Source: Terriglobia bacterium (GTDB taxonomy: Bacteria; Acidobacteriota; Terriglobia; Bryobacterales; Bryobacteraceae). Taken from it: a stretch of 36,313 bases of DNA. Under the pieces are notes generated by a model, which saw only the letters and a program-made list of their open reading frames with translations, was not told where the DNA came from and made no database searches. The position numbers were made by a program, and so were the translations under genes. The stretch spans positions 1 to 36,313 of the forward strand of contig JAJPHN010000035.1 in the NCBI GenBank assembly GCA_021325235.1, written 5' to 3'. The stretch's first letter is position 1, and the number at the start of each line of letters is the position of its first letter. This document shows, piece by piece, positions 1-36,313 of the stretch.

Positions 1-49
1 GCTGAAACACATGCTTTGCGATATCCAGCCCGATCACCTTCACTGCCAT
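1..49 (-). CDS. IS110-family transposase, N-terminal fragment (runs off the window)
   Basis: Reading the minus strand from the ATG at 49 gives MAVKVIGLDIAKHVFQ before the window ends. GLDIAK with this spacing from the start is the hallmark opening of IS110-family DEDD transposases, in which the Asp is the first RuvC-like catalytic residue. A GAGGAG ribosome binding site lies about 12 bases upstream (around 61-67). The rest of the gene and the element lie to the left of the window. Only about 25 bases separate this start from the end of the truncated reading frame at 74-418, so the element boundary should lie between roughly 50 and 130. The family call rests on 16 residues only, but the motif is distinctive. 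Confidence 0.7.
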   Translation of the reverse strand, partial: MAVKVIGLDIAKHVFQ

Positions 50-73
50 CTCTGTAGAACCTCCTCAGCCCAG

Positions 74-418
74 TCAACCACCAGGCGGGGTCCATACCAT
101 CAGGTCAGCGTTCTGGATACGCGCGAGGGCGAGCGTGGCGGATTCGAACGCGGGGATGCGATGAAGACGCCATTGCGTGTCGGCGATGGACTGAACTAAG
201 AGCTTTTCGCGGTGATCGGCTGGTTGCCAGGCGGCGAAGATGTTCGCGACGTGCTGTTCGTAGAGAGCGGCGTCTTCGCAGGGCAACACGACGGTTGCGC
301 CGGTGAGTCCGTTTTTCACGGCGTTGTGGGAAATCTTGGCTTTGCCTTCGGCGGTTTTGGGACCGGTGGAGAGTTGGGAATTGGCGCGATTGGCGTTGAG
401 CTGAGCTTGCGTGGACAT
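74..418 (-). CDS. GPKT-motif repeat-family hypothetical protein, probably truncated at its C-terminus by the IS
   Basis: This 114-residue protein starts at the ATG at 418, which has a good GGAGG site nine bases upstream; the longer open frame upstream lacks coding character. Its N-terminus carries the pattern NANRANSQLSTGPKT followed by EGKAKISHNAVKNGLTG. I recognise this as a multi-copy family common in acidobacterial genomes, with no known function. The middle (EDAALYEQHV, then REKLLVQSIADTQWRLHRIPAFE) is helical. Family members usually continue well beyond this point. Here the frame runs into the sequence immediately before the IS110 transposase start, so the last dozen residues (about NADLMVWTPPGG) may be read from element DNA. 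No catalytic residues are evident. Confidence 0.55.
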   Translation of the reverse strand: MSTQAQLNANRANSQLSTGPKTAEGKAKISHNAVKNGLTGATVVLPCEDAALYEQHVANIFAAWQPADHREKLLVQSIADTQWRLHRIPAFESATLALARIQNADLMVWTPPGG

Positions 419-621
419 GAACTGCCTCCGCGCACAGAAGTAGCATGGCGAAAAGCGAACATCTGGCGAAAGCGGGAGTAAGTGGCTGAAAAGGTTCAGT
501 CGATTTTTGTGGTTTGGTTGTGAACGGGCCGGCGTGATGCATGGAGGCAAGGCCCGCGGCGGGTTGGCTGACCGCTCCTGGTCGGAGGCGCCGCGCAACC
601 CCTCTGATTACACTGCAAGGT

Positions 622-1188
622 ATGCGCCTGAACGCTCCTCTCACCGAAGAGAAGCTCTACCAACTCGCCTCTCAGATCAAAATCCTGCTCATGGACGTCG
701 ACGGCGTCCTCACCGACGGCCGTCTCTACCTGCTCCCGGCACCCGACGGCAGCATGGTCGAAACCAAGGGCTTCGATTCGCAGGACGGCATCGCCTTACG
801 CTGGCTCGAATGGTACAAAATCGCGAGCGGTGTGATCAGCGGCCGCAACTCTCCAGCCACGACCGAGCGCGCCCGCCAGGTCGGCATGCGCTGGGTCATT
901 CAGGGACACATCGAAAAGATCCCGATTCTCGAGAAGATCCTCGCCGAAGCCCAGACCGATCCGCAGCACATCGCCTATATCGGCGACGATCTCACGGACG
1001 TGGTCATCATGCGCCGCGTGGGTCTCGCGTTCGCAACGGCCAATGCGCGCGAGGAAGTGAAGCGCTCCGCTATGGCGATCACCGATGCAGCCGGCGGCTC
1101 CGGCGCCGTCCGCGAAGTGATCGAACTGCTCATGAAAGCGCAGGGCCACTGGGAAGAGCTGCTTAAGAAATACGAGGTCACCGCGTGA
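622..1188 (+). CDS. kdsC: 3-deoxy-D-manno-octulosonate-8-phosphate phosphatase (KdsC)
   Basis: This 188-residue cytosolic HAD-superfamily C0-type phosphatase removes phosphate from Kdo-8-phosphate to give Kdo for lipid A/LPS core synthesis. HAD motif I is [10 protein letters not shown], with the nucleophile at about Asp25 and the acid/base at about Asp27. Motif II is the SGRNS segment at 73-77, and motif IV is GDDLTD at 121-126. There is no cap domain, as expected of tetrameric KdsC, and the length matches the family. The ATG at 622 is chosen because the extension to 541 has no family-like sequence. Only a weak AAGG precedes it, and a TACACT box 7 bases upstream could make the message leaderless. 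The stop overlaps the GTG start of the next gene by 4 bases, so the two are translationally coupled. The presence of KdsC implies a diderm envelope with Kdo. Confidence 0.93.
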
Positions 1189-1856
1189 GCAACGGGTCCT
1201 CGGGCGGCAAAGTCGGTCTGCTCATCACAACCGTCAGCGGACCCGGTGTGCTCCATCAGCTCACCGGCGCCATTGCGCGCCATCAGGGCGATATCCGCTC
1301 CGTGTCGATCGTCGAGGACCGTCCCGCCGCCACCCGCGTCTACTTCGAGCTCGATCTTCCCGGTCTGCTCGAAGCCCTGGTCGCCGATCTCAAAGAGTTG
1401 CCGGTCGTGCGCTCGGTCGAGCTGGTCGAATCCCTCCAGCAGATCTACGGCAAGCGCATCATTATCATGGGCGGGGGCGCGCAGGTCGGCCAGGTCGCCC
1501 TCGGCGCCATCTCTGAAGCCGATCGCCACAACATCCGCGGCGAGCACATCTCTATTGACACGATTCCGCTGGTCGGCGAACAGACGCTCGCCTCGGCCGT
1601 CCGCGCCGTACGCCGTCTGACCCGCGTGCGCGCGCTCGTGCTCGCCGGTTCGCTCATGGGCGGCGATATCGAAGCCGCCGTGCGCGAGGTCCGCTCCGAT
1701 GGTCTGTTGGTGATCAGTCTCAATATGGCCGGCAGTGTTCCCGATGCCGCCGATCTGGTCGTCACCGATCCCGTACAGGCCGGCGTGATGGCCGTGATGG
1801 CCGTTGCCGAGACCGCTAAGTTCACCATCGAGCGATTAAAGCGCCGAGTCTTCTAG
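1185..1856 (+). CDS. ACT-domain protein with DUF5612-like C-terminal domain
   Basis: This 223-residue protein starts at GTG 1185 inside the kdsC stop (GTGA overlap). Residues about 9-80 form an ACT domain: [20 protein letters not shown] is the typical first strand and helix, with the ligand-site Gly-Pro-Gly, followed by the second beta-alpha-beta unit ([19 protein letters not shown]). Residues about 90-223 resemble the DUF5612 domain known mainly from archaeal ACT proteins: [20 protein letters not shown], then a conserved IDTIPLVGE and a [10 protein letters not shown] turn. Such proteins presumably bind an amino acid or another small ligand; the ligand is unknown. Coupling to kdsC suggests a shared regulatory need, but nothing in the sequence ties it chemically to Kdo. 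It ends six bases before the convergent aquaporin gene, with no terminator visible between them. Confidence 0.75.
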
Positions 1857-1862
1857 TACGCA

Positions 1863-2609
1863 TCACATCTGGCGCCGTTGCTGCTGCTCATCGGCCAGCG
1901 CGCGCTCGGCCTCCCTGGCCGCAATCAACGTATCCGGAACCCGTATGGCGCGATAGATTATGGCCGCAATCGCTGCCCCGATCAGCGGCGCCACAATAAA
2001 GAGCCACAACTGCCCGAGCGCCCAGCCGCCTACGAATATCGCCGGCCCGATGCTCCGCGCCGGATTCACCGAGGTATTCGTCACCGGAATCCCGACCAGG
2101 TGAATCAGCGTAAGCACCAGTCCGATCGCGAGGCCCGCAAAGCCGACCGGCGCCTTCACATCCGTCGCGCCAACGATCGTGAAAACGAGGAAGAAGGTCA
2201 GAATGCACTCGGCCAAAAATGCGGCGAGCAAACCGTAATGACCTGGCGAATGATCTCCGAAGCCGTTCGCCGCAAATCCTGCAACAGAGGGCGAATATCC
2301 GTTCGGCGTGCCCGAAGCAATCGCGTAAAGGATCGCACTCGCCAGTATCGCGCCGGCAATCTGCGCGATCATGTATCCGGGAACCAGCCGGCCGTCGAAC
2401 TTCCGGCTCAGAAACAGGCCGAACGTAACCGCCGGATTGAGATGACAACCCGAGATGGGGCCGATGGCATAGACCATCACCAGGAGGGAAAGACCAAAGG
2501 CAAAGGCAACGCCGAGCCAGCCGACTCTCTCGCCGGCCAGCACAGCCGTTCCACAGCCTCCAAAAACCAGAACGAAGGTTCCGATCACTTCTGCGATGTA
2601 GCGATTCAT
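1863..2609 (-). CDS. aqpZ: Aquaporin Z-type water channel (MIP family)
   Basis: This 248-residue inner-membrane protein has six predicted transmembrane segments in two inverted repeats. The two NPA boxes are intact: HLNPAVT at about 58-60 and SVNPARS at about 182-184. The selectivity-filter His of LIHLVGIPVTNTS (about 170) and the Arg after the second NPA (about 185) match the water-selective AqpZ type rather than the glycerol facilitators, which have Gly at the His position and an extra Asp after the second NPA. The start is ATG 2609 with AAGGG ahead of it; the open frame extends to 2696, but that extension is not conserved-looking. The C-terminal tail (about 225-248) is charged and Gln/Arg-rich. 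It is transcribed alone and ends against the plus-strand ACT gene. Confidence 0.93.
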   Translation of the reverse strand: MNRYIAEVIGTFVLVFGGCGTAVLAGERVGWLGVAFAFGLSLLVMVYAIGPISGCHLNPAVTFGLFLSRKFDGRLVPGYMIAQIAGAILASAILYAIASGTPNGYSPSVAGFAANGFGDHSPGHYGLLAAFLAECILTFFLVFTIVGATDVKAPVGFAGLAIGLVLTLIHLVGIPVTNTSVNPARSIGPAIFVGGWALGQLWLFIVAPLIGAAIAAIIYRAIRVPDTLIAAREAERALADEQQQRRQM

Positions 2610-2745
2610 AGGCACCCTTTCGGAAAGAGCGCTATGTAGCGTGTCAAATCGCCGGGCCGCTGTCAAGCCGCCCGGGATTCGTTTGAAGCGATCCACTCGC
2701 TGGTTCGATCAGTTCGCTATTAAGGATAAGTGCCGGCGCTGTTGA

Positions 2746-2976
2746 TCAGCCTTCGGCCTGGCGTGCCTTCGGCGGCCGCCCGCGGCGCTTTGGCTCCGCT
2801 TCTGAGGCTCCCTCAGAGGCAGCCCCGTCCGCCGCTGCGGCCGCATCCTTCAGCCAAGCCGGCGGTCGGCCGCGACGCCGTCCACGCCCGCGCGCCAGCC
2901 GCTCCAATGTCAGAATCGCCTCTTCTATCTGCTCCCGCTCGAGCCGCAGCTCGGCAAGCATTTTATCCACGTCCAC
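2746..2976 (-). CDS. Small AT-hook-like basic protein
   Basis: This 76-residue protein starts at GTG 2976 behind a strong GGAAGGTGA site; ATG at codon 6 is a possible alternative. Residues 1-28 form a charged amphipathic helix, likely a coiled coil (MLAELRLEREQIEEAILTLE). Two AT-hook-like cores follow: GRRRGRPP at about 31-39 and RRGRPPK near the C-terminus, separated by an Ala/Glu-rich linker. AT-hooks bind the minor groove of A/T-rich DNA, so a DNA-binding or nucleoid-associated role is the natural inference, with the helix as a dimerisation part. It stands alone between the aquaporin and permease genes. I know similar short proteins only as conserved hypotheticals in this phylum. Confidence 0.7.
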   Translation of the reverse strand: MDVDKMLAELRLEREQIEEAILTLERLARGRGRRRGRPPAWLKDAAAAADGAASEGASEAEPKRRGRPPKARQAEG

Positions 2977-3147
2977 GATAAGTCACCTTCCCTGCCCTGC
3001 CCTCCGCGCACCGGAGCGCGCTAAAAGTTAAAGGCAGGTTTAGACGAATTTTACGGCCTGCTTTGTAGGAAATTCAACCGATCTGTGGAGAAGAAATTGA
3101 TTAGTAGTCCTAGTACCGAACTCGGCAATTCTGCTCAATTCCTGAAA

Positions 3148-4563
3148 CTATTTCCCGTTTTTCAAAATCTTGCTGCGATCGGATTTTTTCCAGTAGAAAT
3201 AAAACGGTATACCTAACGCCATCATCCCCAGCCCCATGGCCGACTCCCGCGGCCGCGTTCCCAGCGTGCTCAGCAGCAGGAAAAGCGCCACCACGACGAA
3301 AAGTACTGGAACAACCGGGTAGCCAATCACACGGTACGGCCGGTCCATGGCGGGCTTCTTCCGCCGCAGCACAATCACCGACGCCGCCGTCATCCCGTAC
3401 AGAATCCAGGAGCCGAAGATCACAAAGTTGTACAAATCGTCGAACCAGCCGCTCAGCACCACTACACACGACCACAGGGAAAGGTAAATCATGGCATTGC
3501 CCGGCGAACGAAAACGCGAATTCACCTGCGCCGCGCTCCGGAAAAAGAGACCGTCTCGTGCCATCGCATACGGTACCCGTGAACCGGATAATATGGAGCC
3601 ATTAAGCGCCGCCAGAATCGAAATTAAAACCGCAAAAGTCACGCCGGCGACTGCCACCCGACCGCCCACGCGTGCCATCATATCGGCCGCCACCCGGCTG
3701 CTTCGGCCTACTTCGGCCGGAGTCAGCACGTAAAAATACGCCACATTGATCAGCACATAGACCGCAATTACCGCCAGGGTTCCGAAAATCAGCGCCCGCG
3801 GAAGATTGCGCTGCGGCCGCTGGATTTCGGAGGAAACCATGCTGACGTTGTTCCAGCCGTCAAACGCCCACAGGGCGCTTACCATCGCCGCGAAAAACCC
3901 GCTCACGCCCGCCGCCGCTGGAATTCTGCCTGCGAAATGGGAGAAATCTCCCGCACCGGCAAACAATCCGACGCCGATCACCGCCGCCAGCAGCGTGAGC
4001 TTCAGCGCCGTCACGAAGACCTGCACGGCGCCGCCTGCGCGAATACCGAGATAGTTCACCCCACACAGCAGCAGAATGAGCCCGATGGCAACGAATTGTC
4101 CGTAATGAATCTCCAGCCGCGATCCGCCCGGCCCGATATGCCAGGGAAACCGCATCACCGTGCCGCCCAGCGGAGGAAAAAAGACCGTCAGATAGGTATA
4201 AAATCCGGCCGCAAGCGTCGCAATCGATCCGCTTTTCGCCACCCAGAACTGCGTCCAGCCGTAAAGATATCCCCAGAACGGCGAATACGCCTCGCTCAGA
4301 AACACGTATTCGCCGCCTGCTTCCGGCATGGCAGCCGCCAGCTCGGCATAGGTCAAGGCGCCAAACAGGCTCAGCACGCCCGACACGATCCAAACGATGA
4401 AAAGCGTCCGAACCGATCCGACCGAGCGGATCATGCTCGAAGGCACCAGGAACACGCCGCTCCCGATCACGGTGCCGATCACGATCGAGGTCGCGCCCCA
4501 CACCCCGAGCGCGCGCTCCAATGTCGGCTGGCGTTTCTCTGTGATGACGCGAGCCGGTTCCAA
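3148..4563 (-). CDS. Amino acid permease of the APC superfamily (LAT-like)
   Basis: This is a 471-residue polytopic inner-membrane protein with about 12 hydrophobic segments. The first segment has the APC signature: SIVIGTVIGSGVFLVPSSM at about 26-44 contains the unwound GSG substrate-binding turn of TM1. TYAELAAAMPEAGGEYVFLSEAY at about 71-93 is the conserved TM2-TM3 region, and FDGWNNVSMVSSEIQRPQRN is the TM6 motif with the unwound Gly. The overall pattern resembles bacterial relatives of the L-type amino acid transporters. The substrate is probably amino acids by exchange or proton coupling, but the specificity cannot be read from sequence. The start ATG 4563 lies 6 bases after the stop of the upstream symporter gene, so the two form an operon. 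The tail is short and basic. Confidence 0.9.
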   Translation of the reverse strand: MEPARVITEKRQPTLERALGVWGATSIVIGTVIGSGVFLVPSSMIRSVGSVRTLFIVWIVSGVLSLFGALTYAELAAAMPEAGGEYVFLSEAYSPFWGYLYGWTQFWVAKSGSIATLAAGFYTYLTVFFPPLGGTVMRFPWHIGPGGSRLEIHYGQFVAIGLILLLCGVNYLGIRAGGAVQVFVTALKLTLLAAVIGVGLFAGAGDFSHFAGRIPAAAGVSGFFAAMVSALWAFDGWNNVSMVSSEIQRPQRNLPRALIFGTLAVIAVYVLINVAYFYVLTPAEVGRSSRVAADMMARVGGRVAVAGVTFAVLISILAALNGSILSGSRVPYAMARDGLFFRSAAQVNSRFRSPGNAMIYLSLWSCVVVLSGWFDDLYNFVIFGSWILYGMTAASVIVLRRKKPAMDRPYRVIGYPVVPVLFVVVALFLLLSTLGTRPRESAMGLGMMALGIPFYFYWKKSDRSKILKNGK

Positions 4564-4569
4564 TCTGCG

Positions 4570-6036
4570 TTACTCCTTCTCTGCCATCGCAGGCAGCGCA
4601 TCCTGCCGGGGCGCGCCTGCCACAAAGCTGAAGGCGTATCCAACGAGGAATGTCGCCGCCGAGCCGATCAGCACATACCAGGTGTACGCCACCTCGGTCC
4701 GGACGAGCAGCGTGACGGCAAATCCCGCGCACATGCCGGCAATCGCGCCCGACTCGTTCGCCCGCTTGGTCAGCACGCCCAGCAGAAAGACGCCCAGCAG
4801 CGCGCCGTAGAGTACAGACGCAATCGAGAGCCCGGCTTCGAGCACGCGGCCCCAGTGCCGCGCCACCAGTCCGATCGCAAACAGCAGCACGCCCCAGGCG
4901 ACCGTGGCCCAGCGCGACAGCTTCAGGTAAGACGATTCGCTGTGCTCGGGCCGCAGCGGCCGCACGAAATCCATGATCGTCGTGGAAGCAAGTGCATTCA
5001 GCGCCGCGCTCAGATTCGACATGGCCGCCGCCAGAATCGCGGCAATCACCAGCCCCGCCACGCCCACGGGCAGATGCCTCCAGATAAATTCCGGATACGT
5101 GCGCTCGAGCACCGCCGGCGTCGCGCGCCCCGTATCCCGGTAATACACAAACAGCAGCACGCCGATCAGCAGAAACAGGCAGAACTGCGCAAACACCACC
5201 GCCCAGCTGCTGAAGAGGGCCCAGCGGCTTTCGCGTTCGTTACGCGCTGAAAGCAGCCGCTGCACCAGCAACTGTTCCGTGCCGTGGCTCGCCGTGGTCA
5301 GAAAACAGCCGCCCAGCAATCCGGCCCAGAAGCTATAGGTGCGGTGGAAGAAGGCGGCAGTCACGGAGAATCGAAAATCGAAGACCTGAAATTTGCCGGC
5401 CGCCCCGGCCACCGCCGCCACATGCGGCCAACCGCCTGGAATGAGGTGCAGAATCACGAAAAAGCTCACCAGCGCGCCCGCGATGTAGAGGAACATCTGC
5501 ACCACATCCGTCCAGATCACGGCTGTCATGCCGCCTTCGAAGGTGTAGAACAACGTCAGGCAGACAATCACCGCAATCGAGGCAACCTGTCCGGTTCCCA
5601 GCACGATCGAAATGACAATCGAGATCGCAAAAACGCGCACGCCTTCCGCCAGCGCACGCAAAACAAGAAACGTGCCTGCTGTGAATCGCCGGACTCGCGG
5701 GCCGAAGCGCCGCTGCATCAGCTCATAGGCGGTAAACATCTCGCCGCGAAAATACTGCGGCAGAAAAAGCACTGCGATCACAATCCGGCCGAGCAGATAA
5801 CCGAGAATGAGTTGCAGAAAACCGAAGTTTCCGGCAAACGAGAGCGCGGGAGTGCCGATCACCGTAAGCGTGCTCGTCTCGGCCGAGACGATCGAGAAGG
5901 CGATCGCCCACCAGGGCGCGCCGCGGCCGCCCAGAAAATAGTCTTTGAGCGTGGCCTGTTTTTCTTTAAACTGTGCTCCGAACCAGGTGATGAAGACCAG
6001 ATAAACCGCGATCACCGCCAGATCCGCGAAGCGCAT
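4570..6036 (-). CDS. Sodium:solute symporter (SSS family)
   Basis: This 488-residue inner-membrane transporter has about 13 hydrophobic segments of the LeuT fold. Family features include FLGGRGAPWWAIAFSIVSAE near the N-terminus (GGR..PWW and SAETS in TM1), GYLLGRIVIAVLFLP in TM2, the central MTAVIWTDVVQMFLYIAGAL segment, and a TM8-like AAAMSNLSAALNALASTT containing the Ser residues that ligate sodium in this family. The substrate is unknown; sugars, acids or nucleosides are all possible. The ATG at 6036 is taken as the start because it directly precedes the first membrane helix (RFADLAVIAVYL). It lacks a clear ribosome binding site, and an in-frame GTG at 6063 is a real alternative. The gene leads a two-gene operon with the amino acid permease and is divergent from the gene at 6324. 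Confidence 0.88.
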   Translation of the reverse strand: MRFADLAVIAVYLVFITWFGAQFKEKQATLKDYFLGGRGAPWWAIAFSIVSAETSTLTVIGTPALSFAGNFGFLQLILGYLLGRIVIAVLFLPQYFRGEMFTAYELMQRRFGPRVRRFTAGTFLVLRALAEGVRVFAISIVISIVLGTGQVASIAVIVCLTLFYTFEGGMTAVIWTDVVQMFLYIAGALVSFFVILHLIPGGWPHVAAVAGAAGKFQVFDFRFSVTAAFFHRTYSFWAGLLGGCFLTTASHGTEQLLVQRLLSARNERESRWALFSSWAVVFAQFCLFLLIGVLLFVYYRDTGRATPAVLERTYPEFIWRHLPVGVAGLVIAAILAAAMSNLSAALNALASTTIMDFVRPLRPEHSESSYLKLSRWATVAWGVLLFAIGLVARHWGRVLEAGLSIASVLYGALLGVFLLGVLTKRANESGAIAGMCAGFAVTLLVRTEVAYTWYVLIGSAATFLVGYAFSFVAGAPRQDALPAMAEKE

Positions 6037-6080
6037 GGAAAGGTGGATGATAGCATCTATCACAATATGGAAGCCGCGTT

Positions 6081-6150
6081 CTTCCCTACTGCTGGTACGC
6101 CCGCGCAGGGAACAAGTTCCCTTACATCGGCATCTAGAACAATAGGGAAG
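6081..6150. promoter_or_regulatory. Nested inverted repeats, candidate operator between divergent genes
   Basis: The divergent intergenic region holds four GGGAA-type half-sites arranged nearly symmetrically. GGGAAC-AA-GTTCCC lies at 6108-6121. Outside it, CTTCCCTA at 6081-6088 is the exact reverse complement of TAGGGAAG at 6143-6150. The outer arms sit about 27 and 29 bases from the centre. The block is immediately upstream of the promoter at 6152-6180 and about 45 bases upstream of the symporter start, so it could control either direction. The repeats are read directly from the sequence; their function as an operator is inference and the regulator is unknown. Confidence 0.45.
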
Positions 6151-6151
6151 G

Positions 6152-6180
6152 TTGCGGCCCGAAAATGAGTTCGTTATACT
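6152..6180 (+). promoter_or_regulatory. Sigma-70-type promoter for the 6324 gene
   Basis: TTGCGG at 6152-6157 and TATACT at 6175-6180 are separated by exactly 17 bases. Transcription would start near 6187 and give a leader of about 137 bases before the GTG start at 6324. The leader contains a short CCGGGC/GCCCGG hairpin and ends in a strong GGGAGG ribosome binding site at 6311-6316. The -10 element is a close consensus match; the -35 element is moderate. Confidence 0.5.
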
Positions 6181-6323
6181 CCGGCTTTGCGCACTTGTTG
6201 ACGCGCACAACCCGGGCAGCGGATCGCCCGGCGAGTGCGTCCGGACTGCGTGAAGGCGTTTTCATCTCGCACGCATTGCGAAGAGTACAGAATAGAATTT
6301 CCTCTTTAAAGGGAGGCAAAGAA

Positions 6324-7730
6324 GTGGAGTCACGCTTTTTGAGACCGAGCAGAATACTAATCGCCACCGGCACCATTGCTCTTTTGAGCGGAGTTGGAGT
6401 ATACGCGCAGGATGCCGGCGCACAGCAACCGGCCGCAGGCGCACAGCAGCCCGCCGCGGGTGGCCAGCAACAGGGCGCCGCCGGCCAGAAGAACTGGAAG
6501 GATCGCGCCGAATACGATCTCTTTCAGAAGATCACCCAGACACAGGATCCGAAAGCCCGACTCGATCTGCTGAACCAGTGGTCCGATAAGTACCCGCAAT
6601 CGGACTACTCGGATTATCGGAATCAGTACTACGCCGTGACCTTGGGCCAGGTCGCCCAGGCCGATCCATCCAGCCGCCAGATGGCCGTCACCAAGGCGAG
6701 CGATCTGCTCAAAAACGACCCCAAGAATCTTCGTCTGGCCAGCGTCATCGCGCTGTGGGGTCCCGCAGTTGGCGGCAATAATCCGTCTCCGGAATTGCAA
6801 AGCCAGGTGCAGGCCGGTGCGCAGGCTGTCATCGATGATGCTCCCACTGCCTTCGATCCTTCCAAGAAGCCGGCAAACGTCAGCGATACGGATTTCAACA
6901 ACGCCAAGAATCAGGTGCTCGCCATCGCTCATAATGCGCTGGCCTGGGTTGCGACTACCAAGAACGACAAAGCCACGGCTGAAAACGAATATAAGGAGAG
7001 CCTGACCGCCAACCCGAATCAGGCCAATATCTCCGCCGTTTATGGCAAACTGCTCGTCGAAGACAAGAAGGTGCCACAGGGTCTCTATGAATACGCTCGC
7101 GCCGCCGAATACAGCGGACCGGGCGCTCTCCCCGATGCCACCAAGAAGCAGTTGATGGATTACTTCAACAAGGCTTATAAGGATTACCACGGCAGCCCCG
7201 ATGGCGCCGATCAGATTCTGAATCAGGCTAAAACGGACGCTCTGCCCCCGGCCAGCCTGAATGTCACGAGCATCGCCGATACCGAGCAGGCTCAGGCGGA
7301 TGCCATCAATAAGCGAATCGCTTCCGACCCCGCGTTCAAAATCTGGTTCGGCATCAAGCAGCAGTTGCAGGGCGATCAGGGCCAGCAGTTCTTCGATAAC
7401 AATCTGAAGGGCTTTGAGGTGCCCGGCGGTGCGGAGGGCGTGAAGAATTTCACCGGCACGGTGATCTCCATCGATCCGCCCGAGCGGCCGACCAAGGTGA
7501 CCCTCGGCGTGCAGGATCCGAAGACAGCCGATGCCACGCTGACCTTTTCGCAACCGCTGCCCGCTTCCGCGCTCGACAAGATCAAAGTTGGCCAGACGCT
7601 CGAGTTTTCTGGTGTGGTCGACAGCTTTACCAAGGATCCGTACATGCTGACCTTCGGTGATCCCACCATTCCCGGCGTGCAGACTACCGCACCGGCTCGC
7701 AAGGGACGCGCGCGCCGCGGCGGCAGGTAA
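6324..7730 (+). CDS. Secreted helical-repeat (TPR-like) protein with C-terminal OB-like domain
   Basis: This 468-residue protein starts at GTG 6324, eight bases after GGGAGG. The open frame continues upstream to 6165, but the start here gives a textbook signal peptide: Arg residues at about 4-10, a hydrophobic core ILIATGTIALLSG, and an Ala-x-Ala-like site at about 27-30 (VYAQD). A low-complexity Gln/Ala/Gly linker (about 30-55) follows, then helical hairpins of tetratricopeptide type from about 60 to 340 (for example NDKATAENEYKESLTANPNQ). The last 100 residues contain a beta-rich segment starting FTGTVISIDPP that resembles the tRNA_anti-like OB fold, and a basic Arg/Gly tail. A periplasmic or envelope scaffold role is likely; no enzymatic motif is visible. 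The gene has its own promoter upstream and a strong terminator 21 bases downstream. Confidence 0.75.
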   Translation: MESRFLRPSRILIATGTIALLSGVGVYAQDAGAQQPAAGAQQPAAGGQQQGAAGQKNWKDRAEYDLFQKITQTQDPKARLDLLNQWSDKYPQSDYSDYRNQYYAVTLGQVAQADPSSRQMAVTKASDLLKNDPKNLRLASVIALWGPAVGGNNPSPELQSQVQAGAQAVIDDAPTAFDPSKKPANVSDTDFNNAKNQVLAIAHNALAWVATTKNDKATAENEYKESLTANPNQANISAVYGKLLVEDKKVPQGLYEYARAAEYSGPGALPDATKKQLMDYFNKAYKDYHGSPDGADQILNQAKTDALPPASLNVTSIADTEQAQADAINKRIASDPAFKIWFGIKQQLQGDQGQQFFDNNLKGFEVPGGAEGVKNFTGTVISIDPPERPTKVTLGVQDPKTADATLTFSQPLPASALDKIKVGQTLEFSGVVDSFTKDPYMLTFGDPTIPGVQTTAPARKGRARRGGR

Positions 7731-7751
7731 ACAAGAGCCAGTCTCTAAGAC

Positions 7752-7788
7752 AAAAGGCCCGGAGAAGCCAAACTTCTCCGGGCCTTTT
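7752..7788. terminator. Bidirectional rho-independent terminator
   Basis: A perfect 16-base-pair stem (AAAAGGCCCGGAGAAG at 7752-7767 pairs with 7773-7788) encloses a five-base loop. The right arm runs into five T's for the plus strand, and the A-run of the left arm supplies the T-run for the minus strand. It sits between the convergent genes ending at 7730 and 7804, so it should serve both. Confidence 0.93.
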
Positions 7789-7803
7789 TGCATTCGAAAA
7801 TCG

Positions 7804-8289
7804 CTACATCTTGTACCGGCCCAGATCCTCGTCGTTCAGATTCTCCAGCCATTTCCGCAGTTCTTCGTTATTAACCTTCTCGGAAACGCTGTTGGAGTTG
7901 CGCGACGACTGCAGCACCCGCTCTTCCACGTAAATGGGACAATCATGCCGCAACGCCAAAGCCAGCGCATCGCTCGGACGCGAATCGATGCTCATCAGTT
8001 TGCCGTCTTTTTCCAGCCAGATCAGCGCGTAAAACGTTTCGTCTTTCAACTCGCTGACCACCACCTTGCGCACCGACGTCTCGAGCCCCATCAGCAGCAC
8101 TTTGATCAGATCGTGCGTCATCGGCCGCGGCGTGCTCACCTTTTCGATCTCCAGCGCAATCGCGTTCGCCTCATAAATTCCGACCCAAATCGGAAGTACC
8201 GAATCGCCGCTCACATCCTTGAGCACCACAATCGGCATGTTGGTCATCGGGTCCATCATGAGTCCCCGGATTTTCATCTCAATTTCCAT
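7804..8289 (-). CDS. Bifunctional nuclease family protein (DUF151/BFN)
   Basis: This 161-residue protein has the full BFN domain: an N-terminal strand pair (MKIRGLMMDPMTNMPIVVLK), the LPIWVGIYEANAIALEIE core at about 32-49, TRPMTHDL-like PRPMTHDLIKVLLMGL at about 55-70, and the signature SIDSRPSDALALALRHDCPIYVEE at about 100-123. Family members in plants and Thermotoga have been described as RNase/DNase or as trimeric folds; the biological role in bacteria is unsettled. The C-terminal 35 residues form an acidic helix. It is the last gene of a minus-strand operon, 21 bases after miaB, with a GGAGGG ribosome binding site, and ends at the shared terminator. Confidence 0.9.
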   Translation of the reverse strand: MEIEMKIRGLMMDPMTNMPIVVLKDVSGDSVLPIWVGIYEANAIALEIEKVSTPRPMTHDLIKVLLMGLETSVRKVVVSELKDETFYALIWLEKDGKLMSIDSRPSDALALALRHDCPIYVEERVLQSSRNSNSVSEKVNNEELRKWLENLNDEDLGRYKM

Positions 8290-8310
8290 TTGCCCTCTCG
8301 CCCTCCTTCC

Positions 8311-9639
8311 CTAGGCGGCCCTTTCGCCCGCCAAGCTGTTCGGACCCGCTCTCGTCACCAGCACCTGCGCATATCTCCCCACCAGCGTTTCACCATCTTT
8401 CGGAGCGGGCAGCTCGGGGTCGGTGAAATTCAGCGTCTTGTTCTGCGAGGTGCGCCCGATCCACTGGCCCGTCGCCAGGTTGTAGCCTTCGATGTGCACT
8501 TCTTCGGTCGTGCCCACGTATTTCGCATTGCGCCGCAGCTGAATCGCACGCTGCCGCTCCTGCAAAATCAGAAAGCGGCGCGTCTTCTCTTCTTCGGGAA
8601 TATGATCCTGGTACGCTAGCGCCGGCGTATTCGGCCGCTTCGAGTACTTGAAGATGAACATCGCGTCGTACTCGACCTCTTCGATCAGCCGCACCGTCTC
8701 TTCGAAATCCTTTTCGGTTTCGCCGGGAAATCCCACGATGATGTCGGTCGTGATCGCGATATCGCGGTTCGCCTTCTTCATCCATTCGATGCGCCGCATG
8801 TAATCGTCGCGCGTGTACTGCCGCTGCATGCGCTCGAGCACCGCCGTCGAGCCCGACTGCACCGGCAAATGCACGTGGTTGCACAGCTCGGGTTGTTCGT
8901 CGATGGCATCAATAATTTCTTTGACGAAATCGCGAGGATGCGAGGTGGTAAACCGCACCCGCCGCATGCCGGGGACGTTGCCGACCGCGCTCAGCAGCTT
9001 CGCGAAATCGAATCCGGCATCGGAGGGATCGCGATAACTATTCACGTTCTGCCCGAGCAGCTGAATTTCGCTGTATCCCAGTTCGGCCAAGGACTCCGCC
9101 TCGCGCAGAACACTCTCTCGAGTTCGGCTCCGCTCGGGCCCGCGGGTAAACGGGACAACGCAGTAAGCGCAGGCTTTGTCGCAGCCCTCGATGATGGTGA
9201 TGTAAGCGCGATGCGGGTTGTCGCGGCGCGTGTACGGCGTGTCGAAGGTCTCGTTCGTGTCAAGACTCAGGCCGGTGACGCGCCGGTTCCCGCTTTCCAG
9301 CTGCACCAGCAGTTCAGGCAGCCTTGTATAGCTCGCCGAACCCGCCACCAGGCTCACGTGCGGCGCACGCTCGAAGATCTTCTCGCCTTCCTGCTGCGCT
9401 ACGCAGCCCAGCACGCCGAAGATCTTTCCCTTCCCGGCCTCTTTCTTGAAGCTCTGCAGGCGGTTGAAAACCTTCTGCTCGGCCTTATCGCGAATGCTGC
9501 AGGTGTTGTAGAGGATCAGCTCCGCGCCGGCCGGCTCATCCACCTGCGAGTAGCCGCGCTCGAGCAGCGTGCCCACGACTTTTTCCGAATCGTGGGCGTT
9601 CATCTGGCAGCCGAAAGTCTCGATGTAGAACGTCTTCAT
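8311..9639 (-). CDS. miaB: tRNA-2-methylthio-N6-dimethylallyladenosine synthase (MiaB)
   Basis: This 442-residue radical-SAM methylthiotransferase adds the 2-methylthio group to i6A37 of tRNAs reading UNN codons. The UPF0004 N-terminal domain has the three auxiliary-cluster cysteines at 11 (TFGCQMN), 47 (YNTCSIR) and 79 (VLGCVAQ). The radical SAM triad is C153-x3-C157-x2-C160 in GCDKACAYC, followed by the PFTRG and RSR signatures. A TRAM domain at about 370-435 completes the usual architecture. CSIRDKAEQK and the overall length favour MiaB over RimO or MtaB. There is no obvious ribosome binding site at ATG 9639. It follows the 61-residue membrane protein by 6 bases in the same operon. Confidence 0.96.
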   Translation of the reverse strand: MKTFYIETFGCQMNAHDSEKVVGTLLERGYSQVDEPAGAELILYNTCSIRDKAEQKVFNRLQSFKKEAGKGKIFGVLGCVAQQEGEKIFERAPHVSLVAGSASYTRLPELLVQLESGNRRVTGLSLDTNETFDTPYTRRDNPHRAYITIIEGCDKACAYCVVPFTRGPERSRTRESVLREAESLAELGYSEIQLLGQNVNSYRDPSDAGFDFAKLLSAVGNVPGMRRVRFTTSHPRDFVKEIIDAIDEQPELCNHVHLPVQSGSTAVLERMQRQYTRDDYMRRIEWMKKANRDIAITTDIIVGFPGETEKDFEETVRLIEEVEYDAMFIFKYSKRPNTPALAYQDHIPEEEKTRRFLILQERQRAIQLRRNAKYVGTTEEVHIEGYNLATGQWIGRTSQNKTLNFTDPELPAPKDGETLVGRYAQVLVTRAGPNSLAGERAA

Positions 9640-9645
9640 GCTGGA

Positions 9646-9831
9646 TCAGCCGTGCAGAAGCTTCATGAACCAGCTGATGCCGAACAGCGCCAGCAGAAAC
9701 CAGCCGAAGCATTGTGCGCCATAGCGCAGGCGTTCCCGGTCTGTGCTTTTCGTTGTCAGGCCGAGGATGACGCTCGAGAGCAGCGCGAACAGAATCGAGG
9801 TTTGAAAGTGGTCCAGGTTCAGGGTCGGCAT
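9646..9831 (-). CDS. 61-residue membrane protein, unknown function
   Basis: This very short protein has two hydrophobic stretches: TSILFALLSSVILGL at about 11-25 and CFGWFLLALFGISWFM at about 41-56. A basic, polar turn joins them (TTKSTDRERLRYG). The start ATG 9831 lies 3 bases after the stop of the upstream gene, so translation is probably coupled. Its place between a DUF6677 membrane protein and miaB, with no gaps, and its sensible membrane topology make it a real gene rather than a shadow. No family was recognised. Confidence 0.65.
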   Translation of the reverse strand: MPTLNLDHFQTSILFALLSSVILGLTTKSTDRERLRYGAQCFGWFLLALFGISWFMKLLHG

Positions 9832-9834
9832 AGC

Positions 9835-10263
9835 TCAATCTTTCTGACGGGTAGCAATTTCGCAGGCATCCACCATCGCCAGGATGTTGATGACGCCTGC
9901 CGCAACCAGAAATTTCGATCCGTAATCAGACATGTGCGTCGGTTCGTCGGCAGGCCAGTAGCCAAGCCCAACAGCAATGAAGTAAAGCAATCCAGCCGCG
10001 AGGTCGCCGACGAATCCGGCGGTCTGGATCAGCCGCGAGAGTACGTCGCCCGTGGTAGTGGGCTGAAACATGGGCCCGCGCATCAGCGCGCCGACGGCGA
10101 AGGCAATGATCACGCAGGCAAAAATGATCAACGCGCGCCCCCGCTTTCCGAGCAGAAAATGTCCCGCCCCCGGCACCAGCCAAGCCAGAATCACCGTGAG
10201 CCAGGGCGAGCGAATAGGCTTCTGCTGGACCGCAGGAGCAGTAGAGGCAGGCATCAACTTCAT
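9835..10263 (-). CDS. DUF6677-type small membrane protein
   Basis: This 142-residue protein has four likely membrane segments. The first contains the TM2/DUF6677-like motif AWLVPGAGHFLLGKRGRALI at about 27-46, where PGAGHF and GKRGRA are the recognisable pieces. Later segments are ACVIIAFAVGALM, AGLLYFIAVGLGYW and FLVAAGVINILAMVDACEIA. The function is unknown. It is the first gene of the minus-strand group that continues with a 61-residue membrane protein, miaB and the BFN gene. ATG 10263 and ATG 10254 are both possible starts and neither has a good Shine-Dalgarno site. It is divergent from the tRNA-Leu gene. Confidence 0.75.
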   Translation of the reverse strand: MKLMPASTAPAVQQKPIRSPWLTVILAWLVPGAGHFLLGKRGRALIIFACVIIAFAVGALMRGPMFQPTTTGDVLSRLIQTAGFVGDLAAGLLYFIAVGLGYWPADEPTHMSDYGSKFLVAAGVINILAMVDACEIATRQKD

Positions 10264-10333
10264 TCTAGCGACCGCGAACGGGCATGCATTACAATGAAGT
10301 TCAGTCGCTCAGCGACCTTCCATCGCTCCTCGT

Positions 10334-10420
10334 GCGGATGTGGCGGAATTGGCAGACGCGCTAGATTCAGGTTCTAGTACGGGCAACCGTGTGGAGGTTC
10401 AAGTCCTCTCATCCGCACCA
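10334..10420 (+). tRNA. tRNA-Leu (anticodon CAG), CCA encoded
   Basis: This 87-base class II tRNA has an acceptor stem GCGGATG/CATCCGC (10334-10340 and 10410-10416), discriminator A10417 and an encoded CCA at 10418-10420. The anticodon stem CTAGA/TCTAG encloses the seven-base loop TTCAGGT, which places anticodon CAG at 10368-10370 and reads CUG. The long variable arm (TACGGGCAACCGTG) and the T-loop GGTTCAAGTCC are typical of leucine tRNAs. TACAAT at 10290-10295 could be its -10 element, but no good -35 element is seen. Confidence 0.97.
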
Positions 10421-10740
10421 GAATCAAAAACTTGCGGATACCTCCCTGCACGATATCGCCGCGCACTAGATTATCGGAGCGCGATCACATCGCCGGATCC
10501 AATCGTTGAAGTGGAAGTCAAAACACTCGACGATCTTCAGCAATGACAGTTGTGCACGCTGAGCCCCTCATCCGGGTGCGAACTTCGAGCAGGCTTCGAT
10601 TTGACAGGTGGACCACGAGACCTGAGCGAAGCACGTGCTGAATTATGAGCAGCCATCAGCAGTAGTGATGGCTTGGTCCGCATTCGCTTCTTGGCCAGCG
10701 AGCCAAAAGGAAAAAAATCCGGCACTCTATCGATCTCTAT
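10421..10740. other. Gene-poor stretch after tRNA-Leu
   Basis: No complete gene is visible. Between about 10497 and 10546 the plus strand reads PIVEVEVKTLDDLQQ then a stop, which has protein-like composition and may be the tail of a lost gene. An eight-base inverted repeat (AGCCATCA at 10651-10658, TGATGGCT at 10666-10673, seven-base loop) could form a hairpin, but no T-run adjoins it. A seven-T run on the minus strand near 10713-10719 follows the amidohydrolase gene without a convincing stem. The tRNA-proximal position and the fragment suggest an old insertion or deletion, but no repeat of the tRNA end was found nearby. Confidence 0.4.
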
Positions 10741-11616
10741 TCAGCGTTCACCGCCCCGCAAGCGTCCGCCGCGCGCTCGGCTTCGTTCTGACGGCCATGT
10801 GTTTACTTCCCACTGGTCGATCGGCATCGGATCTGGCGTGAGGACCACGCGATCACGCGGGCGACGTTTCCTGGTACTCAATTGAGCCCTGTCTCTGCCA
10901 ATCAAGCGCAGAATGTTGCCGCCCAACACCAACGCCTCGTTTTCAGGAGAAAGGCCAAGCAGTCGTATCTTATGAATTTCGACACCGGGATGGAGATATG
11001 GCCCGTCCGAGCCGAAGAGAACTTTTCGAGGGCCCGCACGCCGAATGGCCTGCACGATGTAGTCGTAGTGGCGAACAGATGAGGTATCGGTAAATACATT
11101 CGGATGTCGGACGATCTGGTCGATAACCTGCTGATGCGCTTTCCAGTCTCCGATAAAACTGCCAAGATGCGGCACGATAAAGTTCACATCTCGATACTGG
11201 GGCGCGAGCATCTCGATGATTTCCGGTTTCAGGCCGACATCGACCAGTACGGGTAGAGCGAACATTCGAGCAGCCTCGCACAACTCTCGCGTGGGCGATG
11301 CCTCCAGACCATGCACCTTAATCCCGCGGAACTGCCAGGCGTCGACCGCTGTCTTCACCATCCGGCGAATGCGGCCCGCATCACGACGCGCGTGAACCAT
11401 GACAAATCCGATCAGGCGATCCGGATGCTGTTCGACAATCCTGGCAACACGGCGGTTTGCCTCGGCGTAGTTGGTGTGAAATGCGGAGAAAACGATCGTT
11501 TTGTCGATGCCTGCGGTACGTGCTCGACGCAGGTAAGGAGCAAGCGGCGCGTCCGTGTTCCAGGGCGCAGTCATGCGATCGCCCTGACCGGCATGGCAAT
11601 GGCAGTCGACGATCAT
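10741..11616 (-). CDS. Amidohydrolase_2 family metal-dependent hydrolase
   Basis: This 291-residue TIM-barrel protein resembles the ACMSD/PF04909 group, which includes metal-dependent decarboxylases and hydrolases. It opens with the metal-binding HxH of VDCHCHAG (His6, His8). Other expected ligands are visible as GIKVHG, the His in FIVPHLGSF and the Asp in LFGSDGPYLHP. The canonical domain ends near GGNILRLI; the last 45 residues are an unusual Arg-rich extension. The substrate cannot be inferred. ATG 11616 is chosen because it overlaps the stop of the M20 peptidase gene as ATGA, which indicates translational coupling; the frame is open further upstream. Together the pair could cleave an amide or peptide and then process the product. 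Confidence 0.82.
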   Translation of the reverse strand: MIVDCHCHAGQGDRMTAPWNTDAPLAPYLRRARTAGIDKTIVFSAFHTNYAEANRRVARIVEQHPDRLIGFVMVHARRDAGRIRRMVKTAVDAWQFRGIKVHGLEASPTRELCEAARMFALPVLVDVGLKPEIIEMLAPQYRDVNFIVPHLGSFIGDWKAHQQVIDQIVRHPNVFTDTSSVRHYDYIVQAIRRAGPRKVLFGSDGPYLHPGVEIHKIRLLGLSPENEALVLGGNILRLIGRDRAQLSTRKRRPRDRVVLTPDPMPIDQWEVNTWPSERSRARGGRLRGGER

Positions 11617-13028
11617 AAACTGAGCTCGAATTGGCGTTCGCAAACATTGCGCCGACCCATGCAACCCACCCGCGCCAGGAAGGAGATCGATGTGCGAATC
11701 CCGGCGTGGAAGTTGGGCAGATGTAGCTTTTCGTTAGGTGCGTGAATATGGTCGTCCGGTAACGCAAAGCCCATAAGCACGGTAGGGATGCGAAAGACAT
11801 CGTGCAAGGTGCTCACAATCGGTATCGTGCCACCCGAGCGAACGAATACCGGCGTTGCGCCAAAACCGGATTGATACGCCGCGCGCGCGATTCTGTGGAA
11901 TGGGCCGTTGAAATTGACGATCACCGGACGCGCGGTTCCGAGAGTGCGCAGATGGGAAATGACAGTTGGCGGGGTGATTGCAGCAATGTGCTTTTCGACC
12001 AGCCGCTCAATTTCGCGAGGATCCTGGCCCGGGACCAGCCGAAAACTGAGCTTGGCTTGGGCACGTGCCGGAATAATGCCCTTGCCTCCCGGCCCCTGAT
12101 AGCCGCCCGTGATGCCATTAATGGTGAGCGCGGGCCGAAGAGTGGTGCGCTCGTACAAGCTGTAGCCGGGCTCGCCCCAGGATTGTTCTACGCCTGCGGT
12201 GTTCAGCACGTTTTTGTCACATGGGCCGGTACGGGCCATATTCTTGCGCTCCTCCCGGTTCGCGGGGCGTACGCGGGCGTAAAATCCCGGAACTGCGACT
12301 CGCCGTTGATCATCGTGCAACCTGGCGATGATCTCGCAAATCGCCTGAATCGGATTGTGAATAGCGCCGCCGAAGCTTCCGGAGTGTAAGTCCTTTTGGG
12401 GGCCGCGTACTTCCAATTCCATACTGAGTACTCCGCGCTGCGAGTAACTGATTGCCGGGCGGCCCGGACCGAGCATCTTCGTATCGGATATAACCGCGAC
12501 ATTCGAGTGCAGGGCACGTTGGTTGCGCAGCAAGAAGGGCGCCAGATTGGGGCTTGCGATCTCCTCTTCACCTTCGAATATGCACTTGACGTTAACCGGC
12601 AGCGCTCGTTCGGCCCGGAGATAGGATTCGAGAGCTTTGAGGTGCACGAAGAGTTGGCCTTTGTCATCGCAGGCGCCGCGCCCATAAAGGTCGTTTCCGC
12701 GAATGTTTGGAGTAAATGGAGGCGAGATCCACTCTTTCAGCGGCTCCGCGGGAACAACATCGTAGTGCCCGTAGATCAGTACAATTGGTGCACCCGGTAC
12801 GCCCATCCAATCGGCATAGACAATCGGGTGCCCTGGCGAGCGTATGAGTTTCACGCGAAGGAGACCGATCCGCTGTAAGTGGTCTGCCAGCCAATCGGCG
12901 CACCCGGCAACATCCTTTGCATGCCGCGCTTGCGAACTAATACTCGGAAAGCGAAGGAAGTGCTTCAGTTCGTCCACAAACCGGAGGCGGTTTCGGCGTG
13001 CGAATTCGAGAGCTCGCGCTGGACCCAT
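11613..13028 (-). CDS. M20-family metallopeptidase (dipeptidase-like)
   Basis: This 471-residue enzyme of the M20/ArgE/DapE group is probably a di-zinc dipeptidase or amidohydrolase acting on small peptides. Metal and catalytic residues are intact: His88 and Asp90 in YGHYDVVPAEP, the bridging Asp121 in RGACDDKG, the catalytic Glu154 and ligand Glu155 in FEGEEE, Asp182 in ISDTK, and the C-terminal His in DDHIHAPNE. The lid domain begins near LHSGSFGGAIHNP. No signal peptide is seen, so it is likely cytosolic. It starts 18 bases after the stop of the 396-residue gene and could be transcribed as the tail of the glutamate-rich cluster, but its ribosome binding site is weak where cluster genes have strong ones. 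Its stop is coupled to the amidohydrolase start. Confidence 0.9.
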   Translation of the reverse strand: MGPARALEFARRNRLRFVDELKHFLRFPSISSQARHAKDVAGCADWLADHLQRIGLLRVKLIRSPGHPIVYADWMGVPGAPIVLIYGHYDVVPAEPLKEWISPPFTPNIRGNDLYGRGACDDKGQLFVHLKALESYLRAERALPVNVKCIFEGEEEIASPNLAPFLLRNQRALHSNVAVISDTKMLGPGRPAISYSQRGVLSMELEVRGPQKDLHSGSFGGAIHNPIQAICEIIARLHDDQRRVAVPGFYARVRPANREERKNMARTGPCDKNVLNTAGVEQSWGEPGYSLYERTTLRPALTINGITGGYQGPGGKGIIPARAQAKLSFRLVPGQDPREIERLVEKHIAAITPPTVISHLRTLGTARPVIVNFNGPFHRIARAAYQSGFGATPVFVRSGGTIPIVSTLHDVFRIPTVLMGFALPDDHIHAPNEKLHLPNFHAGIRTSISFLARVGCMGRRNVCERQFELSL

Positions 13029-13046
13029 TCATCGCCGACCGCGCCG

Positions 13047-14237
13047 CTACGCCTCATACTCGAATTCAAATTCGGGTTCTCGCGAGCGCGAGGAAGGCCG
13101 GCCGTTCGATCCGCCAACTTTCGGTCGACCATTAGCGCGCACCGGGCTCGGCGCGGCTTGGTCCCAGGGCAGTACTCGCGCCGTTGCCGGACGGCTCGAA
13201 AGGCCCATCGCCTGCGCGCTCGTCAGCCACTCTTCGGCCTGTTCCGCGATTTGCAGCAGAAGCGTCTCAAATTGTGACCGCGTGGTTTGCAGAATATGCG
13301 GCTGCGCCAGCCAACGCAGAACTTCGCGTCCGGTGACGCCCATTCGCTGACGCGGGGAGGTTACCAGCTTTTCGTTGAAGTAACGAATGAGCACTTCTTC
13401 CAGGACGTCCCAACCGGTATCTGCGCCAAAGAGCCGCTTAACATCGTTAGAGTCGAGGATCTTGAATGCCTCTTCGAGTAACTGCATAACCTCCACGCGC
13501 AAAACATTCAGATGACCGAAAGAAAGCCACTTCAGGTTATTGCGCAAATCGAGACCGGCGCGCCGGACAATAGCAATCGAGCCAAAGCTCGGATCGTATG
13601 CCCGCTCCCGAATTACATCGGAGATGCGTTTGTCGCGCCAGAAGAGAGTAACCTGATGCACAAAGTGTGTAAACAGCTTGTGAAAGTCGGTATTCGCACG
13701 CGATCCGGTTGGAACGGGTCCGCCCCCGTAACCAAAGATTCTCTTGTAAGCCGCGAGGCGGTCGCGTTGCGTATAACGGAGTACTTCGCGCCGATCAAAT
13801 TGATACAGTGCATAAGCACCAGGGCCACCGGAAAGACGAACCGTTCCGGCGCGGAAGAGCTCCTGTAATTTCTGTACTACACGAAATACGCCGATCTTTT
13901 CGTGCTGCCAGAGATAGTAAACATCGCCCACCGCAATGATCCGCTCAGACGTGATCGTTTCGTCGTAGCTCTCGACGCCCGCCGGGATGCGTGTTGCACC
14001 GAGCTCCGGAGCGGCTTCCGGACCCAATCCCACCAGGGCCGCCAAACCCTGGTCCGGCGGCGGCGGAGTCTGACGATCCGCGTTGACCACCGACTGCAGC
14101 ATGTCGTCGATCTGCTTGGTGAGTGCATCCGCGAGCTGTGGATTTGCAATCAGATCCGACGACAGACGGTTCGCGACCTGGTCCCGCAAACCCGCAATGC
14201 GGTCATATAGAGCTTGATAATCCTTTTCCAGTGCCAT
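13047..14237 (-). CDS. Cluster protein G: 396-residue unknown with acidic/aromatic C-terminal tail
   Basis: I do not recognise a characterised family. ATG 14237 is preceded by a strong AAGGAGA. Residues 1-60 are helical. Residues about 95-330 form a compact, well-conserved-looking domain with segments such as GDVYYLWQHEKIGVFRVVQK, YALYQFDRREVLRYTQRDR, THFVHQVTLFWRDKRISDVI and AIVRRAGLDLRNNLKW, mostly alpha-helical. A low-complexity Pro/Arg/Gly linker (about 355-385) then leads to the last ten residues EPEFEFEYEA. That alternating Glu/aromatic tail matches the composition of the acidic repeats in the two first cluster proteins (19982-21897), which suggests a common assembly or targeting signal. 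There is no signal peptide and no catalytic motif. It is the last of seven minus-strand genes, with M20 peptidase 18 bases downstream. Confidence 0.7.
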   Translation of the reverse strand: MALEKDYQALYDRIAGLRDQVANRLSSDLIANPQLADALTKQIDDMLQSVVNADRQTPPPPDQGLAALVGLGPEAAPELGATRIPAGVESYDETITSERIIAVGDVYYLWQHEKIGVFRVVQKLQELFRAGTVRLSGGPGAYALYQFDRREVLRYTQRDRLAAYKRIFGYGGGPVPTGSRANTDFHKLFTHFVHQVTLFWRDKRISDVIRERAYDPSFGSIAIVRRAGLDLRNNLKWLSFGHLNVLRVEVMQLLEEAFKILDSNDVKRLFGADTGWDVLEEVLIRYFNEKLVTSPRQRMGVTGREVLRWLAQPHILQTTRSQFETLLLQIAEQAEEWLTSAQAMGLSSRPATARVLPWDQAAPSPVRANGRPKVGGSNGRPSSRSREPEFEFEYEA

Positions 14238-14378
14238 AACTGACTCTCCTTACGGGTTGCGATCCACCTACTCTCACCTAGCCTTCGGGTAACGGCTGAT
14301 ACTGGCGCCCACCGAAGAGACTACCGTTCCCTATCAACCTGAACCCTCCCATGCGGCGCGCGTATCGCTAACGTGAAC

Positions 14379-15998
14379 CTAAGTTGTAATCCGCAGTGCG
14401 CCGATAAGCGCAGGGGTAACATTGTTCCCTCCGTTACTCACGTTGACGTCGTAAGTACCAACCGCTGTGCTCGGGATCGTTGGCATAGTTAATACCAGTA
14501 CACTCTCCGACTGGAAGTAAGCTGTTGGAATAAGCGTATTGCCGCCGTTCGCCGTAAAGGTAACGGCGGTATTAACATCGCTCACAAAGCCGTTGCCGCG
14601 CACGCGAAGCATGACCGACTGATTAGGCACGAGCGTTCTTAGCGATAGCGAGCTAGGCGCCACGCTACTCACTGTGAATGGCAAACCGAAATCAGGCTGC
14701 GGCGTGATTACATGCGAGATCGGCTTAGCCAGTCTTGCCAGATCCTTGAGTTGTTCGCTCAAGTCGCGGAACGAGAGCTGCACGCGCTGCGTAAAGAATC
14801 CGGGCGGCAAGGGCGGGCTGGCAATTTGCGCGTTAATAATCTGATCGATGGTGTCGGAGAGCTTCGTCGCAACTTGCACGAACGTATTCTGCACGCCGAA
14901 CTTACCACCATCCTGAATCAACCGTGGCCCCTCTTCGGTAGCAAAGTTCTGGATCCACGTGAGCAGGTCCTCCAGGAAAATCGGCGCGAATCCAGTATTG
15001 ACGAAGTTGAGTTTGACCGTCTGCCGCTCCGCCGGGCCGACGAATACGGAATCGAGCGTGAACCGGACCTCGTCCACCGACTCCGCTACGACCGAGAGCT
15101 GCCGCGAGAGCAACACCAGTTGCGTGCCGAAGAATGGAGTGGTCGTGTTCAGGTTCAGATAGTTGATATTGTTCAGCCAGCTTTGGGCGAGCGAAGTTAC
15201 GTAGTCGGAAATTACGCGAAAGTTCGACAGATTTGCTTCATCCTCAACGGAGTTAACAAAGTCCTGGTTCGTAAAGCTAAGCGCAAGCAGGTCCCGCAGA
15301 TTTCCGAGCGTTCCCTGAACCTGATCCGCGTCGTTTTGCAGTAGCGGCGCAAAAGCTGTCGCAGGCAGCGGATATGTTGTGCTGCCAAGCAGTAAATTAA
15401 AGTACTGGTCGACACGGGTGATTCTCGGACCACCTACAAAGCCGAGCTCATTGACAAGCTCAGTTAGCTGGCTCTTTACGACGGCCTTGATCGCTGCCAC
15501 ATCTTCATCAGTGGCCTCGGGATCCAGCTTGTAGAGTCCATCCAATAGCGGCAGAGATTGGTCCAGAGCCACCTTTCCGCGCGAGAAGATGCTCGCCTGA
15601 GCGCCGGCGATCTGGCCATTCAGGTCCGTCTGAACCGTGTACGTACGCGGTACCCAGGTAGATTCGGTATGCCCATCCACTTCCTTCAACGTAAATGCCT
15701 GTGTAAGTGCACCAACGAACCCCTTCGCATCTCCCGGTTTGACCTTCCAGCCGAGCACGTCGCTAAGAGCACGGTTGATCACTTGTCCGAGCGAGGAACC
15801 CGCGCCCGTTGAGGGTACTGGCAGACCCGCAGCAGACGGGCGCGCCAGCGGAGAGGGAGCATAGCCCACTTCTTCAGTGAGCACTGGATAGGCTGCGATA
15901 TCCGTCAAAGGCTGTTTCGCGGCCTTCGCAGCGGCATTCATCCGCTTGGCTTGAATTAGTGTCGGTGCTGTTGAAAGTGGCGTGGGTCTTGTCGCCAT
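14379..15998 (-). CDS. Cluster protein F: 539-residue protein ending in a TIG/IPT-like beta-sandwich
   Basis: Start ATG 15998 follows a good AAGGAG. The first 60 residues are Ala/Pro-rich and probably flexible. From about 70 to 440 the protein is mixed but largely helical, with several long segments that look like bundle helices (for example residues in KVALDQSLPLLDGLYKLDP and SVEDEANLSNFRVISDYVTS). Residues about 450-539 match an IPT/TIG-type immunoglobulin-like fold: VSSVAPSSLSLRTLVPN, LRVRGNGFVSDVNTAVTF, then SVLVLTMPTIP and GTYDVNVSNGG. Such domains usually mediate protein or carbohydrate contacts. There is no signal peptide, so export by a standard route is not indicated. About 140 bases separate it from gene G, the largest gap in the cluster; nothing recognisable lies there. 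Confidence 0.65.
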   Translation of the reverse strand: MATRPTPLSTAPTLIQAKRMNAAAKAAKQPLTDIAAYPVLTEEVGYAPSPLARPSAAGLPVPSTGAGSSLGQVINRALSDVLGWKVKPGDAKGFVGALTQAFTLKEVDGHTESTWVPRTYTVQTDLNGQIAGAQASIFSRGKVALDQSLPLLDGLYKLDPEATDEDVAAIKAVVKSQLTELVNELGFVGGPRITRVDQYFNLLLGSTTYPLPATAFAPLLQNDADQVQGTLGNLRDLLALSFTNQDFVNSVEDEANLSNFRVISDYVTSLAQSWLNNINYLNLNTTTPFFGTQLVLLSRQLSVVAESVDEVRFTLDSVFVGPAERQTVKLNFVNTGFAPIFLEDLLTWIQNFATEEGPRLIQDGGKFGVQNTFVQVATKLSDTIDQIINAQIASPPLPPGFFTQRVQLSFRDLSEQLKDLARLAKPISHVITPQPDFGLPFTVSSVAPSSLSLRTLVPNQSVMLRVRGNGFVSDVNTAVTFTANGGNTLIPTAYFQSESVLVLTMPTIPSTAVGTYDVNVSNGGNNVTPALIGALRITT

Positions 15999-16011
15999 GG
16001 CCGTTTCTCCT

Positions 16012-18072
16012 TCAATTCACAGTGATCGTTTGGGTCGGAAATGCGAAATCGCCAATCGGACTTACGATATAGGCGCCTTTCGGCAAAAAGCTTTGAATGT
16101 TGCCGGTCTCATCGGACATCAACTGCCGGACCTGGCCGGACTGCTGGCTGACGACCTGAATTTCGCCCTGAATGGGTTTGCCATCGTCGTCGACGATTTT
16201 CAGAGTGAGCTGCCCCAGGCTGCTCTTTCCAACTACCGGAAGCTGGGCACAAATTCCGGCACCGGTGGCGCGCTCCTGCAGCATGCGAAGCAGGCTCAAC
16301 CCCGCCTGCAGCAAGGGAACGGCTTCCCGCGCCGGCGGCTGGTCCGGATGCTGAAACCAGTTGCCGAGCGATTGGAAACTCGAGCGCAGTATTCGGACCT
16401 GCTCGGCGACAATCACGCCCCGGCGATCGAGAATCGCATAGAGCCGCATCGGAAACGAGCCCAGACGAATCCAGACGCGGCGATCGAAACCATCCAGACT
16501 CTTGTTATCGAGCGCGGTGATCTGCTTCACCGCTTCATCGATCAGTTGCCGGTGCTGCGCAGCGAGTGATTCGTCACATCCGTAAGGATTCGCCGATAAC
16601 TGGTCCGACTCGGTAAGACCCTGGGCAATGATTGCATCCAGAGACTGCGTCGCGTTGTCGAGGCAACTCGCAGGCGGACAAAGCTCGCGCTCCTGGTACC
16701 GGGTGAAGGCGCGCTTCACATTCCCCGAAACATACGCCTGCATATCGGACCAAACGGTTTTCAGCTGAGTTCCCAGCCCTGAGCAGGGCGCCTTCAATTT
16801 ATGAATGGACCTTAGCGTCGCCGCCGCATAAAAACCGAAGTCGTCCAGCTCCGCTTGCAAAACCGTGAAGGAAGCCGGTTGCGCGGTGCAGCGCAGCTGT
16901 TGGATCTGGCACTGAACAGAATCGTACTCGTACGAAACTGTCGTGGCCGCGTCGCGGACACTGTTGAGAAAGGTGTAGACGTCCATGGGATCGCAGGATG
17001 TCGATGCGGCTCGGCCTCCCGCCAACTCGCCGACGAGAGTGTCGACGGCCTGTACCAACGGCGCAACAGGATGAACCGCAGCTGCACCGGGACGCGGTGG
17101 TCCGATAACGCTTTCAAACGTCTCTTCCAGTTGAGTCGCGAGTGGAGTGAGCCGCCGCGCAAATTGCTCCGCTTCGAGCAGATCCTGACGCGAGAAACAA
17201 CTGTTAAGCTCGTTTTCGCGGCTGTATTGTGGTCCGCACTTCCCGTTGCCCTCGCGAGTCAAAACGCAGATGTCCTCTACCGCGTTTTGAAACTGCTGTA
17301 GCCATTCATCGACGGGCTCTCGATCTCCAAAGCCCTGTGCTCCAGACCGCACCAATATGGCTACTTTCGAATAAAGCGCCGAAACAGCATTAAGCGTTTG
17401 TGCTTCCGATCCGTCGCCATCGAGATATAACTCGATGAGGCGATGTCCGGTCTCGCATTCGCTTCGAAGAATACTGTCCGGGTCAAAAGGATTGTCCTCT
17501 AAGCTTTCGGCCAATTGCTCCCAAATGAACCTGCGCGGATTCTGAAACGATCGATACTCCTCCCGTGCTTGAGCCCTGGCTGTCCGATTCGAGCCAGCTG
17601 CTCCGTTATGCGGTGGAGGCGGTGCGGGCGCTGGCGCGTACGCCCGTGCGTTGATATCCGCCTGTAATTCGTCGATCTTCTCCCATAAAGCCTCATGCTC
17701 GTGCTCACGAAGAGCCTTTTCGATTTCCGCCATCTTCGCGTGCAGAGCTGAAAGATCACGCGCTTCGATCGACGCGCCCTTTCCGGGTTTATCGGCCGGG
17801 CCATCCCCTTCCACTGACGACCTTTCGCCTGCGAGCGCTTCTGCGGGCGCGATCGGAGGCGTGGGAATCGCAGAACTACCGCCCAGCAGCGGACCATCGC
17901 CGGTCGCGCCAGGCACGACCTCCCCGGCGCTCGCGGGCCTGGGCGGTATCGGCGTTGCGCTGCTGCTCAAGGCTGCTGGCGTCTCTTCAGGAGCCAGGCG
18001 CTCCTCCGGATGCTCCGAGGGGTCGCCCATCTTCTCTTTTGGATTTTTCTGGTTCTTCGGATCTCGTGCCAT
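16012..18072 (-). CDS. Cluster protein E: 686-residue coiled-coil, cysteine-rich protein with C-terminal prealbumin-like domain
   Basis: This is the largest cluster protein. Residues 1-100 are Pro/Ala/Glu-rich and look disordered. Residues 101-141 form a charged heptad-like helix (SALHAKMAEIEKALREHEHE), followed by a Pro-rich linker at about 145-156. Residues about 165-610 are helical and carry about a dozen cysteines scattered in pairs (for example GKCGPQYS, VQCQIQQLRC, LCPPASCLDN), which is unusual for a cytosolic protein. Residues about 615-686 form a small beta domain (LGQLTLKIVDDDGKPIQGEI, then a Ser/Asp/Glu turn and FLPKGAYIVS) resembling carboxypeptidase-regulatory or CnaB-like folds. 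Its ATG overlaps the preceding stop as TAATG, with AGGAGAGG upstream. No enzymatic motif is visible; a structural role is likely. Confidence 0.65.
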   Translation of the reverse strand: MARDPKNQKNPKEKMGDPSEHPEERLAPEETPAALSSSATPIPPRPASAGEVVPGATGDGPLLGGSSAIPTPPIAPAEALAGERSSVEGDGPADKPGKGASIEARDLSALHAKMAEIEKALREHEHEALWEKIDELQADINARAYAPAPAPPPPHNGAAGSNRTARAQAREEYRSFQNPRRFIWEQLAESLEDNPFDPDSILRSECETGHRLIELYLDGDGSEAQTLNAVSALYSKVAILVRSGAQGFGDREPVDEWLQQFQNAVEDICVLTREGNGKCGPQYSRENELNSCFSRQDLLEAEQFARRLTPLATQLEETFESVIGPPRPGAAAVHPVAPLVQAVDTLVGELAGGRAASTSCDPMDVYTFLNSVRDAATTVSYEYDSVQCQIQQLRCTAQPASFTVLQAELDDFGFYAAATLRSIHKLKAPCSGLGTQLKTVWSDMQAYVSGNVKRAFTRYQERELCPPASCLDNATQSLDAIIAQGLTESDQLSANPYGCDESLAAQHRQLIDEAVKQITALDNKSLDGFDRRVWIRLGSFPMRLYAILDRRGVIVAEQVRILRSSFQSLGNWFQHPDQPPAREAVPLLQAGLSLLRMLQERATGAGICAQLPVVGKSSLGQLTLKIVDDDGKPIQGEIQVVSQQSGQVRQLMSDETGNIQSFLPKGAYIVSPIGDFAFPTQTITVN

Positions 18073-18626
18073 TACATCCTCTCCTGGCTTGTCTCAACGC
18101 CTCGATTTACAACCTTCTTACCGATGCTGATGGTGTGTACCGACACTGCATTCGACCCGGCATGCTCGGCCATCTCTTCCCAGCAGCGCGCGAGGGCCTG
18201 GCTCAACGCCTGCAGTGGCTCGCGGCACCGTTCCACTCCGTCCCTGGTGCTTCCGGCCCAGGCGCGCCATTCACCCCTGCGCTCTTTGCCGAGACAAGCG
18301 AGATCTTTGAGCCGTTCATAGGAAGCCAGCTCGGAAACAAACTGGGCTTCGATCTGATGGACCTGGTTCTGGCAGCGGCCGAGGGCACGCCGGGCCGCAT
18401 GAAAGTCAACCTGAGAACCTACCGCTCCTTCGGCTGCGCGGGCATGCAGCAAACATTCATCCAGCAAACCCATCAACGCGAGAATGGCGTCGCCCATTTG
18501 ATCCAAGAGCACGGCGGCGCCTTTGGCCGGCCTATCCTCGACAATGGTCAGCGATAAGGCCTCAAAGGCATCGCGTAGCCTTCGCAGTTCACTGATGAAT
18601 TCACCGATCTTCGACTCGAGTGCCAT
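18072..18626 (-). CDS. Cluster protein D: 184-residue all-helical protein
   Basis: No family was recognised. The start ATG 18626 follows AAGGAGAT. The sequence reads as four or five amphipathic helices: KIGEFISELRRLRDAFEALS, then AAVLLDQMGDAILALMGLLD, ARRALGRCQNQVHQIEAQFV and REPLQALSQALARCWEEMAE. It ends in a polar strand-like tail with VSVHTISIGKK. This resembles a helical-bundle adaptor or assembly partner. It is coupled to protein E by the TAATG overlap and lies 4 bases downstream of the protease-like gene, so the three are probably made in fixed proportion. Confidence 0.65.
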   Translation of the reverse strand: MALESKIGEFISELRRLRDAFEALSLTIVEDRPAKGAAVLLDQMGDAILALMGLLDECLLHARAAEGAVGSQVDFHAARRALGRCQNQVHQIEAQFVSELASYERLKDLACLGKERRGEWRAWAGSTRDGVERCREPLQALSQALARCWEEMAEHAGSNAVSVHTISIGKKVVNRGVETSQERM

Positions 18627-18630
18627 CCCA

Positions 18631-19974
18631 CTATCTCCTTACAAGCTCCTTGTAGAAGTTCTCGGTGATCGCACCGGGCCGTGCCAGCCGCCGATCGAGA
18701 GCGATACGCGCGGCGCCGATGAGAAAGCGTTCCGGAACAACGCCAGGATCAACCCCTGCCGCCAGTCTGCGCGCGGCCTCCTCGATCATCTGCTGATCTT
18801 TTCGCTCGAAGCGAAGCACCTGCGTCAGGCTTTTGTTCCCGAGAGTCTTGAACGGCTGATAGCACATGGCATCAACCGCCAGCGCGCAGGCCTGCGGAAA
18901 CGTCTCCAGCATTTTCTCCGGAACATTTCCCGCTCGCGGGTTCGGGTAAATGCGCGTCCAGGCACGCCGATATTGATCTGCTTCGTCAACGAAACCCATC
19001 CGGCGCAGCAGTTCGACGCTGATGAGAACCCGTAGATATGGGGTGGGGTGCACGCCGTGCGGATTGAAGCCGAATACCAGACTCGGCGCGCGTCCCACAA
19101 CGTCCATCAACGAACCCACCACTTCCGGTCCACCCAGCAGCAGCGCACTGAGATCGGAAAACATCTCGCGGTTCCAGCGCGCCCAGGTTGCGGCAACGGA
19201 ACGCCCGAGATCAGCTTCGAGGAGCCGGTGCGCAACGCTGCGCGGGACTGGCTTACTCAATCCCAATTCGCTCTGGAGATTGTGACTCACTTCGTGCAAG
19301 ACAGCGCCGAGCGTCCACGGATTCACTAAACGGTGGTACGGCAGCTGCACTAAAGGGAACGGGTTGAATTGCCGCCCCAGCCTTCGCAGCCGGATCCCGC
19401 GCCGCATAGTGGCCGGCGCAAAACCGGTTCGCATAAAACAAAATGGGGGCGGAGCGGGAATGGATTTGGCGGTCCCGATTCCAGTGAATGCAATCTGGTA
19501 GCAATTGAGCGCGATCCGGTCGCAGCTCAGCAACCACTCGGCGTAGGGCATCGATTGCCGCTGCCCAAAAAGCTCGAAATAAAAATCCCAGATTTTCTCG
19601 ATTCCCTGTACCCACTTGTGGGCGCGGTCTTTTTCTGTGACAGCGCGTTCCAGAGCGGGAGGCGAGAGCTGCTCGCCGGCCTGGTCAATCGCTTTCGTTA
19701 CGGTTTTCGACAGCTTGATGAGTCCGCGCCGAAGGCCTTTGATGAGGCTGTTCACAGCCTGGATGTGGCTCTCGGAGGGCGCAGCGGCTCCGGTGCCGAA
19801 CTCTTCGCGCCGAAAGGGCCGAAGCGCTGCCGCGTGGCGTGTGACATTGATGGATTGCGCGCGCAACCAGGGCCGCAGAATCAACTGGGGCCCGGCGCCT
19901 GGCCGCACAGTCCGGTGTAAAGCCGGCCTCACTCTCGAGCGTGTCCGCGGCAGCACGCTGGACATGGTTGCCAT
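18631..19974 (-). CDS. Cluster protein C: HExxH zinc-protease-like protein
   Basis: This 447-residue protein carries a zinc-protease motif in a helical context: LGAVLHEVSHNLQ, with His227, Glu228 and His231. About 40 residues later, NREMFSDLSALLLGG offers Glu270 and Asp274 in an ExxxD arrangement like the third-ligand helix of gluzincins. The N-terminal 60 residues are Arg-rich and low in structure, and residues 65-110 form helices. The family is not one I can name, but motif spacing and hydrophobic flanks support a real metallopeptidase. With no signal peptide, the likeliest substrates are its cluster neighbours. The start ATG 19974 overlaps the region after the upstream TAA, with AAGGTAGGTG as ribosome binding site, and the next gene starts 4 bases after its stop. 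Confidence 0.68.
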   Translation of the reverse strand: MATMSSVLPRTRSRVRPALHRTVRPGAGPQLILRPWLRAQSINVTRHAAALRPFRREEFGTGAAAPSESHIQAVNSLIKGLRRGLIKLSKTVTKAIDQAGEQLSPPALERAVTEKDRAHKWVQGIEKIWDFYFELFGQRQSMPYAEWLLSCDRIALNCYQIAFTGIGTAKSIPAPPPFCFMRTGFAPATMRRGIRLRRLGRQFNPFPLVQLPYHRLVNPWTLGAVLHEVSHNLQSELGLSKPVPRSVAHRLLEADLGRSVAATWARWNREMFSDLSALLLGGPEVVGSLMDVVGRAPSLVFGFNPHGVHPTPYLRVLISVELLRRMGFVDEADQYRRAWTRIYPNPRAGNVPEKMLETFPQACALAVDAMCYQPFKTLGNKSLTQVLRFERKDQQMIEEAARRLAAGVDPGVVPERFLIGAARIALDRRLARPGAITENFYKELVRR

Positions 19975-19981
19975 CGAGCAC

Positions 19982-20869
19982 CTACCTTATTAGCTGGCCG
20001 CAGCAACGACAGTAGCTTGGCGCCGGTGCAGAAACGGCTCCGGCCTGGGTACGTTCGGCCCCGCATGTTGGGCAACTCGAACACACGCAACGGCCCGAAA
20101 CAACACGTCCATATCTCACGCTCGAAGTGGCTGGCTGGCCACCCACGGAAGCGGGTACTCCGGCCGCCGCAAGCCGGCCATGCGGTGTCGCGACCCCGCG
20201 CGCCAGGTGGCGATGAAACTGCCGATCCAGATGATAATGCCGGCGGAGCACATGCCGTCGACGCCTGGGATTCCGGAGTACGCGCTGCGTCTGCTGCGCG
20301 AGTGTGCGCACCGCAATACGCGGCGTGATCCGGCGGTGATGCAGCGCCTGCCGAGCGAGGCTGTGCACAGTTCGGCGGGCGATCGCGGGAACCGTACGCA
20401 GCAAGCGCCGCGCTGCCGGTTGGCGATAGAATTTGCGTGCGATCGTACCAATTCCGCGCGTGAGCTGCGGACTAACTCGGGTTACTGATTTAAGGATTCT
20501 GGGGAGTGCCTTTTTCGCCATGGGCGCAAGCGCCTTTGCTGCCATAGGTAAGAGCTTTGTGGCCGCCATGCCGATCAACGGAAGAAATCGATCTACCGCT
20601 TCCTCCTCCGATTCCGACTCGGCCGCCAGCGCGCCCAGGTGTTCCATCATGGCATCGGCATAGACTTTCCGGATCGGACTGATTTCGGATTCCCACTCAC
20701 CTTCGCCCTCTCCTTCGAATTCCGTTTCACCTTCCTCCTCGAATTCGCCTTCACCTTCAAACTCGTTTTCCAGTTCGCCTTCCCACTCGCCTTCGAGCTC
20801 GTCCTCTAATTCCGTTTCGAGTTCCGGATGAGTTCCCATTTCCTCTTCGGATTCGTACACGCTGGCCAT
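19982..20869 (-). CDS. Cluster protein B: Glu-rich/Arg-rich protein with C-terminal zinc ribbon
   Basis: This 295-residue polyampholyte has three parts. Residues 1-62 are dominated by Glu alternating with Leu, Phe, Trp and Gly (for example EFEGEGEFEEEGETEFEGEG). Residues about 95-225 are strongly basic and helical. Within them, 133-201 aligns without gaps to residues 232-300 of protein A with 28 of 69 identities, so the two are paralogues. The C-terminus holds seven cysteines; C266, C269, C287 and C290 (CPTCG and CRCCG) form a plausible zinc ribbon, with C261, C263 and C289 extra. AAGGAGG precedes ATG 20869. There is no signal peptide. The function is unknown; acidic-head, basic-tail proteins can self-associate or coacervate, which would fit a scaffold. 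Confidence 0.7.
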   Translation of the reverse strand: MASVYESEEEMGTHPELETELEDELEGEWEGELENEFEGEGEFEEEGETEFEGEGEGEWESEISPIRKVYADAMMEHLGALAAESESEEEAVDRFLPLIGMAATKLLPMAAKALAPMAKKALPRILKSVTRVSPQLTRGIGTIARKFYRQPAARRLLRTVPAIARRTVHSLARQALHHRRITPRIAVRTLAQQTQRVLRNPRRRRHVLRRHYHLDRQFHRHLARGVATPHGRLAAAGVPASVGGQPATSSVRYGRVVSGRCVCSSCPTCGAERTQAGAVSAPAPSYCRCCGQLIR

Positions 20870-20904
20870 GTCATTGCCTCCTTGAGCTGCTTTCTTCTTG
20901 TCTG

Positions 20905-21897
20905 CTATCGAGACATGCGGCGTCGGATCCGGCGTCTCGGACGTTTGTAGGCTCGGCTGACGCCAACATTGCGGACAACAGCGGCTGTGCAGGCCTTCGG
21001 ACTTCCGATGACACGCCGCACCTGCCTGGCTGCGGCCCGTGCTGCAGTCCGTTTCGTAATCGGGACGCCTTTAGCTGCCTGACGCTTCAAATCACGAATT
21101 GTCCGGCGAACAACAGTGGGTACGGCTCGCACGAGCATGCGAGTGTTTCGACGGCGGCGCAGCATACGGGTCAATACCGCAGTCCCACGCACCAGGTGCG
21201 GAAGTAAATTACGCAGGTCACGCCGGTCTGCGGGCGAAAGCACGGTAACGGCCGCCGCTCCCACCATCGCTTCAGCTTCCCCTTCGGCTTCGGCATGCGA
21301 GGCTGCTTCGGCCATCATTTCGGCAACTGCCATATTGTGCGTGAGCGGATGAGCGGCGATCTCGTGAACAACCTCCTGTTCACTCTCGAACTCGCTTTCA
21401 AACTCACCCTCGAGCTCACTTTCGCCCTCCAGGGCAGAACTGGCCAATCTGCCAATGCTCGCGCCCGCCGGGCCGAGGATCGCCCCTCCGACAATCGGCG
21501 CAGCGACCTTTGCGATCTTTTTGAGCATGGGCGCGGCGCGGCGTAGAAACTTTCCGATACGTCCGAAAAATTCTTCCGACTCGTATTCACCTTCGAACTC
21601 TTCCTCACCGAGCAGACTGCCCACCACGTTCCCTATGGCTCCCAGCCAACCCTCGCCTTCCAGGTGGCCCGCCTCCCCCTCCAACTCGCCTTCCAGCTCT
21701 TCTTCGAACTCGCCTTCGCCTTCGAGTTCTTCCTCGAGTTCGGCTTCGCCCTCCTCCTCACCGAGCAGACTGCCCACCACGTTCCCTATGGTGCCCAGCC
21801 AACCCTCGCCTTCCAAGTGGCCCGCCTCACTCTCCAACTCGCCTTCCTTAAACTCTTCCTCGAGCTCTAGCTCGAGTTCGCTCTCGTGGTCCGCCAT
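20905..21897 (-). CDS. Cluster protein A: Glu-rich repeat protein with basic C-terminal domain
   Basis: This 330-residue protein is the first gene of the cluster, with GGAGGT nine bases before ATG 21897. Residues 1-110 are alternating Glu/Leu/Phe/Gly sequence containing two copies of a 26-residue unit, at about 24-49 and 75-100, whose core is HLEGEGWLG then IGNVVGSLLGEEE. Residues about 111-157 are amphipathic and Gly/Ala-rich (FLRRAAPMLKKIAKVAAPIV, then GGAILGPAGASIG), resembling membrane-active peptides. A second acidic stretch (158-178) follows. The basic domain at 232-300 is paralogous to that of protein B, and the last 20 residues are nearly pure Arg/Lys. I recall similar WLG/LLGE acidic proteins as uncharacterised in other phyla. 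A role as the self-assembling main component is inference. Confidence 0.7.
   Translation of the reverse strand: MADHESELELELEEEFKEGELESEAGHLEGEGWLGTIGNVVGSLLGEEEGEAELEEELEGEGEFEEELEGELEGEAGHLEGEGWLGAIGNVVGSLLGEEEFEGEYESEEFFGRIGKFLRRAAPMLKKIAKVAAPIVGGAILGPAGASIGRLASSALEGESELEGEFESEFESEQEVVHEIAAHPLTHNMAVAEMMAEAASHAEAEGEAEAMVGAAAVTVLSPADRRDLRNLLPHLVRGTAVLTRMLRRRRNTRMLVRAVPTVVRRTIRDLKRQAAKGVPITKRTAARAAARQVRRVIGSPKACTAAVVRNVGVSRAYKRPRRRIRRRMSR
21602..21847. repeat. Two direct copies of a 93-base unit inside protein A
   Basis: The units at 21602-21694 and 21755-21847 are offset by 153 bases (51 codons) and differ at only about five positions. They encode the two HLEGEGWLG...GNVVGSLLGEEE segments of protein A. 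Such high DNA identity, including at third positions, points to a recent in-frame duplication or ongoing homogenisation, so copy number may vary between strains. Confidence 0.9.
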
Positions 21898-22274
21898 CTG
21901 TGGTTACCTCCAGAACTGGTTGGTGACACAGAGAAAGTAAATCGATTCTTCCGGATAAACCAGTCGCATTTTGCAGGTAGCTCCGTAAGGTGACGCGAAA
22001 TGAGCCGCATCCCTTGACACGGCTTTCGCCAAGCGGGCCTCATTTGCGTTATTTCGAGTGCTCTAGCTCAACGCATCTGCGAAGAAGCGCTCTGTCACCA
22101 AAAGCAGCGACTCCAAATTGGCGAAAAAGGGTGATATTGTTACAGCCTCGTAGTGAGTTGTGAAGCGTCTATCTTTTTGGCGCGTCCGGGCGAGCTATTG
22201 GCCCTTTTTGCCGCCACTGAAATGCGTAATTACGTTTAACACCCTGGCAGAAGATCGGCGGAGGAACACTGCTT
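21898..22274. promoter_or_regulatory. Divergent control region between the Glu-rich cluster and the LuxR gene
   Basis: These 377 bases hold no gene and must contain the promoters for both directions. The base composition is noticeably richer in A/T than the flanking coding sequence. On the plus strand TTGACA occurs at 22014-22019, but no good -10 follows at the right spacing. No minus-strand promoter stood out by eye. Candidate LuxR half-sites could not be identified with confidence. The GGAGGT and GGAGG ribosome binding sites of the two flanking genes are clear at its edges. Confidence 0.5.
22118..22146 (+). promoter_or_regulatory. Possible promoter for the LuxR-type regulator
   Basis: TTGGCG at 22118-22123 and TACAGC at 22141-22146 are 17 bases apart, followed by a leader of about 120 bases to the GGAGG site and ATG 22275. 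Both hexamers are imperfect, so this is a weak candidate read by eye. Confidence 0.25.
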
Positions 22275-22748
22275 ATGGTGGTCACATCAATAACACGCAC
22301 CGAGCAACTGGTGCGAGAGCTCTTGAAATGTGTGTCGCCCGGAACGACCGTTGGCGATGGGAGTCATGAAAACGGAGTCGAAGAAGTCCTGTTTGATCTT
22401 GAAGTGGATGGGTTGCGCTATCTGTTCATCCGGCTTCCTAAACTCGGGCAGCCGCAAGTCCCGCTAAGCCCCCGCGAGCAGGAGATTGTACGCCTGGTTG
22501 CGCTTGGACACTCAAACAAAATCATCGCCGGAGTTTTGAACATCAGTTCGTGGACTGTCTGCACTCACGTGCGCCGTATCTTCACAAAACTGGGCGTCGC
22601 TTCACGCGCAGCAATGGTGGCGAAGACATCGGAGTTGGAAAGAATGAAAGATCGACGCCAGATTGTGAGAAAGTCTTCCTTGCCTTCTGAGCTCGAATGC
22701 CCGCCTGCTCCAAGATCGCTCGTAGGAAACAGCCGTGTTGTGATCTAG
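22275..22748 (+). CDS. LuxR/GerE-type transcriptional regulator, probable regulator of the Glu-rich cluster
   Basis: This 157-residue protein has a C-terminal LuxR/GerE helix-turn-helix at about 63-118: LSPREQEIVRLVALGHSNKI, then a diverged GVLNISSWTVCTHVRRIFTKLGV recognition region. The N-terminal 60 residues (EEVLFDLEVDGLRYLFIRLP) are too short for a receiver or autoinducer domain and form a small alpha-beta segment of unknown ligand or partner. No phosphorylatable receiver Asp arrangement is evident. GGAGGAAC lies about 10 bases before ATG 22275. It is divergent from the first gene of the seven-gene cluster and shares its 377-base control region, which makes control of that cluster the simplest reading. 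The C-terminal 40 residues look disordered. Confidence 0.85.
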   Translation: MVVTSITRTEQLVRELLKCVSPGTTVGDGSHENGVEEVLFDLEVDGLRYLFIRLPKLGQPQVPLSPREQEIVRLVALGHSNKIIAGVLNISSWTVCTHVRRIFTKLGVASRAAMVAKTSELERMKDRRQIVRKSSLPSELECPPAPRSLVGNSRVVI

Positions 22749-23136
22749 GGTTGCTGACGATGAAGAGCGGGACGAGAGTCAGGCGTATCTGTAACAGCGG
22801 ACGCACCGTTGAATGCCGACCGTTTCGGAAAACGTTTGGCTGAGTCTTGTCAATACCGGCCGGAAGATATCGAAGTTCCGATCGAGAATTCTTCAGGATA
22901 AAGAGTAGTAAAGGGGCGCTCGAGCGGACGAACTCACGAACGGCTGCGGGCCATGTCACTAGGCTGCTTCAAGAATCTGCCGGACGCGCGCTTTCGCCAT
23001 GCGCAGAATGTGCTCGAGCTCGATGAGGTACTCCAATTCCGATTCCTGCACAGGATGCAGAGTGCGGAAAGCAATGCGAACCCGGCGATTCTCATCGCGG
23101 ACTTAATGAGATGCTCTCAAGAGCCTGGGTCCGTTC
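22749..23136. other. Intergenic stretch, possible antisense micro-ORF
   Basis: There is no convincing full gene between the LuxR gene and the PilZ gene. On the minus strand, 22959-23102 reads 47 residues with protein-like composition (ending ILRMAKARVRQILEAA) between two stops. It lacks a good start codon, apart from an internal GTG near 23051, and has no ribosome binding site, so it may be a gene remnant. No terminator was found after the LuxR gene. Confidence 0.3.
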
Positions 23137-23520
23137 TCAATTCACCCAGCGCGTTGCCGGTTCAGCCTGCGGCGCACGAAGCCGCTGCAGCAGCTTACGC
23201 GGATCGAACAAATGCTCCGGAATGAAGTGCCGCACGGACCAGCGGCTCTGCTCATCCAGCTGGACACCCACGAAAAATGCCTGATTGCGGTACACCGCGT
23301 AGCGGATCAGACCAGTCAGCTCCACCTGCCCATAGAGGACCCGGACCGGAGTGCCCACGTGGATCGAGCATTCCAGCTGAAGTGACATCCCTTTTTCGGA
23401 TATATCTTCGAGATTCGCGATCTTACGTTTTTCCTGGTGGTTGAAATCGTGCCAGATCACCTCGATCAGATCTGCGCAGAGCAGGCGGGTATCGCGTCGA
23501 CGGTCGTGCATTGCGTCCAT
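23137..23520 (-). CDS. PilZ-domain protein (candidate c-di-GMP receptor)
   Basis: This 127-residue single-domain protein has the two PilZ elements. The arginine motif is in DRRRDTRLLC at about 6-15 (RRxxxR). The D/NxSxxG-type motif is EDISEKGMSLQLE at about 38-50. Strands continue through GTPVRVLYGQVELTGLIRYA and FFVGVQLDE. Binding of c-di-GMP and an output through a protein partner are expected for the family; the target is unknown. GAGTAGG lies just before ATG 23520. It stands alone, divergent from the CPBP protease gene. Confidence 0.85.
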   Translation of the reverse strand: MDAMHDRRRDTRLLCADLIEVIWHDFNHQEKRKIANLEDISEKGMSLQLECSIHVGTPVRVLYGQVELTGLIRYAVYRNQAFFVGVQLDEQSRWSVRHFIPEHLFDPRKLLQRLRAPQAEPATRWVN

Positions 23521-23739
23521 ACCTACTCATCGGTTGTCGGCGGGCAGTTACGATGAAAATGTTGGGCGCAGGGTACTAAGAATTTGCGGAATCGTTTGTT
23601 CCAGGCACTTAACCCGCCTAACTACCCTGCCGCACTATTCCTCACGGGTAAGCCGGCAGCTGCAAGAACCGGCTCCTGAACGGTAAACCGCGCCGGACAG
23701 GTAAATTCAGGTAAAGCCGCAGAATCGCCCGACATCGAC

Positions 23740-24615
23740 ATGGACCTCCAGCCCGATCTTTCGACCCCGCGCACCGGCCCCGACACCCGGATCGGCGTCA
23801 TTTTGCGGGTTGCCTTCTTCGTGGCGACGGTGTTTGTGAGTCTCCGCCTGCTGGTTGTGCTCCTTTACAGCATCTTCGGCGCGGTCGTAGCCGGCACAGT
23901 GGGCCTTTGCGCAACAGGCCTGATCGCAAATCTGCTGACCATGCGCATCTTCGACCGCCGCCCGTTCACCGATATCGGCATGCAGGCGGGCCGCTCTTCG
24001 CTGGTCAATCTGGGCCTGGGGCTCGGGCTCGGCGCCGGTGCGGCTGCTTTGATGCTGGTCGCTCCGCTGGTAGCCGGCACCGGGCAGCTGGTCGAGCAGG
24101 CAGGCGTGCCGTTCTCCTGGGCCACGCTCATCTTCTACCTGATTGCCCTCGGGGCGGCCGCTATGGGCGAAGAAATGATCTTTCGCGGCTATGCCTTCCA
24201 ATTACTTATCGAGAAAATCGGGCCGTTTGCGACCGTTTTGCCGGTTGCCGTCATTTTCGGCCTGACGCACTCCTCCAATCCGCACGCCACCGTGCTCGGA
24301 ATCATCAACACCGTCCTCTGGGGCGTCATCCTGGGCGTAGCCTTCCTGCGCAGCCGCGATCTCTGGCTGCCCATCGGCCTGCATTTCGGCTGGAATCTGG
24401 TCCTGCCGCTGTTCGGGGTCAACCTGAGCGGGCTTACAATCGAGGTAACGAGGTATCACTATCGATGGGATCTCTTGCCACTCTGGAGCGGCGGGGATTA
24501 TGGCCCGGAAGGCGGATTGCTGGCGACCATCTTCGTCGTCGGCCTGTTGTTCGCAATCTGGAAAGCGCCCGTCCGGCCGCAGCATGCCGCCATCGCCAAG
24601 AACCTCAACGAGTAG
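23740..24615 (+). CDS. CPBP-family intramembrane metalloprotease
   Basis: This 291-residue membrane protein is of the Rce1/CAAX-protease-like (ABI) family, with about eight hydrophobic segments. The conserved motifs are intact: GEEMIFRGY with Glu144, Glu145 and Arg149; FGLTHSSNP with His177; and HFGWN with His215 and Asn219. These form the active site inside the membrane. Substrates of bacterial members are mostly unknown. The start ATG 23740 has no Shine-Dalgarno site. The leader contains three GGTAAA repeats (23682, 23700 and 23710). The stop TAG overlaps the beginning of the next reading frame, suggesting translational coupling. Confidence 0.9.
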   Translation: MDLQPDLSTPRTGPDTRIGVILRVAFFVATVFVSLRLLVVLLYSIFGAVVAGTVGLCATGLIANLLTMRIFDRRPFTDIGMQAGRSSLVNLGLGLGLGAGAAALMLVAPLVAGTGQLVEQAGVPFSWATLIFYLIALGAAAMGEEMIFRGYAFQLLIEKIGPFATVLPVAVIFGLTHSSNPHATVLGIINTVLWGVILGVAFLRSRDLWLPIGLHFGWNLVLPLFGVNLSGLTIEVTRYHYRWDLLPLWSGGDYGPEGGLLATIFVVGLLFAIWKAPVRPQHAAIAKNLNE

Positions 24616-24623
24616 CCGGCATC

Positions 24624-25397
24624 CTGGCACTTTCGCTTCTCCTCTGCGCCGGCCACGCGCGCGCCGATAAACTCAGCTTCGATGAGCGGATGGAGATCGA
24701 GCGTGGGCTCAACGCCGAAGTGGCGACTCTCAAAGTCATCCTGCCGCGCGCCAAACATCCGCTTGTCATCCGAAGCGACGGTCAATACGACCAGCGCGCC
24801 TGGCAAAAGGTGCTCGATGAAGACGGCCCCGCAGCCCGCCGCGGCGACCAGATTCAGATCACCAAAGTCCAGATTGAGAAGGACCGAATTGTGCTTGAGA
24901 TCAACGGCGGCACCAGTTCCGGGCACTGGTACGACCATGTCCAGGTCGGCATGGGAGGAACCATGTCGCCCGTCTCCACCAACCAGAACGGACAGGCCAA
25001 CGGCTCGCATATCGCGCTCGTTTTCCCCGGGCCCGTGCCTTCACTGAAGGCTGCCGAGATCCGGCACATGCTGACGCCGATCTTCGATTTCGAGAAGCAC
25101 TCGGCCGCCGAGCAGTACGTCGAACAGTTGCCCGAACCCGTAAAGAAGGCCATCAAGGAACAGCGGGCGGTCGAGGGCATGGATCACGATCAGGTCCTGC
25201 TCGCGCTTGGCAAGCCACGCAGCAAGAGCCGCGAAACGAATGCCGACGGTGACGCCATCGAGGATTGGATCTACGGCGAAGCACCCGGCAAGATCACCTT
25301 CGTGCGCTTTAACGAAGGCAAAGTGGTGAAGGTGGAGGAGTCCTACGCCAACGTCGGCGGAACGACGATGCCCTCGCTGCCCGAACCGCGCCAATAG
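24624..25397 (+). CDS. Secreted SmpA/BamE-like domain protein, start codon uncertain
   Basis: The frame encodes a clear signal peptide (ILALSLLLCAGHARA, cut before DKLS) and about 240 further residues, so the product is exported. The middle is mixed alpha-beta. Near the C-terminus, MDHDQVLLALGKPRSK and the following acidic WIYG segment resemble the SmpA/OmlA (BamE-like) fold, where the GKP turn is typical. No ATG, GTG or TTG lies at a sensible position upstream of the signal sequence. The candidates are CTG at 24624, ATC at 24621 or GTA at 24612, right at the stop of the CPBP gene. ATG 24689 exists but would delete the signal peptide. Either a rare start with coupling or a sequence error should be considered. 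A CGCAAAA/TTTTGCG hairpin lies downstream at 25412-25428. Confidence 0.7.
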   Translation: MALSLLLCAGHARADKLSFDERMEIERGLNAEVATLKVILPRAKHPLVIRSDGQYDQRAWQKVLDEDGPAARRGDQIQITKVQIEKDRIVLEINGGTSSGHWYDHVQVGMGGTMSPVSTNQNGQANGSHIALVFPGPVPSLKAAEIRHMLTPIFDFEKHSAAEQYVEQLPEPVKKAIKEQRAVEGMDHDQVLLALGKPRSKSRETNADGDAIEDWIYGEAPGKITFVRFNEGKVVKVEESYANVGGTTMPSLPEPRQ

Positions 25398-25601
25398 CGA
25401 TCACACCTCTCCGCAAAATAGTTTTGCGCGGACAGACGAAGCACAAATCCGTTCGTTAAAACGACTTACGCGACAATCGCCGATCCGGCCCGCCATTGAA
25501 CCACATACGACCGCGATGTTCCATCCATCTACACTCCAGGCATTAGGGCGGTAACGCAGCCGGCCGGCAGCGTACATCAACACTTCTTTTCCTGAGGAAC
25601 G

Positions 25602-26633
25602 ATGCGATCTCATACCCTTTCTGCGCGCGTGAAGCGTGTGAAGCCGAGCGAGGACCCGGATGGCCTGTCGGCGCGGCTCAACGATCTGCTGGTCGGGCAG
25701 CCCGAGGCAATCGAAACGATTGTCCCTTATGTGCAAATGCACCAGGCGGGGCTTTCGCCGGAAGGACGCCCGGTTGGGGTGGTCCTGCTGCTCGGTCCGA
25801 CAGGAACCGGCAAGACACGCACGGTCGAGGCGCTCGCCGAAATTCTGCACGGCAGCAGCAAGAACGTGCTGAAGATCGATTGCGGCGAGTATCAGATGGA
25901 GCACGAGGTTGCAAAACTGATCGGCGCGCCTCCCGGATATCTCGGCCACCGCGAAACTCAGCCGCTGTTCACTCAGGCCCGCATCAACGCCGTCGCCAGC
26001 GAGCAGAGCGATATTTCGCTGCTGCTGTTTGACGAGATTGAAAAAGCCGCGCCTTCCCTCACGCGCCTCATGCTGGGCATCCTGGATAAAGCGAGCGTTC
26101 GGCTGGGCGACAATTCAACCGTCAATCTTGAACGCTGCCTGATTTTTCTCACCAGCAATCTCGGCGCAAAAGCCATTCAACGCGCCAATATGCCGGACTT
26201 CGGCTTCGAAGCGATGCTGACGCAGGAGACAATCGATGACACCGGGCGCGTTCACAAGATCGCCATGTCCGCTGTCCGCCGCAAGTTTTCGCCCGAATTT
26301 GTCAATCGCATCGATTCGGTCATCACCTACAAACCGCTCGGACGAGAAGCCTACGACGCCATCCTCGATCACTTACTCGACAATTTCGGCCGCTTGATTC
26401 AGACGCGCCTCGGCTACCGCGCCTTTCGTCTGCAGTGCACTCCCTCCGGCCGCAAGCTGTTGCTCGACACGGGCACGAGCATTGAATACGGCGCGCGCGA
26501 GTTAAAGCGCACCGTACAGCGCAACTTCATCCAACCGGTTGCAGCGCTCGTGTCTGTAGGCGAAATTCCGCCGGGCTGTACCGTGATTCTCGACGCTAAA
26601 GGCAGCGAATTCAGTATTCTGCTGCGCAATTGA
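25602..26633 (+). CDS. Stand-alone AAA+ ATPase related to the second domain of ClpB/ClpA
   Basis: This 343-residue protein consists of a single Clp-type AAA+ module. Walker A is GPTGTGKT (65-72), the pore-loop region is GAPPGYLGH (108-116), Walker B is LLLFDEIEK with Asp144 and Glu145, sensor 1 is in LTSN, the arginine-finger segment is FSPEFVNRID, and sensor 2 is in GARELKR near 310. It lacks the N-domain, the first AAA+ ring and the middle coiled coil of ClpB, and has no ClpP-binding loop that I can recognise. Full motif retention argues that it is active, not a fragment. A GAGGAA site precedes ATG 25602. It could be a specialised unfoldase or disassembly factor; its partner is unknown. Confidence 0.85.
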   Translation: MRSHTLSARVKRVKPSEDPDGLSARLNDLLVGQPEAIETIVPYVQMHQAGLSPEGRPVGVVLLLGPTGTGKTRTVEALAEILHGSSKNVLKIDCGEYQMEHEVAKLIGAPPGYLGHRETQPLFTQARINAVASEQSDISLLLFDEIEKAAPSLTRLMLGILDKASVRLGDNSTVNLERCLIFLTSNLGAKAIQRANMPDFGFEAMLTQETIDDTGRVHKIAMSAVRRKFSPEFVNRIDSVITYKPLGREAYDAILDHLLDNFGRLIQTRLGYRAFRLQCTPSGRKLLLDTGTSIEYGARELKRTVQRNFIQPVAALVSVGEIPPGCTVILDAKGSEFSILLRN

Positions 26634-26658
26634 GACGCGCTTTATACACTGCAAGTGC

Positions 26659-27528
26659 GTGCCCGGTACGCTCTACCTCGTCGCAACGCCGATCGGCAAT
26701 CTGGAAGACATCACCCTTCGAGCCCTCCGTGTGCTGCGCGACGAGGTGGACGTGATCGCCTGCGAAGACACACGCCAGACCCAAAAACTCCTCACGCATT
26801 TCGAAATACAAAAGCGTCTTGTCAGCTACCACGAGCACAACGAGTCCGCGCGCGCGCAGGATTTGATTTCTCTCTTACTGGATGGGAAAAACGTCGCCCT
26901 GGTCAGCGATGCCGGGACGCCGCTCGTCTCCGATCCTGGCTATCGTGTCGTCCATGCCGCGATCGAGCACAACATTCCCGTCGTCCCGCTGCCGGGCGCA
27001 TCGGCACTGCTCGCCGCGCTTACGGCCTCTGGCATGCCGACCAATGCCTTTCTCTTTCTTGGCTTCGTTCCGCAAAAAGAACAGGGGCGCCGCAGAGCAC
27101 TCGAAGCGGCAGCCGTCCACGAGGTGACGCTGGTCCTCTACGAAAGCCCGCATCGCATTCTCGAAACGTTGGCTTCGATTCGCGACATTTTCGAGTCGCG
27201 CCAGATCGTCGTCGCTCGCGAGCTCTCCAAACTGCACGAAGAATTTCTGCGCGGCACGGCCGAAGAAATCCGCGCCGGGCTTGCTGCGCGTGCTGCTATC
27301 AAGGGTGAATTCACCATCGTGATTGCCCCCGCATCCGCGCATGTGGAGAACGCCGATCCGGTGGAGGAGGTCGCCGCGCTCCAAGCAGCCGGTACGCCCC
27401 GCATGGACGCAATCAAGGCTGTTGCGAAACGGCTGGGACTTCCGAAGCGGCAGGTGTACCAGGCCGTCGAGGAGCAGGGCAGCAATCGCGCGGACAAACG
27501 TCGTGATTTGGGCCAAAACGCCCGATAG
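26659..27528 (+). CDS. rsmI: 16S rRNA 2'-O-ribose methyltransferase, C1402 (RsmI)
   Basis: This 289-residue SAM-dependent enzyme methylates the 2'-OH of C1402 of 16S rRNA in the decoding centre. Tetrapyrrole-methylase-fold motifs are complete: LVATPIGNLEDITLRAL, CEDTRQTQKLL, VSDAGTPLVSDPGY, PLPGASALLAAL and FLGFVPQK. The last part (AIKAVAKRLGLPKRQVYQAV) is the helical C-terminal domain common in this family. The start is GTG 26659; a TACACT box 8 bases upstream suggests a leaderless message. The 3' 116 bases overlap the convergent hemH gene, and both frames are conserved-looking in the overlap. Confidence 0.95.
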   Translation: MPGTLYLVATPIGNLEDITLRALRVLRDEVDVIACEDTRQTQKLLTHFEIQKRLVSYHEHNESARAQDLISLLLDGKNVALVSDAGTPLVSDPGYRVVHAAIEHNIPVVPLPGASALLAALTASGMPTNAFLFLGFVPQKEQGRRRALEAAAVHEVTLVLYESPHRILETLASIRDIFESRQIVVARELSKLHEEFLRGTAEEIRAGLAARAAIKGEFTIVIAPASAHVENADPVEEVAALQAAGTPRMDAIKAVAKRLGLPKRQVYQAVEEQGSNRADKRRDLGQNAR

Positions 27529-28465
27529 CGCGTCGCGGTGCATTGCCTGAGAGGCGCTCTTCGATCAGCTCGCGAATAGCCGTGATGAAAGCGGGATGCG
27601 TGCCGGCCGTCGCCGCGCGCACCAGCTTGATCCCGAGTTCCCCGGCCAGTTCGCGCGCCTCCACATCGAGATCGTACAGCACTTCCAGATGATCCGAAAT
27701 GAAGCCGATCGGCGCAACGAGCACATTCTTTGCGCCCTGCTCGCCGAGCTTTCGCAGGTAATCGAGAATATCGGGCTCGAGCCAGGGTTGCCCCGGTGCG
27801 CCGCTCCGGCTTTGATACACCAGCTGCCAGTTTTCACAGCCGGTGGCTTCGGCAATCAGCCGCATGGTCTCGGCAAGCTGTGTTTCGTACGCGCTCGAAG
27901 CTGCCATGGAGCACGGGATACTGTGCGCAGTCGCCACAAAGTGTAGATTGGCGCGCTCATCGGGTGAGAATTGCGACAGCGCTTCCCGCACCCGCTCCGC
28001 ACACGCTTCGATGAAGCCGGGATGGTTATAGAAGACACGCAGCTTGTCGATCTCGGGCGCGCCTTCGCCGGTCTCGATCTGCGCCGCCGCTAAATTTTCG
28101 CGATACTGCCTGCAACCGGAATAGGAACTGTAAGCCGAAGTCACAAAAGCGAGAGCGCGCCGCACCCCATCCGTACGCATCTGCCGTAACGTCTCCGCCA
28201 ACAGCGGGTGCCAGTTGCGATTGCCCCAGTAAATCGGCAGATTGACGCTGTGCGCAGCGAGTTCCCTGCGCAATGCATCGATCAGAGCGCGATTCTGCTC
28301 ATTGATCGGACTCTTGCCGTCGAAATGGTAATAATGCTCGGCGACCTCTAGCAGCCGTTCGCGTGGAACGCCGCGTCCGCGCGTAACATTCTCAAGAAAC
28401 GGCAGCACGTCTTCGCGCTTCTCGGGACCGCCGAAGGAGACCACCAGAATCGCGTCGTACGTCAT
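27413..28465 (-). CDS. hemH: Ferrochelatase with predicted [2Fe-2S] cluster (HemH/CpfC type)
   Basis: This 350-residue enzyme inserts Fe(II) into a porphyrin in the last or penultimate step of heme synthesis. Family features are FGGPEKREDVLPFL, HFDGKSPINEQNR, SAYSSYSGCRQYREN and the catalytic His in VATAHSIP (about 190). Cys118 in SGCRQ and the C-terminal CPRDCC (Cys324, 328, 329) match the four-cysteine pattern of cluster-binding ferrochelatases such as the actinobacterial enzymes. That resemblance fits a coproporphyrin ferrochelatase, but the substrate cannot be decided from sequence alone. The final 20 residues (Pro/Ala-rich) follow the cysteines and are encoded antisense to rsmI. It starts 3 bases after the stop of pyk, in one operon. 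Confidence 0.92.
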   Translation of the reverse strand: MTYDAILVVSFGGPEKREDVLPFLENVTRGRGVPRERLLEVAEHYYHFDGKSPINEQNRALIDALRRELAAHSVNLPIYWGNRNWHPLLAETLRQMRTDGVRRALAFVTSAYSSYSGCRQYRENLAAAQIETGEGAPEIDKLRVFYNHPGFIEACAERVREALSQFSPDERANLHFVATAHSIPCSMAASSAYETQLAETMRLIAEATGCENWQLVYQSRSGAPGQPWLEPDILDYLRKLGEQGAKNVLVAPIGFISDHLEVLYDLDVEARELAGELGIKLVRAATAGTHPAFITAIRELIEERLSGNAPRRAIGRFGPNHDVCPRDCCPAPRRPGTPAASEVPAVSQQP

Positions 28466-28468
28466 TCG

Positions 28469-29887
28469 TTACATGCGCGCGCTGACGCGATGCAGCTTCA
28501 GCATGTTCGTCGAGCCGCGCAACCCAACTGGCTGTCCCGCCACGAACACGATGTTGTCGCCCGCCTTCACGCGACCGGTCTCGATCAGCAGTCGCTCCAT
28601 CTCGTGCAGCATGCGATCGGTGGAATCGAGCGTGGGAGAAAGAATCGCCTCTACTCCATACGCAATCGAAAGCTGCCGCGCCGCCGCTTCGCTCGATGTA
28701 AACGCGTAAATCGGAACCGGCGGCCGATAGCGCGAGAGCAGCCGCGCTGAAGCTCCCGAAGTCGTGCCCACGGCCAGTGCTGTCACTCCAGCAGACCGCG
28801 CGCATTGGAATGCTGCCTCGGCGATGATCTCGGGAATTTCGTTCTCCCGCGGCCGGATGCGCTCGAAGCCTTTACGATTCATCGAGTGCTCGGTTTCGCA
28901 GGCAATCCGCGCCATCACCCGTACCGCTTCTACCGGATACTTTCCCGCGGATGTCTCAGCCGAGAGCATAATGGCGCTGGTGCCGTCGTAAATGGCGTTT
29001 GCCACATCGCTCACCTCCGCACGCGTCGGCATCGCGTTCTCAACCATCGATTCAAGCATCTGCGTGGCCGTAATCACGAACCGGCCCCGCTCGCGCGCCT
29101 TCTCGATAATGGCTTTCTGAATCGCCGGTACGCGCTCGATGGCCATCTCCACGCCCAGATCGCCGCGCGCTACCATCACGCCCTCGCATTCTTCCAAAAT
29201 TGAATCCAGATTCTGCCAGCCTTCGGGCTTTTCAATCTTCGCGATAATTGGCTGGCGCGCATCCTGCTCATCGAGCAGATGGCGCAGCCGCAACACATCG
29301 CGCGCCTGCCGGACAAACGAGAGCGCGAAAAAATCCACGCCCTTCTCGATGCCGAAATGCGCATCGGCGATATCTTTTTTTGAGAGCGACGGTGTGCTGA
29401 CCTGCACACCCGGCAGATTGATGCCCTTGCGATCGCTCACCATCCCGCCGGTAACCACCTGGCAGCGCGCCGCCACTCCATCGCTCTCGATAACACGCAG
29501 TACCACCGAGCCATCCGCGATCAGCACCGCATCCCCGGGCCGCACATCGCGCGCAAACTCGACGTAATTCGTCGAAGCGCGCGTCTCATCGCCGTCGCAG
29601 CTCTCCGTCGTAATCGTGAAAACCGATTTTTCGGTGAGCAGACACGGCCCGTTCTTGAAAGTCCCGAGGCGAATCTTTGGCCCCTGCAGATCGAGCAGGA
29701 TGCCGGTATGCCGTTTGAACTCGGCTTCCAGTTTGCGCACCCAGTCGATGCGGCGCGCGTGATCTTCCTGTGTTCCGTGTGAGGCGTTCAGCCGGAACAC
29801 ATCCACGCCGGATTCGAACAGCCGGCGAATCACATCTTCGGAGTCGGTCGAAGGCCCGAGCGTGGCAACGATTTTGGTGGCTCGCAT
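28469..29887 (-). CDS. pyk: Pyruvate kinase
   Basis: This 472-residue glycolytic enzyme converts phosphoenolpyruvate and ADP to pyruvate and ATP. It has the N-terminal ATLGPSTDSEDVIRRL and FRLNASHG, LLDLQGPKIRLG at the nucleotide/K+ site, the catalytic Lys in IIAKIEKPEG, metal ligands in MVARGDLGVE, and TATQMLESMVENAMPTRAEV. The B domain lies at about 70-170 and the C-terminal domain runs from about 345. Length and domain order are standard. ATG 29887 has an AAGGTG site upstream. It is divergent from ftsK and cotranscribed with hemH. Confidence 0.97.
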   Translation of the reverse strand: MRATKIVATLGPSTDSEDVIRRLFESGVDVFRLNASHGTQEDHARRIDWVRKLEAEFKRHTGILLDLQGPKIRLGTFKNGPCLLTEKSVFTITTESCDGDETRASTNYVEFARDVRPGDAVLIADGSVVLRVIESDGVAARCQVVTGGMVSDRKGINLPGVQVSTPSLSKKDIADAHFGIEKGVDFFALSFVRQARDVLRLRHLLDEQDARQPIIAKIEKPEGWQNLDSILEECEGVMVARGDLGVEMAIERVPAIQKAIIEKARERGRFVITATQMLESMVENAMPTRAEVSDVANAIYDGTSAIMLSAETSAGKYPVEAVRVMARIACETEHSMNRKGFERIRPRENEIPEIIAEAAFQCARSAGVTALAVGTTSGASARLLSRYRPPVPIYAFTSSEAAARQLSIAYGVEAILSPTLDSTDRMLHEMERLLIETGRVKAGDNIVFVAGQPVGLRGSTNMLKLHRVSARM

Positions 29888-29991
29888 GATGTGGGTTCAC
29901 CTTCATTATGAAGCGCCCACGCTCTTATCCGCGGAACGTTTGTCTCTGGCATAATGGTGGTCGCTCTGGGTTTTTCTTCCGCAAACGGCGG

Positions 29992-32406
29992 ATGATGTTT
30001 CTTTCACCGACTCGTCACACACGGCTCAACGAAGCCGTAGGATTCCTATTGTTTCTGGCGGGCCTGGCTGTTTCGCTGAGCCTGCTTTCGTATTCGGCGG
30101 CGGATCCGTCCTGGAACACCGCAACGGGAGCCGTTCGTACCCACAACCTGCTCGGCCTCTTCGGCGCGACCTGGGCCGACTTTCTGCTGCAGGTTTTTGG
30201 TGTCAGCGTTTTTCTGCTGCCGGTGCATCTGTGGGCGCTCGGCTGGAAATGGGTGCGTTCATCGCCTATCGAGAGCCCGTGGTTCCGCGTCCTCGGCGCC
30301 TTTGCTCTCTGGTTCTGCGTTTCCACCGCCTGCGGGCTGCTGCCAAAGTCGTTTCTGATTGGCGGAACGATTCGTCCCAGCGGAATTGTCGGGATGGTCA
30401 TCGCGGATTTCCTGCTGGCGCGCTTCGATCTCGCCGGCTCCGCCATCATTACAGTGGCGGCCGCCATCGTCGCTCTGTACTTTGCTTCGACGTTCGAAGT
30501 TTCCACGCTGCGCCGCTGGCTGAGCGGACCGCTTGCACGCTGGGACGCTATGCGCGCTCGATGGGCCCAGAAGCGGGAGGCGAAACGCGCCGCTGCCATC
30601 GAACAAGCCCGCGCTCGCGCTGCCGAACGGGTTAGCCGCAGAGCTGTCAAACGCGGTAGTCAGCCGCTCGACTCGCAACCCGCAACTCCGGTTGCCCCGC
30701 AGCATCCGATCGAGCAGACGGTCCCCGCCGCTACAAAGGCCGAAGAGCCTCCGTTCGACGTGGAAGAACCCGAAGAAGCCGAAAGCGACTTCGAAATTCC
30801 GATTCGCACGCTCGAATACCAGCCGAATCCACGCACCGCCTCCGAATCGGCACCAGTCGAGCCCGAGCCTGTTCCCGCCGCACTCGAAATGCATGCGGAA
30901 GCAAGCGCTCGCCCCCGCAAGAAGCAACTCTACAAGCTGCCCTCCCCTGCCCTGCTGAACGAAGTTCCGCCCGGAAGCGGATACGACAGCACCGAATTGA
31001 AGGAAGTCGCCAGCCGCATCAAATCGAAGCTCGAAGAATTCAACGTGCGCGGCTCGGTGGTACAGATCAACCCCGGCCCGGTGGTTACGACTTTCGAATA
31101 CAAGCCGGAAGCGGGCGTGAAATACTCGCGTATCACCACGCTGACCGAAGATCTCTGCCTCGGCCTGCAGGCCGAATCGGTACTGATCGAGCGCCTGCCG
31201 GGTAAACCCACGGTCGGTATCGAAGTGCCAAACACCAAACGCGAGCTGATCAGTTTGCGCGCGATTCTCGAATCCGACGAGTTTCACGATTCGCCCTCGA
31301 AAATGACCATCGCCCTCGGCAAGGACATCAACGGGCGTATAAAGGTCGCATCGCTGGAAACGATGCCGCATCTGCTGATCGCTGGTTCAACCGGATCGGG
31401 CAAGAGCGTGATGCTCAACGCGATGATCATGTCGTTTCTCTACAAAGCGACGCCGGACGAAGTGCGCATGATCATGGTCGATCCGAAACGCGTCGAGCTC
31501 GGCATCTACGAGGGCATTCCTCATCTGCTGACACCGGTCATTACCGAGCCGAAAAAGGCTACGAATGCGCTGCGCAACGCCGTTCTCGAGATGGAGCGGC
31601 GTTTGAAACTGCTGGCCGCACACGGCGTGCGCAACATTGATCAGTACAACCGCAAAGTGGCTCAGCTCAAGAAAACGCCGCGCGGCCTGTTCGATGACCA
31701 GAGCGAGGAAGAAGAGCTCGAACCGCTGCCGTATGTGCTGATTCTGATCGACGAGCTGGCCGATCTGATGATGCTCGAACGCGCCAATGTCGAGGAATGC
31801 ATCACGCGTCTGGCGCAGATGGCCCGCGCCGTCGGCATGCATCTGGTACTTGCTACGCAGCGGCCGAGCGTCGACGTGATCACCGGTCTGATCAAAGCGA
31901 ACTTCCCGTCGCGTATCAGCTTCCGCGTCGCCACCCGCGTCGATTCACGCACAGTGCTCGACTCTATGGGCGCCGAACATCTGCTCGGTAAAGGCGACAT
32001 GCTTTATCTGCCGCCGGGTTCCTCGCGCCTCACGCGCGTGCATGGCGCCTACGTGACCGAAACCGAGACGAATCGCGTCGTCGATTTCTGGAAAGAACAG
32101 GCTGAGCCCGAATACGACGAGTCATTCCTGCTCACGCCGCCTTCCGAAGAAGAGCCGGAAGATGGCGAAGCCTTCGATGGCGAGCAGGATCCGATGTATG
32201 AAGACGCCGTCCGCGTGGTGCTCGAACAGGGCAAAGCTTCCACTTCGACCCTGCAGCGGCGCCTACGCCTCGGCTATGGACGCGCCGCACGTATTCTCGA
32301 TATGATGCAGCGCGATGGCATCATCGGGCCGCCGGACGGCAGCAAACCGCGCGAAGTGCTGAAGCGGCCCGACTGGCTGCGCGAAGTCGATCACCAGCTG
32401 CGATGA
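29992..32406 (+). CDS. ftsK: DNA translocase FtsK/SpoIIIE
   Basis: This 804-residue protein moves DNA at the division septum and works with chromosome dimer resolution. Residues about 10-190 form four membrane segments (for example AVGFLLFLAGLAVSLSLLSY). A basic then acidic Pro-rich linker spans about 195-305. The motor has Walker A AGSTGSGKS at about 464-472 and Walker B VLILIDELADLMM at about 580-592, with the RPSVDVITGLIKANFPSRIS segment after it. The C-terminal gamma winged helix (about 735-795, ending DGIIGPPDGSKPREVL) would read KOPS-type sites. ATG 29992 is preferred because it directly precedes the membrane domain; the frame is open to 29908, and the ribosome binding site is weak. Confidence 0.95.
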   Translation: MMFLSPTRHTRLNEAVGFLLFLAGLAVSLSLLSYSAADPSWNTATGAVRTHNLLGLFGATWADFLLQVFGVSVFLLPVHLWALGWKWVRSSPIESPWFRVLGAFALWFCVSTACGLLPKSFLIGGTIRPSGIVGMVIADFLLARFDLAGSAIITVAAAIVALYFASTFEVSTLRRWLSGPLARWDAMRARWAQKREAKRAAAIEQARARAAERVSRRAVKRGSQPLDSQPATPVAPQHPIEQTVPAATKAEEPPFDVEEPEEAESDFEIPIRTLEYQPNPRTASESAPVEPEPVPAALEMHAEASARPRKKQLYKLPSPALLNEVPPGSGYDSTELKEVASRIKSKLEEFNVRGSVVQINPGPVVTTFEYKPEAGVKYSRITTLTEDLCLGLQAESVLIERLPGKPTVGIEVPNTKRELISLRAILESDEFHDSPSKMTIALGKDINGRIKVASLETMPHLLIAGSTGSGKSVMLNAMIMSFLYKATPDEVRMIMVDPKRVELGIYEGIPHLLTPVITEPKKATNALRNAVLEMERRLKLLAAHGVRNIDQYNRKVAQLKKTPRGLFDDQSEEEELEPLPYVLILIDELADLMMLERANVEECITRLAQMARAVGMHLVLATQRPSVDVITGLIKANFPSRISFRVATRVDSRTVLDSMGAEHLLGKGDMLYLPPGSSRLTRVHGAYVTETETNRVVDFWKEQAEPEYDESFLLTPPSEEEPEDGEAFDGEQDPMYEDAVRVVLEQGKASTSTLQRRLRLGYGRAARILDMMQRDGIIGPPDGSKPREVLKRPDWLREVDHQLR

Positions 32407-32434
32407 TGATGATCGTGGAGTTGCGAAGTCAGAT

Positions 32435-32625
32435 ATGACCGTTCACGCTTTCCGCGGCCCCGGTCGTATCTTCGGCTTTACGCAAGACCAGACCGGTGCC
32501 AATCTACCGCCGCAATTTGCACCCTGGACCGCTTTCAAGATACGGATGCTTGCCTGGACGACATCGAGCAGCATGGATTTCACCTCACGGACGCTCACGT
32601 CCGTATAACCGATACGGTTCTCTGA
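32435..32625 (+). pseudogene. Small conserved gene broken by a one-base frameshift
   Basis: From ATG 32435 the first frame reads MTVHAFRGPGRIFGFTQDQ, then TGANLPPQFAPWTAFK to about 32540, and continues as nonsense to a stop at 32606-32608. Shifting by one base at 32539 gives DTDACLDDIEQHGFHLTDAH then VRITDTVL and a TGA ending at 32625. Both halves have coherent protein composition and join into one protein of about 63 residues, which I recall as resembling a short conserved acidobacterial protein. A single missing base around TTCAAGAT explains it. It may be a true pseudogene, a sequencing error or a slippage site. It lies between ftsK and cmk and has only a distant GGAG upstream. Confidence 0.6.
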
Positions 32626-32632
32626 GTCGCCA

Positions 32633-32648
32633 GCCCCCGCGCGGGGGC
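32633..32648. terminator. Perfect 16-base GC palindrome, possible terminator
   Basis: GCCCCCGCGCGGGGGC is self-complementary over 16 bases. As a hairpin it would have a six-pair GC stem with a GCGC loop. It follows the broken small gene by 8 bases. Only a weak T-run (GTTTG) lies a few bases downstream, so it is a stalling or rho-assisted site at best. Confidence 0.35.
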
Positions 32649-32689
32649 GGCAGTTTGTCGTCCATTCGTTACGCTGGAACGGTAGCGGA

Positions 32690-33367
32690 ATGAGTGAAAA
32701 GAGGATTATTGTTGCCATTGACGGTCCTGCCGGCGCGGGCAAGAGTACACTGGCCAAACGCATCGCCGAACGGCTCGGATTTGTGCATATCAACACCGGC
32801 GCAATTTATCGCGCGGTAGCGCTCTGGGCTCTGCGGCTGAATGTGTCTCTTGAAGATATGTACCGGCTCGAGCAGCTGGCGAAGGAAGCGCGCATCCAGC
32901 TCACCGGGGGCCGCGTGCTGCTCAACGGCGAGGATGTGACAGATGAGATTCGCGAGCCGCGGGTATCGCAGGCCGCCTCCAGGGTGTCGATGGTTCCCGG
33001 GGTGCGTCAGGCGCTTCTCAGCGTGCAGCGCGGGATGGCCGAAGAAAGCAGCGTGGTCATGGAAGGCCGCGATATCGGCTCCGTCGTGTTTCCTGAAGCG
33101 CAGGTCAAAATTTTCCTTGATGCCGAACCAGCCGAGCGCGCCCGGCGCCGCGCGCTGGAACTGCAGGAGCAACGCGATTTCACCGCCATTGCCGGCGAGA
33201 TGCAGGCGCGCGATGAGCGAGATCGCCGCCGCGCGGAAGCGCCGCTCGTGCAGGCACCCGATGCGGAATTGATCGACACCACCGGACTCTCTCTCGAGCA
33301 GGTCGAAGAAGCTGTGCTGCGCGTGGTGCGTGCCCGCACTTCGAACGGCCGGGCCGCCGGACACTAA
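32690..33367 (+). CDS. cmk: Cytidylate kinase
   Basis: This 225-residue enzyme phosphorylates CMP and dCMP using ATP. The P-loop is DGPAGAGKST (about 11-20), and VHINTGAIYRAVALWAL is the NMP-binding start. VSMVPGVRQALLSVQR and VMEGRDIGSVVFPEA carry the cytidine-specific residues, and the lid/arginine region is ERARRRALELQEQ through ARDERDRRRAEAPL. Length and order are typical of bacterial Cmk. ATG 32690 follows a poor Shine-Dalgarno (GGAACGG). The C-terminal ten residues extend past the domain. Confidence 0.95.
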   Translation: MSEKRIIVAIDGPAGAGKSTLAKRIAERLGFVHINTGAIYRAVALWALRLNVSLEDMYRLEQLAKEARIQLTGGRVLLNGEDVTDEIREPRVSQAASRVSMVPGVRQALLSVQRGMAEESSVVMEGRDIGSVVFPEAQVKIFLDAEPAERARRRALELQEQRDFTAIAGEMQARDERDRRRAEAPLVQAPDAELIDTTGLSLEQVEEAVLRVVRARTSNGRAAGH

Positions 33368-33383
33368 GCTACGTCTATTCGCA

Positions 33384-33842
33384 ATGCGCCGCGCCACGAT
33401 CGCTGACACCTCGCTGCTGGTCACGTTCATGGCAGAATTCTATGCCGAAGGTGGCTACGAGCTCGATCAGGATCGCGCCAGGGAAGCATTTGAGGCCATT
33501 CTCAGCCACGAGAGCCTGGGAGCTGTCTGGATCATTCAAACAGACGGCCGTGATGCCGGCTACCTGGTGGTGGCGTTCCGGTTCGCCATGGAATTTGCCG
33601 GTACGATCGCCTGTCTCGACGATCTCTATGTGCGGAGCGAATTTCGCAACCGAGGTCTCGCATCGGCTGCTTTGTTCGAGCTGCGAGGCTTCTGCCAGGC
33701 AGCGGGCATTCGCGCGTTAACCGTCGAAGTCGGATTCGACAACGGCGCAGCACAAAAGGTTTATCGCCGCGCCGGTTTCACGGAAGCCGCAAACCGCCAG
33801 TTGCTGGCACTTGCGCTCGCTCCTCCGGCGCATAAAGAATAG
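33384..33842 (+). CDS. GNAT-family N-acetyltransferase
   Basis: This 152-residue protein has a single GNAT fold. The acetyl-CoA site is visible in LDDLYVRSEFRNRGLASAAL, where RNRGLAS is motif A (R/Q-x-x-G-x-A/G) at about 92-98. Motif B is VEVGFDNGAAQKVYRRAGF at about 121-139. N-terminal strands begin RRATIADTSLLVTFMAEFY. The acceptor substrate is unknown. The frame is open to 33330, but ATG 33384 sits 16 bases after the cmk stop and begins exactly at the domain, so it is preferred; no clear ribosome binding site is present. Confidence 0.85.
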   Translation: MRRATIADTSLLVTFMAEFYAEGGYELDQDRAREAFEAILSHESLGAVWIIQTDGRDAGYLVVAFRFAMEFAGTIACLDDLYVRSEFRNRGLASAALFELRGFCQAAGIRALTVEVGFDNGAAQKVYRRAGFTEAANRQLLALALAPPAHKE

Positions 33843-33847
33843 CGAAT

Positions 33848-36313
33848 TTACTCCATACGCAGTGCCGACATGGGATCGTCCGCAGCGGCGCGCCGGGCCG
33901 GAATGAAACTGGCGAGCAGCGCCACCGCGCCCAGCAGAAGCGCTGCCGAGATCAGCGAAACGGTATCGCGCGGTTTCACTCCGTAGAGCAGCGTTGCGGC
34001 TAGCTGCCCGGTCCAGAGCGAGAGCCCAATCCCAACCAACAATCCGATACAAAGCAGCAGCACAGCTTCCCGCAGCACTAGACGGATGACACCCCCCCGA
34101 TCCGCTCCGAGCGCCATCCGGATGCCGATCTCTTTGCGGCGGCGCGCCACCATGTAGGAGATTACGCCATAGAGCCCCAGGGTAGCGAGCAAAGTAGCAA
34201 GTCCTCCGAAAGCGCCAGAAAGGATGGCCATCAATCGCTCTCCCTTCACGGATTCGTCTACAAGTCTTGAAAATGGTTCAAACTGGATTGCAATCGACGG
34301 GCTCATCTCTGCGATTGCCGCTTTTGCCCTCTTCATTACTGGACCCGGCGCGCCCGCCAGACGAAGTACAAATGTAGCATCTGGTCCTGGTTCCTCATCC
34401 TGCGCGATCGGAAAGAAAGCGATCGGTTTGAAATCTTCGCGTAACTCCTGGTACTTCGTATTGCCGACCAGCCCGACGATTTGAAAAAGCGGTTCGGGCT
34501 TGCCCGCCGCCACTTGCCTATGAAAGGTATGTCCGAGTGGATTCACGCCCGGGAAATACTTTCGAGCGAACGCCTCATTCACAATCGCCACTTTCGGTGA
34601 ACTCAACCTGTCGTAGTCATTGAATTCTCGGCCCGCAAGTAGCCGCGTGCCCATCGTGCGAAAGTAACCGGGTGAGACCCGGTTCAACCACGCACTCTTT
34701 CCGTTATCGGCTGCCGGTGCGCCATCTGGGCCTATGTTGCTGTCCCAGCCAGCGCCGCTAAGTGGCGTAATCGCCACCTGGGCCGACTCAATCACGCCCG
34801 GAATGGACGCGAGCTTTTCCTCCAACTGCCGATCGATCCGCAGGCGTTCTTTCTCCGCATGTGGCATTTTGCTGTAATCGAGACCTACGGCCAGCATGTC
34901 GTGCGATTCAAAACCGGTATCCGTCGTGAGCAAACGATGCAAACTACGAATGAAGAGCAGTGCCCCGGCCAGTAGCACCATCGAGAGCGCTACTTGTGTA
35001 ATCACCAGAGTCCGCCGGATTCCGAAACGTTCCGGTCCGGCTGTACTGGTGCGCCCACTGGATCGCATCGCGGCGGAAGGCGCAATGTTGGTACATCGAA
35101 GCGCCGGGGCAAGGCCGAAGAGCAGACAGGTCGCGACCGCAAGCGAGACGGTAAATGCCAGCACTCGCCAGTCATACGAGAGCGAAAAGACTGTCGGGCT
35201 GTCCGGCGATTGCAGGAATGCGACGAAGGCGCGGCTTAATGCGGACGCGACTGCGATTCCCACCACAGTCCCGGATATCGCTAAGAGCAAGCTCTCCACC
35301 AGCAACTGCCGTATCACGCGGCTGTGCGAAGCGCCCATCGCCAGCCGGGCGGCCATTTCGGGTTCGCGAACCGTTGCCCGCGCGAACAGCAGATTCGCGA
35401 TGTTAGCGCACGCGATCAGCAGGACCAGCCCAGTAATAGCCAGCAACAAATTCAACGGTTCTCGTGATTGTTCGCGCAGGCCGGAGACGCCGTTATCCGC
35501 TCGCGTCACAGTCAGCTTATTTGCGAGGAAACGTTTGGCCATATCCGGTCCATATTCGGGTGGAATTGTCGCGCGCATGATGCCGGGCGACAGCGCGCGC
35601 AACTCGGCATCCGCCGTCTTCACGTTCCAACCGGGCTTGAGACGTCCGATAATCGACAACCACCACGCAGTCCGGTTCGGAATACGGCTGTTACCCTCTC
35701 CTCGCACCAACCGGTCCGCACAGAGCGGTATGGCGGCGTCGTAACCATAACCGACCTCCACACCGAAGAACGATGGTGGCGTCACCCCGATCACTGGAAA
35801 CGTGTAGCCGTCGAGACTGAGCTTACGGCCAAGAACCTGCGCGTCGCCGCCAAATTCCCGCTGCCAGAAGGAGTAGCTGATCACCGCTCCGGCGTTGCAG
35901 GAAGTGCTGTCGTCGGCCGCCGTAAATGTGCGCCCAAGCATTGAGTTCACTCCGAGCACTCGGAAGAAATCGCCGTTGACATACAGCCCTTGGGCAAAGC
36001 GCGGCTCGCCGCCAGTTGTTAAGTTAAAACGCGTGGCGCTCCACGCTACGAGCCCGCTATAAGCCTGCTGCCGCATCCGAATCGCTTCCCATTGCGGATA
36101 GGTAAAGATCGCACTCCGGCTCGACCAACTGCCACCGCGTGCCGAATCTTTCTGGAAATCGAGTGCCACCAGTTCCTGCGGATCTTGCACCGGCAGCTTC
36201 TTCAGACGAATCGCATTCACCAGCTGAAAAATCGCCGTGTTCGCCCCGATTCCCAACGCCAGCGAGAGCACCGCAACGGCAGTGAACCCCGGGCTCAGCC
36301 GCAGCTGGCGCAA
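33848..36313 (-). CDS. ADOP-type ABC permease (MacB/FtsX family), 5' end outside the window
   Basis: This partial protein of 821 visible residues has the architecture of duplicated permeases found in large numbers in acidobacteria. At the visible N-terminus, RQLRLSPGFTAVAVLSLALG is the start of the first half. A MacB-like periplasmic domain (about 40-290) and an FtsX segment (LLLAITGLVLLIACANIANL with the ATVREPEMAARLAMGAS loop) follow. A second TM (RTLVITQVALSMVLLAGALL), a second periplasmic domain, and a second FtsX segment with ARRRKEIGIRMALGA then complete the repeat. The end is LLASFIPARRAAADDPMSAL. The true start lies beyond 36313, and the first residue shown is a Leu codon. No ATPase domain is present, so a separate ATPase would drive it. 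It is convergent with the GNAT gene, with only a few bases between the stops. Confidence 0.9.
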   Translation of the reverse strand: MRQLRLSPGFTAVAVLSLALGIGANTAIFQLVNAIRLKKLPVQDPQELVALDFQKDSARGGSWSSRSAIFTYPQWEAIRMRQQAYSGLVAWSATRFNLTTGGEPRFAQGLYVNGDFFRVLGVNSMLGRTFTAADDSTSCNAGAVISYSFWQREFGGDAQVLGRKLSLDGYTFPVIGVTPPSFFGVEVGYGYDAAIPLCADRLVRGEGNSRIPNRTAWWLSIIGRLKPGWNVKTADAELRALSPGIMRATIPPEYGPDMAKRFLANKLTVTRADNGVSGLREQSREPLNLLLAITGLVLLIACANIANLLFARATVREPEMAARLAMGASHSRVIRQLLVESLLLAISGTVVGIAVASALSRAFVAFLQSPDSPTVFSLSYDWRVLAFTVSLAVATCLLFGLAPALRCTNIAPSAAMRSSGRTSTAGPERFGIRRTLVITQVALSMVLLAGALLFIRSLHRLLTTDTGFESHDMLAVGLDYSKMPHAEKERLRIDRQLEEKLASIPGVIESAQVAITPLSGAGWDSNIGPDGAPAADNGKSAWLNRVSPGYFRTMGTRLLAGREFNDYDRLSSPKVAIVNEAFARKYFPGVNPLGHTFHRQVAAGKPEPLFQIVGLVGNTKYQELREDFKPIAFFPIAQDEEPGPDATFVLRLAGAPGPVMKRAKAAIAEMSPSIAIQFEPFSRLVDESVKGERLMAILSGAFGGLATLLATLGLYGVISYMVARRRKEIGIRMALGADRGGVIRLVLREAVLLLCIGLLVGIGLSLWTGQLAATLLYGVKPRDTVSLISAALLLGAVALLASFIPARRAAADDPMSALRME

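What the first reader, a model, noticed from the sequence alone, without database searches (positions are those of the whole stretch)
13047..22748. Uncharacterised seven-gene cluster with divergent LuxR regulator
Seven minus-strand genes (two Glu-rich paralogues, an HExxH protein, a helical adaptor, a cysteine-rich coiled-coil protein, a TIG-ended protein and a 396-residue protein with a Glu/aromatic tail) are packed with small gaps or overlaps and share strong ribosome binding sites. None matches a system I know. Shared acidic/aromatic tails and paralogous basic domains suggest one self-assembling structure with its own protease. The sequence shows packing and motifs; assembly and function are inference.
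Basis: partly seen in the sequence, partly recalled or inferred. Interest (0 to 1): 0.85.

Follow-up and report, generated by a model that had tools for sequence, protein, structure and literature searches.

The report
New operon with tagged wall-attacking cargo
A nine-gene bacterial operon of mostly unknown proteins recurs in the same order in distant bacteria, and some relatives carry interchangeable wall-, protein- or DNA-cutting enzymes, several with a shared acidic start tag, so it may be an undescribed way to package or deploy such enzymes.

Summary
The seven genes are real and tightly packed, but the unit is nine: an M20 dipeptidase and an amidohydrolase follow (11613-13028, 10741-11616). 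Proteins A-G reach no Pfam or NCBIfam cut-off. The order GF-E-(D)-(C)-B-A is kept in all 28 loci compared, which were fetched because they encode E, A or the GF domain and carry several phylum labels. A copy on a Paraburkholderia plasmid falls in the Acidobacteriota set. E keeps a zincin signature in 41 of 41 relatives. In 9 of 17 loci, not in the window, extra genes sit between A and the dipeptidase; 7 of those 16 ORFs share an acidic N-terminal tag on different enzymes. The tag profile hit 2 of 299 genomes of the class, both from its training set, and 0 of 294 without the cluster. A second lineage, found on rhizobial and Paraburkholderia plasmids and elsewhere, shares G-like and E-like genes and usually the amidohydrolase, with peptidoglycan-binding, glucosaminidase or GIY-YIG cargo. 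Best reading: an undescribed tagged-effector system, G/F as scaffold and E as processing protease. Function and assembly remain inference.

The parts
22275..22748 (+). R: LuxR-type regulator (157 aa)
   Evidence: GerE 58.8 bits; a matching LuxR-type gene in 22 of 28 loci, divergent upstream in 12, at the downstream end in 9, otherwise in 1
22094..22111 (.). operator-like dyad GTYGC-N8-GYGAC in the R-G intergenic region
   Evidence: no mismatch, 214 bases upstream of G; the dyad (0-1 mismatch) lies within 380 bases upstream of G in 17 of 22 loci examined, 49 hits on both strands against shuffle mean 2.1, maximum 6; whole-locus rate 0.23 per 380 bases. The pattern was derived from the same sequences. 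Binding by R is inference
20905..21897 (-). G (330 aa): Glu-rich arms with GWLG.IGNVVGSLLG repeats, a cationic/Gly-rich segment and a basic C-terminal domain
   Evidence: no family above cut-off; 20 G sequences aligned
21433..21570 (-). G core segment (FFGRIGKFLRRAAPMLKKIAKVAAPIVGGAILGPAGASIG...), the part shared with type 2 G-like proteins
   Evidence: hhalign probability 97.4 against 10 type 2 G-like proteins
20989..21351 (-). conserved C-terminal GF domain of G
   Evidence: alignment A3; found in 14 of 17 genomes or records searched, beside the cluster with one exception in G084
19982..20869 (-). F (295 aa): paralogue of G with a Cys-containing C-terminus
   Evidence: falls in one BLASTP cluster with G; 20 F sequences aligned
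20225..20674 (-). GF domain of F
   Evidence: alignment A3
18631..19974 (-). E (447 aa): helical zincin-like metallopeptidase
   Evidence: 24-sequence alignment with invariant H227, E228, H231, E270, D274; model pLDDT 82; no PDB or viral fold match at E 0.001
19282..19296 (-). HEVSH zinc-binding motif of E
19153..19167 (-). EMFSD, presumed third zinc ligand of E
   Evidence: E270 and D274 invariant in 24; ExxxD in 41 of 41
18072..18626 (-). D (184 aa): helical adaptor-like protein
   Evidence: found in 23 of 28 loci; missing from the five that come from cyanobacterial records or from the phylum of G566; no family above cut-off
16012..18072 (-). C (686 aa, 12 Cys): window-specific occupant of a variable slot
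   Evidence: only self-match among the loci searched
14379..15998 (-). B (539 aa), TIG-like C-terminus below cut-off
   Evidence: B family in 26 of 28 loci; the two without it are cut at a contig end
13047..14237 (-). A (396 aa), strongly conserved protein, helical in a weak model
   Evidence: 19-sequence alignment, 50-85% identity to the window; in 24 of 28 loci, the other four cut at a contig end; model pLDDT 67
11613..13028 (-). M20 dipeptidase, eighth gene of the operon
   Evidence: NF006053 dipeptidase 526.8 bits against cut-off 441; in 17 of 28 loci
10741..11616 (-). AmdH: Amidohydro_2 protein, ninth gene
   Evidence: Pfam 74 bits against 26.4; starts in ATGA overlap with the M20 stop; with M20 in 14 of 17 loci

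Best explanation
This is the core of an undescribed bacterial tagged-effector system. R controls the operon through dyads (inferred). G and F, with long Glu/aromatic arms and, in G, a cationic, glycine-rich core, form the scaffold (inferred). Variable cargo enzymes (peptidoglycan binders and hydrolases, proteases, a nuclease, OmpA-domain proteins) are recruited through an acidic amphipathic N-terminal tag (tag shown for seven proteins, recruitment inferred). E trims or releases scaffold or cargo as a zinc protease (motif shown, action inferred). A, B, D and C are scaffold or chaperone parts (inferred). M20 and AmdH clear or process peptide products (families shown, role inferred). The target is most likely the envelope and contents of other cells (inferred). 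No protein of the window operon has a clear transmembrane segment by hydropathy or an evident signal peptide by inspection, so release may be by lysis (inferred). The window copy carries no cargo in the slot.
For: Gene order kept in 28 loci. Slot genes between A and M20 in 9 of 17 loci. 7 of 16 slot ORFs, from four loci, share the tag on different C-termini: aspzincin, OmpA, trypsin, unknown. The tag profile hits 0 of 294 cluster-negative genomes and no place outside the slot in the positive ones; an 8-row version hit only its own rows among 4364 ORFs of the fetched loci. Of 25 cargo candidates, chosen by position and reading, 12 have a Pfam domain above cut-off, each of the wall, protease, nuclease or OmpA kind. 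The second lineage keeps G-like and E-like genes, mostly AmdH, with PG_binding cargo in four of six loci. At E 1e-20 AmdH occurs in 3 of 72,556 plasmid records, all three beside a type 1 or type 2 cluster. Zincin signature 41 of 41.
Against: No activity, assembly or secretion is shown. 8 of 17 loci with M20, the window among them, have no gene in the slot. 9 of 16 slot ORFs lack the tag (one, in L100, matches weakly), and cyanobacterial cargo starts differently. 13 of 25 cargo candidates have no Pfam domain above cut-off. The tag profile did not hit G or F, so a shared tag-scaffold motif is not shown. The two genomes that the tag profile hit were in its training set, so only the absence elsewhere informs. 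Type 2 loci also carry an aminotransferase (above cut-off in L106), which does not fit an effector list. No immunity gene was recognised and none was searched for by profile.
Confidence: 0.42

Rival explanations
1. Intracellular defence or cell-death system: core proteins hold enzymes inactive until a trigger lets E cleave and release them against the producer's own contents.
For: A-like proteins in Tolypothrix and B. pyrrocinia (hhalign of the pair 99%) lie near S8 peptidase genes, in B. pyrrocinia also a patatin gene and a Trypco2-like protein below cut-off. E-like zincins lie near CHAT genes in rhizobial plasmids, with patatin and phospholipase D genes in one and next to an ATP-binding protein gene in the other. 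All operon proteins look soluble.
Against: No NTPase or sensor in the window operon; no PADLOC match for A-G; several cargo proteins bind or cut peptidoglycan, which lies outside the cytoplasm.
Confidence: 0.2
2. Cytoplasmic condensate or compartment that stores enzymes or glutamate-rich protein, without antagonism.
For: Sticker-like FLGGILGE and GWLG repeats in Glu-rich arms; no evident export signals; M20 dipeptidase and amidohydrolase could recycle peptides.
Against: Wall hydrolases, trypsin-like and GIY-YIG enzymes fit storage poorly; very patchy distribution (5 of 299 genomes of the class).
Confidence: 0.2
3. Peptide-processing or envelope-remodelling operon: E, M20 and AmdH mature and degrade a peptide encoded by G and F, which act as acidic precursors of a cationic membrane-active segment.
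For: G core is a cationic stretch followed by a Gly-rich hydrophobic stretch flanked by acidic arms; protease, dipeptidase and hydrolase genes lie in one operon. The likeness to cecropin-type precursors is recalled, not tested.
Against: Does not explain A, B, D or tagged cargo; no cleavage site is known.
Confidence: 0.13
4. Accessory part of a contractile injection system or phage tail.
For: Polymorphic cargo and a metallopeptidase recall PVC-type effectors (PMC3482391, passages); 4 of 14 cluster-bearing genomes or records do match Phage_sheath_1, 3 above cut-off.
Against: No PHROG match below E 0.03, no phage or viral-contig homologue of A, and no Phage_sheath_1 match in 10 of 14 searched, the own genome among them. 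Other tail or baseplate genes were not searched genome-wide.
Confidence: 0.03

Closest known systems
Effector-associated domain (EAD1) peptidase systems of Kaur et al. 2020 (PMC7159879, passages seen)
   Same: One shared element marks variable effectors, including lysozyme- and papain-like wall enzymes, linked to peptidase genes.
   Different: Those systems centre on trypsin-like peptidases and NucA-like nucleases, some with a STAND NTPase; none of these is in the window operon, and the tag here is a short acidic amphipathic stretch.
Polymorphic toxin systems, PVC-metallopeptidase branch (Zhang et al. 2012, PMC3482391, passages seen)
   Same: Interchangeable toxin-like domains and an associated metallopeptidase.
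   Different: PVC systems are listed with a CDC48-like ATPase, VgrG and tail/baseplate proteins; here none is in the operon, and the own genome has no Phage_sheath_1 match.
Zincin plus FxSxx-COOH peptide-processing modules (PMC7159879, passages seen)
   Same: A zincin encoded next to proteins that could be its substrates.
   Different: The known precursors are described as small; G and F are 295-330 aa multi-part proteins. E shows no significant PDB sequence or fold relative.

Membership tests
PVC / contractile injection system | contractile sheath gene in the genome | tested here: not met
   PF04984: no match in the own genome; 4 of 14 cluster-bearing genomes or records match, 3 above cut-off
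PVC / contractile injection system | tail or baseplate proteins encoded in the operon | tested here: not met
   no Pfam match above cut-off and no PHROG match below E 0.03 for A-G
PVC / contractile injection system | VgrG, CDC48-like ATPase and baseplate genes elsewhere in the genome | not tested
   only the sheath family was searched genome-wide
Polymorphic toxin system in the broad sense | shared N-terminal element on variable C-terminal enzyme domains | tested here: met
   7 of 16 slot ORFs, in 4 loci, with aspzincin, OmpA, trypsin or unknown C-termini; not in the window's own copy
Polymorphic toxin system in the broad sense | immunity gene paired with each toxin | not tested
   no immunity profile library was searched; none was recognised by reading
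EAD1 / STAND-type conflict systems | NTPase component in the operon | tested here: not met
   no NTPase family in Pfam scans of the operon proteins; EAD1 itself was not searched by a named model
Zincin metallopeptidases (E) | HExxH with a distal Glu ligand | tested here: met
   41 of 41 sequences by pattern; invariant in a 24-sequence alignment
Zincin metallopeptidases (E) | proteolytic activity | not testable with these tools
   needs purified protein
M20 dipeptidase (NF006053) | score above curated cut-off | tested here: met
   526.8 against 441
Known anti-phage defence systems | match to PADLOC models | tested here: not met
   A-G none; R matches only the HTH end of two CARF models; M20 and AmdH were not scanned

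The most novel reading that the evidence does not exclude
A new class of bacterial weapon or delivery particle, spread between phyla by horizontal transfer, in which an acidic amphipathic tag loads interchangeable wall-, protein- or DNA-cutting enzymes onto a G/F scaffold made partly of membrane-active cationic helices and matured by a dedicated zincin.
Probability: 0.3. Interest if true: 0.92.

Novelty: categorically new. Interest (0 to 1): 0.76.

Why it matters
Four conserved unannotated families (GF, E, B, A) and, outside the cyanobacterial loci, D travel together in distant bacteria, in part of the loci with swappable enzymes. If the tag really loads cargo, it is a new modular packaging or delivery principle with a short transplantable signal, and it gives testable roles to proteins with no family match in soil bacteria, cyanobacteria and plant- or insect-associated bacteria. 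No description was found in eight full-text searches; most subscription papers are not held there.

Tried and rejected
Family libraries gave nothing above a cut-off for A-G and no usable match in PADLOC or PHROGs. PDB sequence searches with E and A profiles gave only weak hits (best E 0.02 and 0.12). Foldseek with the E model (pdb, viral) and the A model (pdb) gave no hit at E 0.001; the A model is weak (pLDDT 67). I considered that the type 2 'X' protein might be a distant A: hhalign does not support it (0.4%; X alignment of three rows); X against B failed too (0.3%). C10 as a homologue of C686 was not supported (4.8%). A first, strict tag filter found only G/F proteins and a looser one found few cargo tags among unrelated ORFs; the tag was then recognised by reading the slot proteins and turned into a profile, so the motif was found before it was tested. 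A WLFEA-type pattern from cyanobacterial cargo hit 6 of 194 genomes (7 places); of these only G760 (2 places, both in its slot region) carries the GF domain, the reversed-pattern control hit 4 places in 4 genomes, and the cluster-bearing G566 and G582 had none, so it is no general tag. tRNA-linked integration is not general: besides the window, 2 of 17 loci hold a tRNA, both upstream of the cluster (about 0.7 kb from R in L032, about 2 kb from G in L020), none at the downstream end. Phage carriage was not supported for A; E was not searched there. PMC8195603 (passages) held nothing on this cluster.

Slot ORFs not scanned with Pfam: L017 c9, L021 c9, L027 110 aa, L029 102 aa. The 25 cargo candidates include genes downstream of A in loci without M20 (L024, L031, L097, L098) and type 2 genes. 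Left out before the count though scanned: the GF-like L033 gene (no family), L106 aminotransferase (above cut-off), its L118 counterpart (no family) and L044, not placed in a slot (no family above cut-off); with them it would be 13 of 29, one of the 13 an aminotransferase. The third G-like gene of L118 and the aminotransferase-like gene of L120 were not scanned.

Full report
What is there. The window holds seven minus-strand genes at the stated places, each with a purine-rich stretch at ribosome-binding distance (7 of 7). By coordinates the unit continues with an M20 dipeptidase (11613-13028) and an amidohydrolase whose ATG overlaps the M20 stop (10741-11616). The operon is therefore nine genes, with LuxR-type R divergent upstream.

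None of the seven is known. Pfam and NCBIfam give no match above a cut-off for A-G, PADLOC none and PHROGs none below E 0.03. Profiles of E and A have no significant PDB sequence hit. The E model is confident and helical (pLDDT 82) and has no fold match at E 0.001; the A model is weak.

Conservation. A genome scan with E gave 22 loci. Adding Paraburkholderia PGU19, four genomes found by genome searches (L042, L097, L098, L100) and the window makes 28. In all 28 the order GF-E-(D)-(C)-B-A is kept, with one to three GF genes (two of the threes, L017 and L029, include split ORFs) and in L033 one more GF after A; the four loci without A and the two without B are cut at a contig end. M20 is in 17 of 28. 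Of the 11 without it, six are cut by a contig end at or before its place and five (L024, L031, L033, L097, L098) are not. AmdH is in 14 of the 17; of the other three, L015 is cut there and L020 and L034 showed none. R is in 22 of 28. The 28 were chosen because they encode E, A or the GF domain, so the order is informative but the presence of those genes is not.

Rarity. E-like genes are in 6 of 297 genomes of the phylum, four of them distant. A-family genes are in 5 of 299 genomes of the class and in none of the 3 same-genus genomes listed. The GF domain is in 3 of 194 genomes of the phylum of G566 (L031, labelled a cyanobacterium). E-like genes are in 5 of 399 of the order of G565 (L028, labelled Nitrosomonas), four of them distant, and in 1 of 194 of the phylum of G568 (L029, labelled Verrucomicrobia). 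All these counts include the centre genome. A tree of A plus E (24 rows, quick method, no bootstrap) places the Paraburkholderia plasmid copy in the Acidobacteriota set (support 98), at its unresolved base, which points to transfer between phyla. Several labels (Nitrosomonas, Chloroflexales, Nevskia) rest on metagenome bins and may be mis-binned; this was not tested.

Parts. E keeps HExxH plus ExxxD in 41 of 41 sequences, including distant relatives. G and F carry Glu-rich arms, in many loci with repeated GWLG/FLGG stretches, and G a cationic then glycine-rich core. Upstream of G, a dyad GTYGC-N8-GYGAC occurs in 17 of 22 loci examined, 49 hits on both strands against a shuffle mean of 2.1 and maximum of 6; the rate over the whole loci is 0.23 per 380 bases, about 5 for 22 such stretches. 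The pattern was derived from the same sequences, so this describes conservation rather than an independent test; six of the 28 loci were not examined. No operon protein has a clear transmembrane segment by hydropathy (maximum 1.64 over 19 residues, in D).

Cargo slot. Between A and M20, 9 of 17 loci hold extra genes, 16 ORFs of 100 aa or more in all; the window and 7 others hold none. Seven of the 16, from L015 (3), L025 (2), L027 and L042, share the acidic tag ELELExELExLMxxLxxSDLESEAE ahead of different domains: aspzincin (3, one below cut-off), OmpA (2, one below cut-off), trypsin-like (1) or unknown (1). An 8-row tag profile that includes a weaker L100 member hit only its own rows among 4364 ORFs of the fetched loci, and not G or F. 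The 7-row profile hit 2 of 299 genomes of the class, both cluster-positive and both among its own training loci, and none of 294 cluster-negative ones, taking the draws to be the same sample; it hit 1 of 12 further cluster-bearing genomes or records, again a training locus. Of 25 cargo candidates scanned, 12 have a Pfam domain above cut-off: PG_binding_1, M15, VanY, Glucosaminidase, DUF2272, GIY-YIG, Trypsin, Aspzincin, OmpA, DUF4056. The other 13 have none above cut-off. The candidates were chosen by position and by reading, not blindly.

Second lineage. In six loci (L043 from the window's phylum, L106 and L107 from the order of G565, L118 Ensifer, L119 P. phymatum, L120 Rhizobium) a G-like, an E-like and an X protein stand together, with AmdH in five of the six. 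Gcore against G2 is supported by hhalign (97.4%); X is not recognisably A or B. Across 72,556 plasmid records AmdH at E 1e-20 occurs in three, all next to a type 1 or type 2 cluster; the two Rhizobium records with X lack it, so AmdH is tied to the system but not obligatory. An intermediate form in L104 (R-like, two acidic G-like proteins by eye, E at 2e-83, A at 1e-67) showed no B, D, M20 or AmdH match.

Mechanism. Shown: operon structure, conservation, zincin signature, tagged cargo in relatives, cargo domain types. Inferred: G/F scaffold, tag loading, E processing, R regulation, antagonism. I hold the tagged-effector reading at 0.42, with intracellular defence and storage as the main rivals at 0.2 each.

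Comparison. The nearest described ideas are effector-associated domains and PVC-type polymorphic toxins (passages of PMC7159879 and PMC3482391). It works like them in using a shared N-terminus on variable enzymes, but the operon lacks their NTPases, VgrG or baseplate genes, and the own genome has no contractile sheath match, though 4 of 14 cluster-bearing genomes or records do, so it is not filed as a member. Eight literature searches found no description of the cluster.

Noticed in passing
L118 6549-15031, L119 7491-13215, L120 6514-15489: Type 2 version (G-like, E-like and X genes; aminotransferase-like gene by eye and PG-binding cargo in L118 and L120; AmdH in L118 and L119) on large plasmids of Ensifer, Paraburkholderia phymatum and Rhizobium.
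   Followed up: partly
L104 5695-14020: Intermediate cluster in G1152: R-like, two Asp-rich G-like proteins (by eye), E- and A-family genes, no B, D, M20 or AmdH match.
   Followed up: no
L099 8232-9521: Orphan GF protein with many KLGGLG-type repeats, on another contig than the cluster in genome G084.
   Followed up: no
L015 6244-7638 and eight other loci: A glutamate-decarboxylase-like gene (named by eye, no profile scan) lies upstream of the cluster in 9 of 28 loci.
   Followed up: no
L038 2566-14471, L039 7540-18758: A-like proteins on B. pyrrocinia and Tolypothrix plasmids lie beside S8 peptidase genes and an uncharacterised gene set with a Trypco2-like (L038) or TIG-like (L039) protein, both below cut-off.
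   Followed up: partly
L040 11884-16277, L041 4791-13128: E-like zincins near CHAT-domain genes on Bradyrhizobium and Sinorhizobium plasmids, with phospholipase D and patatin genes in the former and a large ATP-binding protein gene in the latter.
   Followed up: no
L044 11655-13880: A 741-aa protein with repeated SPFL/SPYL acidic motifs near a distant E relative and a long acidic protein that resembles G by eye.
   Followed up: no
window 10334-10420: tRNA-Leu beside the downstream end of the operon; none at that end in 17 other loci scanned, though two have a tRNA upstream.
   Followed up: yes
window 23137-23520: PilZ-like protein below cut-off (18.7 against 22.5 bits) on the far side of R.
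   Followed up: no
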